Shown: positions 1 through 64,000 of the stretch, piece after piece | Numbering within the stretch: position 1 is the stretch's first letter | Layout of the letters: every line of letters starts with the position of its first letter | Assembly: GCF_018390605.1 (NCBI RefSeq) | Contig: NZ_JAHBGD010000027.1 | Location: forward strand, 1-64,000 | From: Ancylobacter defluvii | GTDB lineage: Bacteria; Pseudomonadota; Alphaproteobacteria; Rhizobiales; Xanthobacteraceae | DNA: 64,000 bases | Direction of reading: 5' to 3' | The notes under the pieces: model-generated | Database searches by the model: none | Seen by the model: only the letters and a program-made list of their open reading frames with translations | Told to the model about the DNA's origin: nothing | Made by a program: the position numbers and the translations under genes

Positions 1-614
1 GTTCCTCGCCGGGGTGATGCTGTCGAGTTCGAGCTACCGGCACCAGATCGAAAGTGACATCGAGCCGTTTCGCGGCCTGCTCATGGGGCTGTTCTTCCTG
101 GCCGTACCTGTTCGTGGCGGTCGACCGGACCTCCAAGCTGGTCTTCGCCAGAATCTATCGGAAGGCGACGAAGCTGGTCGCGGCGGGCTTCCTCAAGGCT
201 CTGCTCATGGCGGTCCCCTACAAGATCCACACCGTGCTGACCGACAACGGCGTCCAGTTCGTCCAGCACGACAAGAGGGCCGAGAGCGGCTTCCTTGTTC
301 ATGCCTTCGGAAGAGTCTGCGCCGAGAACAGCATCGAGCACAGGCTCCCCAAGCCGTATCATCCCTGAACCAACGGCCAGGCCGAGCCGATGGTCCGCAC
401 GATCAAGGACGCGACCGTCCGCGCCTTCCACTACGCCTCGATCGACGATCTGCGACGCCACGTCCGGGACTGGCTGCTCGCCTACAACTACGCCAAGCAG
501 CTGAAGGCGCTTCGGTTCAAGACACCGCTCGAAGCGCTCAAGCTCATCAGCGCCGAAAAGCCGGAGCTATTCGTCCGTCAGCCAAGCCATGACATGCTGG
601 GACTAAACACCTAG
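1..614 (+). pseudogene. IS481-family transposase remnant
   Basis: The translation carries the C-terminal part of an IS481-type DDE integrase core: a VDRTSK motif, then [10 protein letters not shown] with the second catalytic Asp, then [10 protein letters not shown] and TNGQAEPM, and a typical C-terminus ending MLGLNT. The reading frame changes around position 100, and a TGA at 366-368 replaces the conserved Trp between PYHP and TNGQ. The N-terminus lies outside the window or is lost. With a frameshift and an internal stop the element cannot encode an active transposase. It abuts a run of other broken genes (679-1497), which fits an old insertion or deletion junction. Confidence 0.85.
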
Positions 615-678
615 CGCCCCTGTTCAGCGAAGCTCGGGTCCCGCTCGGACAAGCGAGTGATGGCGCCGTGAAAGAACC

Positions 679-1044
679 ATGAAAGCAGCCATCTATGATT
701 ACCCCCGGCCGGCTCGATGTCCTTCGTTATGCGGATATCCCCGATCCGGTTTGCCCAAGCGATGGCGTGCTGAGGTGCGCCTGGTCTTCGTCGGCAACGC
801 CAGTGGTTCGGTATCGATCTGTGGCCGGCGCTACGGGCGAACCAATCACTTTTCGGGGTCTTCATGGGAACGCAGTTGGAAAAGCCGAATGCCTACTGCA
901 CGGTTTCCAGGATGCTGGAACCGGCGGCGACCGGGGATCTTGAGTTCATCGTGAACAGGTCGTTTCCACTTGCGGCGGCTGCCGAGGCTCACGCCTATGC
1001 CGAAAGCCATTCCATCCTCGGGCGCGTCGTCATCGTCTCCCGAT
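679..1044 (+). pseudogene. Quinone oxidoreductase / zinc-type alcohol dehydrogenase remnant
   Basis: The first codons (MKAAIYD, then in the next frame PGRLDVLRYADIPDPVCPSDGVL) look like the N-terminus of an MDR-family NADPH:quinone reductase. From about 864 a third frame gives FPLAAAAEAHAYAESHSILG followed by RVVIVS, the usual C-terminus of the same family. The roughly 200 residues holding the Rossmann fold are missing. N- and C-terminal scraps in three frames show an internally deleted, frameshifted gene. Start and end are approximate. The family identity is from recognition of the terminal motifs only. Confidence 0.7.
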
Positions 1045-1080
1045 GTGCTGTCCAAGTTGAATCACTGAAGAGACGACAGA

Positions 1081-1413
1081 ATGGAAAAGCCGGAATTCTT
1101 CGTCACCCCGGGCTATGGGGAACTTCTGCGCGACCTGCTGCACTACTCACAGTCAGTGAGGATCGGAAAACGCGTGGAGATATTGGGCCAAGGCCGTTGG
1201 GATGACAATTTGCGGATTCCCGATGCGTTGGAGGAAGAGATCGCTCAGGCGCTCCGCAATGTGGAGCGCACGCTGGCGACGGCCAGCGCGGGCTGGGAAC
1301 ACGTGGTGCACGTCAACTCCTACCATGTCGGCGGCTTTCCCCGGAGGTCAACGAGACGATGGCGCGGCTCTATCGCGAGTATATGCCCGATCATGCGCCG
1401 ATCTGGACGCAGA
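1081..1413 (+). pseudogene. RidA/YjgF-family protein remnant, frameshifted
   Basis: The translation begins MEKPEFFVTPGYGELLRD and continues with GQGRWDD, EEEIAQALRNVERTLATA and HVVHVNSYHVGGFP, the pattern of a RidA/YER057c-family protein. After GGFP the frame shifts: the neighbouring frame reads PEVNETMARLYREYMPDHAP followed by IWTQ, the expected continuation. Homology stops at about 1413, short of the family's C-terminus, where it meets an opposite-strand gene scrap. The frameshift plus truncation make this a pseudogene. Intact RidA proteins hydrolyse reactive imines and often lie in amino-acid or aromatic catabolic clusters. Confidence 0.75.
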
Positions 1414-1497
1414 GACGAGCTTGAGCAGCTCGGAGCCAAGCTCGTCCGATCGGCCGGGCCTTGCATTGAAGAAGGCGGCTTTGGTCAGTTCTGCCAT
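1408..1497 (-). pseudogene. Antibiotic biosynthesis monooxygenase (ABM)-like N-terminal scrap
   Basis: On the minus strand an ATG at 1497, preceded by an AGGAGA-type ribosome binding site, begins MAELTKAAFFNARPGRSDEL and continues GSELLKLV. This resembles the start of small ABM-domain monooxygenases. The sequence fuses head-on to the broken RidA gene after about 30 residues, so only the N-terminus survives. Too little remains for a firm family call. Confidence 0.45.
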
Positions 1498-1616
1498 GTC
1501 TGTCTCCTGTCCTAGGCTATCAATCGGGACATCCTGCGAGGACTAAACACAGTCCCGTCCGGAGCTTGAGCAGATGACACCCCCCCTGTCCCGCGGGCGG
1601 CGTCCAAACAAAATAC

Positions 1617-2390
1617 TTAGGGGCGGACGGCAGGCGTCTCGAGCGCAAGTCCGGCCGCGCGCTCGGCGAGATAGAGTTCCAGTGCGATGAATTCCGCAGA
1701 GCCATAGGCGAAGGGCTCGGCGCGCACGCCGACCATGCAGCCGCGCATGCGCCGTTGCAGCGAGCCGACCGCCTGCCATTCGAGACGATAGATCGGGTAA
1801 CCGGTCGGGTGCGCCTGGGTGACGGCGCTGCCCCCCAGCCGCCCGCGCCAGTTGGCGTCGTGGCAGGACGAGCAGGAAAGATCGAGCTGGCCCATCCGCG
1901 TCTCGAACAGCCGCTTGCCCTCGGCACGCGCCGCATGGAGCCGGGGATCGTCCGGCGGGGCGATGGGTAGGCCGCGCGACTGGTGGCCGACATAGGTGCT
2001 AAGGCCGAGCAGTTCCTCGCTCTCGCGCGGCAGGCCGGCCGCGTGCTGGCGCGTCGTGCGGCACTGGTCGATCTTCCCGGCGAGGTCGACGGGCGCGCCG
2101 CTCGCCGTATCGAAGGCCGGATAGCGCGCCGCCACGTCGCGCATCGAGGTGGCCGCCTCGCCATGGCAGGAGGCGCAGGAGCGGCGCGAGGCACCCGCCG
2201 GCTCTTTCCATAGGCTTTCGCCCTGCAGCACCCAGAGCATGCCGGGGTTGGAGCCGTCGTCGGCCTGGATCGCCCGCGTCTCGGCCGACATGAAGTCGGT
2301 GCCGGAGCGGCGCTCGCCCGGAGGAATTTCCTGCGCCACAGCTATGCCGGCGCAGAGCAGGGCGGCCGCGAATGCGAGCCGGAAGGCCAT
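1617..2390 (-). CDS. soxA: SoxA, L-cysteine S-thiosulfotransferase diheme subunit
   Basis: 257 residues with a Sec signal peptide (about 1-19, ending AVAQ). Two haem motifs are visible, CASCH at 72-76 and CSSCH at 173-177, with the conserved IDQCRT around Cys110. Cys218 in RRMRGCMVG matches the SoxA cysteine that carries the persulfide and ligates the active-site haem. SoxAX acts in the periplasm, joining thiosulfate oxidatively to the SoxY cysteine. The ATG overlaps the soxZ stop as TGATG, so the genes are translationally coupled. It is the last gene of the minus-strand operon; decayed IS and gene remnants begin about 100 bp downstream. Diheme SoxA is the alphaproteobacterial form. Confidence 0.93.
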   Translation of the reverse strand: MAFRLAFAAALLCAGIAVAQEIPPGERRSGTDFMSAETRAIQADDGSNPGMLWVLQGESLWKEPAGASRRSCASCHGEAATSMRDVAARYPAFDTASGAPVDLAGKIDQCRTTRQHAAGLPRESEELLGLSTYVGHQSRGLPIAPPDDPRLHAARAEGKRLFETRMGQLDLSCSSCHDANWRGRLGGSAVTQAHPTGYPIYRLEWQAVGSLQRRMRGCMVGVRAEPFAYGSAEFIALELYLAERAAGLALETPAVRP

Positions 2391-2710
2391 CAGCTCACCG
2401 CGATCTCGGCGCTCGCCGTCTCCACTTTGCCGTCGTCGTCGGTCCAGCGGAAGGTAAGCGCGCCCGACTTCGTGGCGACGGTGCTGAAGGCGACGAAGGG
2501 ATTGGCGGAGACGGCCGGATGGAACTCTGCCGAGAACACCTCCTCGCCGTCATACTCGCAGGCGAAATGGCGGATGATCTTGCGCGGGATCGCCTGGCCG
2601 TTCGGCCCCATGCGGTAGCCGGTCTCCATCGGGTGGGCGATCATGGCGCGGATGTCGATGACCTCGCCCACCTTGGCGGTCTTCGGCACGCTGACGAGGG
2701 TGCGGCTCAT
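2390..2710 (-). CDS. soxZ: SoxZ, thiosulfate oxidation carrier subunit
   Basis: 106 residues, the normal SoxZ length. It has the immunoglobulin-like SoxZ pattern: VGEVIDIRAMIAHPMETGYR, then IPRKIIRHF, FHPAVSANPF and a C-terminal TFRWTDDDG. There is no signal peptide, as expected, because SoxZ is exported bound to SoxY. It forms the SoxYZ heterodimer that presents the sulfur-carrying arm of SoxY to the other Sox enzymes. The start codon overlaps the soxY stop as ATGA and its stop overlaps the soxA start, so stoichiometry is probably set by translational coupling. Confidence 0.93.
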   Translation of the reverse strand: MSRTLVSVPKTAKVGEVIDIRAMIAHPMETGYRMGPNGQAIPRKIIRHFACEYDGEEVFSAEFHPAVSANPFVAFSTVATKSGALTFRWTDDDGKVETASAEIAVS

Positions 2711-3180
2711 GACAGATCCTCGATGCAGGCGGCCAGCGTGACGATGACGTTGGCCGAACTCGACCAGTAGCTGCCGTCGCTCAGCTCGGCGACGGCGATC
2801 AACGTCTGCGAGGTGGCGAGCCGGATGCGGGTGGAAAGGCGTCCCCGCCCGGTGCGCGGCCCGAGGGTGAACACCGCCACGTCCGCCTGCGGGTTCTTCT
2901 CGTTGAACAAAGCGATGCGGCGCACATGGTCGCCGGCGGTCATCGGGCTCTCTACCGCGACGGTGACGCCGACCGCATTGCCGTTCTCGACCAGCGGCGG
3001 CACGTCGAGTTTCACCTTGCCAGTCTCGACCGGCTTGCCACCGGTGAAGCCGTTCACCGCCTCCTGTAGCGAGGGGCGGGCAAGCGCGCGGGCGGGCGGC
3101 AAAGCGAGCACCAGCAGTCCGGCACCGCCCGCAAGGATCAGCCCGCGTCGTCCGATGAGGCCGGTTTCTCTCACATTCAT
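2707..3180 (-). CDS. soxY: SoxY-like sulfur carrier with atypical C-terminus
   Basis: 157 residues with a twin-arginine-like leader (GRRGLIL, residues 10-16) and a hydrophobic stretch to about residue 34, then the SoxY fold: VENGNAVGVTVAVESPM, RIALFNEKNPQADVAVF and RLATSQTLIAVAELSDGSYW. Canonical SoxY ends in a flexible GGCGG arm whose cysteine carries the sulfur chain. Here the protein ends TLAACIEDLS: a cysteine at 152 is kept, but both flanking glycine pairs are replaced and a charged tail follows. The stop is overlapped by the soxZ ATG, which argues against a reading error downstream. It could be a functional variant or a SoxY paralogue with a different role. Confidence 0.85.
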   Translation of the reverse strand: MNVRETGLIGRRGLILAGGAGLLVLALPPARALARPSLQEAVNGFTGGKPVETGKVKLDVPPLVENGNAVGVTVAVESPMTAGDHVRRIALFNEKNPQADVAVFTLGPRTGRGRLSTRIRLATSQTLIAVAELSDGSYWSSSANVIVTLAACIEDLS

Positions 3181-3593
3181 TCCTTCAGGCTCGCGAGATA
3201 GGCGACGATGTGCTCAATCTCCTGCTCCACCAATATGGGCCGTCCGCGCCATGCCGTCCCGACCCGCTCGCCGGCTTTTGACGCCGCATAGGTCGGCATC
3301 AGGCTGTCCGGGTTGAGGCGCTTCATGTCGGTGACGCGCAGGCGGATCTCGTCCTCCGACAGCCGCGCGCCGATGCCGGACAGGTCGGGGGCTAGGTTGC
3401 CCTGCAGATGCGGATTCGGGAACGGGCCGGAATGGCAGAGCACGCACAGGCTCTTCTGCCGGTCGGCCACGAGCCGGGCGCCCTCGGTCGCCTCGCCGGG
3501 CGTGATTCCCGCCGGGCGCGGCATGGCGTCCTGCGCCAGCGCGGTGCCGGGCACGGCGAGGCCGACCATCGCCGCCAGCAGCGGGGCGTTCAT
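3177..3593 (-). CDS. soxX: SoxX, monoheme cytochrome c subunit of SoxAX
   Basis: 138 residues starting MNAPLLAAMVGLAVPGTALA, a Sec signal peptide cleaved near residue 21. One haem motif CVLCH lies at 50-54 in the characteristic LCVLCHSGPFP context, followed by NLAPDLSGIGARLSEDEIRL and LNPDSLMPTY, whose Met is the likely distal ligand, and a C-terminal EIEHIVAYLASL helix. The ATG at 3593 overlaps the soxF stop as ATGA, which fixes the start; the same open frame continues upstream inside soxF but only as shadow. SoxX partners SoxA at the thiosulfate entry step. Order X-Y-Z-A follows the common arrangement. Confidence 0.92.
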   Translation of the reverse strand: MNAPLLAAMVGLAVPGTALAQDAMPRPAGITPGEATEGARLVADRQKSLCVLCHSGPFPNPHLQGNLAPDLSGIGARLSEDEIRLRVTDMKRLNPDSLMPTYAASKAGERVGTAWRGRPILVEQEIEHIVAYLASLKE

Positions 3594-4936
3594 CCGAAGG
3601 CCTCCTGGGTGATGGTCTCGAACCAGGCCTGCGCATTGGCCCCCTCCTCCTCGCGGACCGAGCGCGGGGCGTCGAGCGGGCTGGTGCCGCCGGCGCCCTG
3701 TACCTCGGCGAGCAGGCCGTTCGCCGGCTGGTAGACGCCGGCGATGGAGACCGCCTGGTCCGGCGCGATCAGACTGTAGCAGGTGTTGATCAGTTTGGGG
3801 CTTTCCGGCTCCCTTCCGCGCAGCAGGCCGGCGAGGGCGCTGGCGCAGGCCTTCGCCTGCGCATTGGCGGTGAAGGCGGATTTCGGCATGGCGCCGCCGA
3901 TCGCCGCGTCGCCGATGACGTGGACGTTCGGTGTCAAACGGGATTCGAACGTCACCGGGTCGATCGGGCACCAGCCGGTCTGGTCGGCGACGCCAATGGT
4001 GGTCGCGATGGCGCCTGCCCGCTGCGGCGGGATGACATTGGCGACCGCCGCCCTGTGGCTGCCGAACTCGGTGGTGAGCGTGCGGGCGGGCGCATCGACC
4101 TCTGTGACCTTGCCGCCGAAGGACAGGCTCACCCATTCCACCAGCCCCGGATAGAGCTCGCTCCACGCCTGCTCGAACAGGCGCTGCTTGGAGAAAGCGT
4201 CCTTGGCGTCGAGGATGAGCAGCTTGGAGCGCGGCTTGCGGGTCTTGAGGAAGTGGGCGACCAGGCTCGCCCGCTCATAGGGGCCGGGCGGGCAGCGGAA
4301 TGGATTCGGCGGCGCGGAGATGACGACGAGGCCGCCATCCTCCATCGCTTCCAACTGGCGGCGCAGCAGCAGCGTCTGCTCGCCCGCCTTCCAGGCATGC
4401 GGCAGCAGCTCGGCAGCGGCGGCGTCATAGCCGGGGATGGCGTCGAAGCGCATGTCGATGCCCGGCGCGACGACGAGCCGGTCATAATCGAGCATCACCT
4501 CGTCGGCGAGCACCGCGCGGCGCCGGGCGGCGTCGACGCGCACCACCCTCTGCGGCACATGGACGATGCCGTCATCCTCCAGCCCGCCATAGCCGAAATG
4601 CTGGGCGCCGATGTCGCGCAGGCCAGTAATGACGGCATTGCTCATCGGGCAGGCGGTGTAGTGCTCGCTCGGCTCGACAAGGGCGACGGCGATGGTGCGA
4701 TCCTCGCGCTTGAGCGCGCGGGCGAAGCTCGCCCCGGCAAAGCCGCCGCCGACCACGACGACGCGCGGGCCCGTCTGCGCCAGCACCGGCGGCGCACCGA
4801 GCACGGCGGCGCCGGCGGCGAAGCCGCGCAAGAGGCTCCTACGGCTGAGTCGGTGCAGGGGAAGCCGGTGCAGCCGAGCCGGCCGGGGCGTTGCCGCCGG
4901 CAGCGAAATAGTCGGCGATGGCGCGGATTTCCTCAT
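3590..4936 (-). CDS. soxF: SoxF / FccB-like flavoprotein (sulfide dehydrogenase flavoprotein subunit)
   Basis: Up to 448 residues. A twin-arginine signal SRRSLLRGFAAGAAVLGAPP lies near residues 31-50 and precedes an FAD-binding RVVVVGGGFAG motif. Later segments include HYTACPMSNAVITGL, DYDRLVVAPGID, and CPPGPYERASLVAHFLK, with cysteines expected for sulfide:quinone/flavocytochrome c-type disulfide chemistry. The C-terminal FCSD domain follows VIGDAAIGGAMPKSAFTANAQA. The first ATG (4936) overlaps the upstream cytochrome by 98 bp. The Tat signal starts much later and no ATG or GTG lies closer to it, so a non-ATG start near 4870 is possible. The protein probably oxidises sulfide and passes electrons to a cytochrome c. 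Confidence 0.85.
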   Translation of the reverse strand: MRKSAPSPTISLPAATPRPARLHRLPLHRLSRRSLLRGFAAGAAVLGAPPVLAQTGPRVVVVGGGFAGASFARALKREDRTIAVALVEPSEHYTACPMSNAVITGLRDIGAQHFGYGGLEDDGIVHVPQRVVRVDAARRRAVLADEVMLDYDRLVVAPGIDMRFDAIPGYDAAAAELLPHAWKAGEQTLLLRRQLEAMEDGGLVVISAPPNPFRCPPGPYERASLVAHFLKTRKPRSKLLILDAKDAFSKQRLFEQAWSELYPGLVEWVSLSFGGKVTEVDAPARTLTTEFGSHRAAVANVIPPQRAGAIATTIGVADQTGWCPIDPVTFESRLTPNVHVIGDAAIGGAMPKSAFTANAQAKACASALAGLLRGREPESPKLINTCYSLIAPDQAVSIAGVYQPANGLLAEVQGAGGTSPLDAPRSVREEEGANAQAWFETITQEAFG

Positions 4937-5177
4937 CGCTGAACCCCTTGGCGATGCGCGTCATCACGGTGGATGTGCGCTCGCCGCTGCGGAAGGCGGT
5001 CATCTGCGAGACGATCTGCTCCGCCGGCTGTCCATTCAAGCTCGGAATCGGCCCGCGACCCGCGGTGCGCGGATGGCAGCCGGAACAGGAGGTCGCGCCG
5101 CGTGGCGGGGCGGCCTCGGCCGGCGCCATGGGCATGGCCACCCACAGCGCCGGCAGCAGCAAAAGCATAAGGCGCAT
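4839..5177 (-). CDS. Monoheme periplasmic cytochrome c
   Basis: 112 residues: signal peptide to about residue 22 (MLLLLPALWVAMPMAPAEA), a single CSGCH haem motif and a short class I cytochrome core (IPSLNGQPAEQIVSQMTAFR, then FSDEEIRAIADYFAAGG) ending in an Ala/Pro-rich tail. Its ATG overlaps the stop of the upstream molybdenum hydroxylase gene as TGATG, and it lies directly before soxF. It could be the electron acceptor of the hydroxylase, as cytochromes are for other IorAB-type enzymes, or a FccA/SoxE-like partner of the flavoprotein. The Met in TVMTRIAKG is the likely sixth ligand. Confidence 0.85.
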   Translation of the reverse strand: MRLMLLLLPALWVAMPMAPAEAAPPRGATSCSGCHPRTAGRGPIPSLNGQPAEQIVSQMTAFRSGERTSTVMTRIAKGFSDEEIRAIADYFAAGGNAPAGSAAPASPAPTQP

Positions 5178-7378
5178 CAGCTCAGCTCGTGGTTCTTGAG
5201 CGGCAGAGTGCGGTAGCGCTTGCCCGTCGCCGCGAAGAGCGCGTTGAGAACTGCCGGCCCGGCCACCGCGATGGTCGGCTCGCCCACTCCGCCCCAGAAG
5301 CCGCCTGAAGTCAGGATGATGGTCTCGACCGCCGGCATCTGCGCGAGGCGCATCACCTCATAGGTGTCGAAGTTTTCCTGCTCCATGCGCCCGCCCTTCA
5401 CCGTGCACTCGCCATAGAGGCAGGCGGAGAGACCGTAGACGAAGGAGCCCTCGACCTGCCGCTCGATCTGCGCCGGGTTGACGGCGTGGCCAGGATCTGT
5501 CGCGGCGACGATGCGGTGGACGGTGAGCTCGCCATTGGTCACCGAGACCTCGGCGGCGGCGGCGACATAGGAGCCAAAGCCCATGATCTGGGCGAGCCCG
5601 CGCCCGCGTCCCTCAGCCGGCGGCGTGTCCCAGCCGATGCCCTTGGCGGCGGCCTCCAGCACCGCGAGGTGCTTGGGATGGTTCGCCATCAGCCTGCGGC
5701 GGAAGGCGAGCGATTCCATCCCCGCTTCATGCGCCAGCTCGTCGATGAAGCATTCGACATAGATGGCGTTCTGGTTGAGGTTCACACCGCGCCAGAAGCC
5801 TGGCGGGATCGGCGGGTTGCGCATGGCGTGATCGATCAGAAGGTTGGGCACGGTGTAGCCGAGATGCCCCTCCGGCAAATTCGCCGTGAGCCCCTGGAAC
5901 ACCACCGGGTCCATGCCGCCCTGCATGCCTTCCGGCCGCACCGAAGCGAGGATGGACTGGCCGGAGATGCGCATATGCATCGCCGTGACGTTGCCCTGCG
6001 CGTCGAGCGTGGCGCTCAGCTTGGCCTGCGTGGTCGGGTGATAGGCGCCATGGAGCATGTCCTCCTCGCGCGACCACAAGAGCTTCACTGGCGTACCGGG
6101 CATCTGCCTGGCGATGCTGACAGCCTGCCGGACATAGTCTTGGAAGTTGCCGCGCCGGCCGAAGCCGCCGCCGAGATGGATCTTGTAGACCTCGCACTTG
6201 TCGACCGGCAGGCCGGAGGCTTCCGCCACCACGGCGAGGCTCGACTCGCCGTTCTGCGTCGGCACCCACACCTCGCACTTCTCGTCCGTGTAGAGCGCGG
6301 TAGCGTTCATCGGCTCCATGGTGGCGTGGTTCTGGTAGGGGAAGGCGTAGCCGGCGGTGACGATCTTGCCGCCGGCCGGGGCGCCCTTGGCGAGCTCGGC
6401 CTTAGCGTCGCCCTGCCGGTTGCCGACGAAGGCTTCATCCGCATCGAGCCCGGCGCGCAGCATCTCGGCGATGGAGGCGGAGGAGATGCCGGTGTTCGGC
6501 CCCTCATCCCAGGTGATGGGCAGTGCGTCGAGCGCGGTCTTGGCCCGCCACCAGGTGTCGGCGACCACGGCGACGGCGGCATCGTCCACCTTCACCACGC
6601 TCTTCACGCCCGGCATCTTCTCCACCGCGGCGGCATCGAAGCTCGCCACCTTGCCGCCGAAGACCGGGCAGGCCTTGATGGCGGCGTTCACCATGCCCGG
6701 CAGCTTGAGGTCGGCGCCGTAGACCTGCTTACCGGTGAGCTTGTCCACCGTGTCGAGGCGCGCCAGCGGCTTGCCGGCGATCTTCCAGTCCTTCGGGTCC
6801 TTGAGCTTGACGTCGCTCGGCGGCGTCAGCTTGCCGGCGGCATCGGCCACCTCGCCGAAGCGCAGCGTGCGCCCGCTGGGGCCGTGGGTGATGACGCTGT
6901 TGGCCGCCACGCATTCGCCCGCCGGCACGTTCCACTGCGCCGCGGCGGCGGCGATCAGCATCTCGCGCGCGGCCGCGCCGCCCTTGCGGACATAGTCGTG
7001 CGAATCCCGGATGCCGCGCGAGCCGCCGGTGGAGTAGCTGCCCCAGACGCGGTTGCGCTTGAGATTCTCGCCCGGCGGGGGATACTCGGTCGTCACCTTC
7101 GACCAGTCGCATTCTAGCTCTTCGACCACCAACTGGGCGAGGCCGGTGAGCGTGCCCTGGCCCATCTCCGAGCGGGCGACACGGATGACGACGGTGTCGT
7201 CCGGTTTCACCACCACCCAGGCATTGACCTCAGGCGGCAGGCTCGCCGCCGCGTCCTGCGCCAGCGCTTCATCCGAGAAGGGGATGTGGAAGCCGAGCGA
7301 CAGGCCACCGAGCGCGGCAGCCGAGCCGGCGAGGAAGTTGCGGCGGGATACGCCGGGAAATCTCTGTGCGATCGTCAT
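5177..7378 (-). CDS. Molybdenum hydroxylase large subunit (IorB-like, xanthine oxidase family)
   Basis: 733 residues. A Tat signal (SRRNFLAGSAAALGGLSLGF, residues 11-30) marks export, typical of the isoquinoline 1-oxidoreductase/aldehyde dehydrogenase branch. The molybdopterin-binding domain shows QNHATMEPMNATA, HLGGGFGRRGNF and FWRGVNLNQNA, and near the C-terminus VGEPTIAVAGPAVLNAL with the active-site Glu. It would hydroxylate an aldehyde or N-heterocycle in the periplasm with water as oxygen donor. The substrate cannot be read from sequence. It sits 11 bp after its 2Fe-2S subunit and upstream of a cytochrome c and sox genes, an unusual combination. Confidence 0.88.
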   Translation of the reverse strand: MTIAQRFPGVSRRNFLAGSAAALGGLSLGFHIPFSDEALAQDAAASLPPEVNAWVVVKPDDTVVIRVARSEMGQGTLTGLAQLVVEELECDWSKVTTEYPPPGENLKRNRVWGSYSTGGSRGIRDSHDYVRKGGAAAREMLIAAAAAQWNVPAGECVAANSVITHGPSGRTLRFGEVADAAGKLTPPSDVKLKDPKDWKIAGKPLARLDTVDKLTGKQVYGADLKLPGMVNAAIKACPVFGGKVASFDAAAVEKMPGVKSVVKVDDAAVAVVADTWWRAKTALDALPITWDEGPNTGISSASIAEMLRAGLDADEAFVGNRQGDAKAELAKGAPAGGKIVTAGYAFPYQNHATMEPMNATALYTDEKCEVWVPTQNGESSLAVVAEASGLPVDKCEVYKIHLGGGFGRRGNFQDYVRQAVSIARQMPGTPVKLLWSREEDMLHGAYHPTTQAKLSATLDAQGNVTAMHMRISGQSILASVRPEGMQGGMDPVVFQGLTANLPEGHLGYTVPNLLIDHAMRNPPIPPGFWRGVNLNQNAIYVECFIDELAHEAGMESLAFRRRLMANHPKHLAVLEAAAKGIGWDTPPAEGRGRGLAQIMGFGSYVAAAAEVSVTNGELTVHRIVAATDPGHAVNPAQIERQVEGSFVYGLSACLYGECTVKGGRMEQENFDTYEVMRLAQMPAVETIILTSGGFWGGVGEPTIAVAGPAVLNALFAATGKRYRTLPLKNHELS

Positions 7379-7389
7379 GTCCGCCTCCC

Positions 7390-7848
7390 TCAGCCCGCCT
7401 TCTCATCCGCCGCCATATGGATGGCGGCACGGACGCGGTTATAGGTGCCGCAGCGGCAAATATTGGTGATCTCGGCGCTGATGTCCTCGTCGCTCGGCTG
7501 CGGATTGGTCTCCAGCAGGCTGGCGGCGGCCATGATCATGCCGGTCTGGCAGTAGCCGCATTGCGGCACATCGAGCGCCAGCCAGGCCTTCTGCACCGGA
7601 TGGGAACCATCGGGCGAGAGTCCTTCGATGGTGACGATCTTCTGGCTTTCCTCGATGGAGGAGACCGGCATGACGCAGGAGCGCGTCGCCACGCCGTCTA
7701 TGTGCACGGTGCAGGCGCCGCACTGGGCGATGCCGCAGCCGAACTTGGTGCCCGTCATGCCGAGCTGCTCGCGCAGGACCCACAGGAGTGGCGTGTCGGG
7801 CTCGGCCTCGAACTCCTCGACGCGGCCGTTAACGGTCAATCGAGCCAT
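7390..7848 (-). CDS. Molybdenum hydroxylase small 2Fe-2S subunit (IorA-like)
   Basis: 152 residues with two [2Fe-2S] domains: a plant-ferredoxin-type cluster around [20 protein letters not shown] and a C-terminal helical cluster around [11 protein letters not shown] and [14 protein letters not shown]. The length and the lack of an FAD subunit match IorA-type two-subunit enzymes. A strong AAGGGAGG ribosome binding site precedes the ATG. It is the first gene of the minus-strand operon that runs through the large subunit, cytochrome c and soxFXYZA. It carries electrons from the molybdenum cofactor of its partner to an external acceptor, probably the cytochrome c. It has no leader of its own and is probably exported with the Tat-bearing large subunit. 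Confidence 0.9.
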
Positions 7849-8159
7849 GCCTTGAACCTCCCTTTGAGCCCGTTGCGACGAGATCTCAGGCTAGGTTCGC
7901 GCTGTCGCAGAATCATGTCCTCCGTAAAGGAAGATGTCGCGAGACGGGTCAGAAGTCGCCCCTGACAAGAATTGATACAGTTCAAATCTGAGCGGCCGCA
8001 GCCTCTCGGCGGCGGGAGGCCGGCATAAAGAAGCCGCCGCGGGGGCACGCTTGCGTAGCCGACCCCGAAGCGGGGTGATCATAGAAGATCCGGAACCGGA
8101 CCAGGAGACATCAACAGAGAGCGGGATCGGGCTGCTACCCGCTGGCCCATGCCTTCTCC
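7849..8159. other. Intergenic region upstream of the molybdenum hydroxylase/sox operon
   Basis: 311 bp between the divergent IorA-like gene and the DJ-1 pseudogene. It should hold the promoter of the minus-strand operon. No convincing -35/-10 pair, sigma-54 site or long inverted repeat was seen, and no SoxR-like regulator gene is nearby. Confidence 0.4.
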
Positions 8160-8686
8160 ATGGCCAAAGGAAAAGTACTCATCATCGGATCAAACGCCAT
8201 CCGCATCGAGGTCCGTCGCGGCTGGGGCAAGACCGGTCAGTATCTCAACGAGACCGTCGTGCCCGCCATGGCCTTCCCGCATTCGAGGGCGACGAGAAGG
8301 CGTGGCGAGAGGCGCAGGAATTCTACACAAACCATCCGTCGATCCTTCGGCACTTCCACGCCACCGGCAAGCCGACGGCGCTACTGTGCCACGGGCCGAT
8401 CGCGCTCGCCGCGGCGGTGCCCGACGCGCCGGCGTTCCGCCTCGCTCTTCTTGGCGGCAATGTCGATCACGCAAGAACGCTCGCGGAATACTGGCCTTAC
8501 GCCGGGTACAAAATGACGATATTCTCCAATTCGGAGGAAAAGGTCGTTGAAGACCACATCCTGCATGACAAGATGCGCTTCCATGTGGTGGATGCGCTCG
8601 AAATCGCCGGCGGCGAGGTAAGCGACGCGCGGCAACACGGACATCGTGTTGTGGTGAAAATGCTGAACCGCGGTTCCGGGATTTAA
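8160..8686 (+). pseudogene. DJ-1/PfpI-family protein, internally deleted and frameshifted
   Basis: The gene opens MAKGKVLIIGSNAIRIEVRR with WGKTGQYLNETVVPAMAF, the start of a DJ-1/PfpI protein. The following 30-40 residues, including the conserved acidic residue, are missing. Homology resumes in another frame with GDEKAWREAQEFY, then KPTALLCHGPIALAAAVPDA, holding the nucleophile-elbow cysteine, and continues to a C-terminus near 8686. An internal deletion with a frame change makes this a pseudogene. The tail meets the convergent amidohydrolase gene at 8683. Confidence 0.75.
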
Positions 8687-9870
8687 ATGGAAAGTGACAG
8701 CCGTGCCAGGCGATCGAGCGCGATCCGCGCGAACAGCGCGGCACCGATTGGGATGACCGCGTCGTTGAAGGCGTAGCGCGGATTGTGAAGGGCGGCACCC
8801 GCGCCCTGGCCGAGGAAGCAATAGGCGCCGGGCACCGCCATCAGCATGTCGGCAAAATCCTCGCTGGTCGTCACTTTTGGGACGTCCGTGTCCACCTTGC
8901 CGGCGCCGACGACGGCGCGCGCCGCCTTGGCCAGCGCCGCGGCCTGCGCGTCGTGATTGACCAGGGTGCTGAACACGTCGCGGATCGAGACGCGCGCCTC
9001 CGCGCCATAGGCCTGCGCAATGCCGGCGGCGAGCGTCCCGATCCGCCCGGCGATCCGCTCCCGCACCAGCGGCGAGAAGGAGCGGATGGTGCCGGAGAGG
9101 CGCGCCGTACCGGGAATGACGTTATAGGTCGTCCCGGCGTTCATCGCCGTCACCGAGACCACCGCCGCCTCGTTCGGATCGATGTCACGCCCGACGATGG
9201 CGTGCAACGCCTGGGCGATGGCGATCGCCACCAGTCCAGCATCGATCGTCCGGTGCGGGAAGGCGGCATGGCCGCCATTGCCCCTGACGTCGATGTCGAA
9301 GAAATCCGCGCTGGCGCTGACCGGCCCGCGGCGCAGCCCGACTTCGCAGAAGCCGCGGTTGGGGTCGTTATGCAGCGCGTAGATCTCGTCGCAGGGGAAG
9401 CGGGCGAACAGGCCGTCCCTCAGCATGGCGCGGGCGCCGCCGAGGCCTTCCTCCGCCGGCTGGAAGACCAGCACCACCCGGCCGGGGAAGTCGCGATGCG
9501 CGGCGAGATGGCGCGCGGCGCCCACCAGCATGGCGACGTGCCCGTCATGTCCGCAACCGTGGAAGCGTCCGGGCACGGTCGAGCGCCAGGGGAAATCGCT
9601 GTCCTCCTCGATGGGCAGCGCGTCCATGTCGGCGCGCAGCCCGATAGAGCGGCCGGGTCCGCCCCTGCCCTCGACGAGGCCGACGAGGCCGGTGCCGCCG
9701 ATCTCCGCGAAGACCGGGATGCCGCAGGCCTCGAGCTCGGTGCGGATGCGCGCGGCGGTCCGATGCTCCTCGAAACCCAGCTCGGGATGGGCGTGGAGAT
9801 CGCGCCGCAGCGCGGTCAGATGGGCGAGATCGGCTTCGATGGCGGCGAGCGGCAGGGCAGCGAGCGTCAT
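8683..9870 (-). CDS. M20-family amidohydrolase (hippurate hydrolase/IAA-amino acid hydrolase type)
   Basis: 395 residues from the ATG at 9870, which has a GGGAGAA ribosome binding site; the open frame extends further upstream without support. Metal and catalytic motifs are present: RRDLHAHPELGFEE, GLRADMDALPIEE, HGCGHDGHVAML, FQPAEEGLGGA and a late TTSEDFADM segment. The central dimerisation domain follows VRGNGGHAAFPH. Such cytosolic di-metal enzymes cleave N-acyl amino acids or related amides. It is third in a minus-strand run with a NodB-type deacetylase and an FAD monooxygenase, so its substrate is probably an amide intermediate of the same pathway. Confidence 0.9.
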   Translation of the reverse strand: MTLAALPLAAIEADLAHLTALRRDLHAHPELGFEEHRTAARIRTELEACGIPVFAEIGGTGLVGLVEGRGGPGRSIGLRADMDALPIEEDSDFPWRSTVPGRFHGCGHDGHVAMLVGAARHLAAHRDFPGRVVLVFQPAEEGLGGARAMLRDGLFARFPCDEIYALHNDPNRGFCEVGLRRGPVSASADFFDIDVRGNGGHAAFPHRTIDAGLVAIAIAQALHAIVGRDIDPNEAAVVSVTAMNAGTTYNVIPGTARLSGTIRSFSPLVRERIAGRIGTLAAGIAQAYGAEARVSIRDVFSTLVNHDAQAAALAKAARAVVGAGKVDTDVPKVTTSEDFADMLMAVPGAYCFLGQGAGAALHNPRYAFNDAVIPIGAALFARIALDRLARLSLSI

Positions 9871-9890
9871 AGCGGCGTTCTCCCGAAATG

Positions 9891-10814
9891 TCAGGCCGGC
9901 TTGAAATGCGCGTGCCAGTGACGGGCGATGTCGATGCCGCGGCAGAACCACACGTCGTCACGGGCGCGCATATGATCGAGAAGCCGGGCGAGGCCGGGGA
10001 AGCGGCCGGGCCGGCCGATCAGCCGGTCGTGCAGGCCGATGGAGAGCAGCTTCGGCGCGCCGCGCCGGCCTTCGTCATACAGCGTATCGAAGGCGTCGCG
10101 CATGTAGTGGAAGAAATGCTCGGCCGTCGGAAAGCCGCTGTTCTCGTTGAAGCGGTTATCGTTGGCCTCGTAAGAATAGGGGATGACGAGGTGCGGGCCG
10201 CCCGGCCCCTCGATCCAGTAGGGCAGCTCGTCGGCGAGCGAATCGCGGTCATAGAGGAAGCCGCCTTCCTCCATGAGCAGCCGCCTTGTGTTCGGTCCCG
10301 GCCGGCCGGTCATCCAGCCGAGCGGGCGGGTGCCGGTGAGCGCGGCCAGGATGTCGCGCGCCCTGGCGATATGCGCGCGCTCCTCGTCTTCCGTCACCTC
10401 GCCATAGTCGATCCAGCGATAGCCGTGGCTGACCATCTCGTGGCCGCGCGCGACAAAGGCGCGGGCGAGCTCCGGGTTCTGCTCCAGTGCGCGGGCGACG
10501 CCGAGCACGCTGATCAGGATGTCATGGCGCGCGAACAGGTCGAGCAGGCGCCAGGAGCCGCGGCGGCTGCCATATTCGAAGACGGATTCGACCAGCGGCA
10601 CCCGGCGGCCGGCGAAGGTCGGCACACCGATGTCGTTCAGCATGCCTTCCGAGATGGGATCGCCATTGGCGAGGGTGGATTCGCCGCCTCCCTCGACATT
10701 GAGGTTGAAGTTGACGGCGATGGCGGCGCCACCCGGCCATTTCGGATCGGGCGGCGTCTCGCCATAGCCGACGAGGTCGCGGGCGATCATCGGGTCGGGA
10801 GCGCAGGCGGGCAT
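9891..10814 (-). CDS. Polysaccharide deacetylase (NodB/PuuE-like) family amidohydrolase
   Basis: 307 residues from the ATG at 10814, preceded by GGAG. The N-terminal IAVNFNLNVEGGGE, the middle FVARGHEMVSHGYRWIDYGE with paired histidines, and the late LLSIGLHDRLIGRPGRFPGL are typical of the PuuE-like branch of the NodB superfamily, which includes cofactor-independent allantoinases. There is no signal peptide, so the enzyme is cytosolic and unlikely to act on cell-wall polymers. It lies 20 bp downstream of the monooxygenase and 20 bp upstream of the amidohydrolase. A ring-opening or amide-hydrolysing role in a nitrogen-compound pathway is the likely job; the exact substrate is unknown. Confidence 0.85.
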   Translation of the reverse strand: MPACAPDPMIARDLVGYGETPPDPKWPGGAAIAVNFNLNVEGGGESTLANGDPISEGMLNDIGVPTFAGRRVPLVESVFEYGSRRGSWRLLDLFARHDILISVLGVARALEQNPELARAFVARGHEMVSHGYRWIDYGEVTEDEERAHIARARDILAALTGTRPLGWMTGRPGPNTRRLLMEEGGFLYDRDSLADELPYWIEGPGGPHLVIPYSYEANDNRFNENSGFPTAEHFFHYMRDAFDTLYDEGRRGAPKLLSIGLHDRLIGRPGRFPGLARLLDHMRARDDVWFCRGIDIARHWHAHFKPA

Positions 10815-10833
10815 GGGCGGTCTCCGGCGCCGG

Positions 10834-11964
10834 TCAGGCGGCCTGATCGAGGGCATCGCTGAAGGGGTCGTAACCGAAGAACCAGCTGGTATCACCCGGC
10901 AGCTTCATCCAGGAGTTCTCGGCCGAGATGCGCTGCACGTCGCCGACGCGGGGAATCCGGCTGGCGGCGTAGACGTGGAAGGCCTGCTCCGGACTGTTGC
11001 AGGCGGCGATGGCGCGGGCGAGTATCGCCGCATCCTCGATCGCCATGGAGCCGCCAGCCGCCATGAAGGGGCGCACCGCGTGGCAGGCGTCGCCCATCAG
11101 CACCGCGCGGCCGGCGCTCCAGACGTCGTTGCGGACGCGATCGCAGATGGGCAGCAGCGAAACGTTGTCGGTCGCCTCCAGCAGCGCCCTCAGATCCGGG
11201 TGGGCGGTGGGGAAGGCGGCGAGGAAGTCTTCGCGCGAGCCGGGGCCCGGCGGCGAATCCGCGTGCCACGCGTCGCTCGGCACCGCCGCCATGACGTAGC
11301 ATTCGTCGCGCCGCTCGGTCATGAAATAGGAGAGCAGGTGGCGCTCCTCGCCCCACCATTTGGTGCAGTCGCGTATCGGCACGCCGACGGCGCGGGAGGC
11401 GGGGAATACCGCGCGCAGCGCCACCTTGCCGACATAGCGCGGCGTCGCGCGGCCGACGATCGCCTCGCGCACCACCGAGCGTATGCCGTCGGCGCCGATG
11501 ACGAGGTCGGCCTCGACGCGCGCGCCATTGACGAAAGTCAACCTCACGCCGTCGCCGGTCTCGTCGAGCCCGGCGAGGTGATGCTCGAAGCGGATGCTGC
11601 CCGGCTTCAGCCGCGAGACCAGCAGCCGATGCAGGTCGGCGCGATGGATGTTGACGAAGGGGCCGCCGAAACGGCGCTCGGCGACCGCGTCGAAGACGAA
11701 CTCATTTAGGACCGCGCCGCTGGCGACGTCGCGGCTGACGAAGGCGTCCGGCTTGATGCCGGTGCGCACCATGACGTCCTCGATGCCGAGGCGTCGCATC
11801 ACCTTGGCCGTGCTGGCGCCTAGGATGATGCCGGCGCCGATGCGGCTGAAATTCTCCGCTTGCTCGAACACCGTGACGCCGTAGCCCTGTTGCTGCAGCA
11901 GGCCGGCAGCGGTCAGGCCGGCGATGCCCGCGCCGACAATGGCGATCCTAGTAGCGCGATCCAT
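10834..11964 (-). CDS. FAD-dependent aromatic monooxygenase (salicylate / 6-hydroxynicotinate 3-monooxygenase-like)
   Basis: 376 residues of the class A flavin monooxygenase fold: IAIVGAGIAGLTAAGLLQQ at the N-terminus, a middle VIGADGIRSVVRE (DG motif), and LMGDACHAVRPFMAAGGSMA with the GD motif that binds flavin ribityl. The C-terminal SWFFGYDPFSDAL resembles NicC-type 6-hydroxynicotinate 3-monooxygenases, which suggests a hydroxylated, possibly N-heterocyclic, aromatic substrate. It is the first gene of the minus-strand catabolic run and has a perfect palindrome (11976-11993) 12 bp before its ATG. Substrate assignment is inference; salicylate-type hydroxylases share the fold. Confidence 0.87.
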   Translation of the reverse strand: MDRATRIAIVGAGIAGLTAAGLLQQQGYGVTVFEQAENFSRIGAGIILGASTAKVMRRLGIEDVMVRTGIKPDAFVSRDVASGAVLNEFVFDAVAERRFGGPFVNIHRADLHRLLVSRLKPGSIRFEHHLAGLDETGDGVRLTFVNGARVEADLVIGADGIRSVVREAIVGRATPRYVGKVALRAVFPASRAVGVPIRDCTKWWGEERHLLSYFMTERRDECYVMAAVPSDAWHADSPPGPGSREDFLAAFPTAHPDLRALLEATDNVSLLPICDRVRNDVWSAGRAVLMGDACHAVRPFMAAGGSMAIEDAAILARAIAACNSPEQAFHVYAASRIPRVGDVQRISAENSWMKLPGDTSWFFGYDPFSDALDQAA

Positions 11965-11975
11965 GAAGGTCCAGA

Positions 11976-11993
11976 TTATTCGATAACGAATAA
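11976..11993. promoter_or_regulatory. Perfect palindrome, probable MarR operator
   Basis: The sequence TTATTCGATAACGAATAA is a perfect inverted repeat (7-bp arms, 4-bp centre) ending 12 bp before the monooxygenase start codon. Its size and AT-rich edges suit a MarR-type dimer, and the cluster's own MarR gene is at 14888. Binding here would block the monooxygenase promoter. A partial copy lies at 12227-12246, nearer the divergent ABC genes. Confidence 0.6.
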
Positions 11994-12226
11994 ATTAGCT
12001 TGGGGCGGTGGGACGACGCATGTCAAGAGCGGCCCGATAGTTCCGAAGTTCCGATCGAATTCTATTGATGCATGGAACCGGAACGGCATGCCTAGGCGCA
12101 CTCCAATGGCTGAGAGATCAAGATCTGTGCGGAGTGCCCGACATATGTGCGTCCGTTGGCGGATAGTGCCTGCCAATTGATCCAAGCTGTTGATTGACGC
12201 AGTTCAAGCCTCAGCCTAGCCTGAAG

Positions 12227-12246
12227 TCATTCGATATAGAAAGAAT
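12227..12246. promoter_or_regulatory. Degenerate second copy of the palindrome's left half
   Basis: TCATTCGATATAGAAAGAAT shares the ATTCGATA core of the palindrome at 11976-11993 but its right half has diverged. It lies 70 bp before the substrate-binding protein ATG, where it could be a weaker operator for the divergent transcript. The rest of the 351-bp gap shows no gene. Confidence 0.3.
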
Positions 12247-12315
12247 GGCGAATGTTCGTCGCGACCCCGCGCAGCGGCCGTCGAAAACCTCGCGTCGGTC
12301 TTATGGAGCCCGCCG

Positions 12316-13281
12316 ATGTTAAAGCGCTTGGCAGCCCTTTTTGTGCTCTCCGCCCAGTTCTCGGTCCCGCTCGCGGCCGGGGCGGCAGAGGTCAACGTCA
12401 CCACCGATTTCGGCTATAATGGCCGGCACGCCTATTTCTACGTCGCGCTCGACAAGGGCTACTACAAGGCCGAGGGGCTCGACGTGAACATCCTGCGCGG
12501 GCAGGGCTCGGCAGACGCGATCAAGAAGGTGGCGTCCGGGGCGGCGGCGTTCGGCTTCGCCGATGCCGGCTCGCTGGTGCTGGCGCGCGGCAACGACAAG
12601 GTACCGGTGAAGATGGTGGCCGTGGTCTATGCGACGCCGCCGCAGGCGATCTTCGCGCTGGCTGACAGCGGCATCAGGACACCGAAGGACCTCGAGGGGA
12701 AGACCCTCGCCGACACGGCCTCGAGTTCGGTGCGCCTGCTTTTTCCCGCCTATGCCGAGGCGGCGGGCATCGACGCCTCCAAGGTGACCTGGGTGACGGC
12801 CGACGGCGCGGCGCTGTCCTCGGTGCTGGCGACCGGCCGGGCGGACGGCATCGGCCAGTTCCTCGTCGGCCAGCCGCTGGTGGAGAAGGCGACCGCTCCC
12901 AAGGCGGTGACGGCGCTGGCCTACAAAGATGCCGGCCTCAATTTCTACAGCAACGGCCTCATTGCCTCGGAAGAAGCTATCGCCAGCCAGCCGGAGATGG
13001 TGCGGGGCTTTGTGCGCGCGACGCTGAAGGGCATGGAGGAGGCCTTCGCCACCCCAGCAGAGGCCGCCGCGATCATGCACCGGTACCAGAAGCAGATCGA
13101 CCCGGCGGTGATCGAGGGCGAAATTAAGCTCGTGAAGGAACTCGCCACCGTGCCGGGCCAGCCGCTCGGCAGGATCGACCCGGTGCGCGTGAAGGAGACG
13201 GTGAACGTCATCGCCAAATACTTCAAGCTGAACGCGCCGGTCGATCCGAAGGACCTGGCGGTGGAAGGATTCGTCGAATGA
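12316..13281 (+). CDS. ABC transporter substrate-binding protein (NMT1/THI5, SsuA/TauA-like)
   Basis: 321 residues with a Sec signal peptide to about residue 24 (SVPLAAGAAE). The mature protein begins VNVTTDFGYNGRHAYFYVAL, followed by DKGYYKAEGLDVNILRGQGS, a hallmark of the NMT1/THI5-like periplasmic binding family used for taurine, sulfonates, pyrimidine precursors and aromatic acids. It overlaps the ATPase gene start by 4 bp. It stands first in the plus-strand SBP-ATPase-permease-MarR run, divergent from the monooxygenase operon, so it probably captures the compound degraded by that pathway. The ligand cannot be told from sequence. Confidence 0.9.
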   Translation: MLKRLAALFVLSAQFSVPLAAGAAEVNVTTDFGYNGRHAYFYVALDKGYYKAEGLDVNILRGQGSADAIKKVASGAAAFGFADAGSLVLARGNDKVPVKMVAVVYATPPQAIFALADSGIRTPKDLEGKTLADTASSSVRLLFPAYAEAAGIDASKVTWVTADGAALSSVLATGRADGIGQFLVGQPLVEKATAPKAVTALAYKDAGLNFYSNGLIASEEAIASQPEMVRGFVRATLKGMEEAFATPAEAAAIMHRYQKQIDPAVIEGEIKLVKELATVPGQPLGRIDPVRVKETVNVIAKYFKLNAPVDPKDLAVEGFVE

Positions 13282-14111
13282 CTGCCGATATCGCCCGCTC
13301 CGATGTGGAGCGGGCGGAACGGACCGGAACGGGAAGGCCAAGCGTTCCCGTCATCCATCTGCGCGACGTGATCAAGCGGTTCCGGGAAAAGACTGGCCGC
13401 GAGGTTCACGCCCTTGGGCCGGTGGACCTGACTATCCGGCCCGGCGAGTTCGTCTGCGTCGTCGGTCCGTCCGGCTGCGGCAAGTCCACGCTGCTGCGCC
13501 TGATTGCCGGGCTGGAGGCGGCGAGCGGCGGCACGCTGCGGCGTTACGGGCAGCCGCTCGACGCCCCTTCGCACGAGGTCGGCATCATCTTCCAGGAACA
13601 TGTGCTGTTCCCCTGGGCGAGCGTGCTCGAAAACGTGCTGCTGCCGGCCGATGTCCTCGGGCTGGAGAAGAGCGCGGCGCAGGCGCGGGCCTGGCGGCTA
13701 TTGGAGATGACCGGACTCAGGGACTTCGCCCATCACTGCCCGCAGAACCTGTCGGGCGGCATGAAGCAGCGGGCCGCCTTTTGCCGCGCCATGCTGGCCG
13801 ATCCGCGCTTCCTGCTGCTCGACGAGCCCTTCGGCGCCCTCGATGCGCTCACCCGCGAGGAGCTTTCGCTCGAACTCTCGCGGTTGTGGGATGAGCTCGG
13901 GCGCACCGCCTTCATGATCACCCACGATATCGAGGAGGCGATCCTGCTCGGCGACCGCGTGCTGGTCATGTCGCCGCGGCCCGGCCGGATCGAGGCCGAC
14001 ATCGCCATCGACCTGCCGCGCCCGCGCTCCATCGACACCGCCGCCCTGCCGCGCTTCCAGGAGATCAAGAACCAGGTGCGCCACCTCATCTTCGGTCACA
14101 GGAAGGGCTGA
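13278..14111 (+). CDS. ABC transporter ATP-binding protein (SsuB/TauB-like)
   Basis: 277 residues. Walker A is GPSGCGKSTLLRLIAGLEAA, the Q-loop is IIFQEHVLFPWASV, the signature is NLSGGMKQRAAFCRAM, Walker B is FLLLDEPFGALDALTRE and the switch histidine is in FMITHDIEEAILLGDRV. These identify a nitrate/sulfonate/taurine-type importer ATPase. The ATG overlaps the stop of the binding-protein gene (ATGA), and 3 bp separate its stop from the permease gene. It powers uptake at the inner membrane. Confidence 0.93.
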   Translation: MTADIARSDVERAERTGTGRPSVPVIHLRDVIKRFREKTGREVHALGPVDLTIRPGEFVCVVGPSGCGKSTLLRLIAGLEAASGGTLRRYGQPLDAPSHEVGIIFQEHVLFPWASVLENVLLPADVLGLEKSAAQARAWRLLEMTGLRDFAHHCPQNLSGGMKQRAAFCRAMLADPRFLLLDEPFGALDALTREELSLELSRLWDELGRTAFMITHDIEEAILLGDRVLVMSPRPGRIEADIAIDLPRPRSIDTAALPRFQEIKNQVRHLIFGHRKG

Positions 14112-14114
14112 GGC

Positions 14115-14867
14115 ATGTCGTTTTCGTCGCTCGGCGGCCGCCTGCTCATCCCCGTCGTCTATCTCGCCATGTTGTCCGCCTGGGAAGGGCTGACTCTCTA
14201 TTTCTCCGTGCCGAGCTGGGTGCTGCCGGCGCCGTCCGAGATCCTCGCCGCCGGTGTCGAATGGGCGCCGGAACTCGCGACCAACGCCCTGGTCACGCTG
14301 CGCGAGACGGTGTTCGGCTTCCTGCTGGCGCTCGCGCTGTCGCTGCCGCTCGCGGCGCTCATCGCCTTCAACGCGCTGGCGCGCCGCATCATCTATCCGG
14401 TGCTGCTCGGCCTGCAGTCGATCCCCAAGGTGGCGCTGGCACCGCTGGTGCTGCTGTGGTTCGGCTTTTCCGAATGGCCGAAGATCGTCATCGTGGTGCT
14501 GGTCTGCTTCTTTCCCATCCTCGTCAACGTCGTCGCCGGCTTCGACGCCGTGCCCAAGTCGATGCTCGACATGATGCGCTCGCTGGGGGCCTCGCAGCAC
14601 ATGATCCTGCGCCGACTGCGCCTTCCCGCGGCGCTGCCCGCGCTGTTTACCGGCTGCAAGGTGGCGATCACCTTCGCCGTCATCGGCGCGGTAATCGGCG
14701 AGTTCGTCTCGGCGCAGAGCGGGCTCGGCTACCTCATCCTGATCACCACCTCGCAATCGCAGACGCCGGTCGCCTTCGCGGCGCTGCTGCTGCTGACCGT
14801 CATGAGCGTGGCGCTGTTCTACATACTGGAATATCTCGAGAAGCGGGTGGTGACGTGGAGCCCGTGA
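14115..14867 (+). CDS. ABC transporter permease (SsuC/TauC-like)
   Basis: 250 residues with about six hydrophobic segments. The cytoplasmic EAA loop is seen in DMMRSLGASQHMILRRLRLP, the coupling site for the ATPase. The length and the N-terminal arrangement (a first segment followed by SVPSWVLPAPSEI) fit the nitrate/taurine permease branch. A single permease gene implies a homodimeric channel. It is coupled to the preceding ATPase gene and followed after 20 bp by the MarR gene. Confidence 0.92.
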   Translation: MSFSSLGGRLLIPVVYLAMLSAWEGLTLYFSVPSWVLPAPSEILAAGVEWAPELATNALVTLRETVFGFLLALALSLPLAALIAFNALARRIIYPVLLGLQSIPKVALAPLVLLWFGFSEWPKIVIVVLVCFFPILVNVVAGFDAVPKSMLDMMRSLGASQHMILRRLRLPAALPALFTGCKVAITFAVIGAVIGEFVSAQSGLGYLILITTSQSQTPVAFAALLLLTVMSVALFYILEYLEKRVVTWSP

Positions 14868-14887
14868 CCGGGAAGGAGGAGCAAGGC

Positions 14888-15448
14888 ATGGGGCAGGAGC
14901 CGGCGAAGAAGGGCCGCCGCATCTCGACCGACAGCGCCGCGCGCCAGCGGGTCGACGAGATCTTCCGGCAATGGCAAGCGGAACGACCCGACATCGACCC
15001 CGTGCCCGTCCACATCTACGGGCTGATCGGCCGCATCCACATCCAGTCCACCGCCTTCATCGACGAGGTGCTGGAGCCCTACGATCTCGTGCGCGGCACC
15101 TTCGACGTGCTTACCGCGCTGCGCCGGGCCGGCGCGCCCTACAGCCTGACGCCGAAGGAGCTATCCCGTTCGCTGCTGCTGAGCGGAGCGGGATTGAACA
15201 GCCGCATCAACAAGCTCGAGGCGCTGCACTACATCGCCCGGCTGCCGGAGCCGAGTGACCGGCGCACCATCCGCATCCAGCTCACCGCCTCGGGCGAAAC
15301 GGTGATCAACAAGGCGATCCCCGACGTCTTCGACGCGCAATGGGTGCGTCTCAAGCCACTGGACACAGAGGCGTTGACGCGCCTGCTAGAGGAACTCGCC
15401 CGCTTCGCGGACGCAATCGAGTCCGTTCCTTCGCTTACGCGTAAATGA
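14888..15448 (+). CDS. MarR-family transcriptional regulator
   Basis: 186 residues from the ATG at 14888, which has an AGGAGGA-type ribosome binding site in the 20-bp gap after the permease gene. The winged helix is visible in VRGTFDVLTALRRAGAPYSL, then TPKELSRSLLLSGAGLNSRI (recognition helix) and LPEPSDRRTIRIQLTASGE (wing), the usual MarR D-R-R pattern. It probably represses the divergent catabolic genes until an aromatic ligand binds; the palindrome at 11976-11993 is the candidate operator. A regulator encoded as last gene of the transport operon would be autoregulated. Confidence 0.9.
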   Translation: MGQEPAKKGRRISTDSAARQRVDEIFRQWQAERPDIDPVPVHIYGLIGRIHIQSTAFIDEVLEPYDLVRGTFDVLTALRRAGAPYSLTPKELSRSLLLSGAGLNSRINKLEALHYIARLPEPSDRRTIRIQLTASGETVINKAIPDVFDAQWVRLKPLDTEALTRLLEELARFADAIESVPSLTRK

Positions 15449-15773
15449 GACTCACGACCTCGGTGCGGCGTGTGCATAGTTTAGACATAGTTCTCCGTTG
15501 CGTTGGGCTTGACCTGCTTTTGCCGCTGAATGAGCGGTCCGTGTGATGTCGTGTGAGATGGTCCGCGACAATGTCGATCATGCCATTCAATGTCTTTGCA
15601 GTTTCGCTTTGGTCGGCACGCCGATCAAGGGGGACCTATGAACGCGTATGTTATTTGATATTGCATTTGTTTAAGTTCTCGGCGATCTCCGGATCCGTTT
15701 GATGAGATCGGCCTGCCCGGTCTGTCGGGAGCGGTAGTGATAGGTCGAGCGTTCCACCGGCGGAGCGCGGCAA
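15449..15773. other. Intergenic region between convergent clusters
   Basis: 325 bp between the MarR gene and the convergent small gene at 15774. No supported coding frame and no clear terminator hairpin with a T-run was seen. Confidence 0.4.
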
Positions 15774-16004
15774 TCATAGCCTCTTGCTGACGTGTAACAG
15801 AGTGCCAATGGCGCGGTCCGCGTCGTTCCAGCGCTGCTGATGGGCGCATAGTATGGCAGCGACTTCGGCCCGCTGCGATTGGAGCAACGGAAAATCGACC
15901 GTAAGCTCATCGCCAACTAGGTTGACCACGTCAACATGGTCGTCCGGCGCCAGCCGGACGACCCGCGCGGTGCCGGCCACCACCGCAAAAATAGATTTCT
16001 CCAT
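15774..16004 (-). CDS. Small hypothetical protein (76 aa)
   Basis: An ATG at 16004, preceded by GAGG, opens a 76-residue frame starting MEKSIFAVVAGTARVVRLAP. It has a beta-strand-like alternating N-terminal half (DDHVDVVNLVGDELTVDF) and a helical second half (LLQSQRAEVAAILCAHQQRW). It lies 28 bp downstream of the CocE-type hydrolase on the same strand and is probably the last gene of that operon. No family is recognised. Its codon use and ribosome binding site support translation, but it could be a remnant. Confidence 0.5.
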   Translation of the reverse strand: MEKSIFAVVAGTARVVRLAPDDHVDVVNLVGDELTVDFPLLQSQRAEVAAILCAHQQRWNDADRAIGTLLHVSKRL

Positions 16005-16032
16005 GGATTGCCTCGCGGGGAGACCGGACACG

Positions 16033-18018
16033 TCAGTAGTCGAAGCAGTTGCGCCAAAGCCGGGAGAACACGCTCTTCTCATTCTCGAACGCCTCATAGC
16101 GCGACTCCAGTACCAGCTTGTCGCCTTCCCAGAACACCTCGCTGCGCGCTTCCAGCCGGATCGTCCAGCCTGGCCGCTCGTATCGCTGCATACTCTCGAA
16201 ATAGGCCTTGGCCGAATTCGGGTCGGCGGGGAGGATCGAATAGCCATGCGCGCCGCGTCCGCCGAGCGTGAGTTCGCCGAGCCGCCAGGTCTTGCGCTGG
16301 TTGGCGCTGGTCAGCGTAGATTCCCCGGTCGTCGCGTCCCATGTGACGGTTCGGGTGATATCGCCCGGCTCGATGTCCTCTGACGGGATGGGCGCGGCGG
16401 AGATCGGCGGGCCGAACGGCACCAAGTCATGCACGGCCTGCGCCGGCATGCCCGGAAGCAGCAGCGTGGTGGCGTCGGGATAGAGCGTGATGGCGCCGGC
16501 TTCCCGCTCCGGCCAGACCATCGGCCAGTAGGTGGTGGAAATCGCCAGCCGGATCCGGCGGCCCGGCCTGAAGGTGTAGGCGACGCCCTTGAGCGGGATT
16601 TCATAGGAAAAGCGCTCGCCGACGGCGACGCCTTCCGGCCGCGTCACCCGGCGGATCGCGAAGGTCACGCGCGCCGACGTGCTGTCGGGCGCGATCTCGT
16701 TTAGCCGGACGATCACGGTCGCGGTGGGTCCATCCATCGCCATGTCGAGCCTAAGGCGGGGGATGCCGACCAGCTCGACGGCATGGGCCAGCATCGGCGT
16801 ATCGTAGCAGACCGACAGGGCGTCGTCGGGGCGGTTGTCCGCCTGGAATTCCGGGCCGTCGCCGCCGCCGTCGAGCGGGCACCATTCGCCGGCATAGGCG
16901 CCCAGATGTTGGGGGGTATCGACGCGCACCGGATCGCCCGCCACAGCGGGCGCGGTCGTCAGCCGCCCGTTGTCGAGATGGAAGGCCTGGCTGTCTCCCT
17001 CGCAGGGCCAGCCCGGCACGCCGATCCAGCGTCCACCAATGGTCGGGAAGCGCGGATGCGGCGTGAGTTCCTCGCCGACCCACAGCCGCAGCATGGGCTC
17101 GTCCATGATGCCGGTCGCCTCGTCGAGCAGCCAGTGCCGCCACCAGCGCATGCACTCCTCCAGGAAACCGATCTTCGGTCCCGGCACGCCCCAGTTCGGG
17201 TACATGTGGGTCCAGGGGCCGATCATGCCCTTGCGCGGCCCCTTGAGATTCTGCATCAGCCGCAGCACCGGGTCGGAATAGCCGTCGGTCCAGCCGGTCA
17301 CAGCGTAAACGGCGCAGTTGATGTCGTCATAGTCCTCGCAGACCGAGCCATGCTTCCAGAAGTCGTCGCGCTCCATATGGGCAAACCAGCTCGCGAGCGG
17401 CGGCGTGATATTCTCCAGCCGGTTCATCCACATGTCGCGCCAGCGCTCGCCGACATGGACAGGATCGGCCGGCCGGCCGAGCTGGGCGAACAGGCCGGCG
17501 CCCCACTGGATACCGTCGATCAGCAGGCCGCCGCCCATGAAATGGACGTCGTCGCTGTAACGGTCGTCGGTCGAGCAGCAGGTAACGATGGCCTTGAGCG
17601 CCGGGGGGCGCCGCGCGGCGATCTGCAGGCCGGCAAAGCCGCCCCAGGAAATGCCGATCAGCCCGACCTTGCCGTTGCACCACTCCTGCGCCGCCAGCCA
17701 GGCGATCACCTCGCAGGCGTCGTCCTGCTCCTGCCTGAGATATTCATCGTGCAGCAGTCCCTCGGAATTGCCGCTGCCGCGCAGGTCGACGCGCACGGAA
17801 GCAATGCCGTTCATGGCGAAATAGCCATGCACCATGGAATCCCCGACCGCCGTGTTGTCGGACTGGCGATAGGGAATCCACTCCAGCACCACGGGTACCC
17901 TGGCCGCCGCCGGCCGTTCCGGCCGCCAGAGCCGGCCGGTCAGGACGACGCCGTCGGACAGCGTGATGGCGATCTGCTCATAGGGAGCGGGCGTGTCCGC
18001 GAGATAGGCGTTCTCCAT
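16033..18018 (-). CDS. CocE/NonD-family alpha/beta hydrolase (X-Pro dipeptidyl-peptidase S15-like)
   Basis: 661 residues from the ATG at 18018 with an AGGA site; an upstream TTG is less likely. The N-terminal half is an S15-type alpha/beta hydrolase with the nucleophile in LIGISWGGFAGLQ and an early RVDLRGSGNSEG loop. The C-terminal half is the jelly-roll domain typical of CocE and X-Pro peptidases, with RIRLAISTTYWPMVWPE. There is no signal peptide. Twelve bp upstream ends an MFS gene and further upstream lies a Dpp-type importer, so the enzyme probably hydrolyses an imported peptide-like or ester compound in the cytosol. Confidence 0.88.
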   Translation of the reverse strand: MENAYLADTPAPYEQIAITLSDGVVLTGRLWRPERPAAARVPVVLEWIPYRQSDNTAVGDSMVHGYFAMNGIASVRVDLRGSGNSEGLLHDEYLRQEQDDACEVIAWLAAQEWCNGKVGLIGISWGGFAGLQIAARRPPALKAIVTCCSTDDRYSDDVHFMGGGLLIDGIQWGAGLFAQLGRPADPVHVGERWRDMWMNRLENITPPLASWFAHMERDDFWKHGSVCEDYDDINCAVYAVTGWTDGYSDPVLRLMQNLKGPRKGMIGPWTHMYPNWGVPGPKIGFLEECMRWWRHWLLDEATGIMDEPMLRLWVGEELTPHPRFPTIGGRWIGVPGWPCEGDSQAFHLDNGRLTTAPAVAGDPVRVDTPQHLGAYAGEWCPLDGGGDGPEFQADNRPDDALSVCYDTPMLAHAVELVGIPRLRLDMAMDGPTATVIVRLNEIAPDSTSARVTFAIRRVTRPEGVAVGERFSYEIPLKGVAYTFRPGRRIRLAISTTYWPMVWPEREAGAITLYPDATTLLLPGMPAQAVHDLVPFGPPISAAPIPSEDIEPGDITRTVTWDATTGESTLTSANQRKTWRLGELTLGGRGAHGYSILPADPNSAKAYFESMQRYERPGWTIRLEARSEVFWEGDKLVLESRYEAFENEKSVFSRLWRNCFDY

Positions 18019-18029
18019 AGAGCAGTCCT

Positions 18030-19292
18030 TCAAACGATCTGAGACGTGGAATGGGGTTCGGTCGGTGGCTCGGGCAGCAGCAGGATGACCAGCGCCGCCA
18101 CCGCGCAGACGATGCCGCCGGCGATGAAGGTGAAGGGCATGCCGAGCCGGTCGCCGAGCCCGCCGACGATCAGCGAGCCGAACGGCACCGTGCCGAGCAT
18201 CATCATCGCGTACATCGCCATCACCCTGCCGCGGAACGCCGGCGGGGTGAACTGCTGCAGCAGCGAGTTCGAGGCGAGGTTCTGCGACAGGATGGCAAAG
18301 CCCATCGGCAAAGCGAGCGCGGCGGTGACGGCCAAGCTGGTCGACAGGCCGATGCCGATCTGCGTCAGGCCCAGAAGCAGGGCCGACCAGCCGGGATAGA
18401 GCCGCAGGATCGACAGCCGGTCGAACACGGTGAGCAACACGGCGGCGATCACCGCGCCGATGCCGGTAAGGCTCATCAGCATGCCGGCCACGGTGGCGTC
18501 CGAATTCAGCATCGTGTTAGCCAGCGCCGGCAGGAACGAGAAATACGGCACGCTGGTGAAGCTGCAGATGCCGACCAGAACGAGGATGCGCGCCTGCGTC
18601 GGCCGGCTCCGGATGAAGGCGAAGCCGCGGCGCATCTCGGTGAAGAACGGCTCGCGCACACGCCGGATCGGCGCCACGCCCTTCAGCCTCACGAGCATGA
18701 CCAGCATCGGCACATAGGCGAGCGCCTTGAGCGCGAAGCACCAGCCCTCGCCGAAGCTGGCGACGATGGCGCCGCCCACCGCCGGGCCGATCAGGCGCGC
18801 GGCGTTAAACAGCATGGAATTGAGCGCGATGGCGTTTCGCAGGTCGTCGAGCCCGACCAACTCTGCAACGAAGGCCTGTCGGGTCGGGCTGTCGAAGGCG
18901 GTGACGATGCCGATCGACAGGGTGAGCAGCATCACCGTCTCGACCGTCACCCGGTCGGTGAGGGTAAGGAAGCCGAGCAGCGAGACCAGTGTGATGAAAG
19001 CCGCCTGCGTGCAGATCAGCAGCCGGCGGCGGTCCAGCCGGTCGCTGACCGTGCCGGCGATCGGCCCCAGCAGAAAAGTCGGTCCCAGCTCGCACAGGGC
19101 CAAGAGGCCGAGCAGCCAGGGCGAGGCGCTCAGCCGCCACATCAGCCAGCCGATGGCGATGGAGTGGATCCACGAGCCGACCACCAGCGGCATCTGGGCA
19201 AGGAAATAGCGGCGATAGAGCGGATTGCGCAGCGCGCGCGCCGCCCGCTGCCGCCAGTGGATCGCGGGTGTTTCCGGTGTAGCGAAGGTCAT
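18030..19292 (-). CDS. MFS transporter (EntS / MFS_3-like exporter)
   Basis: 420 residues with twelve predicted hydrophobic segments. The MFS loop GTVSDRLDRRRLLICTQAAF lies between segments 2 and 3, and FDSPTRQAFVAELVG near segment 5 is characteristic of the EntS-like MFS_3 group. These are mostly drug or siderophore exporters. It lies between the Dpp-type importer genes (85 bp downstream of the binding-protein stop) and the CocE-type hydrolase (12 bp). It may export a by-product of hydrolysis or counterbalance the importer. Direction of transport is inferred from family only. Confidence 0.87.
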   Translation of the reverse strand: MTFATPETPAIHWRQRAARALRNPLYRRYFLAQMPLVVGSWIHSIAIGWLMWRLSASPWLLGLLALCELGPTFLLGPIAGTVSDRLDRRRLLICTQAAFITLVSLLGFLTLTDRVTVETVMLLTLSIGIVTAFDSPTRQAFVAELVGLDDLRNAIALNSMLFNAARLIGPAVGGAIVASFGEGWCFALKALAYVPMLVMLVRLKGVAPIRRVREPFFTEMRRGFAFIRSRPTQARILVLVGICSFTSVPYFSFLPALANTMLNSDATVAGMLMSLTGIGAVIAAVLLTVFDRLSILRLYPGWSALLLGLTQIGIGLSTSLAVTAALALPMGFAILSQNLASNSLLQQFTPPAFRGRVMAMYAMMMLGTVPFGSLIVGGLGDRLGMPFTFIAGGIVCAVAALVILLLPEPPTEPHSTSQIV

Positions 19293-19377
19293 GCAGGCAA
19301 CGCCATTGGCCTCCGGCGCCCGGCAGAAGCCGAACGCCGGGGCGCTGCCGACAGGTCGTGGCTGTCGGCGGTTTCGA

Positions 19378-20940
19378 TCATTTCGCGGACATATCGCGCA
19401 GCAGCGCCCATTGGCCGTCCGGCGTCCAAGCGCCGTTCAGCGCCTTGGGCGACACCCAGGCGTTGACGCCGTGATAGAGGAAGACATAGGCGCCGGTCTC
19501 CTCCAGCTTGTTCTGTAGGTCGATGTACATCGCCCCCCGCTTGGCCGCGTCGGGCTCCTCCGAGGCCTTGGCATTCTCGGCGTCCCAGCCGGCATCGCAG
19601 GTGCGCTGAAAGTTCCACACCCCGACCTGGTCGCATTTGAACCATTCCGTCACCCAGCTGGGGTCCGGCGCGGTGGTGAAGGTGATGAAGAACATCTCCA
19701 CGTCCTTCCAGGTACCGTCCTTGGTGTCCTGCTGCTGGGCGGTCAGCGTCGCGCCGTCCATCTGCCGCACGTCGAGCGTGATGCCGACCTCGGCGAGCTG
19801 CGCCTGCATCACCTGCGCGGCGACCAGCAAGTCGGCGTCGGTGCCGAACTCGACTTTGATCTTGAGGTCGGTGACGCCGGCTTCCTTCAACAGCGCCTTG
19901 GCCGCGGCGGGATCATAAGGATAGAGCAGCGCGTCGCGGGCGCCGAGCAGCGGCGGGGGGATGATGCCGAAGGCCGGCTGCACCGCGCCGCCGAAGGTCG
20001 CCTCGATGACCTCGGGCACGTTGATCGCGCGCTGGATGGCGCGCCGCACCCGCAGGTCGGTGAATTTCGGATTCTCGATGTTGATGCCCATCCAGGTATA
20101 GGCGAGGGCCGGCTTCACGGTGAGGGTGGCGGTGTCCTTCTTCTTGCGCTCGGCGACGGAACTGATGTTGATCTGGGTCACGTCGAGGTCGCCGGCGTCG
20201 AAGGCGGTCTCGGCCGCCACCCTGTCGGCGAGCGGGTAGAGCTGGATCTCGTCGAAATAGGGCTTCGGGCCCGGCCAATCCGGGTTGCGCGTCAGGGTGA
20301 TGCGTTCCTTGGGCTGCCACTTGGACAGCATGTAGGGGCCGGAAGTGGCGAGCGGATCGGTGCCGATGACACCGCCATTCTTCTCCACCGCCGCCTTGCA
20401 GACGATCAGCCCCGAGGCATGCGGCAGCGTCGAGGTGAATAGCGGCACGAACGGCTTCTTGAGGCGGATGACGCCGGAATATTTGTCGGTGATCTCCACC
20501 TTGTCGAGCGCCGCCCAGTCCGAGGCATAAACGGCGTTCACCTTCGGATCGGCGAAGCGCTCATAGGAATATTTCACGTCCTCGGAGGTAACCTCGCCAT
20601 AGCCGCCCGTCCATTTCAGGCCGGGCTTCAGCCTGAAAGGGATGGCGAGGGGGTCCTTGGTGTCGAGGCTCTCGGCGGCGTCGAGCTGCCAGCCCCATTC
20701 GTCGCCGGCCTTGAACTGCACCAGCCCGGAGAAAATGGCGAACATCACCGTCTCGTCGTACCAGCCGCCGCGCGTTGCCGGATCGAGATTGCGAATGTCG
20801 CCGTCATTGCGGATCTTCAGCGTCTTGCCGTCGATGGCAAAGGAGGCAGTGCTCCCGAGCACGCTGGACCCGACCGCACCGAGGGCCGTCGCGCTCAATG
20901 TCTGCAAGATCTGCCGGCGAGTAAGGATAGGCAACGTCAT
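19378..20940 (-). CDS. Dipeptide/oligopeptide-type ABC substrate-binding protein (DppA/OppA family)
   Basis: 520 residues from the ATG at 20940, which overlaps the upstream ATPase stop (ATGA) and has GGAG before it. A Tat-like leader TRRQILQTLSATALGAVGSS precedes a family 5 solute-binding protein: DGDIRNLDPATRGGWYDETV, then LKWTGGYGEVTSEDVKYSYE (the family signature) and late WTPDGQW. Such proteins bind peptides, opines, glutathione or nickel complexes in the periplasm. It is encoded after its own permease and ATPase genes, an order seen in some rhizobial peptide importers. Confidence 0.9.
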   Translation of the reverse strand: MTLPILTRRQILQTLSATALGAVGSSVLGSTASFAIDGKTLKIRNDGDIRNLDPATRGGWYDETVMFAIFSGLVQFKAGDEWGWQLDAAESLDTKDPLAIPFRLKPGLKWTGGYGEVTSEDVKYSYERFADPKVNAVYASDWAALDKVEITDKYSGVIRLKKPFVPLFTSTLPHASGLIVCKAAVEKNGGVIGTDPLATSGPYMLSKWQPKERITLTRNPDWPGPKPYFDEIQLYPLADRVAAETAFDAGDLDVTQINISSVAERKKKDTATLTVKPALAYTWMGINIENPKFTDLRVRRAIQRAINVPEVIEATFGGAVQPAFGIIPPPLLGARDALLYPYDPAAAKALLKEAGVTDLKIKVEFGTDADLLVAAQVMQAQLAEVGITLDVRQMDGATLTAQQQDTKDGTWKDVEMFFITFTTAPDPSWVTEWFKCDQVGVWNFQRTCDAGWDAENAKASEEPDAAKRGAMYIDLQNKLEETGAYVFLYHGVNAWVSPKALNGAWTPDGQWALLRDMSAK

Positions 20941-21956
20941 GGCTGGCTCCGTGCGGGTTCGGGATGAGCGGGAGGCACTTGCGGGGATGCCTTGCCGGCA
21001 GGTGCCAGCGGGAAATGACAGCGCACCTGATGCTGTGGCCCGATCAGGTGCTCGGCCGGCGGCTCGCTGCGGCACCGGTCTGTGGCGAGCGGGCAGCGGG
21101 TGTGGAATTCACAGCCCTGCGGACGGCGCTTCAGGCTGGGGATCTCGCCCGTGAGCCGCGGCGTTGCGCCGGGCGCGCCATGGGCGGAGAGCAGCGCGCG
21201 CGTATAGGGATGGCCCGGCCGGGCGAAGATATCCGCCGTGCGGGCGCTCTCGACGATGCGGCCGAGATACATCACCGCCACCCGGTCGGTAACGTGGCGC
21301 GCCACCGCCAGATTGTGGGTGATGAACAGGAAGCTCACCGAGGAGGCCGCCTGGATGGCGTTCAGCAGGTTGAGCAGCTCGCCCTGCACGGACAGGTCGA
21401 GCCCGGCGGTCGGCTCGTCGGCGATGACCAGCCTGGGGCGCAGCGACAAGGCCCGCGCGACGGTGACGCGGCGCGCCTGCCCGCCGGAGATCTGATGCGG
21501 GAAGCGCTCGGCAAAATCCGGCGACAGCCCGACCTCCGCCAGCAGGTCGCCCGCGCGCCGGCGGCGTTCGGTGCGGCCGATGCCGTTCACCGCCAGCGGC
21601 TCGGTGATCGAGGCGGCGAGCCGCATGCGCGGATCGAGCGCGGCCATCGGGTCCTGGAACATGAAGCCGACCTGCCGGCGCATCTCCCGCCAGAACACGT
21701 CCTGGCGGCCGGTGGCGCTGATACCCGCGAGCGTGATCGAGCCCGCCGCCATCGGCGTCATGCCGCCTATGGCGCGCCCCAGCGTGGTTTTGCCGCTGCC
21801 GCTCTCGCCGACGAGGCCGAGCGTCTCGCCCTGATCGAGCGTCAGGCTGACGCCGTCCAGCACCGTGACCTCCCGTACCTCGCCGCGCAGCCGGCCGAAC
21901 AGCGATCCAGTGGGGTAGCGCACGACTAGATCGTTCACCTCAAGCAGCGCGGTCAT
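20937..21956 (-). CDS. Peptide ABC transporter ATP-binding protein (DppF/OppF-like)
   Basis: 339 residues. Walker A GLVGESGSGKTTLGRAIGGM, signature HQISGGQARRVTVARAL, Walker B RLVIADEPTAGLDLSVQGEL and the switch FLFITHNLAVARHVTD are clear. The C-terminal oligopeptide extension contains GCEFHTRCPLATDRC, the cysteine-rich segment typical of OppD/DppD and OppF/DppF ATPases. It overlaps its neighbours by 4 bp on each side, so it is translated with the binding protein and the second ATPase. Confidence 0.92.
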   Translation of the reverse strand: MTALLEVNDLVVRYPTGSLFGRLRGEVREVTVLDGVSLTLDQGETLGLVGESGSGKTTLGRAIGGMTPMAAGSITLAGISATGRQDVFWREMRRQVGFMFQDPMAALDPRMRLAASITEPLAVNGIGRTERRRRAGDLLAEVGLSPDFAERFPHQISGGQARRVTVARALSLRPRLVIADEPTAGLDLSVQGELLNLLNAIQAASSVSFLFITHNLAVARHVTDRVAVMYLGRIVESARTADIFARPGHPYTRALLSAHGAPGATPRLTGEIPSLKRRPQGCEFHTRCPLATDRCRSEPPAEHLIGPQHQVRCHFPLAPAGKASPQVPPAHPEPARSQP

Positions 21957-22921
21957 GGCGCGCTCACACGAAGGCAGGCCACGCGCGAGGCGCCAGCGGC
22001 GGAAAGAAGCGGCTTGACCTCATGGCAGAGCGCCATCACGTCCTGGCAGCGCGCCGCGAAGATACAGCCCGCTGGCAGCGCTGTGGGACTGGGAACCGTA
22101 CCGGGAACGGTCGGCAGATGGCGCGAAGGCGTATCGATTCGCGCCGGATCGCAGGCGAGCAGCGCGCGCGTATAGGGATGGCGCGGCCGGTTGAGCACGT
22201 CGTCGACCGGCCCGCTTTCCACCAGTTCGCCGGCATAGAGCACAGCGACATCGTCGCAGAGCCGGCCGACCACGCCCATGTCATGCGTCACCAGCACGAT
22301 GGAGCCATCCACCTCGCCGCGCATGTCGCGGATCAGCTCGATGACCTCCATCTCGGTAGTGGCGTCGAGCGCGGTGGTCGGCTCGTCGGCGATCAGCAGC
22401 TTCGGGCTGACCAGCAGGGCGCCGGCTATGGCGACGCGCTGGCGCAGGCCGCCCGAAAGCTGATGCGGATACTGGTTGAGTCGGGTCGCGGGGTCGGCGA
22501 TGCCGACGCGCTCCAGCATGGCGCCGGCGCGGCGGAGCTTCTCCGGCTTCGTCAGATTGGGCAGCGCGTGCTGGAACTCGACCAGCTGGGTGCCGATCCG
22601 CACGACGGGATTCAGCGCGGTGAACGGATCCTGCGAGACGGTCGCCATTTCGCGCCCGCGCAGCGCGCGCCGCTCATGCTCGCCGAGGGAATAGAGATCG
22701 CGCCCGTCTAGGACGATGCGGCCCTGCACCGAGGCGCTTTTCGGCAGCAACGCCAGCATGGCGCTGACGAGGCTGGACTTGCCCGAGCCGCTTTCGCCGA
22801 CGAGGCCGAGAATACGCCCGCGCTCCAGCGCGAGGGTGACGCCGCGCACGGCCGGCACCGGGCCATGGGCACCGGCATAGGTGATGGAGACGTCGCGGAG
22901 GTCGACAATGGCCGTCATCAC
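21953..22921 (-). CDS. Peptide ABC transporter ATP-binding protein (DppD/OppD-like)
   Basis: 322 residues. Walker A GLVGESGSGKSSLVSAMLAL, Q-loop MATVSQDPFTALNPVVRIG, signature HQLSGGLRQRVAIAGAL, Walker B LLIADEPTTALDATTE and switch ILVTHDMGVVGRLCDD are present, with a C-terminal GCIFAARCQDVMALC segment of the oligopeptide subfamily. Two Met codons (22921 and 22918) are equally possible starts. The gene overlaps the permease gene by 4 bp. It pairs with the DppF-like ATPase as the second, non-identical motor subunit. Confidence 0.92.
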   Translation of the reverse strand: MMTAIVDLRDVSITYAGAHGPVPAVRGVTLALERGRILGLVGESGSGKSSLVSAMLALLPKSASVQGRIVLDGRDLYSLGEHERRALRGREMATVSQDPFTALNPVVRIGTQLVEFQHALPNLTKPEKLRRAGAMLERVGIADPATRLNQYPHQLSGGLRQRVAIAGALLVSPKLLIADEPTTALDATTEMEVIELIRDMRGEVDGSIVLVTHDMGVVGRLCDDVAVLYAGELVESGPVDDVLNRPRHPYTRALLACDPARIDTPSRHLPTVPGTVPSPTALPAGCIFAARCQDVMALCHEVKPLLSAAGASRVACLRVSAP

Positions 22922-23826
22922 CCGCGTCCCCGCGAGCTCTTGGGGTCGAGGACGTCGCGCAGCGCCTCGCCGAGAAAGGTGAAGGCCACCGTCGAGACGA
23001 TGACCGGCAGGCCGGCGGCGATGGCGAGATGCGGCGCCTGGCGGATGAAGCTGTAGCCGTCGCTCAGCATGGAGCCCCAGCTCGGGTCCGGCGGCTGGAT
23101 GCCCTGGCCGAGGAAGGACAGCCCGGATTCGATGCCGATGACCGCCGGAATGTCCATGGCGATCAGCACGATGATCGGGCCGAGCAGGTTTGGCACCAGA
23201 TGGGTGAGCGCGATGCGCGGCAGCGAGGCGCCCATGGATTGCGAGGCGGCGACGAAATCCATGCTGCGCAGCACCAGCACCTGGTTGCGCACCACGCGGA
23301 AATAGCCGGGCGCCATCGAGAAGGCGATGATGGCGATGAGCGTGGCGAGGCTCGGCCCGTAGATCGCCACGATCGCCAGCGCGAACAGGATCAGCGGCAG
23401 CGAGCGCATGGCATCGCAGAGCAGCAGCAGCGCGCCGTCGACCGAGCCGCGCGACAGGCCGCCGACAATGCCCAGCGTGGCGCCGATCAGCAGCGCCGCC
23501 AAGGTGCCGGACAGGGCGACCTTGAGTGCGACGCCGGTGCCATAGATCACCCGCGACAGCACATCACGTCCGAGCTGGTCGGTGCCGAGCCAGTGTTCCC
23601 AGGAGGGTCCCTGGAAGCGGATGCGCGGGGCGATCTTCACCGGATCGTAGGGCGCGATCCACGGCGCGAACAGTGCGCAGGCGACCAACCCGAGCACCAC
23701 GATGAAGGCGACCAGCCCGGCCGGATGGGCCAGCAGGCGCCGCAGGCCGACCCAGGCCGGATGAGCGCCGGTTCGGTTGGCCGGCGGTGCGACGGCCACG
23801 GTATCGGTGATCGGCGCCATGCTCAC
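22918..23826 (-). CDS. Peptide ABC transporter permease (DppC-like)
   Basis: 302 residues: an N-terminal tail, a first hydrophobic segment (FIVVLGLVACALFAPWI), then the DppC signature APYDPVKIAPRIRFQGPSWE followed by HWLGTDQLGRDVLSRVIYGT. The EAA-type loop lies around VAASQSMGASLPRIALTHLV. The C-terminus FLGEALRDVLDPKS is typical of this subunit. It forms the channel with the DppB-like permease. The stop and start codons overlap neighbours by 4 bp. Confidence 0.93.
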   Translation of the reverse strand: MSMAPITDTVAVAPPANRTGAHPAWVGLRRLLAHPAGLVAFIVVLGLVACALFAPWIAPYDPVKIAPRIRFQGPSWEHWLGTDQLGRDVLSRVIYGTGVALKVALSGTLAALLIGATLGIVGGLSRGSVDGALLLLCDAMRSLPLILFALAIVAIYGPSLATLIAIIAFSMAPGYFRVVRNQVLVLRSMDFVAASQSMGASLPRIALTHLVPNLLGPIIVLIAMDIPAVIGIESGLSFLGQGIQPPDPSWGSMLSDGYSFIRQAPHLAIAAGLPVIVSTVAFTFLGEALRDVLDPKSSRGRG

Positions 23827-24767
23827 CCTTCCTTGCGGATGCGGGGGTCGAGGAAGGCGGCGAGCAGGTCGGTCGCGAAATTAGCGACGACATAGAGCAG
23901 CGTCGTCACCAGAACGGTGCCGACCAGAACGGGCGAGTTGCGCGAGGTGACGGCCTGAAGCGCCAGTGAGCCCAGACCCGGGCGCGAGAACACCACCTCC
24001 ACGAGCACGGCGCCGGACAGAAGGCTGCCGAGCCCGACGCCGATCACCGCCACCACCGGGATCATCGCGATCGGCAGCGCGAAGCGCAGGGTGATGCGCA
24101 TGTCGGAAACGCCAAAGGCGCGGTAGGTGCGGATGTGGTTTTCCTGCAGCGTTTCCAGCAGCGAAGCGCGCACCAGCCGGGCGATGTAGCCGACCCAGCC
24201 GAGGCCGACGGCGAAGGCCGGCAGGATGAGATGGGTGATTTGGTCGGGAATGTCGCCCGGCTCGCCCGCGCCCATGGCGGGCAGCCAGCGCAGCACCACG
24301 GCGAAGAGGATCAGTGCATAGATCGCCAGCAGGAAGGAGGGCAGCGCGATCACGCTGGTCGAGAACACGCCGATCAGCCGGTCGATCCCGCTATTGGGGC
24401 GAAGCGCGGAGAGGCAGCCGAGCGGAATGCCGACGATCAGGGCCCAGCCGAGCCCGACCAGCGCCAGGGTCACGGTGCGGGGCAGCGCGCTCGCCACCAG
24501 CGTGAGCACGGGTTGGCGGGTGAGCAGGTCGGTGCCGAGATCGCCCTTGAGCAGATTGCCGAGGAAGCGGACCGCCTGCACAGGTATCGGCTGGTCGAGT
24601 CCCATCGCCTGGCGGAACACGTCCTTCTGCTCCGCGCTGGCGCGCGGGCCGAGAGCGACCGTCGCGGGATCGCCCGGCACCAGATAGATGAGACAGAACA
24701 GGATGATGATCGCGGTCAGCAAGACGCCGACGGCAAGACATGCCTGTCTGATCACGTAGCTTCCCAC
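23823..24767 (-). CDS. Peptide ABC transporter permease (DppB-like)
   Basis: 314 residues with six hydrophobic segments. The N-terminal LFCLIYLVPGDPATVALGPR and the EAA-type loop LLETLQENHIRTYRAFGVSD are characteristic of DppB/OppB. It is the first gene of the long minus-strand run (DppB, C, D, F, A-like, MFS, CocE, small ORF). The AT-rich region in front of it carries an inverted repeat at 24843-24875 shared with the divergent GntR gene, the likely control site for the whole run. Confidence 0.93.
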   Translation of the reverse strand: MGSYVIRQACLAVGVLLTAIIILFCLIYLVPGDPATVALGPRASAEQKDVFRQAMGLDQPIPVQAVRFLGNLLKGDLGTDLLTRQPVLTLVASALPRTVTLALVGLGWALIVGIPLGCLSALRPNSGIDRLIGVFSTSVIALPSFLLAIYALILFAVVLRWLPAMGAGEPGDIPDQITHLILPAFAVGLGWVGYIARLVRASLLETLQENHIRTYRAFGVSDMRITLRFALPIAMIPVVAVIGVGLGSLLSGAVLVEVVFSRPGLGSLALQAVTSRNSPVLVGTVLVTTLLYVVANFATDLLAAFLDPRIRKEG

Positions 24768-24842
24768 GTGTCGTTCTCCGCTGCGCTGTTCCCCGCGCCG
24801 CCGTTTGCCGGTCGTTCGCGCTCTGATTGTGAGAGATTTGAT

Positions 24843-24875
24843 TTATCACATAATATATTACACAGTATGTTATAA
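24843..24875. promoter_or_regulatory. Inverted repeat in the dppB-GntR divergent promoter region
   Basis: The arms TTATCACATA (24843-24852) and TATGTTATAA (24866-24875) match in 9 of 10 positions with a 13-bp spacer. The surrounding 40 bp is far more AT-rich than the neighbouring DNA, as expected of a promoter. The position between the divergent permease and GntR genes makes it a candidate binding site for the FCD-type regulator at 24972. Confidence 0.5.
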
Positions 24876-24971
24876 GTTGACCTGTCGGGTGCAAGCTCAT
24901 TTTTTGTGCGACGCGGCATTCTTTTGAGGCGCCGCTCGGGTTTTGATGGAAACCATTCAGGGGAGGACGCG

Positions 24972-25691
24972 GTGGCGGACGATGCAGCGGCAAACGAGAG
25001 CAAGCGGGCCCGTGCCGGCAGGGTGTCGTTGACCGACCAGGCCTATCGCACGATCCGCAAGGAGATCATGGCCTGTGCGCTGGCGCCCGGCCTTGAATTC
25101 ACCGAGTTGGACATCGCTGAGCGGTTCGCGATGAGCAAGACGCCAGTGCGCGAAGCGCTGATGCGGCTGCAATTCGAGGGACTGGTGAAGGCCTATCCGC
25201 GCCGCGGCTACATGGTCGAGCCGGTCAAGATTTCCGATATCAACGAGATCTTCGACATGCGTCTGATCCTGGAGGGCGGCGCCATGGACCTCGCCGTCCA
25301 GCGCGCGACGGATGAGGACCTCCACAAACTCGACGAAATCGCGCAGTCGATATCCGACGCGATCTATCAAGCGGAGCCTGGCCAATCGAACAATGTGAAC
25401 AACCTGTTTCACGAAAGCCTGGCATTGGCGTCACGAAACGCAAGGCTGCATCGTTCGGTCGTGCAGATGCTGAATGAACTGGAGCGGTTTTTCTATATCG
25501 AAGCACAGGCCTCGACCGCCTACCCCGTCCGCTACGCCACACATCTGGACATCGTCACTGCCATGGAACAGCGGGATGCCCCGGCCGCGCGCGCCGCCAT
25601 AATTGATCATATCGAGGGCACGCGGCACGTGCTTCTTGCCTCCCTCGTCGAGAACCGTCCGAAGGCGTCGCGAGGCGTTTTCGTGCGGTAG
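24972..25691 (+). CDS. GntR-family regulator, FCD (FadR) type
   Basis: 239 residues from a GTG at 24972 preceded by GGGGAGGA; a farther upstream ATG lacks such a site. The winged-helix domain reads LTDQAYRTIRKEIMACALAP, then DIAERFAMSKTPVREALMRL and GYMVEPVKISDINEIFDMRL, classic GntR. The FCD effector domain follows, with the metal-ligand pattern (D-x3-H) in NNLFHESLALASRN and later histidines in MEQRDAPAARAAIIDHIEGT. Divergent from the peptide importer and hydrolase run, which it probably represses until a small carboxylate ligand is present. Confidence 0.9.
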   Translation: MADDAAANESKRARAGRVSLTDQAYRTIRKEIMACALAPGLEFTELDIAERFAMSKTPVREALMRLQFEGLVKAYPRRGYMVEPVKISDINEIFDMRLILEGGAMDLAVQRATDEDLHKLDEIAQSISDAIYQAEPGQSNNVNNLFHESLALASRNARLHRSVVQMLNELERFFYIEAQASTAYPVRYATHLDIVTAMEQRDAPAARAAIIDHIEGTRHVLLASLVENRPKASRGVFVR

Positions 25692-25789
25692 CGTCGGCGG
25701 AGAGGTGACCTTGCCGTTAATGGTGACCGGGTTCGTGTCGACCTTCGCAATTGCGAAGCCGCATGCAGCCGAGGGATCGAATGAAGACG

Positions 25790-26340
25790 GCTTTGTCGAA
25801 TATGGAAGGCAGACCGTGGAGGGCCTGATCAATCAGGGCTGGAAGGACAGCCATGACTCGGTGCGCACTATAATCCGATGAGCTATCACAATGGCTCGGT
25901 CTGGCCGCATGACAATGCGCTGATCGCAGCGGGCCTCGCCCGCTATGGTTTCAAGCGGGAAGCCACCAAGATCTTCGAGGGCCTGTTCGCCGCCTCGACC
26001 TATATCGACCTGCGGCGGCTGCCGGAGCTATTCTGCGGCTTTGCACGCAAGCTGACTCTCGGGCCGACATTCTATCCGGTCGCCTGCATGCCGCAGGCGT
26101 GGGCGGCGGTGGCGCCGCTCCATCTGCTGCAGTCCTGTCTGGGGTCTCAGCTTCGATTCCGAACGGTTGCACATCACCTTCGACGAACCGATTCTGCCGG
26201 ACTTCCTCGACGAGGTCACGCTGCGCAACCTGCGTCTCGAAGGTGGATCTGCCGCCGTCGCGCTCCGCCGCTCAGGCACCAAGGTGGTGGTCGATGTGCT
26301 CAACCGGCGCGGGCCGTTGCGAGTGCTCACGACGAGCTGA
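25790..26340 (+). pseudogene. Amylo-alpha-1,6-glucosidase / glycogen debranching-type glycosidase remnant
   Basis: Three frame-shifted pieces of the C-terminal third of an MGH1-like (GH63/GDE type) glycosidase remain: VEYGRQTVEGLINQGWKDSH, then SYHNGSVWPHDNALIAAGLA with RRLPELFCGF and TFYPVACMPQAWAA, then in a third frame FDSERLHITFDEPILPDFLD with EVTLRNLRLEGG to a stop at about 26340. The segment between WKDSH and YNPMSYH is deleted and the N-terminal two thirds are absent. The gene is clearly dead. Start is approximate. It sits directly after the GntR gene and starts the decayed zone. Confidence 0.8.
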
Positions 26341-26579
26341 GGCGGATCAAGCACATTGGGCGGAAATGACTACTGAAAGCGCCGAGAAGCCGAGAGCCGC
26401 GTGTCGCCGCCGGCCGTTCAGCCCACCAGCGGCTCGATGGCCGGTGGGCGGCGGTGCTCGAAGTCAAGGCTCCGACCCTTGCAGCGCGCTCGACCTGCCT
26501 CTCTGACGGTCTCCAGCATCTCATCCCTCCCTCTCGGCGAAGGATGCGACCGGCAGCTGGCCAGCCGACCGCGATGGTC

Positions 26580-27041
26580 TCAGTGCTTGATCGCGGCGCG
26601 CTTCACCTGCGACTGCGCCTTCGCGCTTTTCGCCAGCACGACGCTCAGTACGCCGTTCCTGAAATGCGCATCGATCCTGTCCTCCTTGACCTCCACGCCC
26701 AACGGAAAACGCCGCTCGAAGTGGCCGTAGAATCGTTCGGAGAACTGCCTCTCCTTATCTTGCGTCTCCAAGCGCTTCTCGCCCTTCAGCGTCAGCACAC
26801 CGTTGTCGAGCAGCACATCGACGTCCTTTTCCTTGAGGCCGGGGATCTCCGCCGTCACGTTGATCTCCTTGTCGGTCTTGGAGATCTCGACGCTCGGCCA
26901 ACCGACATTGAAGGTCGGCAACGCGCCGACGGCCGGCAGGCCGTGATCGAAAGAGCGGAAGACGTCGTCGAACAGCGGGTTCGTTCGAAGGTAAAGCTTC
27001 CCGTGACGCCGGGGATGCTGCTCCGGCGTCCTTTCGGTCAT
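26580..27041 (-). CDS. Small heat shock protein, Hsp20 family
   Basis: 153 residues with a full alpha-crystallin domain: WPSVEISKTDKEINVTAEIP, then GLKEKDVDVLLDNGVLTLKG, FSERFYGHFERRFPLGVEV and the C-terminal AHFRNGVLSVVLAKS (the conserved G-V-L). The N-terminal arm includes NPLFDDVFRSFDHG. It is an ATP-independent holdase that binds unfolding proteins in the cytosol. It stands alone among pseudogenes and IS remnants. No sigma-32-type promoter or RNA thermometer was confidently seen upstream. The 239 bp between the glycosidase remnant and this gene holds nothing recognised. Confidence 0.92.
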   Translation of the reverse strand: MTERTPEQHPRRHGKLYLRTNPLFDDVFRSFDHGLPAVGALPTFNVGWPSVEISKTDKEINVTAEIPGLKEKDVDVLLDNGVLTLKGEKRLETQDKERQFSERFYGHFERRFPLGVEVKEDRIDAHFRNGVLSVVLAKSAKAQSQVKRAAIKH

Positions 27042-27236
27042 GTATCATGCCTTTGAAGCGGCCAGTTATTGACCGCCGGCCGGTATGGAGATGCGCAGAT
27101 CTGGTGCAAATCACTTCTGCGAGCTTGAGTGGCTCACTGACCCGCATGCTTTTCCAGATCGCTCTGACCGATCACTTTGCCCTTACATGCGTTGACCTTC
27201 CCACACGCCGACGTTGTCAACCCTGGATCGTTGCGA

Positions 27237-28250
27237 TCAGGCAGGAACAGCGACTGGTGCCCTGTAATCCTCATTCCTCGACAGCATGGCCCATGCGGCT
27301 CGGGCCATCTTGTTCGCTAGGGCAATGGCTACAAGCTTGCGCGGTTTGCGCGACAGCATGCCGGTAATCCAGGAACCATCGGGGAGCCCCTTGCGGCTAA
27401 CCGATCAGAGCACAGCCATGGCGCCAATGATGAGCAGGCGCCGAATATCGCGCTGGCCCATCTTCGATATGCTGCCGAGCGCCTGCTTGCCACCACTGGA
27501 ATTCTGCCTCGGCACCAGCCCTAGCCAGGCGGCGAAATCCCGGCCGCGCTTGAATGTCGTCATCGCCGGTGCAAACGCCTCGATAGCCATGGCTGTCACG
27601 GGCCCTATGCCGGGCATGATCATCAGCCGGGACGTGGTGGTGGCTTGCGCAGCTTCATTCCGAAGTGCCTTCTCGAGCGTGATGATCCTCAGCGACAAAG
27701 AGCTCTATCTGTTCCAGATAGAGCTGAGCGGTTTCTACAACCAGCAGGTCAAGGCCGGACGCTGTGTCTTCTATGATATCGGCAAGGGCCTTCACGTTCA
27801 GCACGCCCTGTGGCGCGACAACGCCGTGCTCAGCGAGGTGCCCGCGCAAGGCATTGATCAACTGGGTGCGTTGACGGACGAAGAGGTCCCGTGTCCGGAA
27901 AACCATGGCACCGGCCTGCTACGCGGTCGTCTTGGCCACCACGAAACGCATCGTCGGCCTGCTGGCCGCCTCCGCGATTGCTTCGGCGTCGGCCGCGTCG
28001 ATCTTCTGGCGCTTGACGAAAGGCTTGACGTAGGCTGGAGGAATGAGGCGGACCTTATGACCAATCTCGCCCGGGCCCAATAGTGAGCCGTCGCGCAGGC
28101 TTCCATCGCCACCACACAACGGGGCCGATTGGACAGGAATGTCAGCAGATGATGGCGCGAAAGCTTCCGGCGAAAGGCCACGCTCCCGTCGAGATGCCCG
28201 CCGTGAAGCTGGAAGACCCGTTTTACGAGGTCCAGGCCGATAATGCTAAC
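27237..28250 (-). mobile_element. IS110-family (IS1111-like) element, decayed transposase
   Basis: Read on the minus strand, the transposase starts near 28250 (VSIIGLDLVKRVFQLHGG) with the DEDD first Asp, continues RCVVAMEACATAHYWAR, then VRLIPPAYVKPFVKRQKIDA in another frame, QRTQLINALRGHLAEHGVVA, and the C-terminal domain MPGIGPVTAMAIEAF with WLGLVPRQNSSGGKQ. Frameshifts near 28100 and 27690 and stops near 27916 and 27402 break it. The C-terminus extends in frame past the last stop to 27237. Element ends were not defined; IS110 elements lack classical terminal repeats. Confidence 0.85.
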
Positions 28251-28558
28251 CTAATTCACCTCCTCAATGTGACGTTGGTGCAAACATCAATCTGGCACAC
28301 TCGATGCCGTCGGGAGGGGCATCCACTCCATCACTTCTCGATGGAAAATCCGCTTTCAGCTAGCGCAAGGTCGTCGAATGTCCGAAATGCGGATGGAAGC
28401 CTATCCGCTGGGGAGGGCATTCCCTGGACGTTGGTTCAAATCGAATAGACCTCCGTTTGATTTCGCCGGGCACCAGATCCGAGCCTACTTGCCGACGCCG
28501 ACGTCGCTGACGGAGGTGGCCGATACGGCTGAGTTGACAGGATCTGCAGGAGGCTCAA
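28251..28558. other. Intergenic region after the IS110 remnant
   Basis: 308 bp without a supported gene. A short plus-strand stretch near 28372 reads VVECPKCGWKP, like a zinc-ribbon start, but it has no start codon or continuation. The ribosome binding site of the MBL-fold gene (AGGAGG near 28549) is at the right edge. Confidence 0.35.
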
Positions 28559-29491
28559 ATGAGACAGCCACAAACAAAGAAGAACATCGATACCCCATCC
28601 GACGAAAGGCAGGAGCGCGACGATTTGGTTCCGTCGCGTTACGCGGTCCGGGTCGGCGAGATCGATGTACTGGTGATCAGCGACGGTGTTCTGGAGCCGC
28701 CGGCCGAGTCGATGGCGACCAATGCCGACCCGGCGACCCGGAACGCCTGGCTGGACCGTTCGTTCCTGGCGCACGATACCTTCGATTGGGCGCTGAACGC
28801 GGTCGTGGTGCGCAGCGGGAACCAAACCATTCTCATCGACAGTGGAATTGGCGGCGAGGTCCCGGATTTCACGCGGGCCGGGCTGTTCGGCCATCGACTG
28901 GCGGCGGCCGGCGTCGATCTGGCTTCTGTGACCGACGTGGTGCTGACGCATATGCACTTTGATCATGTCGGGGGGCTTCTCGTCGAAGGGGTGAAGGAGC
29001 AGATGCGTCCGGACCTACGGGTCCATGTGTCCGCTGCCGAGGCCAAATTCTGGGAAGCGCCTGATTTCTCCCGCACCGGCATGCCGCCGGATCTTGCGGA
29101 GATTGCCAGACATGCGTCGAAGCGCTTTTTGGAGGTGTACCGCGCCGAGCTGCGCACCTTCGAGCAGAACCAGCAGGTTGCGCCGGGGGTGGTCGTCACT
29201 CGCACCGGCGGCCATACCCCTGGCCACAGCGTGGTCCGCATCGCGTCCGGCAACGACCGGCTGATGTTCGGCGGCGACGCCATATTCCCGGTCTCGTTCG
29301 ACCACCCCGAATGGCATAACGGTTTCGAACACGATCCCGAGGAGGCGACCCGTGTTCGGCTGCGCCTGATGCAGGAACTGGCGACGACCGGCTCCTGGCT
29401 GGTGTCCACGCATATGCCATTCCCATCCGTCGGTCGCGTGGCCGCTGAAGGCCAGCTCTTTCGCTGGGTACCTGCCTGGTGGGACTACTGA
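28559..29491 (+). CDS. MBL-fold metallo-hydrolase
   Basis: 310 residues. The metallo-beta-lactamase motif THMHFDHVGG is followed by later metal ligands in GGHTPGHSVV, FGGDAIF and VSTHMPFPSVG. An early LIDSGIGGE strand is also typical. There is no signal peptide, so the enzyme is cytosolic. Lactonase- or sulfur-metabolising members of the fold share this pattern, and the VRVGEIDVLVISDG start is common among quorum-quenching-like lactonases, but substrate cannot be set. An AGGAGG sequence 8-13 bp before the ATG supports the start. It is monocistronic and convergent with the NDH-2 gene. Confidence 0.88.
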   Translation: MRQPQTKKNIDTPSDERQERDDLVPSRYAVRVGEIDVLVISDGVLEPPAESMATNADPATRNAWLDRSFLAHDTFDWALNAVVVRSGNQTILIDSGIGGEVPDFTRAGLFGHRLAAAGVDLASVTDVVLTHMHFDHVGGLLVEGVKEQMRPDLRVHVSAAEAKFWEAPDFSRTGMPPDLAEIARHASKRFLEVYRAELRTFEQNQQVAPGVVVTRTGGHTPGHSVVRIASGNDRLMFGGDAIFPVSFDHPEWHNGFEHDPEEATRVRLRLMQELATTGSWLVSTHMPFPSVGRVAAEGQLFRWVPAWWDY

Positions 29492-29683
29492 GCGACCGCT
29501 CGGGCGGCACCCACCCGCAGGCTGACAGATATAGAGCACGCTAAACCCTGTGACGTGCCTTAACAGTCGATCGCCGAGATTGCACCGCTCTTTTACACCT
29601 TGAAGGGGGGCCGGCCAACAACAGCGCCGCATCGCTGGGATTGGACGGCTCCACCTCATGGAGGCCGCAAGGGCAAGCCTGCG

Positions 29684-30895
29684 CTACAGATTTGTCACTT
29701 GTTCCGGATCGGCAGAAGCCAGAGCGGCGGTGCGTTCGGCTCGTGGCGGATAGATCCACACCGTATTAATTTCCCGCTTATATGCTTTGGCCTCGTCGCC
29801 GACGAGTTCCACCTTGCGGTCCCAGCCACGCGTGAAGACCGCGCCGGCTGCGCCCAGATCCAGGCAGGTCACATATGCCTCTTGGTGATAAGGGAGCGTG
29901 GGCAGGCTAAGCAGTTCGGCGGCAGCGTTGTTGCCGGCAAACGCGCCTAATCGCGTCGCGTGCTGACACGACATCAGCGCGTAGTTGCCGATGTCGTCGC
30001 TGGCGGCCTTGGCGGCGTCGCCGGTTGCGAACACGCCGGGAACGCCAGGAACGCGAAGCTCTCGGTCTACGACGAGGCGGCCGGACCGGTCGCGCTCGGC
30101 AGGAATCTGCTCGGTGAGAGGCGCCGCTTGAATACCCGCCGCCCAGATAACGGTCTCACTGGCGATATGCTCTCCATTTGACAGCGTAACGCCCGCGGCG
30201 TCGACAGCCGTGACCCCAAGACCGACGCGGGTTTCGATCCCGAGCTTGCTCAGTGCGGCTTCGACAATGGGGCGCGGCCCTGGCCCCAGATCGGGAACGA
30301 CCGCATCGTTTCGCTCGACAAGAACGACTCGCGTCCCCTCCGCCGTGCCGAAGACCGCGCGCAGCCGCGCTGGCAACTCCGTTGCTGCCTCGATTCCGGT
30401 AAAACCGCCGCCGACCACGACGACCGTTTCACGTGCCGCCGACGTGGGCCGCCGCGGCAACGCCTGGAGGTGACGATCGAGCTTGATGGCGTCGTCAAGT
30501 TGATCGACGCTGAAAGCGAACTCGGCCAATCCGGGAATCGGCGGACGAAAGAGGCAGCTGCCGGTGGCGAGAACCAGCCTGTCGTAGCTCTCAGCATAGG
30601 TCTTACCTGTGCCATCCGCGATTTCGATCGACTGTTTGCTTGTGTCGACGGCCGCCACCGTGCCCCGCACGTAGGTCACGTCGATGGCCGAGAGGACATC
30701 ATCGAGCGGCGCGGTCAACGTCTCCGGCTTGGGTTCGTAAAGACGAGGGCGGATTACCAGTCGTGGCTCTGGAGAAACCAGCATGATCTCGAGCGCCTCG
30801 ATCGAGACATTCTCCTTGTCGCGCAGGCGCGCTGCCGACAAGGCCGCATACATGCCGGCAAATCCGGCGCCGATGATTACAAGTCGCTTTTTCAT
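29684..30895 (-). CDS. ndh: Type II NADH:quinone oxidoreductase-like FAD protein
   Basis: 403 residues from the ATG at 30895; the start MKKRLVIIGAGFAGMYAALS gives the FAD-binding Rossmann motif directly. The second nucleotide-binding site is TVVVVGGGFTGIEAATELPA, and a late FATGDAAKA with an YALMSCQHATRLGAFAGNNA segment matches NDH-2 and related pyridine nucleotide-disulfide oxidoreductases. It would pass electrons from NADH to quinone at the membrane face without pumping protons. Some NDH-2-like proteins act on other acceptors, so the symbol is tentative. It is convergent with the MBL gene. Confidence 0.82.
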   Translation of the reverse strand: MKKRLVIIGAGFAGMYAALSAARLRDKENVSIEALEIMLVSPEPRLVIRPRLYEPKPETLTAPLDDVLSAIDVTYVRGTVAAVDTSKQSIEIADGTGKTYAESYDRLVLATGSCLFRPPIPGLAEFAFSVDQLDDAIKLDRHLQALPRRPTSAARETVVVVGGGFTGIEAATELPARLRAVFGTAEGTRVVLVERNDAVVPDLGPGPRPIVEAALSKLGIETRVGLGVTAVDAAGVTLSNGEHIASETVIWAAGIQAAPLTEQIPAERDRSGRLVVDRELRVPGVPGVFATGDAAKAASDDIGNYALMSCQHATRLGAFAGNNAAAELLSLPTLPYHQEAYVTCLDLGAAGAVFTRGWDRKVELVGDEAKAYKREINTVWIYPPRAERTAALASADPEQVTNL

Positions 30896-30916
30896 ATCGA
30901 GACCATTCCCCCTCAT

Positions 30917-31297
30917 GCGAGCGATTTGCCGGTGATGGCGCCGTCGCTCGGAAATGTTGGGATGATCGCATTCTCGATTGCGGGCCTATACTATGCTGAG
31001 GGATAGGTTCTGGTCTTCAAATGCTAGGTCGGCCTGAATGCTCTCAGGCGATTGGGCGGGCACCAAGGCAACTTGGGCGTTTGCTCATCGCGAAGCGAGA
31101 TGCCAGCGGTCGCAAGCCCTGAGCGCGATCAACAAGCTCCTGACGAGCGCTGATCAGAAACACCGGCAAGTCGGGCCGAACCCACTGACGAGGTCGCGCA
31201 CAGCCACGGCTCCAGAAGCCCCGCTCGTGACGGAGTTCTTCGATCTTCGTCGACAATCATCACCACAGGCCCTTCTTCACACGTGCGGCCTTCCCTC
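30917..31297. other. Intergenic region between NDH-2 and the response regulator
   Basis: 381 bp holding the NDH-2 promoter and the 3' side of the response regulator gene. Open frames across it have no recognisable family and no supported start. No strong hairpin was noticed. Confidence 0.35.
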
Positions 31298-31924
31298 TCA
31301 GCGCGAATGGGTAATCGGTATGGCTAAGCGCTCCGCGATACGCACGAGATCGGCGAGCGTCGCAACCGCCATTCTTTGCATCACGCTGCGGCGGTGGAGT
31401 TGCAGGGCGACCTCGCTGATCCCCAGTTCGGCCGCGGCCTGCTTATTGAGAAGTCCGCTCACAACGAGAGAGAGCACCTCGCGCTCGCGCGGCGAAAGTT
31501 CGAGGTAGCGCTGCCGCCATTCTTCGAGTTCAGCATGCTCCGTCCGACTCTTTCGATCCTGTTCGATCGCAGCGTGTACCGCGGTCAGGAGCACGGTCTC
31601 GCTGATCGGCTTGGTCAGAAAATCGATGGCACCGTGTCTCATCGCTCGCACTGACGAAGAGATATCGCCGTGCCCTGTTATGAAAACGATCGGCGGGTGA
31701 TTGCGCCGCGCAAGCTGGTTCTGCAACTTGAGGCCGTTTATGTCTGGCAGCTCGACATCGAGAAGGAGGTACGCTGGAACATTCGCCTTGTCCGCGCTCA
31801 CATAGTCCCGCGCGGATGCGAAGGTGACGGCCCGCATACCGTGCGACGCCAACAATTCTTCGAGTGCTTCGCGAATGCGCTCATCGTCATCCACAATGAA
31901 CACCGTATGGCTCTCCGTCATCAT
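31298..31924 (-). CDS. FixJ/NarL-type response regulator
   Basis: 208 residues. The receiver domain has acidic residues VDDD at 11-14, the phospho-acceptor Asp56 in LLLDVELPDINGL, and Lys105 in FLTKPIS. A linker (EQDRKSRTEHAELEEWRQRY) leads to a LuxR-type helix-turn-helix, LSPREREVLSLVVSGLLNKQ then AAAELGISEVALQLHRRSVM. This is the FixJ/TodT arrangement. Its ATG overlaps the stop of the histidine-kinase gene (ATGA), but that kinase is broken, so the regulator is orphaned unless another kinase signals to it. Confidence 0.9.
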   Translation of the reverse strand: MMTESHTVFIVDDDERIREALEELLASHGMRAVTFASARDYVSADKANVPAYLLLDVELPDINGLKLQNQLARRNHPPIVFITGHGDISSSVRAMRHGAIDFLTKPISETVLLTAVHAAIEQDRKSRTEHAELEEWRQRYLELSPREREVLSLVVSGLLNKQAAAELGISEVALQLHRRSVMQRMAVATLADLVRIAERLAIPITHSR

Positions 31925-34076
31925 GCCGCCGCCTTCGGCCCGATCGGCAGCGTGAAAATGAACGCTGCGCCATGAGGCTCGTTATTCTCGGCCCAAAGCC
32001 GCTCCCCATGCGCTTCGACAATCGAACGACAAATCGCCAGTCCCATGCCCATTCCGTGCTCTTTCGTCGTGAAAAATGGCTCGAATATTCTTTCGGGAAA
32101 TACGATGCCTTGGCCGCGGTCGCGGATCTCGATCTGAACCGCATTGACATCGCGCCGAACGCGCAACCCGATGGCCTTGTCATCTCCGACCGTATCCATC
32201 GCGTCCATGCCGTTGCGGATAAGGTTGATCAGCACCTGCTGAATTTGAACGCGGTCGAGCGTGAGCGGCGGCAACCCTTCTTCAGCATCGACCTCGACCC
32301 GGACGTGTGACGCCGTAGGGACTCGTCGGCCAGCAGTTCGCGGGTCTTCGAGAGGATGCTTGCGAGCGACGTGGTGCCGCGGGCATCCGTCGACTGCCTG
32401 AACAGCGCGCGGACGCGGCCGACGACATCCACTGCCGAATTGGCATCACGGATGATGCGTTCCACGATCCTCTGGGCCCGCTCGATGTTGGGGGTTTCCA
32501 CCTAGAGCCAACGCTGGCAAGCGTGGGAATTCGCGACGATCGCCGTCAGCGGCTGGTTCACCTTATGGGCGATCGAGGCGGACAGCTCCAGATATAAATC
32601 GGCAGGGCGTCGATCAGTTGCTGGAGCTCCCGCTCGCTCCGCCGCAGCGCTTCCTCGGCCCGCACTTCATCATCGATGTCGTGACAGACGCCGTGCCATT
32701 GCACGATGCGCCCGGCCTGATCGCGCAGGGGTTCCGCGCGGCTCGACATCCAGCGATAGACACCATCGACCCGGCGCAGGCGATAGCGCAGGTCGAAGCC
32801 GTCCCCGGTGATGAGGCAACGCTCTACCTTCTCCCTGAATCCCGCCACATCCTCCGGGTGAATGATCCCCATGAACGCGTCCAGCCGGCTCATGCTCGGC
32901 AGGTCGATGTCGGCAACGTCCGTGCCGAGGAAGTCGATCATGCGCCGGTTGAAGAAGCTCGGCTCGCCGTCGGGCGTCAGCCTCCAGAGATGGCTGGGCA
33001 CCATGTCGACCAGTTGCGAAAGCTCGCGCTCCCGATTGCGGAGCGCCGCGACGGTCTTCTTGTAGACGTTGATATCGAGGGCGATACTGAACCATCCGGT
33101 GATACGCCCCTCGCTGTCACGGCTCGGCCGCGCCGCGTCCGGGCCCAGACATAGGCGCCGCTCGCACGCCGGAAGCGGAACTCGACATTGAAGTGGTCCC
33201 CGGTCCGCAGGCAATGACGCCATGCGGCGGCGATCGGTTCGTAATCCTCGGGATGCAGCAGCCGTTTCCAGGCCGTGTGCCCCTCCTTCAGCGAGGCATT
33301 CAGATCGTCCAGCGTCACCCCGAGGGAATTCTGGGCGAACGGGTGAAGGTAGATCCATCTCCCCTCGGCATCGAACGCCCATCCGTTACCGAACAGGCTC
33401 TCGATGATCTTCGCCGCCTGCATCACGTCCCGGTCGTGATCGCCGTCCGGTTCCGCAGCCCATGCGGGCGGCTGCCTGTCGGTGATCACGTCGTCTATGT
33501 CGACGCTGATGCTGTAATCGGGCTCGGATCGCGTCTCGATCCAGCGATAGTTGCCATCGGCCTGGAGCTGCCGATAGCGGACGACCTGGGGGACGCCGGT
33601 CCAGAACGCGCGGGCGGCCGCGTGGGCGGCCAGTTCGCGGTCCTCCGAGTGGATGAGGCTCAAGGAAGGACCAGCGGCCGCGGCCTCGCCGGCGATAGTT
33701 GCGCGGGTCGCGGCAGGCGTTTCTTCGCCTGCAAGAGGCAGGACCCTGACAGCGCTCGCTTCGTCGTCCGCCGATACGGCGGTCCCCTCCGCCACCATCG
33801 CCCTGATGCAAAGTCCGAGGACGAAGAAGGCGGCCCATGTCAGAGCAGGATCCCCCAGCCCGGCAGCGCGGGAAATCCCTGCCAATGCCGAGACGGCAAG
33901 CCCTGCGCCCAGCACCGCGTTCAGCAGCGCCAGCCTTGGCCGCGTGCGTGAAGATTGAGACCGGCTATCGGGGCGAGCAGCCCGAAGGGCATTGTCGTGA
34001 GCCAGCAGGCCCCAAGGCCGACGATGGTCGAAAGCACCGCCGGCAGCGGGCGGCTTCGCCGTATCGCAGCTCTCAT
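31921..34076 (-). pseudogene. PAS-domain sensor histidine kinase, multiply disrupted
   Basis: An ATG at 34076 opens MRAAIRRSRPLPAVLSTIVG with hydrophobic segments, then a frameshift near 33950 leads to more membrane sequence and PAS repeats (KIIESLFGNGWAFDAEGRWI; HLWRLTPDGEPSFFNRRMID; GWFSIALDINVYKK) in two frames. The phospho-acceptor box reads LELSASIAHKVNQPLTAIVA with Lys in place of the usual Glu after His, followed by a TAG stop near 32502. A further frameshift near 32290 precedes the ATPase domain (QVLINLIRNGMDAM; GMGMGLAICRSIVEAHG). At least three frameshifts and one stop rule out a working kinase. It was the partner of the FixJ-like regulator. Confidence 0.85.
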
Positions 34077-34499
34077 GATCCGCCGTTCTTGGGGGCAAGG
34101 GTTGCCACGCTGTCGATCTCTTTCGTTGCACGCCGCCAGTTCACGCGGGGCCTTCGAACCGAAATCTCCTATTATCCCCGCGCGACTTTCGCCGCATCTT
34201 ATGGAAACCCATAAGAACGTCCCTCCTGGTGAAGCCCCATAGGGCGGCGCGGCTAGGCGGACGACGTTCTCCCGCCGTTCGGCCGGTGCCCTGACGACTT
34301 GCGCGACTTTGGCTAACGAACCGAGTGACCTTTCGGACCGCTCAACGGGCCCAACCTGGGGCCGGCACCTATACCGCGGTATGGCCCGTCCTCTCCCTCG
34401 ACCCAATGGCACGCACCTACGGCCCCACGTAAAGTCGTTTGTACCGCGTGTATCGTTAAGCGAGCAACAGATATGGTATCAACTTAATTCGCCCTAACA

Positions 34500-34513
34500 T
34501 TCGATAAATCGAA
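34500..34513. promoter_or_regulatory. Palindrome upstream of the patatin-like gene
   Basis: TTCGATAAATCGAA is a perfect inverted repeat (6-bp arms, 2-bp centre) in the AT-rich 120 bp before the patatin-like gene, 38 bp from its ATG. The base composition of 34430-34551 is unlike the GC-rich surroundings and looks like a promoter region. The remaining gap from 34077 holds no recognised gene. Confidence 0.35.
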
Positions 34514-34551
34514 ATATCGTACACAATACTAATGCCCTTGGAAATAAAACC

Positions 34552-35744
34552 ATGACGATAATTCGTCTTTCTCTGATCGTCATGTGTTCGTTTCTAACCT
34601 CCTGCGTCAGTGCATCCCGGTCGGCACCGCTTCCCTATTCGGCATTGAATACAACTCATATTGCCGAGTTCGGCCTGATAAGGTTCTGGGGAGACGAAAC
34701 GTCGCCTGAGATCTCTTCCTATGTCGACACGCAATTTGAGCAAGTTCGCGCTTCCGGCTGCCGACGCTGCACCAAGGAAGCGAACTTCCTCGCCTTGTCC
34801 GGCGGCGGAGCGGACGGCGCGTTCGCCGCGGGCATGCTGAACGGCTGGAGCCAGCATGGTAATCGCCCCGTTTTCGAGGTCGTTACCGGTGTCAGTACCG
34901 GATCGCTCGCGGCTCCGTTCGCCTTTCTCGGCCAGCGATACGATACGGCACTTCAAGAAGTATACACGCAGATAAGCGACAAGGACATCTACATCAACAA
35001 GGGTGCATTCGCCCTCGCCGGTCCGTCATTGTACGATAATGCGCCACTGCGCGATCTTATAACGAAGCTGGTCACCGAAAATCTCCTGGACGAGATTTCC
35101 AGGGAGCATCTCAGAGGCCGGCGCCTCCTCGTCCAGACAACGAATATAGACGCGCAGCGCCCGGTCATCTGGGACATGGGCGCCATCGCCGCCAGCCGCT
35201 CAAAGGAACGCCGGACGCTCTTCGTCAATATACTTCTCGCCTCGGCGGCGATACCGGTCATCTTTCCGCCCGTTTCGATCAAGGTTCGGAGCGGCGATCG
35301 CGTCTATGACGAACTGCACGTGGATGGCGGCGTCACCTCACAGATTACCTTCGGCCCGCCGGGACTCGACTTGAATCGCGCCGAGCGCACAGCCTTCGGC
35401 GCGCACCGGATCAAGAACCTATATGTGATCCGAAATGGAAAGATCGAACCGGAATACATGGCGGTCGACCAAAGTGCCCCCGATCTCGCAAAGCGAGCCG
35501 TCGGAACAATGGTTAAGTATCAGACGCTCTCGAACATCAGAAATCTATATACGAGAGCTCGGCCGCCCATATCAATCTGTCGTTCGTCTCCATTCCCGAA
35601 GCATTTTCCGAAGTCCCGAAAAGCGAATTCGATTCGGCCTATATGGTGAGGCTGTTCGATTTCGGGCTCCAGATGGGCCGGCGCGGGGAATTCTGGCGCC
35701 ACGTCCCGCCGGAAAGTCCGATCCTGTCGGAAGCGCAACGCTGA
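34552..35744 (+). pseudogene. Patatin-like phospholipase lipoprotein with C-terminal frameshift
   Basis: A lipoprotein signal (MTIIRLSLIVMCSFLTSCVS, lipobox cysteine at 18) precedes a patatin domain: oxyanion loop LALSGGGADGAFAAGML, nucleophile Ser115 in TGVSTGSLAAPF, and the catalytic Asp in ELHVDGGVTSQ. All catalytic parts are in one frame. Near 35555 the frame shifts: the +1 frame reads AAHINLSFVSIPEAFSEVPK and MVRLFDFGLQMGRRGEFWRH, the expected C-terminus, to a stop at 35742-35744. As read, the protein ends after 365 residues with an unrelated tail. The hydrolase core might still fold, so the gene may be partly functional or a recent pseudogene. Confidence 0.75.
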
Positions 35745-36194
35745 GCGTACACCCGTCATCGACGAGCAGCGTCGCGCCGACCGCCTTCAATAGCCGGCGA
35801 CACAACCGCACCAGTTCGGGGACCTCGTCGCCTCGTCAAGGCCGGCGCGCCGCGCGAGTGCGGCGGTCAGTCGGCTTCCGCACAAGCCTTGTCGAGCCCG
35901 CAAGGCTCCCTGCAACTAAACTTCGGCAGATGAAGGCTACCCCCTTGGTATGGTACCGCCCGCCGCCGTTTTCACTAGGATTGCCCTGGTCGCCTCACCC
36001 AGCCTTGTCGGGGGCGATAGGGAGCAGGCCCCGCGAACGGCCGATCTTGGCGGAACATCTCGCCGCTTCGCGCCGGCGATCCCATGGCAGGCACGAGCAC
36101 AGCTCACGGCGGACGAAAGGTCCGGTTCGCCCTGACGCCCGCTCTGTGTCCGCTCGCCGACATCAATTCATGAAACGCACGAGCAGTAGGTCAG
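35745..36194. other. Intergenic region before the efflux operon
   Basis: 450 bp without a supported gene. On the minus strand LVRLCRRLLKAVGATLLVDD around 35780-35830 looks protein-like but lacks a start signal and continues into the patatin gene antisense. The promoter of the efflux genes should lie at the right end. No tetR-like operator was recognised. Confidence 0.35.
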
Positions 36195-37364
36195 ATGTCC
36201 GTCGCAACGCCCAGTTCGGATTTTCAACAGAAGGCGGAGGTTTATCCGGCAACGTCCCAGCCCTCGGTACCGCAAGGGCCGGCGTCGAGCCCGCAGCCAG
36301 GCACAAAGCACAGGCTCGTCCGCGGCGGCATGCTGCTGCCGCTCGTGGCGGTGACGATCGTCAGCGCCTTCATGGTTCTGGCCATCACGCGATGGGACTA
36401 CTGGTTGGGTGTGGCGGCGGTGCAGTCGACGGACGACGCGACCGTCCGAGCGGAGTTGACCGGGCTCGCGGCGCGCGTGACAGGAAACGTGGTCGAGGTC
36501 GCGGTTCGCGATTACCAGTCCGTCCGCCAGGGCGATCTCCTCATGCGGATAGACCCGGCCGACTACGAGGTCGCGGTCGCGAGGGCGGAAGCCGGCGTGG
36601 CCGGCGCACGCGCGGCGCTCGAGAACCTCGACAACCAGGTCGCGCTGCAGAAGGCGTTGATCCTCCAGGCGCAGGCCCAGCTTACCTCCACGCAGGCGCG
36701 CGCGGTCCAGGCCGAGCAGGAGAGGGAGCGGCAATACAATCTGCTTCAATCCACCTATGGTACCCGGCAGAAGGTGGAGCAGGTCGAGGCGGATCTCGCG
36801 ATCGCCAAGGCGGCGCAACAGGCCGCGACGGCGGCTGTCCTGGCGCAGAAGGAGCAGCTCAATGTTCTGGAGGGGACTAGGGGCCAGCGGGACGCAGAAC
36901 TGCAGACCGCGCAAGCCAGCCTGGCCGGCGCCAGGCTTCAGTTGGGATATACACGCATCCTGGCGCCTTTCGACGGCATTGTGGGCCAGCGTCAGGTTCA
37001 GCCCGGCGACTACGTCACCGTCGGGGGCAGCCTGATTAGTATCGTGCCGCTGCCGCGCGTCTATGTGATCGCGAACTACAAGGAAACCCAGCTGACCAAC
37101 GTGGTCGCTGGCCAGCCGGCCAGCATGACCGTCGATACCTTTCCGGGCGCCACGCTGAACGGCCATGTCGAGAATCTGTCGCCGGCATCCGGCTCGCAAT
37201 TCGCGCTGCTGCCGCCCGACAATGCGACGGGAAACTTCACCAAGGTGGTCCAGCGCATTCCGGTCCGCATCGCCCTCGACCCGGGCCAGCTACTGATCGA
37301 GCGGCTTCGCCCCGGCATGTCGGTCGTGACGAGCATCCACACCGACGGGCAGGTTCGGCAATGA
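36195..37364 (+). CDS. HlyD/EmrA-type membrane fusion protein
   Basis: 389 residues. A Pro-rich cytoplasmic tail and one membrane anchor (LLPLVAVTIVSAFMVLAI, about residues 47-64) precede the barrel-lipoyl halves STDDATVRAELTGLAARVTG and LGYTRILAPFDGIVGQRQVQ, separated by a long alpha-helical hairpin rich in Gln, Ala and Glu (about residues 130-260). The late NYKETQLTNVVAGQPASMTV is the EmrA beta-barrel motif. It links the inner-membrane MFS pump, whose gene overlaps by 4 bp, to an outer-membrane channel. No TolC gene is present here. Confidence 0.92.
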   Translation: MSVATPSSDFQQKAEVYPATSQPSVPQGPASSPQPGTKHRLVRGGMLLPLVAVTIVSAFMVLAITRWDYWLGVAAVQSTDDATVRAELTGLAARVTGNVVEVAVRDYQSVRQGDLLMRIDPADYEVAVARAEAGVAGARAALENLDNQVALQKALILQAQAQLTSTQARAVQAEQERERQYNLLQSTYGTRQKVEQVEADLAIAKAAQQAATAAVLAQKEQLNVLEGTRGQRDAELQTAQASLAGARLQLGYTRILAPFDGIVGQRQVQPGDYVTVGGSLISIVPLPRVYVIANYKETQLTNVVAGQPASMTVDTFPGATLNGHVENLSPASGSQFALLPPDNATGNFTKVVQRIPVRIALDPGQLLIERLRPGMSVVTSIHTDGQVRQ

Positions 37365-38926
37365 TCGACGGAGCGCTCGGAGATATTGCCCGGCAACGCC
37401 GGGCCAATCCTTACGCGGCTGTAGGCGCCGCACTCGCTGGCTGCTTTCTCGCGAGCTATCACACGCGCTTCTTCGGTATCGGCCTTCCCGACCTGCGAGG
37501 CGGGTTCGGCCTTTCCGTGGACGAGGCCTCATGGCTCTCGACGGTCGCGAACGCGCCGCAGATCCTGACCGCTCCGGCCGTTCCGTGGCTGGTGATGGTT
37601 TTCGGCATTCGCCCGATCCTGATGTGGCCAGGCTTGGCCTACGCGCTGCTGGTGACCCTGATCCCATTCACCACCGACCTTGCGCAGCTGTTCGCGCTTC
37701 ACGCGGTCACCGCGCTCCTGCTCGGCTTGTTCGTGCCGGCCACGCTGCTGGTGATCGTCAGGAATCTTTCCCCCGCGCTCTGGTTGCCGGCCTTCGCCCT
37801 CTATGCGTTTCGCCTCGCCTTCACCTTGAACACCGGGCCGTGGATGACCGGCTATCTGGTCCAGACTTGGGGCTGGCGGTGGCTGTACTGGGTCGATGTC
37901 CCGATCGCGCTGCTCATGGTCGGCCTTGCCTGGTACGGGTCGATGCCGCAGCGACCGAACCTGGACATGCTGGCAAGGGCGGATTGGGGCGGAATGCTGC
38001 TGTTCGGCCTCAGTCTCACGCTCGTCTATGTCGGCCTCGATCAAGGGAATCGGCTGGACTGGCACAACTCTGGAACCATCGCCGCGATGCTGGGAGGCGG
38101 AGCGGCTCTCATGGCCTGCTTCGTCGTGCACGAGGCGACGACGCCGGCGCCTTGGGCAAACCCCAAGATCCTCGCGCGAAGGAACACCATTCTGGGCCTC
38201 GCGACGGGCGTGGTCTTCAGTTTCGTTACGGTGTCGAACAGCCTGCTCGTGCCGAGCTTCATGATCGGCATCGGTCAGTTGAGGCCTGAGCAGTTCGGCT
38301 GGTTCCTGGTCGTCTGGGTTGCCCTGCCGCTTGGCGTGACGATCTGGCTCGGCGTCCTTCTGCTCAGAAGGTTCGACTTCCGCTTCGTGATGATCGCCGG
38401 GTTCGCCTCCTTCGCGGCAGGTAGCCTCTGGGCGACGCATCTGACGAACGAATGGCGGATGGTGGATTTCATCCCGATCGCAGCCTTCCAGGCTGTCGGC
38501 CTGGGCATCACCTTCACGGCTGTCATGATCGGCAATTTCACCAGCGTCAAACCCGAGGTAGCCTCGGCCTTTGCCGCCTATATTCAGATCCTTCGGCTGG
38601 TTGCGGTCGAGTTCGGCATCGCGGTCATGTCGACGTTTCTGCGCATTCGGGAGCAGACGCACTCGAACCTCATCGGGTTGCACGTCGCTCGGGGCGACGC
38701 CGACATCGCGCAGGCGATAGCGGCGCGGGCGGCCATGTTCCAAGCCGATGGTGTCGCCTACGCCAAGGCGCGTGCCACGGCGAGGCTGGCTGCAATCGTG
38801 CAACGAGAGGCCAACGTTCTGGCATACATTGACGGCTTTAGTCTGACGTTCGTCGTGGCCCTTTTCGGCATTATTGTCGCAGCCGCGATGCTTCCGGCAC
38901 CCAAGGGACCACTTACCAGCGGGTAG
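37361..38926 (+). CDS. DHA2-family MFS drug efflux pump (EmrB-like)
   Basis: 521 residues with about fourteen hydrophobic segments, as in DHA2 drug:proton antiporters. It begins with a short tail, then CFLASYHTRFFGIGLPDLRG and the FGLSVDEASWLSTVANAPQI stretch common to EmrB. A late YAKARATARLAAIVQREANV loop precedes the final helix, as in EmrB. It overlaps the membrane fusion protein gene by 4 bp and forms a tripartite pump with it. Substrates are probably hydrophobic toxicants, but none can be named. Confidence 0.9.
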   Translation: MIDGALGDIARQRRANPYAAVGAALAGCFLASYHTRFFGIGLPDLRGGFGLSVDEASWLSTVANAPQILTAPAVPWLVMVFGIRPILMWPGLAYALLVTLIPFTTDLAQLFALHAVTALLLGLFVPATLLVIVRNLSPALWLPAFALYAFRLAFTLNTGPWMTGYLVQTWGWRWLYWVDVPIALLMVGLAWYGSMPQRPNLDMLARADWGGMLLFGLSLTLVYVGLDQGNRLDWHNSGTIAAMLGGGAALMACFVVHEATTPAPWANPKILARRNTILGLATGVVFSFVTVSNSLLVPSFMIGIGQLRPEQFGWFLVVWVALPLGVTIWLGVLLLRRFDFRFVMIAGFASFAAGSLWATHLTNEWRMVDFIPIAAFQAVGLGITFTAVMIGNFTSVKPEVASAFAAYIQILRLVAVEFGIAVMSTFLRIREQTHSNLIGLHVARGDADIAQAIAARAAMFQADGVAYAKARATARLAAIVQREANVLAYIDGFSLTFVVALFGIIVAAAMLPAPKGPLTSG

Positions 38927-38930
38927 GCCT

Positions 38931-38957
38931 CGCCGTTCGAGATTTTGCCCAACGGCG
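38931..38957 (+). terminator. Possible terminator hairpin after the efflux operon
   Basis: CGCCGTT and AACGGCG form 7-bp perfect arms with a 13-bp loop, 5 bp after the EmrB-like stop codon. There is no T-run behind it, so it may instead be an mRNA-stabilising hairpin. Confidence 0.3.
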
Positions 38958-39109
38958 ACTTACTCCGAACGAGTGGTGCGCGCCGCCCGGAGAACGTCTC
39001 AACCGAGACCTTGCCGATGAATGCCGGGAAAGTCACGGCCATCGTATGTTAGGCCTTCGGCCTCCGTACATGTTAAGGTGAAGTATTGCTGGGGCGACTA
39101 AAAAGGGCC

Positions 39110-39265
39110 TCAGGCATCGGAGGTGTCGAGCGGCTCCACCCGAAGCGAAACACCCTTCTCGCCGATAATCACATGTGGCAGCGTCATCGCAAACTGTGTG
39201 AGTGCCTCATTCACGCCGGCTGCAATATCCTCTCGGCTATCAGCGCGCAGGGGATACTCTGCCAA
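39110..39265 (-). CDS. Small hypothetical protein (51 aa, TTG start)
   Basis: A TTG at 39265, 9 bp after an AGG in an A-rich stretch, opens a 51-residue frame AEYPLRADSREDIAAGVNEA then LTQFAMTLPHVIIGEKGVSL and RVEPLDTSDA before TGA. The mixed helix and strand pattern with sensible codons looks like a real protein or the end of one. It follows the 113-aa membrane protein gene on the same strand after 58 bp. If a single base in the six-A run just upstream is in error, the frame would extend further. No family is recognised. Confidence 0.4.
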   Translation of the reverse strand: MAEYPLRADSREDIAAGVNEALTQFAMTLPHVIIGEKGVSLRVEPLDTSDA

Positions 39266-39323
39266 CTCTTTTTTCCTGCCAGAGGGCGACCTTCAGCTTT
39301 GCTGTCACGGCGAACTGCCTTTG

Positions 39324-39665
39324 CTATCTCACGAGCCACGCGGCAACGGATCCACCGCCGATGACGATGCAACCCAGCCAGAGAGCAACGCGTGCCACGA
39401 AAGGAAGCGGCGAAGTTCCACCGCGATTATCGTCGAAGCCCCAGCTTGATTCATGCGTCACACCCGGCCGATCTTCGGCACCAGCATGCAACACTTCGTT
39501 GCGCGCCAATTCAACCCGCTCAGAACTCGCCGTGGTACCAGCCGCCTCGTCATCAGTTCCAAGGGGCGCCGCAGCTGGGTCGGGGAACGGCACTTTGTCC
39601 CCGCCGCGTCCTCGATCAATATCGTGGCGCAACTGCTCGGTGTTGGACAGGCCGGATGTGGTCAT
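39324..39665 (-). CDS. Small membrane-anchored hypothetical protein (113 aa)
   Basis: An ATG at 39665 with a strong GGGAGGCG ribosome binding site opens NTEQLRHDIDRGRGGDKVPF then PDPAAAPLGTDDEAAGTTAS, a motif seen in short alphaproteobacterial proteins of unknown function, typically before a C-terminal membrane helix. Here the helix is VALWLGCIVIGGGSVAAWLV (about residues 92-111). The middle part is low in recognisable features. It is a tail-anchored membrane protein by topology. Role unknown. Confidence 0.65.
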   Translation of the reverse strand: MTTSGLSNTEQLRHDIDRGRGGDKVPFPDPAAAPLGTDDEAAGTTASSERVELARNEVLHAGAEDRPGVTHESSWGFDDNRGGTSPLPFVARVALWLGCIVIGGGSVAAWLVR

Positions 39666-40093
39666 AGCTTCGCCTCCCTACCAGCGAGCAACGACTATAT
39701 CGGCCCTGCGTTCCATCACGGGCTACTGCTGGCCAACTTGGTGTTCGCAATAGCAGTTGCCCACTTTTGTACATTGCGGGGCTCGATGACTGAGAGTCCT
39801 CTCTGATTGGGGTCGTTGAGGTCAAGCTGCTCGTTCGGGTCTCCCCATCTTGGCTTTTCCGGTTCGTGTCGCCCCATGGGTCACACGCTTCTCTTCGCGG
39901 TCGGCGCTGGGCCGCCGCATGATGGGGTCAGGAGGGCGAGGCGTCTCAATCTGTTTCACGACCTTGGGGTTTGCGCCCGCAGGTTCTGGACTCTCAACGA
40001 GATCGCCTTGCCCATCGTCCCCACGGGAACGATCCGGTTCACCCTTTCGGGATCATGCGTCGTGTCTGGTCCTCCCGTTTCGGCGCTGCGGCG
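39666..40093. other. Intergenic region between the small membrane protein and the IS110 remnant
   Basis: About 430 bp with no gene supported on either strand. It probably includes one end of the IS110-like element whose transposase remnant starts at 40583 and runs leftward to 40094. No terminal repeat was found. Confidence 0.3.
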
Positions 40094-40583
40094 TCAGGCT
40101 GCGGCCGTGGCGCCGTTGGCGGGGTCCTTGCCCCAGCGGAACTCGGCACCGTCGCTCCACATGCGATGGAGGATGACGGCGAGCTTGCGGGCGACCGCGA
40201 CGCGGGCGCGGGCCATGCCGCGCGACTTGGCGGCTCTTGACGTGGACCTGCCGGAACCAGCCCGTCCGCATGATCTGCGCCAGAGCGCGGGCGTCGTTGC
40301 GGTCGGTCTTGTTGGGCATCGTCTTCATCGCGGCATTGGCCTGGCGCGTCTCGATGCAGATCGCCGGCAAGCCCGCCGCGCGAAGCCCTTCATGAAGCCA
40401 GGCCGTCAGCGAGCATGCTTCCAGACCAATGCGCTCCAGAGGCAGGTCGAGCTGGCTTAACGCCTGCGCCAGAGCGACAGGCTCACTCGCCGCGCGCGCC
40501 TCCTTCACGATCCGACCCGTCCCATCCACAACGCAGATCGCGGTCTCTTCCAGCGACACGTCCAGTCCGGCATAGTAGTTCAT
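40094..40583 (-). mobile_element. IS110-family element remnant, internally deleted
   Basis: The ATG at 40583 (site AAGGAG) starts MNYYAGLDVSLEETAICVVD, the DEDD first Asp region, and continues CLEACSLTAWLHEGLRAAG-like sequence (LEACSLTAWLHEGLRAAGLP) and [20 protein letters not shown]. After HVKSR the frame shifts and about 200 residues are missing. The neighbouring frame then gives [20 protein letters not shown] and FRWGKDP, the usual C-terminus, to a stop at 40094. This belongs to a different IS110 subgroup from the element at 27237-28250. It cannot make a working transposase. Confidence 0.82.
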
Positions 40584-40696
40584 GGCTGCTCCTTCCCGAT
40601 GCTTGTGGCCGCTCAACACGGACCACGTTCCAACATCCCGAACGGAGCGGCCACCCTCAGGCTGAGACCCCAATCACCCCATCTGTTTGAGAATGT

Positions 40697-40798
40697 TCAA
40701 GGGTGGGCGATTCTGCGTAGCATGAGGCTTCCGAGCGCGATGTGGATCATGGCCTCAGAGACGTCGAGGCGCTGTTCATAGTCCCGAACGAGGCGCTT
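40697..40798 (-). mobile_element. IS5-family transposase C-terminal scrap
   Basis: The minus strand reads KRLVRDYEQRLDVSEAMIHI and ALGSLMLRRIAHP before a stop at 40697, the C-terminal end of an IS5-type DDE transposase. It fuses in frame to the N-terminus of a LysR gene at about 40799, which shows a deletion or one-sided insertion inside that regulator gene. Only about 33 residues are left. Confidence 0.65.
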
Positions 40799-40867
40799 CT
40801 CGGCCGCTCGGCCCATGTGGAGTTCGTCGGCGACGGCGAGGAAATGGCGGAGGTGACGCAGTTCCAT
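40799..40867 (-). pseudogene. LysR-family regulator, N-terminal 23 residues
   Basis: An ATG at 40867 starts MELRHLRHFLAVADELHMGR followed by AAE, the typical first helices of a LysR-type helix-turn-helix domain. After residue 23 the frame runs directly into IS5 transposase sequence. The rest of the regulator is absent. It is divergent from the broken alpha/beta hydrolase gene at 40964, the usual LysR-target layout. Confidence 0.7.
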
Positions 40868-40963
40868 ATCGCCACGATATCAAGAACCTTCATTTGCATC
40901 ATCGTTTTATGTGCTCGGACGAACCATCCTCCGGCGGAGTAGCCAGCAATCGCCGGAGAATTT

Positions 40964-41736
40964 ATGCGCTTCATCCCTTTGATCGCCGCAGTCACCGTCA
41001 GTTGCGCCGCGCTGGCGCCGCCGACGGCCGGCGCCGAGCCGCTACGCCGGGATTTTGCCGTGTCGAGTGAGGACGGCCTGCGGATCTTCGTCCGGGAGCT
41101 TCGCGACAGCGAGGCCCGGTTCGACCGGGGGTGGGCTGGGCCACCGGATCGCAGTGGCTCGGCCATTACGCCTCGCTCAATCCTGAGAGCATCAGCCATC
41201 TGGTCTATTACAACGGCGCCTATAGCGGTCCGGCCGGCGGGTGGCGTCTGCAGGCGGAATTCGGCGACCCGCAACATCCCGCCGAGCTGGACTATGCGCG
41301 GCACGGCTCCTGGCGGCTGGCGACGGCCGAAAACCTGGCCGGACGCTGGCGTGACGAAGGGATCGATCCTGCCTTTCTCGATCGCTATGTCGCGCTGTCC
41401 ATGGAGGGAGACGAAACCGCGCGTGAGCGCGAGCCCGCGAGCTTCAGGTTTCCCTCCGGCCCGACCGCCGACACGCTGAAGCTGGTCAACGGGCGCCAGA
41501 TCTTCGACGCGTCGTTCATCCGCTCGCATGTGCTGATTTTGCGCTCGGCGAATGATTTCTGGTCAAGACTGGTGGATGCGCAAACGCTTCTCGCCCATCT
41601 GACCAGTGCCGCCTCGGCCAGTCTCGTCGAGATTCCGGCCGTCTCCCACTATGTGCATCTCCAGCCAACGCCGGATCGGCAGAAGTTCCTGAATGCCGTC
41701 CTGGCCTTTACGGCCCAATCCGCGAAGGAGCGCTAA
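40964..41736 (+). pseudogene. Secreted alpha/beta hydrolase, internally deleted and frameshifted
   Basis: The gene begins with a signal peptide (MRFIPLIAAVTVSCAALAPP) and SSEDGLRIFVREL, the start of an alpha/beta hydrolase domain, for about 56 residues. At about 41130 the frame changes and sequence resumes at the nucleophile elbow, GWATGSQWLGHYASLNPESI, where Ala stands in the place usually held by Ser. It continues to LVEIPAVSHYVHLQPT, whose His is the likely catalytic one, and ends at 41736. Around 70 residues between the two parts are missing. Frameshift, deletion and a changed nucleophile indicate a pseudogene. Confidence 0.72.
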
Positions 41737-41814
41737 CTATGCGCGGAAGCTCTGCATATGATGAGGGCATCGACCTTATCGAATAGGGGCATTCATTCCT
41801 TGAAGAGCAGGTAA

Positions 41815-42069
41815 TCAAGGAATCTCGCTGTCCGGGGACAGCTTCGCCAATCCCTTGATCGCCTCTTTCAGGCGATGACTACGATACGCGCTGTCGGCGA
41901 ACCAGAGTTCGATCTCGGCAGGGTCGAGCGTATCGGCGTAGGCCGATGTCGGCACTGGACATCCGGACTCCCGGATGGCGCGTATATTGTGCTGGTAGCG
42001 CCGGATCCGCTCCTCCATCGGCAGTTCGGGTCCATGCTTCAGCAATTTGTCCTTCGGCCAGGTCGGCAT
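41815..42069 (-). CDS. Small hypothetical protein (84 aa) downstream of MqsRA
   Basis: 84 residues starting MPTWPKDKLLKHGPELPMEE, mainly helical, with IRRYQHNIRAIRESGCPVPT and a C-terminal SHRLKEAIKGLAKLSPDSEI. It lies 25 bp after the antitoxin gene on the same strand, so it is likely cotranscribed with the toxin-antitoxin pair. No family is recognised. It could be a third component of the module or an unrelated passenger. Confidence 0.55.
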   Translation of the reverse strand: MPTWPKDKLLKHGPELPMEERIRRYQHNIRAIRESGCPVPTSAYADTLDPAEIELWFADSAYRSHRLKEAIKGLAKLSPDSEIP

Positions 42070-42094
42070 GGCAGTGCTCCGAACGTTTATTCCG

Positions 42095-42520
42095 TTAGCG
42101 CAACTCGTCGGCGATCTCCGGATGACGATCGAGCACCTTAATCAGCTGGCTGGTCGGGCCGCTCGGCTCGACCAGCCCGCGCTCGTATTTGTCGAAAGCG
42201 TTCTCACCGACCTTGAGCAACGCGCCGGCATCACGCTGGGATAGATTGAGCTTGGTGCGGATACGCCGGATGGTCGCCGGCGACGGGACGCCATCAACCT
42301 GTTCCTTCAGCGTGCGCAGCGCCACGTCCACCACCTCCATGTCCTTGCCGACATGGATGCCATCGCCCTCGCCGGCCGGATAATAGCCGGGCAGCTCGAC
42401 CGTGAGGCTGATACCCTTATAGGCCACCACAAACGGCCGCACGCTGCGTGTCAGGATCTCGCCGGTTTCCGGCGCCGTCATGGTATCGGGAAGCGCCGTC
42501 TCTTTCATCGCCATGGTCAT
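42095..42520 (-). CDS. mqsA: MqsA-like antitoxin lacking the zinc-binding cysteines
   Basis: 141 residues. The C-terminal helix-turn-helix reads ATIRRIRTKLNLSQRDAGAL, LKVGENAFDKYERGLVEPSG and a final VLDRHPEIADELR, matching MqsA closely in pattern. Escherichia coli MqsA has an N-terminal zinc site made of two CxxC pairs. The whole protein here contains no cysteine; the matching region reads TVELPGYYPAGEGDGIHVGK. It would bind the MqsR toxin and its own promoter. The ATG overlaps the toxin stop as ATGA, with the toxin first as in other mqsRA operons. Confidence 0.8.
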   Translation of the reverse strand: MTMAMKETALPDTMTAPETGEILTRSVRPFVVAYKGISLTVELPGYYPAGEGDGIHVGKDMEVVDVALRTLKEQVDGVPSPATIRRIRTKLNLSQRDAGALLKVGENAFDKYERGLVEPSGPTSQLIKVLDRHPEIADELR

Positions 42521-42822
42521 TTCTCCTTGAACGACATGACCGTGAACTCGGTGATGACGTCCGCCTGGAACTTCACATAGAGCGTCAATCCTCGCGCTGG
42601 CACATGATAGACGTCCTGCCAGACGCGATGATCGGCGAACGTTGTCATCGACTTGAAGAACATGCGCCGCTCGATGCCGATAATCGTCTCGACGATGCCA
42701 CCACGATCGAATCCGAGCACCGTCGCATCCCGCAGCGCCGATGTCGTCATCGCCAAGCGGTCGACCGACCCCAGTGCCAGTTTGATGGCCTCGAGATCAT
42801 AGGTCGGCCGTCGTTTCTCCAT
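42517..42822 (-). CDS. mqsR: MqsR-type toxin (RelE-fold mRNA interferase)
   Basis: 101 residues with the MqsR pattern throughout: MEKRRPTYDLEAIKLALGSV at the start, TTSALRDATVLGFDRGGIVE, then RMFFKSMTTFADHRVWQDVY and a C-terminal FTVMSFKEK. In Escherichia coli MqsR the KSMTT and WQDVY segments lie in the ribonuclease active site, and the enzyme cuts mRNA at GCU. The length matches the family. The gene is the first of the operon. Left of it lie IS remnants and broken genes; right of it is an ArdC remnant, a typical mobile setting for a toxin-antitoxin pair. Confidence 0.87.
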   Translation of the reverse strand: MEKRRPTYDLEAIKLALGSVDRLAMTTSALRDATVLGFDRGGIVETIIGIERRMFFKSMTTFADHRVWQDVYHVPARGLTLYVKFQADVITEFTVMSFKEK

Positions 42823-43103
42823 GGTCGAAATATGCCACCATAAAGGTGGCAGTTCAAGGGCGCGTCCGATGAGGGTCGGACCCCGCTCTATGCCGCCGGC
42901 TGCACCGTTTCCACTCAGCCCCGTCCCGGGTCTGCGCCTGCGGTAACGATCGCTCGCGCGGCAGCGGCCAAGCCGCGGATCGCCGGGAAAGGATAGGCGC
43001 GGGAGGCAGGCCCTCTAGGAGAGCGAGAGGGCGGCCGGTCGGCCGTGACGGGTCAAGGGACCAGCGAGAGTGGCTCGCGGCCGGCCTGTCGCGGAGACCC
43101 GCC

Positions 43104-43441
43104 ATGGACCATGCAGCCACCCGCCGGCGCCCTGCCCCGAACCGGGCGTCACTCTACTAGGACATCACCGACCGCATCATCGTCGAATTGGTGGCCGGCC
43201 GCGTCCCCTGGGCCCAGCCCTGGGCCGCCGCCGCGGCCCCGCTGACGATGCCGCGAAACGCCACCACGGGGCGAAAATACTCCGGCATCAACATCCTCAT
43301 TCTCTGGGACGCCGTCATCGAGCACGGCTTCAGCACCCAGACCTGGCTCACCTTCCGCCAGGCGCTCGGGCTCGGCGGCAGCGTGCGCAAGGGCGAGCAC
43401 GGCACCACCGTCGTCTATGCCGGCCGCTTCACGCCGGGCGA
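43104..43441 (+). pseudogene. ArdC-like antirestriction protein (DUF1738) remnant
   Basis: The frame from the ATG at 43104 reads MDHAATRRRPAPNRASLY, then a TAG (43158-43160) in place of the usual Gln, then DITDRIIVELVAGRVPWAQP, RNATTGRKYSGINILILWDA and QTWLTFRQALGLGGSVRKGE, the N-terminal single-strand DNA-binding domain of ArdC-type proteins. It is cut off at 43441 by an IS6 element. The zinc protease domain is lost and no continuation is found on the other side of the IS. ArdC proteins protect incoming plasmid DNA, so its presence points to plasmid or conjugative-element ancestry. Confidence 0.82.
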
Positions 43442-43465
43442 GGGGCGTTGTCACATTAACTTCGG
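43442..43465. repeat. Left terminal inverted repeat of the IS6 element
   Basis: Begins GGGGCGTTGTCACATTAACT and ends TCGG. It matches the right end in 23 of 24 positions when that end is reverse-complemented. Confidence 0.88.
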
Positions 43466-43495
43466 CGTTGCGGCAGGCCGTGTAGATGGGGGCGC

Positions 43496-44200
43496 ATGAG
43501 CCCGCCGACCATCAGTTACAAGCGCCACCGATTCCCGCCGGCGATCATCGCCCACGCGGTGTGGCTGTATTTTCGCTTTCCCCTGAGCCTTCGCCTGGTC
43601 GAGGAGATGCTGCTGGAACGTGGCATTGCCGCCTCCTACGAGACGCTGCGGCGCTGGGCGATGAAGTTCGGGCGGGATTACGCCCGCCGGCTCCGGCGGA
43701 AGAAATCGGGTCCGCGCGACATCTGGCATCTCGACGAGGTCGTCGTCACCATTGTCGGGAAGAAGCACTGGCTGTGGCGTGCCGTCGACCAGAACGGCTA
43801 TATCCTCGATGAGATCGTCCAGACGCGACGGGATACCAAGGCAGCGCGGCGCTTGCTGAGGCGTCTTTTGAAGAAGCAGGGCTGCGCGCCCCGGCGGATG
43901 ATCACCGACAAGCTCGGCTCCTATGCCGCCGCCCGGCGTCAGATCATGCCGGCGATCGAGCATCGCGCGCATAAGGGCCTCAACAACCGCGCCGAGAACT
44001 CGCACCTGCCACTCCGAAAGCGCGAGCGGGCGATGCAGGGTTTTCGATCACCGGGGAGCCTTCAACGCTTCGTCGTGGTCTTCTCCGCCCTCCGCAATCT
44101 GTTCGTTCCACCCCGGTCCCGCCGCTCTGCCCTAGCCACTCACCTCTATCGCCTCAATGCTATGGCGCACTGGAAAGCCGTCGCTGGCGTCACTGCCTGA
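43496..44200 (+). CDS. IS6-family transposase
   Basis: 234 residues, the usual length for IS6 transposases. The start ISYKRHRFPPAIIAHAVWLY and RFPLSLRLVEEMLLERGI is a family hallmark. The DDE triad is visible: Asp in IWHLDEVVVTI, Asp in MITDKLGSYAAA and Glu in LNNRAENSHLPLRKRERAMQ. The C-terminal FRSPGSLQRFVVVFSALRNL is normal. The frame is intact and the inverted repeats are preserved, so this is the one probably active transposase in the window. Confidence 0.93.
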   Translation: MSPPTISYKRHRFPPAIIAHAVWLYFRFPLSLRLVEEMLLERGIAASYETLRRWAMKFGRDYARRLRRKKSGPRDIWHLDEVVVTIVGKKHWLWRAVDQNGYILDEIVQTRRDTKAARRLLRRLLKKQGCAPRRMITDKLGSYAAARRQIMPAIEHRAHKGLNNRAENSHLPLRKRERAMQGFRSPGSLQRFVVVFSALRNLFVPPRSRRSALATHLYRLNAMAHWKAVAGVTA

Positions 44201-44237
44201 GCCTGTCACCAGGCCAAATGCACCTCTTCGCGACCGC

Positions 44238-44261
44238 CCGAAGTTAACGTGACAACGCCCC
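44238..44261. repeat. Right terminal inverted repeat of the IS6 element
   Basis: Reads CCGAAGTTAACGTGACAACG then CCCC, the reverse complement of the left end with one mismatch. Confidence 0.88.
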
Positions 44262-44432
44262 AATGACCACTGGTATCGCCTTTGCCTTGCTCTCCCGCGC
44301 GAACCAGGCCGCCGCCTTTGACAGGATATCGCGCTCCAGGCGCAGACGCTGGTTCTCCCGGCGGAGCCGGATCAGTTCCTCGCGCCCGGCCGAGGTCGGG
44401 CCGTCCATTCGCCTGCCGGCGTCGCGCTCGGC
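44262..44432 (-). mobile_element. IS3-family OrfA C-terminal scrap
   Basis: The minus strand reads QAERDAGRRMDGPTSAGREE then LIRLRRENQRLRLERDILSK and AAAWFARESKAKAIP, the leucine-zipper C-terminus of an IS3-type OrfA. Its left end is cut by the IS6 right repeat, and at about 44432 it joins a scrap of another gene. OrfB and both ends are missing. Confidence 0.7.
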
Positions 44433-44480
44433 TTGCTGGTGGCGGACGATGTCGGCAACACGGTCTGGCGCGTGACCGGC
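44433..44480 (+). pseudogene. PQQ-dependent sugar dehydrogenase (sorbosone dehydrogenase-like) C-terminal scrap
   Basis: About 16 codons read LVADDVGNTVWRVTG, the typical end of the beta-propeller of soluble PQQ/sorbosone-type sugar dehydrogenases. The expected stop has been lost and the frame runs on into unrelated sequence. The upstream part is replaced by the IS3 scrap. The match is short, so the call is tentative. Confidence 0.45.
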
Positions 44481-44635
44481 GGCGCACCCGGCGGGTCGGG
44501 CTGGGTCTCGTTCCAAACGCATTGCCGCGCACCCGGTGGAAGCCGCGAGGGAACCAGTGATGACCGGGAGCGGTTAGCGAGGGACCTGCCTGCCAGCGGA
44601 GGACGTGCCTTCGCCACCTTCAGCGGGGACATCGC

Positions 44636-45787
44636 ATGGACGCATCAGCCGCGGACCGCCAGTATACCGACATCGCCAGCGCGCCCGGGCGCGCCACGCC
44701 TGTCGTCTTCCTCCCGGCGGATCCCGCTGGCCGCAACCACCGGCAGGAAGGAGTACGCGCGCTCGCCCGCCGCATCGCCCGGTTGCGCGGGAGCGATTTC
44801 ATCGAGGCGCCGGCCGGGCCGCTGCCACATGGGAGTTATGCCGTCCCGACCGAGACCCTGGTCGGCGACCGCCTCGCTGGCCGCCTAGGCATCCAGTCCG
44901 AGGAAGACCTGTTCGGCGGTCTTGTCCCCTACGCGGTCCTGGCGGGCAAGGCGATCACCCATGGCCTCGTCGACGCGGACGCACTGCGGCCGGAAGGCTG
45001 GTCGCCAACCTTCGGCGAGGCGGTACGCGGCATGACGCTGCGCGGCGCTTCCGTGTTCGACCGCCGAAGCGCGGCGCAGGCCGGACGGGCGCTGCTGGCG
45101 ATGGGGCCGATACGCCTCAAGCCCGCCTGGGCCGATGGCGGGCACGGCCAGCAGGTCCTCGACGAGGTCGGCGCGCTCGACGCCGCGCTCGAGGCAATGG
45201 ACGCCGACGAACTGCAGAGCCTCGGCCTTGTGGTCGAGGAAGATCTGAACGAAGCCACGGTCTACAGCATCGGCCGCCTGCGCTTCGGCAATAGGGTGTT
45301 CGCCTATTTCGGCCATCAGGAAACCACGCGCAACAATGCCGGCCAGACCGCCTATGGCGGCTCGACCCTTACCGTCTTTCCCGGCGCCCTCGATGAGTTG
45401 CTCGAGAGGCCGATGGACGCGCCGGTCCGGCAGGCGGTGGAATATGCGCAAGCCTATGACCGCGCCGCCTTGCGGCACCTCCCGGGCCTCATCGCCTCGC
45501 GCCGCAACTACGACGTCATCGCCGGCCGCGACGCGCGCGGCGATCCGCGCCTCGGCGTGCTGGAGCAGTCCTGGCGCATCGGAGGCGCCTCCGGCGCGGA
45601 GATCGCCGCCGTCGAGGCGTTCCATGCCGACCCGGCCCTGGTCTGCGTGCGCGCGAGCTGCGTCGAACGCTACGGCGCCCGGCACGAGGCGCCCGAGGAC
45701 AGCATCGTCTATTTTGACGCCGATGATCCGGAGGTCGGCCCGCTGATCAAATTTGCGAGAATCGAGGCCGGGCACCGTGCATTGTGA
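44636..45787 (+). CDS. DUF3182-family protein
   Basis: 383 residues. The sequence fits the DUF3182 family: PVVFLPADPAGRNHRQEGVR near the start, then GSYAVPTETLVGDRLAGRLG, GPIRLKPAWADGGHGQQVLD, VVEEDLNEATVYSIGRLRFG and HQETTRNNAGQTAYGGSTLT. The Lys-Pro, Gly-rich and acidic segments resemble an ATP-grasp-like ligase core, although this is inference. No signal peptide is seen. Its stop overlaps the GTG start of an alpha/beta hydrolase gene by 11 bp, so the two are coupled and probably work on the same compound. Function unknown. Confidence 0.8.
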   Translation: MDASAADRQYTDIASAPGRATPVVFLPADPAGRNHRQEGVRALARRIARLRGSDFIEAPAGPLPHGSYAVPTETLVGDRLAGRLGIQSEEDLFGGLVPYAVLAGKAITHGLVDADALRPEGWSPTFGEAVRGMTLRGASVFDRRSAAQAGRALLAMGPIRLKPAWADGGHGQQVLDEVGALDAALEAMDADELQSLGLVVEEDLNEATVYSIGRLRFGNRVFAYFGHQETTRNNAGQTAYGGSTLTVFPGALDELLERPMDAPVRQAVEYAQAYDRAALRHLPGLIASRRNYDVIAGRDARGDPRLGVLEQSWRIGGASGAEIAAVEAFHADPALVCVRASCVERYGARHEAPEDSIVYFDADDPEVGPLIKFARIEAGHRAL

Positions 45788-46505
45788 GACGATCTGCATC
45801 GCCGTCGACGAGGACCATATCGACGGCACCTTCGCCGTTCCGCGCACCGGGGTGCCGGGAGTGCTCTTTCTCCACGGCTGGACCGGCAGCCAGCAGGGCG
45901 ACCTGACGCGCGCCCGCGAGATCGCCGCTCTCGGCTGCGTCTGCCTCACCTTCGACCTCCGCGGCCACGCCGCCACCGAAGCCATGCGGATGAGCGTCAC
46001 GCCGCGCAAGAACCTGCACGACGCCGTTGCCGCCTATGACGCGCTCGTCGGCCATCCGATGGTCGACCGCTCCGCCATCGCGGTGATCGGCTCGAGCTAC
46101 GGGGCCTATCTCGCCACCATCCTCTCCAGCTACCGCCCGGTGCGCTGGCTCTCGTTGCGCGTGCCCGCGCTCTATCGCGACGAGCACTGGTCGCTCGCCA
46201 AGGAGCAACTCGACCGGCTGGACCTGACGAACTACCGCAATTCCCAGGTCAGCCCGGAGGAGAACCGTGCTCTCGCCGCCTGCGCCCGCTTCCAGGGCGA
46301 CGTGCTGGCCATCGAATCCGAATTCGACGACCTCGTGCCGCATATGACGGTGGCAAACTACGTCGCCGCCTTCCGGCAGGCCCGCTCGATGACCTATCGC
46401 GTGATCCAGGGCGCCGATCACGCCCTCTCCGAAAAGGAAACCCGAGCAGCCTATTCGGCGGTGCTGCTGGGCTGGATCCGCGAGATGGTGCTCGGCGCGC
46501 GCTAG
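45777..46505 (+). CDS. Alpha/beta hydrolase coupled to DUF3182
   Basis: 242 residues from a GTG at 45777 inside the end of the DUF3182 gene; an in-frame TTG lies further upstream. The hydrolase motifs are VLFLHGWTGSQQG (oxyanion His-Gly), CLTFDLRGHAATEA, nucleophile Ser in AVIGSSYGAYLAT, Asp in IESEFDDLVPHMT and His in IQGADHALSEKE. This is a serine-peptidase-like (dienelactone/acyl-peptidase type) cytosolic hydrolase. It is convergent with the UdgX-like gene, overlapping by 4 bp at the 3' ends. Substrate unknown. Confidence 0.85.
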   Translation: MHCETICIAVDEDHIDGTFAVPRTGVPGVLFLHGWTGSQQGDLTRAREIAALGCVCLTFDLRGHAATEAMRMSVTPRKNLHDAVAAYDALVGHPMVDRSAIAVIGSSYGAYLATILSSYRPVRWLSLRVPALYRDEHWSLAKEQLDRLDLTNYRNSQVSPEENRALAACARFQGDVLAIESEFDDLVPHMTVANYVAAFRQARSMTYRVIQGADHALSEKETRAAYSAVLLGWIREMVLGAR

Positions 46506-47125
46506 CCCGCCATCTCACGAATGGCATTGAGGTCGGCGACGAAGGCCTCATAGGCCGCGTGCTTGGCCGCCTCGTCAGGCAGGCGCAGCAGGTAGGAAGG
46601 ATGCACGGTGAGATAGCCGCGCCGGTTGGCCAGGGCGAGCGGCCCGCGCTCGCGGGTCACGGTGACCCGGCGCCCCGCCAGCGCAAGGCCCGCCGTGGCG
46701 CCAAGCGCGACGACGACACGCGGATGGACAAGTCCGAGCTCACGGTCGAGCCACCAACGGGAATGCGACACCTCCCCCGCCGTCGGCCTCTGGTGGATGC
46801 GCCGCTTGCCGCGCTGGACGAATTTGAACTGCTTCACAGCATTGGTCACATAGACGCGTTCGCGCGCGATGCCAGCCTCCGCCAGCGCCCGGTCGAGCAG
46901 CCGGCCCGCCGGCCCGACGAAGGGACGGCGCTGCCGGTCTTCCTGGTGACCCGGCTGCTCGCCGACAAAAGCGATGGCGGCCCCGACCGGCCCTTCGCCC
47001 GGCACGGCGCGGGTACCACCCGGCACGACCGGGGGCTCCGCCGCCAGCGCCGCGTTGAGCGCGTCGAGCGTGGGAAAGGTGCGCTCCTCGACCCGAACGT
47101 CGTCGGCTGTATCGCGCGCGGTCAT
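46502..47125 (-). CDS. UdgX-like uracil-DNA glycosylase without iron-sulfur cysteines
   Basis: 207 residues from the ATG at 47125. The glycosylase motifs are IAFVGEQPGHQED, RPFVGPAGRLLDRALAEAGI, YVTNAVKQFKFVQRGKRRIH and TVHPSYLLRLP. The KRRIH loop with His111 is the UdgX signature; in Mycobacterium smegmatis UdgX this His bonds covalently to the abasic site after uracil removal. Family 4 and UdgX proteins normally hold a 4Fe-4S cluster through four cysteines, but this protein has no cysteine at all. The N-terminal cluster region reads PVVPGGTRAVPGEGP. Its ATG overlaps the DUF72 stop (ATGA). Confidence 0.83.
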   Translation of the reverse strand: MTARDTADDVRVEERTFPTLDALNAALAAEPPVVPGGTRAVPGEGPVGAAIAFVGEQPGHQEDRQRRPFVGPAGRLLDRALAEAGIARERVYVTNAVKQFKFVQRGKRRIHQRPTAGEVSHSRWWLDRELGLVHPRVVVALGATAGLALAGRRVTVTRERGPLALANRRGYLTVHPSYLLRLPDEAAKHAAYEAFVADLNAIREMAG

Positions 47126-48027
47126 GCCGCCCTCGCCGCTTCCGGCTGCCAATGGACATGGAGCCGCTTCATCAGCTGCGCCGCATCTTCCGGCGCATGC
47201 AGCTTGTCGGTGTTGTCGAAGAACACGAACACATCGCGTGGCTTCGCGCGGGTCTCGGGCTCGCCGGCGAACGCGCCGTCCTTCATCGGCCGTCCCTCGG
47301 CCCAGGCCTTTGCACGCTTGGCCCACAGGTCCAGGGCCGCCGGCTCGTAGCGCGAGCGGTAGAGTTCGGTCGAGCCGTGCAGGCGGCAATAGGCGAAGTC
47401 CGCCGTCAGATCCATCAGCCGCGGCCACTCGACCGTGTCGGCACAGACCAGCGCCACGCCGTGCTCGCGCAGCAGTTCCACGAAAGCGGGATCGCGAAAA
47501 CTGTCGTGGCGGATCTCCATGGCATGGCGCAGCGGCCGCTTCGCATCGGTCCCGGTCGCGTCGCGCCCGTCGAGACGGACATCGTGCCGCCGGGCGAGGC
47601 GGGAGGCGGCGCGCGTATCCTTCGGCAGCAGGGCAAGGAAGTCGCGGATCAGCCCGGCATCGAAGCGGAAGCTCGGCGGGAACTGCCACAGCAGCGGGCC
47701 GAGCTTCGGCCCGAGCCGCAGCACCCCCGAGGCAAGGAAATTGGCGAGCGGGATCTCGATCTCGCGCAGCCGCTTGGTATGGGTGATGAAGCGCGAACCC
47801 TTCACCGCGAAGAGGAAGTCGTCGGGCGTCTCGGCTGCCCAGCGGGCGAACACCTCCGGGCGCTGCAGGCCGTAGAAGGTGCCGTTGATCTCCAGCGCGG
47901 GAAATTGCTGCGCGGCAAAGCCGAGTTCGCGCTTCTGCGTGAGGCCCTTGGGGTAAAAATTCCCCCTCCAGGGCGCGTAGGTCCAGCCGGAGACGCCGAC
48001 GCGTATGTCGCCACGGCGCACCGTCAT
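47122..48027 (-). CDS. DUF72 (YecE-like) TIM-barrel protein
   Basis: 301 residues from the ATG at 48027. The DUF72 start IRVGVSGWTYAPWRGNFYPK is followed by FPALEINGTFYGLQRPEVFA, FLFAVKGSRFITHTKRL, GPLLWQFPPSFRFD and the late FFDNTDKLHAPEDAAQLM. The family has an unusual TIM barrel and no assigned reaction. It overlaps the UdgX-like gene by 4 bp, so the two are one transcription unit and a DNA-repair link is plausible for both. The upstream part of the open frame, before 48027, has no support. Confidence 0.88.
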   Translation of the reverse strand: MTVRRGDIRVGVSGWTYAPWRGNFYPKGLTQKRELGFAAQQFPALEINGTFYGLQRPEVFARWAAETPDDFLFAVKGSRFITHTKRLREIEIPLANFLASGVLRLGPKLGPLLWQFPPSFRFDAGLIRDFLALLPKDTRAASRLARRHDVRLDGRDATGTDAKRPLRHAMEIRHDSFRDPAFVELLREHGVALVCADTVEWPRLMDLTADFAYCRLHGSTELYRSRYEPAALDLWAKRAKAWAEGRPMKDGAFAGEPETRAKPRDVFVFFDNTDKLHAPEDAAQLMKRLHVHWQPEAARAA

Positions 48028-48227
48028 GGCTTGTCTCGCAGGTAGGAAATCGGCGGGTCGAACACGTCCATTGGCAGCTTCCCGGGCGAACGGCATTCCT
48101 TGCCCAAGCCCTTGGGATAAATCGCTTAGCCGCCTCCCGGTTCCGCGCAGTCCTCGGCGGAACCATCCCCCCGGCCCGTCCGTTGACCGGAAAATCCGCA
48201 TAGCGAATAGCGACAGGAGTCCAGCCG

Positions 48228-49088
48228 ATGCTCGAGCGTCACCCCACGCCACCCTTTCCCGAACAGCAGCAGCCGATGCCGGGACACACCGACGCCATGT
48301 CGCCGCGTCCCGACCATGGCGAGGAAAGCTACAAGGGCTCCGGCCGGCTCACCGGAAAAAGGACGATCATCACCGGTGCGGACAGCGGTATCGGCCGTGC
48401 CGTCGCTCTCGCCTATGCCCGCGAGGGCGCGGATGTGCTCATTGCCTATCTCGACGAGCATGACGACGCCGAGGAGACCGCGAGCCTGGTGCGTGAGGCC
48501 GGCCGGCGCGCCGTCCTCCTGGCCGGCGACGTGCAGAATGCCGCCCATTGCCGGGCCATCGTCGAGACGGCGGTCAAGGAGCTCGGCGGCCTCGACATAC
48601 TGGTCAACAACGCGGCGCACCAGGCTAGCTTCGAGGATATCGAGGACATCAGCGACGAGGAGTGGAACCTCACCTTCCGGGTGAACATCCACGCCATGTT
48701 CTACCTGACCAAGGCGGCGGTCGCCTACATGAAGCCGGGCAGCGCCATCATCAACACGGCCTCGATCAATTCCGACAAGCCGAACCCGTCGCTTCTCGCC
48801 TACGCCACCACCAAGGGCGCGATCCAGAACTTCACCGCCGGGCTGGCGCAACTACTGGCGAAGAGGGGCATCCGCGCCAATGCCGTGGCGCCGGGCCCGA
48901 TCTGGACGCCGCTGATCCCCTCCACCATGCCGGCGGAGAGGGTGGCGCATTTCGGCGAGCAGGTGCCGATGGGGCGTCCGGGACAGCCGGCCGAACTCGC
49001 CACCGCCTATGTGATGCTGGCCGATCCGCTGTCGAGCTACGTCTCCGGCGCCACCATCGCCGTCACCGGCGGCGGGCCAATGCTCTAG
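48228..49088 (+). CDS. SDR-family oxidoreductase (YghA/general stress type)
   Basis: 286 residues. A 40-residue tail with EQQQPMPGHTDAMSPRPDHG is typical of the YghA/GSP39-like classical SDRs. The cofactor motif is TIITGADSGIGRAVALAYAR, followed by LVNNAAHQASFEDIEDISDE, catalytic Ser in NTASINSDKPN and YxxxK in LAYATTKGA. The C-terminal SSYVSGATIAVTGGGPML is normal. It probably reduces an aldehyde or ketone with NADPH. It lies divergent from the DUF72-UdgX pair with a 200-bp shared promoter region, and 77 bp before the oxidase run. Confidence 0.9.
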   Translation: MLERHPTPPFPEQQQPMPGHTDAMSPRPDHGEESYKGSGRLTGKRTIITGADSGIGRAVALAYAREGADVLIAYLDEHDDAEETASLVREAGRRAVLLAGDVQNAAHCRAIVETAVKELGGLDILVNNAAHQASFEDIEDISDEEWNLTFRVNIHAMFYLTKAAVAYMKPGSAIINTASINSDKPNPSLLAYATTKGAIQNFTAGLAQLLAKRGIRANAVAPGPIWTPLIPSTMPAERVAHFGEQVPMGRPGQPAELATAYVMLADPLSSYVSGATIAVTGGGPML

Positions 49089-49165
49089 CCGCCCAGGAAA
49101 GTACTTTGGAGGCCGGAACACATCCGGGCTCCGGCCGTTCAATTCCCTAACGGGAGGTAGAATCG

Positions 49166-49426
49166 ATGCAGACGGCACCCCGGTCCCGGCAGGACATTTA
49201 TCGCATTCGCGGCAGCGAGGCGGATTGGCATGTCGAGCAGAGCGACCACACCAGCATGTCCTACGCCAGCAAGGAAGCCGCCTTCGAGGCGGCGGTTGCG
49301 GCGGCGTCCAACGCCATACGCGACGGCCATGAGGTGGTGATCCTGGTTCCGGCCTCCCGCGCTGATGAAAGCACGCTGGGCGTGGAGGATCCAGGCTCCG
49401 GTTCGCCCTGGACATCCCTGACCTGA
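49166..49426 (+). CDS. DUF2188-like small protein
   Basis: 86 residues with a GGGAGG ribosome binding site. DIYRIRGSEADWHVEQSDHT then SYASKEAAFEAAVAAASNAI and GHEVVILVPA resemble DUF2188 proteins, small alpha/beta proteins with a repeat of a strand-helix unit, often in general stress regulons. It ends 13 bp before the cytochrome oxidase subunit II gene and may share its transcript. Function unknown. Confidence 0.7.
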   Translation: MQTAPRSRQDIYRIRGSEADWHVEQSDHTSMSYASKEAAFEAAVAAASNAIRDGHEVVILVPASRADESTLGVEDPGSGSPWTSLT

Positions 49427-49439
49427 ACAGGCGGAGGGC

Positions 49440-50423
49440 GTGGGAGCGCGGCCGGGACGGCATCAGCGAATCCGAGGTATTGCAGGAGCGGGCTGCGGCG
49501 TGCTGCTTGGCGCATGCAGCGGGCCGCAATCGGCGCTCGATCCGGCGGGGCGCGAGGCCTCGGAAGTCGCACTGCTGTTCTGGGTGATGCTCGTCGGTGC
49601 CGCCATCATCTGGCTCGTGGTGATCGGCGCCGCCATGTTCGGCGGAAAATGGCAGAAGCAACCGCTCAGTGAGCGGGCCGGACTACGCATCGTGCTCTAT
49701 GGCGGGGCGGTGATTCCCACCATCGTGCTAGCCGCGCTGCTTGTCTTCGGCCTGAGGCTGATGCCGATGCTGCGCGCCGGCGAGCCCGAGCTGCGCATCA
49801 CCATGTCGGGCGAGCAATATTGGTGGCGCGTCACCTATGCGGCGCCAGACGGCTCAAAGGTCGAGAGCGCCAATGAGCTGCGGCTCCCCGCCGGGCGCGC
49901 CGCCGAGATCACACTCGATAGCGTCGACGTCATCCATTCTTTCTGGATTCCCTCCCTCGCCGGCAAGATGGACATGATCCCCGGCCGCACCAACCGGCTG
50001 GTGCTGCATCCCGAACGGACCGGCATCTATCGCGGCGTCTGCGCCGAGTTCTGCGGCCGCTCCCACGCCTTCATGGCTTTTCCCGTCGTGGTGATGGAGC
50101 CCGCCGCCTTCGAGGCGTGGCTCGCGCGCGAGGCCGCGCCCGCTTTGAGCAAAGCCGACAACGGCGCCTTTCTCGCAAATGGCTGCGGCGGCTGCCACAC
50201 CGTCCGCGGCACGCAGGCAACGGGTAGCATCGGGCCCGACCTCACTCATTTTGCTGACCGCCAATCCATCGGTGCCGGCATCCTGCCCAACACGCCGGAC
50301 AATCGGCGCCGCTTCATCGCCGAGACGGAGACGCTGAAGCCCGGCGTGCGCATGCCGTCCTTCGGCGCTTTGCCACCGGCGGAGCTCGGCGCGATCGCGG
50401 CCTATCTGGGGAGTCTCGAATGA
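49440..50423 (+). CDS. ctaC: Cytochrome c oxidase subunit II with C-terminal cytochrome c domain (caa3 type)
   Basis: 327 residues from a GTG at 49440 with GGAGG directly upstream. A lipoprotein-like leader (GCGVLLGACSGP) is followed by two membrane helices (about 40-62 and 80-100), then the cupredoxin domain: SGEQYWWRVTY, VIHSFWIPSLAGKMDMIPG and the CuA site CAEFCGRSHAFM. A fused C-terminal cytochrome c carries CGGCH with Met in GVRMPSFGALPP. This caa3 design lets soluble donors feed electrons straight to CuA. It overlaps the subunit I gene by 4 bp. Confidence 0.93.
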   Translation: MGARPGRHQRIRGIAGAGCGVLLGACSGPQSALDPAGREASEVALLFWVMLVGAAIIWLVVIGAAMFGGKWQKQPLSERAGLRIVLYGGAVIPTIVLAALLVFGLRLMPMLRAGEPELRITMSGEQYWWRVTYAAPDGSKVESANELRLPAGRAAEITLDSVDVIHSFWIPSLAGKMDMIPGRTNRLVLHPERTGIYRGVCAEFCGRSHAFMAFPVVVMEPAAFEAWLAREAAPALSKADNGAFLANGCGGCHTVRGTQATGSIGPDLTHFADRQSIGAGILPNTPDNRRRFIAETETLKPGVRMPSFGALPPAELGAIAAYLGSLE

Positions 50424-52933
50424 CCCCGCGCGAGGAAACCGACACCGAACGCGGCCGCCGCGAGGAGGCCGAACTGCGACGTGTCTGGGCCTACTCCTCC
50501 GGCTGGCGCTACGCCGCCAATGTCAACAACCAGATCGTCGGCCTCTGGTATACATGTACGGCCTTCGTCTTCTTTCTGTTTGCCGGCGTACTCGCGCTCA
50601 TCATGCGCATGCAGCTCGCCGTACCGAACAACGATCTCGTCTCGGCCGGCACCTACAACCAGCTCTACACGCTGCACGGCACGATGATGATGTTCCTTTT
50701 CGCCGTGCCGATCTTCGAGGCGGTGGCGATCCTCGTCCTGCCGCAGATGCTGGCGGCACGCGACCTGCCTTTCCCGCGCCTCTCGGCTTTCGGCTTCTGG
50801 TGTTTCCTCATCGGCGGGGTATTCGTCGGCGGCTCGATCTTCTTCGATGCCGCCCCCGACAGCGGCTGGTTCATGTATCCCCCGCTCGCCACCGACACGA
50901 CCCAGACCGGCATCGGCGCCGACATCTGGCTGCTCGGCCTGTCCTTCATCGAGGTTGCCTCCATCGCCGCCGCGGTAGAGCTGATCGTCGGCGTGCTGAA
51001 ATGCCGTCCGCCCGGCATGCGCATAAACCTCATGCCGCTCTATTGCTGGTATGTGCTGGTGGTCGGCGGGATGATCCTCTTCGCCTTCCCCCCGCTCATT
51101 GCCGGCGATATCCTGTTCGAGATGCAGCGGCTGTTCGACTGGCCGTTCTTCGATGTCGCGCGCGGTGGCGACCCGGTGCTGTGGCAGCACCTGTTCTGGA
51201 TCTTCGGTCATCCCGAGGTCTACATCATCTTCCTGCCCTCCATCGCCCTCTTGGCGATGATCGTGCCGACCTTCGCGCGGCGCCCGATCCTCGGCTATGG
51301 CTGGATCGTGCTGGCGGCGGTCGGTACCGGCTTCCTCAGCTTCGGGCTGTGGGCCCACCACATGTTCACCATCGGGCTGCCGGCGCTCTCCATCGGCTTC
51401 TTCTCGGCGGCCTCGGAGGCGGTGGCGATCCCGACGGGCGTGCAGATCTTCGTCTTCGTGGCGACGCTGCTGGCCGGGCGGGTGATCTTCGCCATTCCCA
51501 TGCTATTCGCGACCGGGGCGCTCGCCATCTTCGTATTCGGCGGGCTGACGGGCGTCATGGTGGCGCTCGCCCCCTTCGACTGGCAGGCGCATGACAGTTA
51601 CTTCGTCGTCGCACACCTGCACTACACGCTGATCGGCGGCATGTTCTTCCCGCTCGTCGCCGGCGTCCACTATTTCTATCCCTTCATCATTGGCCGGATG
51701 TTATCGGACAGGCTGGGGCGCTGGTCGTTCTGGCTGATGTTCTGTGGATTCAACATCGCCTTCCTGCCGATGCACATCACCGGGCTGCGCGGCATGCCAC
51801 GCCGGGTCTTCACCTATCCGGAAGGGCTCGGCTGGGACGGGCTGAACCTCGTCTCGACGGCCGGGGCCTTCACCATGGCGGCGGGCATCGGCCTGCTAGT
51901 CTTCGACGTGCTGCGTCCCGGAAAGCCGCGCGCGCCGCAGAACCCGTGGAACGCCGGGACGCTGGAATGGGTTGCCGGCGACCCGTCCGAGCCGTGGGGC
52001 ATCCGTTCCGTGCCACCTGTCTCCAGCCGCTACCCGCTCTGGGATCAGAAGAACCTGATGCGCGACATCGGCGCAGGACGCTTCTTCCTGCCCGGCGCGC
52101 CGGAGGGCAAGCGCGAGACGCTGATCACCGACGTGCTCGACGCCACGCCGCAGCAGGTGCTGCGCGTGCCGGGTGACAGCTTCCTTCCTCTGCTGGCGGC
52201 CGGGTTCATCGGCGGCAGCTTCATCGCCTCGACCTTCCACTGGTGGATCGCCGCTATCGTCTCCGGCGTCATCGGCATTGGCGTCATCATGGTCTGGCTG
52301 TGGACCGCCACCGCGGTGATCCCCAGCCGACCATCGAAGGACGCCGGCATGGGCGTTACCCTGCCGCTCTATGCCTCCGGCTCTGCCTCGGTCGGCTGGT
52401 GGGCCATGTTCATCACCATGGTCGGCGACGGCACCGCCTTCCTCAGCCTGATCTTCGCCTATTTCTACTACTGGACCATCCAGAACGCCTTCCCACCTGC
52501 CGGCATGGCGCCGCCGGATGGTCCGCTCATGCTGGCCGGCAGCGCCGCCACTCTGCTCGCCTGGCTCGCCGTGCTGGGCGCGCGCCGCGCGAATAGCGCC
52601 GGGTACCCGGACATGGTGCGCATCGCGCTCACGGCCTCTACCCTGCTCGCGCTGGCCGGCGGCGCCCTCTTACTGCTCGCGCCATGGCGGGCGGGGCTCC
52701 ATCCCACCGCCCATGTCTATCCCGCCATCGTGTGGGTGGTCGCCATCTGGACCGCGCTGCACCTCGCGGTGGGCATGCTGATGCTGGGATATTGCCTGGC
52801 GGGAAGCCTCGCCGGGCGGCTCAGCCGCGAGCACGACATCGACCTGCGCAATGTTGTGCTCTACTGGCACTTCGCGGCCCTCACCATGGCGACCACCCTC
52901 GTGGTGCTCGCCCTCGCCCCACTCGCGACGTGA
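50420..52933 (+). CDS. ctaD: Cytochrome c oxidase fused subunits I and III
   Basis: 837 residues. The subunit I part (about 20-560) has the haem and CuB ligands: YTLHGTMMMFLFAVP, WIFGHPEVYIIFLPS with the His-Tyr pair, LWAHHMFTIG, and AHLHYTLIGGMFFPLVAG. The Tyr in GHPEVY marks a type A haem-copper oxidase. A linker leads to a subunit III-like region (about 600-837) with five or so helices including MFITMVGDGTAFLSLIFAYF and NVVLYWHFAALTMATTLVVL. Fusion of I and III is known in caa3 oxidases of several alphaproteobacteria. The operon has no separate subunit III gene. Confidence 0.93.
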   Translation: MTPREETDTERGRREEAELRRVWAYSSGWRYAANVNNQIVGLWYTCTAFVFFLFAGVLALIMRMQLAVPNNDLVSAGTYNQLYTLHGTMMMFLFAVPIFEAVAILVLPQMLAARDLPFPRLSAFGFWCFLIGGVFVGGSIFFDAAPDSGWFMYPPLATDTTQTGIGADIWLLGLSFIEVASIAAAVELIVGVLKCRPPGMRINLMPLYCWYVLVVGGMILFAFPPLIAGDILFEMQRLFDWPFFDVARGGDPVLWQHLFWIFGHPEVYIIFLPSIALLAMIVPTFARRPILGYGWIVLAAVGTGFLSFGLWAHHMFTIGLPALSIGFFSAASEAVAIPTGVQIFVFVATLLAGRVIFAIPMLFATGALAIFVFGGLTGVMVALAPFDWQAHDSYFVVAHLHYTLIGGMFFPLVAGVHYFYPFIIGRMLSDRLGRWSFWLMFCGFNIAFLPMHITGLRGMPRRVFTYPEGLGWDGLNLVSTAGAFTMAAGIGLLVFDVLRPGKPRAPQNPWNAGTLEWVAGDPSEPWGIRSVPPVSSRYPLWDQKNLMRDIGAGRFFLPGAPEGKRETLITDVLDATPQQVLRVPGDSFLPLLAAGFIGGSFIASTFHWWIAAIVSGVIGIGVIMVWLWTATAVIPSRPSKDAGMGVTLPLYASGSASVGWWAMFITMVGDGTAFLSLIFAYFYYWTIQNAFPPAGMAPPDGPLMLAGSAATLLAWLAVLGARRANSAGYPDMVRIALTASTLLALAGGALLLLAPWRAGLHPTAHVYPAIVWVVAIWTALHLAVGMLMLGYCLAGSLAGRLSREHDIDLRNVVLYWHFAALTMATTLVVLALAPLAT

Positions 52934-52940
52934 GGAGGCG

Positions 52941-53312
52941 ATGATGCTCTTCCGCAGCGAGACGCCGAACCTCTGGACGCTGCTGGCGCCGCCGACCGTG
53001 TGGGCGCTGCATTTCCTGTTCTGCTACGTCGCGGGCGCCATCATCTGCGCCAAGGCGCCGGAGGCGCTCGACGAATTGCGCCTGGCCATCGCCGCGGCGA
53101 CCATCCTTGCGCTGGTGTTCATTGTCGTCGCCGGGATGCAGGCGCACCGGCACTGGGGCTTCGGCTCGGACATGCCCCCGCACGATACGCCAACCGACGA
53201 GGACCAGCAGCATTTCCTCGGCCTCGCAACGATGCTGCTTTGCGCACTCAGTGCCGTCGCGGTGATCTTTGGCGCGATGCCCGCGCTGTTCATCGCGGAG
53301 TGCATGCGATGA
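52941..53312 (+). CDS. Small membrane protein of the caa3 oxidase operon
   Basis: 123 residues from the ATG at 52941 (site GAGGAGG). Three hydrophobic segments are evident: LWTLLAPPTVWALHFLFCYV, LAIAAATILALVFIVVAGMQ and a C-terminal LGLATMLLCALSAVAVIFGA. It sits between the fused subunit I/III and CtaG genes and overlaps the CtaG start by 4 bp. It could be a subunit IV-like component or an assembly helper. No named family was recognised. Confidence 0.75.
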   Translation: MMLFRSETPNLWTLLAPPTVWALHFLFCYVAGAIICAKAPEALDELRLAIAAATILALVFIVVAGMQAHRHWGFGSDMPPHDTPTDEDQQHFLGLATMLLCALSAVAVIFGAMPALFIAECMR

Positions 53313-53944
53313 AGGCGGCGGCAGTAGTCACTGGCCTGCTCATGCTGGCTCTCATATGGGGCGGACCGTTGCCTGCCATGGCAGCGCATTCCTTCAGCGC
53401 GCATATGACGATGCATATGAGCGTCGTGGCGCTGGCCGCGCCGCTGATCGCCGTTGGCCTCGCAGGCACCCGCCTCGATCCTTCGGCCAGCGTCCCCCTG
53501 CTGTGCAGCCCGCTCCTCGCGGCGATGCTGGAATTCGCCATCGTCTGGAGCTGGCACATGCCGGCGCTGCATGGGGCCGCGCGTTCGGGAGGTTGGCGCC
53601 TCGTGGCAGAACAGGGCAGCTTCCTGCTCGCCGGCCTCATGCTCTGGCTTTCCTGCCTCGGCCGCGCGTCCGGCGGCACGGTGGCGGGTGCTCTTCTCGG
53701 TACGCTGGGCCTGCTCACCACCTCCATGCACATGACGCTGCTGGGGGCGCTCATCGCCTTCGCCGGTCGGCCACTCTACGGCCACGCCCATGGCGGCGAC
53801 CTGGCCGCGACCGTCGCCGACCAGCAATTCGGCGGCGTGATCATGCTGTTGGCCGGCGGGCTGGCCTATCTCGCCGGCGGGCTGGTGCTGATGGCACGCG
53901 TTGTGCTGGCCGATCCCTCTTCACGGGGGGAAGCAACGCCATGA
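53309..53944 (+). CDS. CtaG-type (caa3) cytochrome oxidase assembly membrane protein
   Basis: 211 residues. The sequence HSFSAHMTMHMSVVALAAPL, FAIVWSWHMPALHGAAR and LGLLTTSMHMTLLGALIAFA with several membrane helices matches the caa3-type CtaG family (unrelated to Cox11 despite the shared name). Conserved His-rich helices suggest metal binding, probably copper delivery to the oxidase. It starts at 53309 inside an ATGA overlap with the preceding gene and overlaps the next cytochrome gene the same way. Confidence 0.85.
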   Translation: MKAAAVVTGLLMLALIWGGPLPAMAAHSFSAHMTMHMSVVALAAPLIAVGLAGTRLDPSASVPLLCSPLLAAMLEFAIVWSWHMPALHGAARSGGWRLVAEQGSFLLAGLMLWLSCLGRASGGTVAGALLGTLGLLTTSMHMTLLGALIAFAGRPLYGHAHGGDLAATVADQQFGGVIMLLAGGLAYLAGGLVLMARVVLADPSSRGEATP

Positions 53945-54993
53945 GGCCAGTCTTCCGCGTCACGCCACGCCGCGCCCTCACCGCCCTCGCCGGCATCGCC
54001 GCGCTCGGACTGCTGGTCGCCTGGTCCGGCATCATCAATATCGGCGCGAGCTCTGGCCACTGGCGCATCACCTCCTGGGCGCTGCACTGGGCGATGCAGA
54101 ATTCCGTTCGCACCTATGCCCTGTTCGAGCCGAAACCACCCACCGACCTCGACACCGAGGATCGCATCCGCCGCGCTGCCGGGCATTTCGAGACGAGCTG
54201 CGCCTTCTGCCATGGCTCGCCGCTGCATGACCAACCAAGGCTCGCCGCGCACATGACGCCCATGCCGCCCGGTCTTGAAGACGCCGCGCGGAAGTGGCGG
54301 CCGCGCGAACTGGCGCACATCGTCCGGCACGGCGTCAAATATACCGGCATGCCGTCCTGGCTTGCGCTGCAGCGCGACGATGAGGTCTTGGCAATGGTCG
54401 CCTTCCTGCATGCGCTGTCGCAGATGCCGCCGGAGCGCTATCGCGGTATCGCCTTTGGGCCGACCGTACCGGAGGACCCCGTGCTGGAAGGCTGTGCCCG
54501 CTGCCACGGGATGGACGGCGCCTCGAAGGACGGCGCCTTTCCGGTCATTGGCGGCCAGAGCGAAGCCTATCTCCTCGCCACGCTGCGCGCCTTTAACAAC
54601 GCAACACGCCCGAGCGGCTTCATGCAGTTCGCCGTGGACGGGCTCTCCGATGGCGATCTCGAGCGCATGGCCCGACATTACGCTGCCCAGGCCGGCGTGA
54701 GCGAGACGGTTCGGCACGATGATATGTCGCGAGGCGCGCGGATCGCGCTACGCGGCCTGCCCGAGGCCGACGTGCCCGCCTGCGAGAGCTGTCATGGCGC
54801 CTCCAGCCGGCGCAATCCGGGCTATCCCCGCCTCGCTGGCCAGGACGCTGGCTACCTCGCCGGGCAGCTTCGTTTGTTCAAGCAGGGCCACCGCGGCGGA
54901 ACTGGATATGCCCACGTGATGCAGAAGATCGCCGGGCGCCTGCCGGACGACGCCATCGACGCGGTCGCCCACTTCTATGCGGGCGATCCCTAG
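53941..54993 (+). CDS. Membrane-anchored triheme cytochrome c
   Basis: 350 residues with an uncleaved N-terminal anchor (about 11-30). Three haem motifs are visible: CAFCH, CARCH and CESCH, each followed by a class I cytochrome pattern; MPSWLALQRDDEVLAMVAFL, VIGGQSEAYLLATLRAFNNA and LAGQDAGYLAGQLRLFKQGH mark the domains. It is the last gene of the oxidase run and is coupled to CtaG by ATGA. It probably relays electrons to the cytochrome domain of subunit II, from a quinol or from soluble cytochromes such as those of the sox operon. Confidence 0.88.
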   Translation: MRPVFRVTPRRALTALAGIAALGLLVAWSGIINIGASSGHWRITSWALHWAMQNSVRTYALFEPKPPTDLDTEDRIRRAAGHFETSCAFCHGSPLHDQPRLAAHMTPMPPGLEDAARKWRPRELAHIVRHGVKYTGMPSWLALQRDDEVLAMVAFLHALSQMPPERYRGIAFGPTVPEDPVLEGCARCHGMDGASKDGAFPVIGGQSEAYLLATLRAFNNATRPSGFMQFAVDGLSDGDLERMARHYAAQAGVSETVRHDDMSRGARIALRGLPEADVPACESCHGASSRRNPGYPRLAGQDAGYLAGQLRLFKQGHRGGTGYAHVMQKIAGRLPDDAIDAVAHFYAGDP

Positions 54994-55261
54994 ACGCAGA
55001 AACGATGTTTCCTCGGCCCGGCGTTCTGCGCAAAGCCTATCAACGGAAGGACGCAAATATCCAGATGCGTCTTGGATGCTTCCCGTAACAGCCGCTGCAG
55101 CCGAAGAATGTCCGCTCCACCGAGAACGGCGCCGAGGCCGCATCAGTTGTCGGTCTTATCGCGACAAGGCTTATATTCTCGTGTTCGGTCTGATCCGGTT
55201 CCTTTTACGAGTTGCCGACAAATGTGCTGAAAGACAAACAGTACTTTGGTAGGCTCGATGC

Positions 55262-55495
55262 ATGAAAGCGCTCGAACAAGCAGCCCGTCGTATCTGCGCT
55301 CTCGACCTCGCAGCGGCCGGAGCCGATGCCGATGAAATCCCGGCGATGGTGGACCGCTATTGGCCAGTTGTTGCTAATGAAGCCCGCGAAGGCGTGGTCG
55401 TCATTGGCGAGTGGCCGTTCACCGTCGAAGAGATTGCCGCTCTTACTGCTGAGTATGAGAAGCTCGTGCCAATCCACGGCGAAAACGCGCAGTAG
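55262..55495 (+). CDS. Small hypothetical protein (77 aa)
   Basis: 77 residues beginning MKALEQAARRICALDLAAAG followed by ADADEIPAMVDRYWPVVANE and EIAALTAEYEKLVPIHGENA. The mainly helical, even composition looks like a real protein. The last 53 bp overlap the 3' end of the convergent topoisomerase gene, so antisense effects are possible. The 268 bp before it holds no recognised feature. No family is known to me. Confidence 0.55.
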   Translation: MKALEQAARRICALDLAAAGADADEIPAMVDRYWPVVANEAREGVVVIGEWPFTVEEIAALTAEYEKLVPIHGENAQ

Positions 55496-56588
55496 CTGCC
55501 TTTGAAGAACCTGTTGGCACCTTGACGTGGCCGGTCGGGATTGGCGGGGCGGGCCTGGAAGGGTGGCAAGCATTGCTGCTCAGAAGACGGGCCAGCAGTT
55601 GCGCGCGGGCAGTGGCGGATCGCGGCGGTTGACCAACCTTGCCAAGTTTGCCGCTCTCGAAGGCGGCGATCACACTGTCATGAACATAGCTGGTCCGGCA
55701 GACGGTGAGCGTATTGGCGAGTTCATCCGCCAGTGGTGCGATGGCCTCACGTATCTGCCGCCGCCTCCCGCGCTGGCTCGTCTCCGGTTCCAGCCGGGCG
55801 AGTTCGTCGAGCACGCCGAGTGAAGCGGTTAGCGTACGGAAGTCCTTCAGCGAGATGGACTGGCCGCTGACCGTCTTCAGGAAGGCGTTCACCTCGTTCG
55901 CCCGCACGGCATGCACGGCGCTGTTGGCATCGCGATGCTGGAACAGGCGCGGCCCGGGGATCGCCTTCAGCCGGGTCAGGGCTCCGGCCAAATCCGCGTT
56001 GCGAACCTGCTTGCGGATGTCCTTACCGCCTTTTCCGGTGAAGGCGATGGTCACTTCCTCGCCATCGATCCGCACATGCGACTTGAGCAACGTGGTGGCG
56101 CCCCGTGTGCCGTGCTCTTCGGCATATTCGTCGCTACCGGCGCGTATAGATGTAAGAGCGACGAGTTGCACAACGGCGGCGAACGCAAAACGTCTATCGC
56201 AACCGGGCCGCCGCAGCTCCTGGCGCACAGAACGCAGGACCGCCGGCAGCGCCTGCGCGAGGCTGGAGAGGCGGAGCGCCTTCAACCTCTCGCGTATCAG
56301 CGTCCAGTCTGGGTGATAGCGGTATTGCAGGCGCCCGGCGGCGTCCTCGCCGACCGCCTGCAGATGGGCGCGCGGATCAGCGGCAAAGCGTACATTCCGG
56401 TACGCCGGAGGCACCGACAGGCGCTTCAGCCGTGCGATGAGCTGCACTTCCTTCACCGGCTTGCCATCCCCGGTCTCATAACTGAAGCCGCGTCCGCGGA
56501 GCCTACGGCGGATGGTGAGCTCGGCGGGAGAGATAATCCGCAGATTGAAACGGCGCGCCAGGCGCCCGATGGTAGTCTTCTCAGCCAT
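55443..56588 (-). CDS. DNA topoisomerase IB (poxvirus type)
   Basis: 381 residues from the ATG at 56588. The N-terminal beta domain (IRRRLRGRGFSYETGDGKPV then LIARLKRLSVPPAYRNVRFA) and YRYHPDWTLIRERLKALRLS lead to the catalytic domain: Arg in LTSIRAGSDEYAEEHGTRGA, Lys in IAFTGKGGKDIRKQ, Arg in LKDFRTLTASL, and the tyrosine nucleophile most likely in TVCRTSYVHDSVIAAF. It relaxes supercoils by a 3'-phosphotyrosine intermediate. Bacterial copies are often stress-associated, as its neighbours are here. Confidence 0.9.
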   Translation of the reverse strand: MAEKTTIGRLARRFNLRIISPAELTIRRRLRGRGFSYETGDGKPVKEVQLIARLKRLSVPPAYRNVRFAADPRAHLQAVGEDAAGRLQYRYHPDWTLIRERLKALRLSSLAQALPAVLRSVRQELRRPGCDRRFAFAAVVQLVALTSIRAGSDEYAEEHGTRGATTLLKSHVRIDGEEVTIAFTGKGGKDIRKQVRNADLAGALTRLKAIPGPRLFQHRDANSAVHAVRANEVNAFLKTVSGQSISLKDFRTLTASLGVLDELARLEPETSQRGRRRQIREAIAPLADELANTLTVCRTSYVHDSVIAAFESGKLGKVGQPPRSATARAQLLARLLSSNACHPSRPAPPIPTGHVKVPTGSSKAATARFRRGLARASHTQQ

Positions 56589-56702
56589 GATCGATGAAAG
56601 CGCCTCCGCACGCCGACCTAAACGTTGGCGCATCCGACGCGTTCCAGCCGGAACGTTCCTACCCGCCCATGCGTTCTTTCCCGAACGAAATAGGAGGGCA
56701 CG

Positions 56703-57132
56703 ATGGACGAGCGAGAACACCTCATTGGCGAGCGCGCACCGCCTCTGGGAGGAGGAGGGATGTCGCGAAGGGCGGGCAGAGGAACACTGGTTCCAGGCCA
56801 AGGAGCTCGTGGCGATGGAAGAACGCCCCGATACCTTCAGGCCGGTCGATGCCGCCGAGGCGCCGCCGGTCGAGCCTATCGATGCGCTAGCCAATGCCGG
56901 CGATTTCCCCACTTTGGCCGACCAGGGCGGGATGCAGCTCCCTCATCGACCCGAGCCTGCCCTGGATGTCGACCCCAATGTGGCGATGGCCGGCGAGAAC
57001 GAGCCAATGAGCGAAATCGACACCATACATCGCACGCTTGAGGTGCCTCCGGCGCACCGCGGAAAGACATCGCCAGCGGGCGACCCGGTCGGCACGATGA
57101 GCGGCGACGCCGGCCGCCGGCTGCGCAGCTAG
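56703..57132 (+). pseudogene. DUF2934-family protein with apparent frameshift
   Basis: An ATG at 56703 after a GGAGG site starts MDEREHLIGERA. The DUF2934 continuation AHRLWEEEGCREGRAEEHWF is in the next frame, from about 56737, and runs on as EERPDTFRPVDAAEAPPVEP to LRS at 57132. A one-base difference near the GCGCGCACC stretch would join them into one protein of about 140 residues. Alternatively a TTG near 56728 serves as start. DUF2934 proteins are short stress-associated proteins of unknown role. Call it frameshifted unless resequenced. Confidence 0.6.
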
Positions 57133-57147
57133 CAGCACGTCGCCGCG

Positions 57148-57753
57148 ATGGGTATGCATGATCGCCCGGTGCGGGTCGAAACCGCCTTTCACCTGTGCCT
57201 CGACATGCAGCGGCTGTTCTCGCCGGATGGGCCCTGGCCGACGCCGTGGATGGCGCGGGTGCTGCCCGAGGTGGTGGCGGTGGCGGAGTTGTTCGCCACG
57301 CGCACCGTCTTCACCCGCTTCATTCCCGCCGCCGATCCGGAGGCCGAGATCGGCACTTGGCGGCACTACTACCGACGCTGGTCGCACCTCACGCTGGAAC
57401 GGCTCGATCCCGGCGAGATCGGCCTCATCGACGAGCTGAAAGGCTTCTGCCCGCCCGCGTACATCGTAGACAAGCGTCGCTTCTCGGCCTTCTCCGCCCC
57501 TGGACTCGCGCCGATCCTCAACGGCCATGGCGTCGACACGCTGGTGGTCACCGGCGCCGAAACCGATATGTGCGTGCTGGCGACGGCAATGGACGCCCTC
57601 GACCGGGGCTACCGCATCGTCGTGGTGGAGGATGCGGTCTGTTCTTCCTCCGACCAGGCCCATGACGCCGCTCTGGCGATCTATCGAAGCCGCTTCGCCG
57701 AGCAGATCAGCGTCCTGCGGGCAGCGGAGCTGCCCGGGCAGTTCGGTCCATAA
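57148..57753 (+). CDS. Isochorismatase-family cysteine hydrolase
   Basis: 201 residues with the family triad: Asp19 in FHLCLDMQRLF, Lys109 in IVDKRRFSAF and Cys142 in TGAETDMCVLATAMDALDRG. The non-proline cis-peptide region before the Cys is also typical (GAETDMC). There is no signal peptide. Members cut isochorismate, nicotinamide, N-carbamoyl amides or maleamate, so the substrate is open. It lies 16 bp after the DUF2934 gene and may share its transcript. Unlike the catabolic genes at 8-15 kb it sits in a stress-type neighbourhood. Confidence 0.87.
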   Translation: MGMHDRPVRVETAFHLCLDMQRLFSPDGPWPTPWMARVLPEVVAVAELFATRTVFTRFIPAADPEAEIGTWRHYYRRWSHLTLERLDPGEIGLIDELKGFCPPAYIVDKRRFSAFSAPGLAPILNGHGVDTLVVTGAETDMCVLATAMDALDRGYRIVVVEDAVCSSSDQAHDAALAIYRSRFAEQISVLRAAELPGQFGP

Positions 57754-57822
57754 ATCCCGAACCCGAGGCGGAACGAAGCGCCTCCGTCATTGTTCTTCGC
57801 TCGGGCTTGGGGGGACATCCCG

Positions 57823-58332
57823 ATGGAGACGGACATGGCTGAGAAGACCCTCGACACCCTCTTTCACGAGACCCTCAAGGACATCTACTACGCCGAGCGC
57901 AAGATCCTGAAAGCGTTGCCGAAGATGGCGCGCGGCGCGCAGTCGCCGGAGGTCAAGGCCGCCTTCGAGAAACACCGCGGCGAGACTGAAGGCCATATCG
58001 AACGCCTGCAGCAGGTGTTCGACCTCATCGGCAAACGCGCCCAGGGCAAGACCTGCCCGGCGATCGACGGCATCATCGAGGAAGGCGAGGAGATCCTCGA
58101 GGAGTTCAAGGGCCAGCCCGCGCTCGATGCCGGCCTCGCCGCAGCCGCGCAGGCGGTCGAGCACTACGAGATCAGCCGCTACGGCACGCTGAAGCGCTGG
58201 GCGCAGGTGCTTGGCATGAAGGAGGCGGTGCAGTTGCTCGACGCGACGCTGAAGGAAGAGACCATGACCGACGAGATCCTGTCGAAGCTCGCTGATCAGG
58301 TCGCCAACCAGAAGGCGCTGAAAGCCGCATGA
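57823..58332 (+). CDS. Ferritin-like DUF892 (YciE/YciF-type) protein
   Basis: 169 residues from the ATG at 57823; a second ATG at 57835 has its own GGAG and is also possible. TLDTLFHETLKDIYYAERKI with ALPKMARGAQSPEVKAAFEK then HRGETEGHIERLQQVFDLIG and a late VEHYEISRYGTLKRWAQVLG give the four-helix ferritin-like bundle with Glu and His metal ligands. The family is induced by osmotic and general stress; reaction unknown. Hairpins follow the stop codon at 58341-58394. Confidence 0.9.
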   Translation: METDMAEKTLDTLFHETLKDIYYAERKILKALPKMARGAQSPEVKAAFEKHRGETEGHIERLQQVFDLIGKRAQGKTCPAIDGIIEEGEEILEEFKGQPALDAGLAAAAQAVEHYEISRYGTLKRWAQVLGMKEAVQLLDATLKEETMTDEILSKLADQVANQKALKAA

Positions 58333-58340
58333 ACTTAGGG

Positions 58341-58394
58341 GCACCGGCACGAGCCGGTGCACTCCTCGCCTGAGAGCGGGCTTCGCAAAGCCCG
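58341..58394 (+). terminator. Tandem hairpins after the DUF892 gene
   Basis: A perfect 8-bp stem GCACCGGC/GCCGGTGC (58341-58360, 4-bp loop) lies 8 bp after the stop codon. A second stem CGGGCTT/AAGCCCG (58377-58394) follows. Neither has a T-run, so termination would be weak or Rho-assisted. Confidence 0.5.
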
Positions 58395-58417
58395 AGAGCC
58401 CGAACATCGGCGCGGTA

Positions 58418-58549
58418 TCACGCTGGCAGATGATAGCTCACCGGATCGGCACCGAGCGCGCGAACGGCGGCCGTCAAGGCAACTAGAAGCCTTTCGCGCG
58501 TGTCCTCGCTCATGGCCCGAAGGCGGTAGCTGTGATCGAGGAGCTTCAT
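58418..58549 (-). CDS. Possible small protein (43 aa) adjoining a palindrome
   Basis: An ATG at 58549 opens MKLLDHSYRLRAMSEDTRER then LLVALTAAVRALGADPVSYH and LPA before TGA. It is a plausible amphipathic, helical small protein. No Shine-Dalgarno sequence precedes it; instead a perfect 13-bp-arm palindrome ends one base before the ATG. Translation might be leaderless or occluded by the hairpin. It could be the only coding content of the 340 bp between DUF892 and ScpB. No family recognised. Confidence 0.4.
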   Translation of the reverse strand: MKLLDHSYRLRAMSEDTRERLLVALTAAVRALGADPVSYHLPA

Positions 58550-58550
58550 C

Positions 58551-58585
58551 GTGTTCTGACCATTTCTGCCACATGGTCAGAACAC
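58551..58585. repeat. Perfect 13-bp inverted repeat with 9-bp loop
   Basis: GTGTTCTGACCAT (58551-58563) and ATGGTCAGAACAC (58573-58585) are exact reverse complements. The right side faces the convergent-strand ScpB gene end and the left side abuts the small ORF start at 58549. It may be an operator, a transcription terminator stem for either strand, or a recombination-related site. Confidence 0.8.
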
Positions 58586-58675
58586 AGAATGACCTGTTGG
58601 ACGAGCTATGACTCTTTTTGCGAAACTGGTCATAACGACGACGGACAGCACCAGATCCCGGCGTGAGGCGGGCGG

Positions 58676-59371
58676 TCAAATCATGTCGTCGGCGTCGACC
58701 TCCTCGTCCGGATCCTCATCGCCTCCGTCCCCGCCCATGAGCCCGAGCGGGATATCCCCCGCCAGCAGACTGTCCTTGCTGAGCAGGCCGGCATCCTCGA
58801 GCGCCTCCATGTCCGGCAGGTCGCGCAGGGTGTCGAACCCGTAATGAGACAGGAATTCCTTGGTCGTCACATAGGTGTAGGGCGCGCCGGGCTGCGGCGA
58901 CCGCGGCCCGGCGGCGATGAAGCCCAGCCGCCGCAGATGGCCGATGGTGTCGCGGCTGATCTCCTTGCCGAAGAAGGCGCTGAGTTCGCCGCGGGTGATC
59001 GGCTGGAAATACCCCACACACAGCAGCACCAGCGCCTCGGAGGGCGACAGCGGCTTGGGATCGTCCGTGCCGAGCCCGGTGGCCACCTGGATCGCCTCGG
59101 CAAAGCTCTTACGAGTGCGGTGCTGCCAGCCGCCGGCGACCGCCACTAACTCGTAGGGCCGGCCGCGCAGCTCGGCGCGGATGTCGTCGATCAACAGGTC
59201 GAGGCTGCAGTCGCGGCCGACCACCCGGGCCAGCACCTCCCGCGTCACCGGCTCCGGTGAGGCGAAGATCACCGCCTCGACCCGACCCATCCATTCACGC
59301 CAGCGCAGCGCGGCCGGCAGATGCCCGAGCTCGGCGTCGAAGCTCACCGGGGTTTTCGTGCGCCGCCCCAT
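58676..59371 (-). CDS. ScpB-like segregation protein (SMC-Scp subunit B family)
   Basis: 231 residues. Two winged-helix domains typical of ScpB are seen: VEAVIFASPEPVTREVLARV (the usual E-A-x-LF-x-S-x-x-P start) and a second from LSPSEALVLLCVGYFQPITR with RDTIGHLRRLGFIAAGPRSP and TTKEFLSHYGFDTLRDLPDM. A 25-residue acidic tail (GGDGGDEDPDEEVDADDMI) ends the protein. Chromosomal ScpB pairs with kleisin ScpA and Smc. No scpA is nearby; instead the gene follows DUF1403 with one base between stop and ATG. It is probably an accessory paralogue with a plasmid-maintenance role. Confidence 0.85.
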   Translation of the reverse strand: MGRRTKTPVSFDAELGHLPAALRWREWMGRVEAVIFASPEPVTREVLARVVGRDCSLDLLIDDIRAELRGRPYELVAVAGGWQHRTRKSFAEAIQVATGLGTDDPKPLSPSEALVLLCVGYFQPITRGELSAFFGKEISRDTIGHLRRLGFIAAGPRSPQPGAPYTYVTTKEFLSHYGFDTLRDLPDMEALEDAGLLSKDSLLAGDIPLGLMGGDGGDEDPDEEVDADDMI

Positions 59372-59372
59372 C

Positions 59373-60326
59373 TCAAAGGCCGTAGAGCTTGAAGCTGGAG
59401 CGGCCGGTGAGCTCGCGCACCGCTCCCAGCGTCTCGAGCCGTTCGAACAGCCGCCGCGCGCCCCAGCGCGACAGCTTTGGCGTGGTCAGCGTGCCCGGTA
59501 CCGCGTCGTCGTCGAGCAGTCGGGCGATCGCCTCCCCTGCCCCCTTGGCCCGCAGTTTTGGGGCGACCGCCTGCAGCCGGCCGGCACGCGGCGCGATCTC
59601 GGCGGCACAACGCAGGACCCGCGCCGAGGCCTGCGCCACAGCGAGGCAGACCGCGGCGTCGAAGCCGTCGTCGGCGGGGCGCAGCCGCCCTCCCCGGCCG
59701 GGGCCACGGAAGGCGGAGCTCTGTGCCTCGCCCATCAGCAACGGCACCGGCAGCGGCCAGCGCAGCCGCAGCGCCAGCACCTGCTCGGCCAGCCACCAGC
59801 CGAGCAGCCCGGCGCCCGGCGCCGCGGCGTCGATGGCGCGAAGGATCGCCGCCGCAGCCAGTGGCGCCGGACGAGCGGCCCCGAGCTCGCGATCGATCTC
59901 TTCTGGAAGAGCGGCCAGTTCCGGGCTCCAGCCGATGCCGAGCAGTCCGCAGGTCGATTGAAGGCTCGTCACATCGGCACCTGGGGAGCGCTCGGCGAGG
60001 CGCCGCCAGGCAGCCAACAGCCGGCCGGCGGGGCCGGGATCGCCATCGGCGGGACGCAGCATCCAGGCATCGCGCAGGGCGGCTTCGTCCTCCGCCCGGC
60101 CAGCGTAGCGCGCCGCTGCGGCGGCGCAGCAGAGCGCCAGCCGTGCGCGCCACGCGCCGGCCCAGGGCGGGTTCGCTCGCACCAGATTGTCGAGGGAATT
60201 CAATGCCGCGCCGGCCAGGAAGGCAGCCTCAGCCAAGTCCGCCACCGACCCACGCGGGATCGCCCAGCCCGGCACGGCCGGGACAGTAAAGGGCCCCGGA
60301 GGAGGCGGAATCAGCGCAACATCCAT
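59373..60326 (-). CDS. DUF1403-family protein
   Basis: 317 residues, starting MDVALIPPPPGPFTVPAVPG then WAIPRGSVADLAEAAFLAGA and LNSLDNLVRANPPWAGAWRA, the DUF1403 pattern. The body is Ala/Leu-rich and helical. The C-terminal 50 residues (LTTPKLSRWGARRLFERLET then LGAVRELTGRSSFKLYGL) look like a winged helix. It sits one base before the ScpB-like gene, divergent from the serine recombinase. A helical protein with a C-terminal winged helix next to ScpB recalls the ScpA kleisin layout; that it is a divergent kleisin is my hypothesis, not a known fact. Confidence 0.8.
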   Translation of the reverse strand: MDVALIPPPPGPFTVPAVPGWAIPRGSVADLAEAAFLAGAALNSLDNLVRANPPWAGAWRARLALCCAAAAARYAGRAEDEAALRDAWMLRPADGDPGPAGRLLAAWRRLAERSPGADVTSLQSTCGLLGIGWSPELAALPEEIDRELGAARPAPLAAAAILRAIDAAAPGAGLLGWWLAEQVLALRLRWPLPVPLLMGEAQSSAFRGPGRGGRLRPADDGFDAAVCLAVAQASARVLRCAAEIAPRAGRLQAVAPKLRAKGAGEAIARLLDDDAVPGTLTTPKLSRWGARRLFERLETLGAVRELTGRSSFKLYGL

Positions 60327-60856
60327 GGTGGAAGCCTACTCGCGTGGTGCGCTTATATCCAGTAAAAAGCGCATTAACCGCACGCCATGTCTGGGAATGA
60401 GGACGACCGATAATGTTGCATTATCGGTCGTTATACCGAGGCAGCTGGAGAAGCCTGATATTGCTCGGCCGAGACGGCGGGATAGGCCGAAAGCGCTGGA
60501 TTTCGACGTCTTCCTCATCCCGATTGAGCGGATTCCTCATCCTAGTTCGGCGGATGCTCCGTCCAGATCGGCGGACTTTCACCCTCGCCTGCCCGGTATG
60601 ACGGCTCGCCGGCGGCGTCGACGAGCCGCGAACGCCGTTTCCGCTGCCCTTTGGACCGAGAACGCTCTGAAAATGGCGAAAATCGCCTCAGAGCCCCATA
60701 GGCGGCGATTCTGGATCTCTCCATCCTTGGCTCATCCAATACGCCAGATCGGCCTCTATGACTCTCTGAGGCGGCCGATAAAACGCGCCTGCAAAGGACC
60801 GTTTCTTGACATCTGTCGAGAGTGTACAATAGGCATGAATCGTCGCCGGAAAGCCT
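60327..60856. other. Intergenic region between DUF1403 and the serine recombinase
   Basis: 530 bp with no supported gene. It contains the 29-bp palindrome at 60403-60431 and a repeated TTCCTCATCC (60512-60521 and 60533-60542). A TTGACA at about 60806 lies some 50 bp before the recombinase ATG, but no matching -10 is convincing. It must hold the divergent promoters and could hold a recombination (res-like) site. Confidence 0.45.
60403..60431. repeat. 29-bp perfect palindrome in the divergent region
   Basis: ACGACCGATAATG (60403-60415) and CATTATCGGTCGT (60419-60431) are exact reverse complements around a 3-bp centre TTG. It lies 77 bp upstream of the DUF1403 ATG. Size and symmetry fit an operator for a dimeric regulator or a crossover-type site for a serine recombinase. 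Confidence 0.85.
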
Positions 60857-61789
60857 ATGGCCTCACCTTACGCCTCCCCTCCCCGGCCGATCCGCCGCCT
60901 GATCGGCTATGCCCGCGTCTCGACCGAGGAACAGGCGACCGATGCGCAGGTCGACGAGCTGCGCGCGGCCGGCTGCCAGATCATCCATCAGGAGCACGGC
61001 TCCGGCGCCTCGCGGGCCCGGCCGGTGCTGGCCAGGCTGATGCGCGAGCTTGGCGCCGGCGATGTCCTGGTGGTCGTGCGCCTCGATCGCCTCGCCCGCT
61101 CGGTCAGCCACCTCCTCGCGGTGATCGAGGATCTCGAGGAGCGCAAGGCGCATTTCCGCTCGCTGCGCGACCCGATCGACACCTCGACGCCGCAGGGCAT
61201 GTTCTCGCTGCAGGTGCTCGGCGCCGTTGCCCAGCTCGAGCGCGCCCTGATCGCCGAGCGCACCAAGGCCGGCATGAAGGCGGCCAAGGCCCGCGGCAAG
61301 CTGGCCGGCAACCCTGGCCTGCGCGAGCGCCGGCCGGAAGCCATCCGCGCCGCAGCGGCGGCGCGCCAACGGGTCTATGTCGGCGACCTGATCGCCTCGG
61401 CCTCGACCTGGCTGCCGATCGTAAGACGGATGCGGCCGCAGCACAGCTGGGACGACGTCGTGCGGGTGCTGAACTATCGCGGCCAGAGTTGGACCATCGA
61501 GAAGCTGCGGCGCGCCGTGCACCGGCTGGTGAGCGAGAGAATAGCGGAAGCCGAGTTGCTCCAGCGCTCGCCACGGCGGCCGCCGGAGGACCGGCTGATG
61601 ACCCTCGTCGCCGGCATCGCCATCGCCGACCCGGATCTCAGCCTGCGCGACATCGCCGCCCAGCTCGAGCGGATGCGGGAGCGCACGCCGCGTGGCGGGC
61701 GACAATGGGCCGCCTCCTCGGTGAAGTCATTGCTGGACCAGGCGCGCCGGCTGGGCTTAATCGTCCCGCAGCCGCAGGAGGATGCATGA
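60857..61789 (+). CDS. Serine recombinase (resolvase/invertase family)
   Basis: 310 residues from the ATG at 60857, preceded by GGAAAG. The catalytic domain shows RRLIGYARVSTEEQATDAQV with the nucleophile Ser22, then VLVVVRLDRLARSVSHLLAV and LRDPIDTSTPQGMFSLQVLG and LERALIAERTKAGMKAAKAR, the long E-helix. The C-terminal 150 residues exceed a plain resolvase (about 185 in total) and contain further helix-turn-helix-like parts (DVVRVLNYRGQSWTIEKLRR; LSLRDIAAQLERMRERTP; VKSLLDQARRLGLIVP). Not long enough for a large phage-type integrase. Divergent from DUF1403-ScpB. Confidence 0.88.
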   Translation: MASPYASPPRPIRRLIGYARVSTEEQATDAQVDELRAAGCQIIHQEHGSGASRARPVLARLMRELGAGDVLVVVRLDRLARSVSHLLAVIEDLEERKAHFRSLRDPIDTSTPQGMFSLQVLGAVAQLERALIAERTKAGMKAAKARGKLAGNPGLRERRPEAIRAAAAARQRVYVGDLIASASTWLPIVRRMRPQHSWDDVVRVLNYRGQSWTIEKLRRAVHRLVSERIAEAELLQRSPRRPPEDRLMTLVAGIAIADPDLSLRDIAAQLERMRERTPRGGRQWAASSVKSLLDQARRLGLIVPQPQEDA

Positions 61790-61844
61790 GTGGCATGAGG
61801 ACGGCGTCAGTCCCCGTGCTGCAGGACGGTGGGGCGTCCTCGCG

Positions 61845-62294
61845 CTACATTGGAGATGATTGCCGCTCCATTCGGAGTTTTAGGCCGGTCTCATCAACTA
61901 CGGTAAATCCAAATCGCTCATAGAGGCGGCGCGCTGGATTGTTGCGAAGTACGGCTAGGGTCACCGGTTTGCCAGCGGAATCGCCTTGAGCAAGCAGCTG
62001 CGCCAGCACCTCCGAGCCGATACCCCTGCCCTGTTGGTCGGGCATGATGAAAAACTGAAGCAAGCGGATTTTCGGCGCCTCTTCACGTGTCTGGATCCAG
62101 CCAACTTCCGATCCGTCGAGCAAAATGATCCGCACTTCGTCCCCTCGCCACTGATGCGCAAAGCTGGCGATCTGTCTGCCTTCGTCCCACGTCATGAGTT
62201 GGCTGGTCAGCGGCCTCATGGTCATGAGATAGAGATCCAGCGCAAACGCGTAGTCTACGGTTTCAGCGGGCTTCAAGCTGATCGTCAGCGACAT
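61845..62294 (-). CDS. GNAT-family N-acetyltransferase
   Basis: 149 residues from the ATG at 62294; the longer upstream frame has no support. MSLTISLKPAETVDYAFALD leads to the acetyl-CoA motif IRLLQFFIMPDQQGRGIGSE (the R/Q-x-x-G-x-G/A loop as QQGRGIG) and VTLAVLRNNPARRLYERFGF then TVVDETGLKLRMER. A small cytosolic acetyltransferase with unknown acceptor. It is 109 bp downstream of the serine hydrolase gene on the same strand. Confidence 0.87.
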   Translation of the reverse strand: MSLTISLKPAETVDYAFALDLYLMTMRPLTSQLMTWDEGRQIASFAHQWRGDEVRIILLDGSEVGWIQTREEAPKIRLLQFFIMPDQQGRGIGSEVLAQLLAQGDSAGKPVTLAVLRNNPARRLYERFGFTVVDETGLKLRMERQSSPM

Positions 62295-62403
62295 GCTGCG
62301 GGTTCCGACCTTCCATGCTGGCGGCTGTCGCCAGATCAGCGTGACGGCTGCCAGTGTAGATGGCAGCCGGCTGCCTTCTTCGCGACGACGGGTAATCCTG
62401 TCG

Positions 62404-63426
62404 CTACGAGCTGTCTTTGGGAAGACGTTCGTAGCCAAGCCATTCGATGCAAGGTTGATTGCCCGCAAGCACGCCTTCAACCAGCTCGGGCACGATCGCC
62501 ATTCCCTGCGATCCATTGGTCAGAATCACCGTGGCTGCTTGCTCGGACACGGAGCCAATCGCGAATGTCTTGTGTCGCCCCTGATCGCCGTCTCCCCACT
62601 GGAAGAAGGCGCCCTGTGCCGGGTCGAGTCCCCACCCCAGTCCCCAGGAGATGTCAGTATCTACATCTAACCCGGGACGAATGGCCGTAATCCCACGTCG
62701 GCGCACGGACACATGAGGCTTCAGCCAGAGTGACGCCGTTTCGGATCGAAGGTGCGCGCCTGTCAAGACCGCCTGAAGGAAGCGCGCATAGTCGCCCGCC
62801 GTGGTATGCAACGAGAACGCCGCCATGGCCTCCTGAGGCTTGCGCTTCGGTCCGGCTTGCTGCGCGCTGTCATGCGGCGCGACGTGATTGGTCTCGAAGG
62901 CCGGCTGCCAGACATAGCTCGATCTCGTCATCGCCAAAGGCTGAAAGACGAGGCTGCACATCAGTTGTTCGAGAGGTTCCCCCGTTATGCGCTCCACCAC
63001 CTTCTGGAGCCACGTATAGCCCTCCCCCGAATAGGAGAAGCGCTGCCCGGGCGCGAAATGGGACCGCAGAGGGAACTCAGCCGAGCGCCAGTTGGGCAAT
63101 CCGGTCGAATGACAGAGCGCCTGACCGACGGTAACGACTGCGGACCGCGTATCGTCATCCACATATTCGGGAACCCAAGCCGACAGCTTGGTCTCCAGCG
63201 AGAGGTAACCCGCATCGATCAACCGCAACACGGCATAAGCGAACACCGGCTTGCTGAGCGACGCCGCGTCGAAGATGGTCTCGTCGTTCACCGCAACCCT
63301 TGTCACAGTGTGGATGACCCCCGCGCAGCGCAGATCCACACGGCCCGACCGCACCACCGCGACCGATGCTCCCGGCACGCCAGCGCGCTCTATGAGGGCG
63401 TCGAGGTCATCAAACGCTTGTCGCAT
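62404..63426 (-). CDS. Serine hydrolase (class C beta-lactamase / esterase family)
   Basis: 340 residues without a clear signal peptide. SxxK is FDAASLSKPVFAYAVLRLID (Ser56, Lys59), the second motif is FSYSGEGYTWLQKVVERITG (Tyr-Ser-Gly), and FSLHTTAGDYARFLQAVLTG and FQWGDGDQGRHKTFAIG supply the third box region, where HKT-like HKTF stands for KTG. Most such cytosolic proteins are esterases or D-aminopeptidases rather than resistance enzymes. It is divergent from the hypothetical gene at 63501, with a 74-bp gap. Confidence 0.88.
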   Translation of the reverse strand: MRQAFDDLDALIERAGVPGASVAVVRSGRVDLRCAGVIHTVTRVAVNDETIFDAASLSKPVFAYAVLRLIDAGYLSLETKLSAWVPEYVDDDTRSAVVTVGQALCHSTGLPNWRSAEFPLRSHFAPGQRFSYSGEGYTWLQKVVERITGEPLEQLMCSLVFQPLAMTRSSYVWQPAFETNHVAPHDSAQQAGPKRKPQEAMAAFSLHTTAGDYARFLQAVLTGAHLRSETASLWLKPHVSVRRRGITAIRPGLDVDTDISWGLGWGLDPAQGAFFQWGDGDQGRHKTFAIGSVSEQAATVILTNGSQGMAIVPELVEGVLAGNQPCIEWLGYERLPKDSS

Positions 63427-63500
63427 CTTTTCACAATGCCCTTGGCTCCCAAGGGCCGCAACGGGTGGAAACTGGCTCGCGTCATCTCTAGCATGCCCGC

Positions 63501-63971
63501 ATGTATCAGATCAGCACGTCCGGCTACTCGAAGCAGGATCCGGTCATGCGCTGGGCGTTGCCAGACCGGATATTCTTCGCATGCGGCGCCTGCCACATTC
63601 TCGCGCATGCATTCCTGCATCGACACGGCCGCCCGGAGCATGAGGTGCTCTGGATCAAACCCATCGAGGGATACACTGGCAACCATATTTTTGTGGCCGG
63701 GGGCGAATGGGCGTTCGACTACCACGGCTATTCCGATCGACGTCGCTATCTTGCGCACACATGGCGCAGAGCGGGCAAACTCTGGCCGGGATGGAATGCG
63801 GACATCGTTCCGCTGCCCAGAGATGTTCTCGTCAGCGAGGCGCGCTCCCGCACGTTTCCCGGCCTGCGACTGAGAGAGCCGGGACAGTTCCTGCATGATG
63901 CCCTACCGCGCGCCAACCGCTTTCTCGATCGCTTTGCTGCGCCACCATTCGCCACGCCGGACGTGACCTGA
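63501..63971 (+). CDS. Hypothetical protein (156 aa)
   Basis: 156 residues, beginning MYQISTSGYSKQDPVMRWAL then PDRIFFACGACHILAHAFLH, with GNHIFVAGGEWAFDYHGYSD and a C-terminal RFAAPPFATPDVT. CGACH recalls a haem site, but there is no signal peptide for export, so it is probably chance or a metal site. Several His and Cys residues (HILAHAFLHRHG) suggest metal binding. The function is unknown to me. The gene ends 30 bp before the window edge. Confidence 0.65.
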   Translation: MYQISTSGYSKQDPVMRWALPDRIFFACGACHILAHAFLHRHGRPEHEVLWIKPIEGYTGNHIFVAGGEWAFDYHGYSDRRRYLAHTWRRAGKLWPGWNADIVPLPRDVLVSEARSRTFPGLRLREPGQFLHDALPRANRFLDRFAAPPFATPDVT

Positions 63972-64000
63972 TCTCACTCCGTTCCTAGGGTTCCGGGTGC

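Follow-up and report, generated by a model that had tools for sequence, protein, structure and literature searches.

A DUF1403-ScpB-tyrosine recombinase cassette with a composite DNA site on large plasmids, a candidate dimer-resolution module

Gene content and replicon

The window, a stretch of 64,000 nucleotides of Ancylobacter defluvii DNA, carries genes for a ScpB-like protein, a DUF1403 protein and a divergent serine recombinase, and these are located as the preliminary description had stated (Table 1). The DUF1403 protein matched Pfam DUF1403 with 340 bits (cut-off 31.8), the ScpB-like protein matched SMC_ScpB with 102 bits over residues 30-187 (cut-off 27.4), and residues 16-148 of the 310-residue serine recombinase matched Resolvase with 146 bits. 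About 160 residues thus lie C-terminal to the Resolvase match, where an extension had been described. The single-base spacing between DUF1403 and scpB was also confirmed, with base 59372 as the sole base between them.

The trio lies on a contig of 220,189 bp (C20). Whether this replicon is a plasmid had been proposed as a check, and repA, repB and repC were found on the same contig at 71573-75291, about 11 kb from the trio, with repC (PF03428) having its single match in the whole genome there; a check for circularity did not find the last 30-200 bases of the contig in its first 5 kb. The earlier view of a plasmid-borne, maintenance-type module is supported. Two further elements, absent from the preliminary description, are a tyrosine recombinase gene past position 64000, outside the sequence on which that description was based, and a composite site at 60347-60432.

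Table 1 Features of the locus (window coordinates; the tyrosine recombinase gene is given by contig)
Feature	Position	Strand	Basis
ScpB-family (KITE, tandem winged-helix) plasmid-type paralogue, acidic tail, 231 aa	58676..59371	-	Pfam SMC_ScpB
DUF1403 protein, 317 aa, Fic-like fold, C-terminal winged-helix-like segment	59373..60326	-	Pfam DUF1403 and model
Putative -10 element TAGGCT	60333..60338	-	Conserved TA.gCT in upstream alignments
Inverted repeat GTGCGGTT...AAGCGCAC, probably the operator of DUF1403 and an accessory site	60347..60383	.	Upstream-sequence comparison
Xer-like core palindrome AACGACCGATAA-TGCAACA-TTATCGGTCGTC, probably where the tyrosine recombinase acts in crossover	60402..60432	.	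Locus comparisons
Serine recombinase, RinQ-like by position of the 78%-identical p42d protein	60857..61789	+	Pfam Resolvase
Tyrosine recombinase, beyond the 64-kb window	C20:68130-69218		Pfam Phage_integrase

The window ScpB matched four solved chains (E 5e-14 to 1e-7), two of which are named ScpB or segregation and condensation protein B. It scored 57.7 bits against the NCBIfam equivalog for the chromosomal condensin subunit, TIGR00281, below the cut-off of 89.2, and shared 34% identity with the chromosomal ScpB. Its acidic tail, noted before, is present, although an alignment of 11 proteins showed little conservation there, and its structural model was poor (pLDDT 57). The reported absence of ScpA held for the contig: C20 gave no match, and the sole match in the genome lay on contig C8, where the chromosomal ScpB match is 462 bp away. 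The tyrosine recombinase contains a Pfam Phage_integrase domain (53 bits), and its residues R, K, HxxR, H and Y, which we take to be the catalytic ones, were conserved in 39/39 sequences.

ScpB and a tyrosine recombinase accompany DUF1403

At each of 78 DUF1403 loci, a count that omits L002 as identical to L015 and has a few other plasmids entered twice, ScpB followed directly downstream on the same strand, so the two form the fixed pair that had been proposed. Among 121 relatives, DUF1403 and the tyrosine recombinase occurred together in 13, DUF1403 alone in 0, the recombinase alone in 3 and neither in 105, and repC, like the tyrosine recombinase, was present in 13/13 DUF1403-positive relatives. 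The 198 genomes of a second family, counted over all rows with none dropped, contained both in 34, DUF1403 alone in 6, the recombinase alone in 1 and neither in 157 (Fisher 6e-31), which places the recombinase in 34/40 DUF1403-positive genomes. The two genes shared a contig in 37 of 42 places in this family and were divergent and less than 300 bp apart in 27 of the 42; these places came from 57 DUF1403 matches after short, broken or weak ones were dropped, together with all 47 recombinase matches. Five of the 42 DUF1403 places had no such tyrosine recombinase on the contig. One contig (G386 C4) lacked the module's tyrosine recombinase and encoded another one, and a fragment (G414 C15) was likewise without it. 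Across the 78 loci, many with just 1.5 kb of flank, a divergent tyrosine recombinase lay within 2.5 kb in 44. The steady partners of DUF1403 are ScpB and the tyrosine recombinase.

The serine recombinase was found in 5/121 relatives (E 1e-60). As a constant partner of DUF1403 it was rejected, being present in 4/13 DUF1403-positive relatives compared with 13/13 for the tyrosine recombinase, and at 19/78 loci compared with 44/78. The three genes described as a unit therefore stand together frequently (divergent serine recombinase within 2.5 kb in those 19 loci) but do not make up the core of the arrangement. A recombinase may resolve multimers, as proposed; the serine recombinase is a frequent, inconstant neighbour. 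It shares 78% identity with the p42d recombinase encoded just downstream of repABC. We take RinQ of R. etli p42d to be a serine recombinase needed for incompatibility; the p42d protein is equated with RinQ by position only, as its record says just recombinase. The window protein is RinQ-like through this identity, but p42d has no DUF1403-ScpB beside its recombinase.

DUF1403 is Fic-like in fold

The model of the DUF1403 protein had a pLDDT of 80, with the last 14 residues below 50. Compared with solved structures, it aligned best to a Fic protein (Z 15.8, residues 28-308, 255 residues aligned); 45 chains reached a Z of at least 8, every match listed at a Z of at least 5 was a Fic protein, and the top non-Fic match had a Z of only 3.4. 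Foldseek gave a best E of 0.013 with probability 1.00 and TM 0.54. The relaxed form of the Fic motif HPFx[D/E]GN[G/K]R had 0 matches in 40 DUF1403 proteins, some of them N-terminally cut, and the window protein had no match to Pfam Fic. Because both the catalytic motif and the Pfam match are missing, we class DUF1403 by its predicted structure as Fic-like in fold and do not file it as a Fic enzyme. The link is structural, as no sequence-level similarity was detected with two Fic proteins from fetched plasmids. Like Fic/Fido proteins with a C-terminal helix-turn-helix (DUF1612/HTH_13, RHE_PE00001 family), the predicted protein has this fold over nearly its whole length and a winged-helix-type C-terminus; unlike them, it lacks the motif and has ScpB and a site of recombination type as its partners. 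Profile comparison showed a weak resemblance of the C-terminal end to HTH_13-type DNA-binding domains, and the last 50 residues weakly matched one RHE_PE00001 protein. The winged-helix-like C-terminus noted earlier is thus supported, in a region modelled with low confidence.

The preliminary description had read DUF1403 as a kleisin-like substitute for ScpA, acting together with ScpB and host Smc, with the serine recombinase resolving multimers. The fixed DUF1403-ScpB pair, the helical fold with its winged-helix-like end and the repABC genes on the contig agree with this model. Against it stand the Fic fold, which spans almost all of the chain, the inconstancy of the serine recombinase and the association of a DNA repeat with DUF1403 (see below). 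DUF1403 had no Pfam ScpA match, and its profile alignment to one plasmid ScpA gave an E of 0.34; kleisins were not among the structural matches, which by itself does not exclude one. Given the fold and the lack of ScpA similarity in these comparisons, DUF1403 as a kleisin is not supported, and we consider the model as a whole extremely improbable.

A composite site precedes DUF1403

The composite site upstream of DUF1403 comprises an Xer-like palindrome followed by an inverted repeat that overlaps the likely promoter of DUF1403. The palindrome CCGATAA-N7-TTATCGG occurred once in the 5.28-Mb genome, and its backwards control 0 times. The core pattern TAA-N7-TTA was found between -125 and -50 at 62/78 loci (50 distinct sites) and was missing in 16/78, compared with 0/869 same-length stretches inside DUF1403 genes. 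Central AA was present in 50/50 distinct sites. The nine outer pairs of the core reached 7.12, compared with 6.30 with shuffled arms (0/5000 as good); the sites had been picked by TAA-N7-TTA only, blind to pairing, and another rule, which chose sites partly by their pairing, agreed. The core offset was -106 in 40 of 63 entries, and the core-to-start distance was near-fixed over two orders. In the 52 loci with an id and a contig place, the core was present in 38/41 with the tyrosine recombinase within 15 kb compared with 4/11 otherwise (p 2e-4). At one variable core base that differs between groups, the changes numbered 3 on the DUF1403 tree, 4 on the ScpB tree and 4 on the recombinase tree, which does not support a core that follows the recombinase tree.

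The palindrome could instead serve the serine recombinase as its crossover site, with the tyrosine recombinase as a bystander. In the window it is flanked by DUF1403 and the serine recombinase gene, p42d and NLR16a p4 have similar ATAA-N7-TTAT palindromes close to RinQ-like genes, its half-sites resemble those of Tn3-type resolvases, and four loci (L062, L070, L087, L088) have a serine recombinase just beyond the tyrosine one. However, 8 of 12 relatives with the core at the DUF1403 locus have no such serine recombinase (E 1e-60), the spacer is of odd length (7), the serine recombinase gene has conserved upstream blocks of its own, and the core is kept where the tyrosine recombinase is near. 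We regard this assignment as very unlikely.

Of 67 distinct upstream sequences, 55 had a recognisable inverted repeat and 12 did not; its span, allowed to range over 31-38 bp in the search, was 36 bp in 54 and 35 bp in one. Two versions of the repeat, TGCG and GGCG, matched two versions of the DUF1403 helix-turn-helix, of RW and DR type, in 55/55 recognised cases. For 43 of 65 repeat-bearing loci, those with sequences for all three proteins and not identical to another, the repeat version changed 4 times on the ScpB tree and 5 times on the recombinase tree, whereas the switch was a single event on the DUF1403 tree, built with the helix-turn-helix omitted. In L004 and L058, the recombinases are 99% identical, whereas the DUF1403 proteins are 44% identical and the repeats differ. 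With the repeat only some 20-57 bp upstream of the DUF1403 start, the two would also be inherited together through simple linkage. The putative -10 element TAGGCT is 6 nt away from the DUF1403 ATG, a position that suggests a leaderless mRNA, and because the repeat overlaps this likely promoter, DUF1403 would repress its own synthesis.

Such an operator-like overlap is also what would be expected if DUF1403-ScpB were only an autoregulated operon, such as a decayed Fic toxin or regulator, hitch-hiking beside an independent recombinase and its site, and the repeat is still recognised in 6/11 loci with the recombinase far away or absent. The near-fixed core-to-start distance, the strong co-occurrence of DUF1403 with the recombinase and the constancy of ScpB argue against this, and it appears distinctly unlikely.

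Proposed function and comparison with known systems

The gene set, the site architecture, the conservation of catalytic residues, the Fic fold and the co-inheritance of repeat and DUF1403 version, all read from sequences and models, are best explained by a module that resolves plasmid dimers. In it DUF1403, probably together with ScpB, would bind accessory DNA next to the core and repress itself; we consider this explanation reasonably probable. In the mechanism that we infer, the dedicated Xer-like tyrosine recombinase would cut and rejoin DNA at the single core, and DUF1403 would bind the inverted repeat, which lies at constant spacing between the core and the DUF1403 start codon, and there it would also act as an autorepressor. 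ScpB, encoded one base downstream, would join DUF1403, and the complex, by analogy with PepA/ArgR at the Xer cores of small plasmids, could order the core-flanking DNA so that recombination is limited to two sites on one dimer. Next to the replication genes, the cassette probably keeps the plasmid in single units for inheritance.

At cer and psi, an Xer recombinase and the accessory proteins PepA and ArgR resolve plasmid dimers. The module likewise has a single core with ATAA...TTAT arms, accessory DNA at a near-fixed distance on one side and probable DNA-binding accessory proteins that, by analogy, may also regulate; a core and an accessory sequence at fixed spacing, as in cer-type sites, were both found, with the repeat as the putative accessory element. 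It differs in that its single recombinase is plasmid-encoded, the accessory genes adjoin the site, and the accessory proteins are Fic-fold and ScpB-family members rather than PepA and ArgR. With XerCD-dif it shares a tyrosine recombinase with the full catalytic set and TAA/TTA next to the spacer. In contrast to XerCD, the single, plasmid-borne recombinase scores far under the equivalog cut-offs (53.6 of 329.6 bits for XerD, 50.3 of 335 for XerC), and its site is near-symmetric with a 7-bp spacer.

ScpB family members are kleisin partners, and the module could make the plasmid a place where the host Smc-ScpA complex is loaded or unloaded, with the plasmid ScpB replacing or competing with host ScpB and positioned by DUF1403 and the Xer-like recombinase. 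The host encodes both ScpA and ScpB, an Acetobacter plasmid has ScpB, a tyrosine recombinase and ScpA inside 6 kb, and the plasmid ScpB is conserved more than DUF1403 across largely the same loci. XerD of B. subtilis, described in a passage of PMC12322038 as a sequence-specific SMC unloader, offers a precedent but comes from a different phylum. The module resembles Smc-ScpAB condensin and KITE systems in its ScpB-family component, but the contig encodes no kleisin, the ScpB neighbour is a Fic-fold protein, and plasmid and chromosomal ScpB are just 34% identical. We think this role unlikely. A specific form, in which DUF1403 at the repeat would hold ScpB to dock host ScpA-Smc, and the recombinase would act only once Smc has aligned the two sites or would unload Smc there, is rather unlikely; if true, the plasmid would encode its own port for condensin, with a repurposed Fic fold anchoring it to DNA.

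The dimer-resolution reading offers a testable function for a domain of unknown function, points to the use of a Fic-type fold in DNA binding, and shows a member of an SMC-accessory family as part of a recombination module that lacks a kleisin. A defined site and a putative operator are at hand for testing it.

Distribution

A class-wide search gave matches in 4 of 385 genomes, A. defluvii included, with 3 above the cut-off, and viral contigs scanned with DUF1403 and ScpB alignments yielded no relative. In the open-licence PMC literature we found nothing on the module, on DUF1403, or on ScpB with repABC; a paper on a D. shibae plasmid (PMC9426580), when searched, gave neither ScpB nor a recombinase, and the XerCD in a passage of an Agrobacterium replicon paper (PMC12153318) is chromosomal. 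Plasmid records matched DUF1403 in 680 cases, the window ScpB in 757 (E 1e-5) and the tyrosine recombinase in 699 (E 1e-60); the first two counts contain many near-copies and, for ScpB, some matches of chromosomal type. Genus counts were similar across the three, and the recurrence of DUF1403 and ScpB on plasmids is more than chance. Large plasmids with the cassette number in the hundreds and come from bacteria of soil, plants and the sea. The DUF1403 records include pTiBo542, pRL10 and roseobacter plasmids, in which repABC is often adjacent and the proteins are annotated only as integrase, DUF1403 and ScpB. Many plasmids also bear a serine recombinase that could do the resolving.

Setting of the DUF1403-ScpB pair

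Three ORFs lie where the preliminary description had placed them, with DUF1403 and scpB one base apart (see table). Contig C20, 220,189 bp long, of which the window covers the initial 64 kb, carries repABC with the only RepC-family match in the whole genome, and a second, chromosomal-type ScpB adjoins ScpA on another contig of the same genome. C20 is thus of plasmid type and bears an additional ScpB, in a host with ScpA and ScpB at hand.

Features of the module and related plasmid loci (L, compared plasmid loci; H, plasmid search matches)
Feature	Replicon	Position	Remark
Topoisomerase IB gene	C20	55443-56912 (-)	few kb from module
11-bp inverted repeat GTTCTGACCAT...ATGGTCAGAAC	C20	58553-58583	~100 bp beyond ScpB stop; without T run; not Xer-like
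ScpB-like gene	C20	58676-59371 (-)	
DUF1403 gene	C20	59373-60326 (-)	
Accessory inverted repeat	C20	60347-60383	
Core palindrome	C20	60402-60432	
Serine recombinase gene	C20	60857-61789 (+)	
Tyrosine recombinase gene	C20	68130-69218	beyond window
repABC	C20	71573-75291	
Extra ATAA-N7-TTAT palindrome	L023 (p42d)		upstream of recombinase at 4408-5325
Extra ATAA-N7-TTAT palindrome	L025		between tyrosine and serine recombinase
RHE_PE00001 protein (DUF1612 + HTH_13)	L024 (pNGR234a)	8094-9245	divergent from RinQ-like recombinase by repABC
ScpB, tyrosine recombinase, ScpA	L028 (Acetobacter aceti plasmid)	7953-13420	
ZM13 matches	four plasmids		H1, H2, H3, H52 and H62-H65

DUF1403 was matched in 680 plasmid records and the window ScpB in 757, and ScpB directly followed DUF1403 in all 78 DUF1403 loci. 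In the annotated plasmids pRL10, pTiBo542 and NLR16a p4, a tyrosine recombinase is directly divergent from DUF1403; the copy on C20 is 72-83% identical to four plasmid copies. This recombinase matched 699 plasmid records at E 1e-60, with a genus spread similar to that of DUF1403 and ScpB, and its catalytic residues are kept in 39 of 39 sequences. All five plasmids chosen from its matches carried DUF1403-ScpB divergent from it with repA and repB adjoining. repC was annotated in four; the exception, pYEE3, has an unnamed helix-turn-helix protein at that position, and its DUF1403 is separated from the recombinase by a toxin-antitoxin pair. Among 121 relatives, DUF1403 occurred in 13, all with a RepC match, and the tyrosine recombinase in 16, including those 13; the corresponding counts for a second family, of 198 genomes, were 40 and 35, with 34 shared.

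A candidate core site

A palindrome with 10-12 bp arms and a 7-bp spacer lies about 105 bp before DUF1403, most commonly as GWCCGATAA-TGCAA-N2-TTAYCGGWC. With TAA-N7-TTA located from -125 to -50 as the sole selection rule, 62 of the 78 loci have it, among them named records of Hyphomicrobiales and Rhodobacterales (L022, L062), with 50 different sequences in all; equal-length stretches inside DUF1403 genes gave 0 of 869. In a fuller listing its offset was -106 in 40 of 63 entries. The central AA was invariant (50/50 distinct cores), and the nine outer pairs matched at 7.12 against 6.30 with shuffled arms (0 of 5000 shuffles as good, the shuffles leaving relatedness in). The inner pattern occurred once in the 5.28-Mb genome and its backwards control never. 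A blastn search with the site region matched 167 plasmids; 59 of 60 places listed had no annotated feature, the remaining one overlapping a DUF1403 annotation.

The TAA/TTA edges and spacer length suit tyrosine-recombinase sites. Of 41 loci whose recombinase lies no more than 15 kb away, 38 have the core; of 11 whose recombinase is more distant or missing, 4 do. At one variable core base the recombinase tree was followed no better than other trees, so the assignment of the core as the recombinase's candidate site rests on geometry, position and co-occurrence.

A putative accessory repeat whose versions go with those of DUF1403

Of 67 non-identical upstream sequences, 55 have a recognisable inverted repeat between the core and the start codon, spanning 36 bp in 54 and 35 bp in one (31-38 allowed). 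It overlaps the likely promoter, whose predicted -10 element in the window lies 6 nt from the ATG. The repeat comes in two versions, TGCG...GCAC (GCTC in one case) and GGCG...GCCG; repeats combining one end of each, permitted by the search, were not seen. R[WF] in the DUF1403 helix-turn-helix went with the former (24/24), and DR (30) or RA (1) with the latter (31/31). On quick trees of 43 loci, with DUF1403 stripped of its helix-turn-helix, the version changed once on the DUF1403 tree, four times on ScpB and five on the recombinase (three forced by starred branches). Loci L004 and L058, whose repeats differ, have recombinases 99%, ScpB 79% and DUF1403 44% identical. These sequence correlations are most simply read as binding of the repeat by DUF1403. 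Linkage offers an alternative because the repeat adjoins the DUF1403 gene; however, ScpB, encoded right behind DUF1403, does not share the repeat's history.

DUF1403 has a predicted Fic-type fold

The preliminary description had DUF1403 replace the kleisin ScpA. An AlphaFold model (12 sequences; pLDDT 80, last 14 residues below 50) instead aligned along residues 28-308 with Fic proteins, the best at Z 15.8 and the first non-Fic row at 3.4. No Fic relation was visible in sequence comparison with two Fic proteins, and the Fic catalytic motif was absent from the 40 DUF1403 proteins examined. As excerpted from PMC2686095, AvrB is a Fic-fold protein without the motif, and Fic proteins occur fused to helix-turn-helix domains, DUF1612 among them. 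The last 50 residues of DUF1403 resemble the HTH_13 end of one RHE_PE00001 protein (P 5e-4, probability only 31%); the window protein matched HTH_13 at E 0.07. Together these findings make a kleisin role for DUF1403 unlikely. The RHE_PE00001 protein of pNGR234a occupies the position held by DUF1403 in other plasmids.

Proposed role in dimer resolution

By kind, the module would be a plasmid site-specific recombination system. A single site is present on the replicon; it adjoins repABC and is accompanied, at a nearly constant distance, by more conserved DNA, which is how dimer-resolution sites are built. Circular replicons need dimer-resolution systems, and enterobacterial replicons above 250 kb use XerCD with FtsK (PMC11724359, in excerpt). 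DUF1403 and ScpB would form the accessory complex and act as their own repressor, a scheme that we judge, taken whole, somewhat probable. An alternative would link the module to SMC, in keeping with ScpB family membership and with the unloading of SMC by XerD in B. subtilis (PMC12322038, in excerpt). Within the dimer-resolution proposal, binding of the repeat by DUF1403 would be the safest part. In open PMC papers searched for DUF1403 and for ScpB with repABC, no account of the module turned up, and DUF1403 and ScpB would, to our knowledge, be new as accessory proteins of such systems.

Serine recombinase and neighbouring genes

The serine recombinase, which the preliminary description had resolving multimers, occurred in 5 of the 121 relatives; of the 13 DUF1403-positive ones, 4 have it. 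In the window it stands, with other genes, between the core and the tyrosine recombinase. It is 78% identical to the p42d recombinase just downstream of repABC, which by position would be RinQ (2002 paper, cited in an excerpt of PMC10194956). ATAA-N7-TTAT palindromes with other arms adjoin RinQ-like genes in L023 and L025, possibly a second class of sites.

DUF1403 is carried by each of four co-resident plasmids of Ancylobacter polymorphus ZM13, together with a serine recombinase that shares 93% identity with the one in the window. In genome G386, whose coordinates largely coincide with ZM13, the core spacers are TGCAACA (L053), TGCAAGA (L056) and TTCAATC (L061 and L041).

Tn5053-type elements target resolution sites, so the TniA/TniB/TniQ-type transposon genes that adjoin the module in the annotated plasmids L020, L021, L025 and L066 would fit. 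The L028 stretch, with its own ScpB and ScpA and no DUF1403 match within it, is perhaps a kleisin-bearing cousin.
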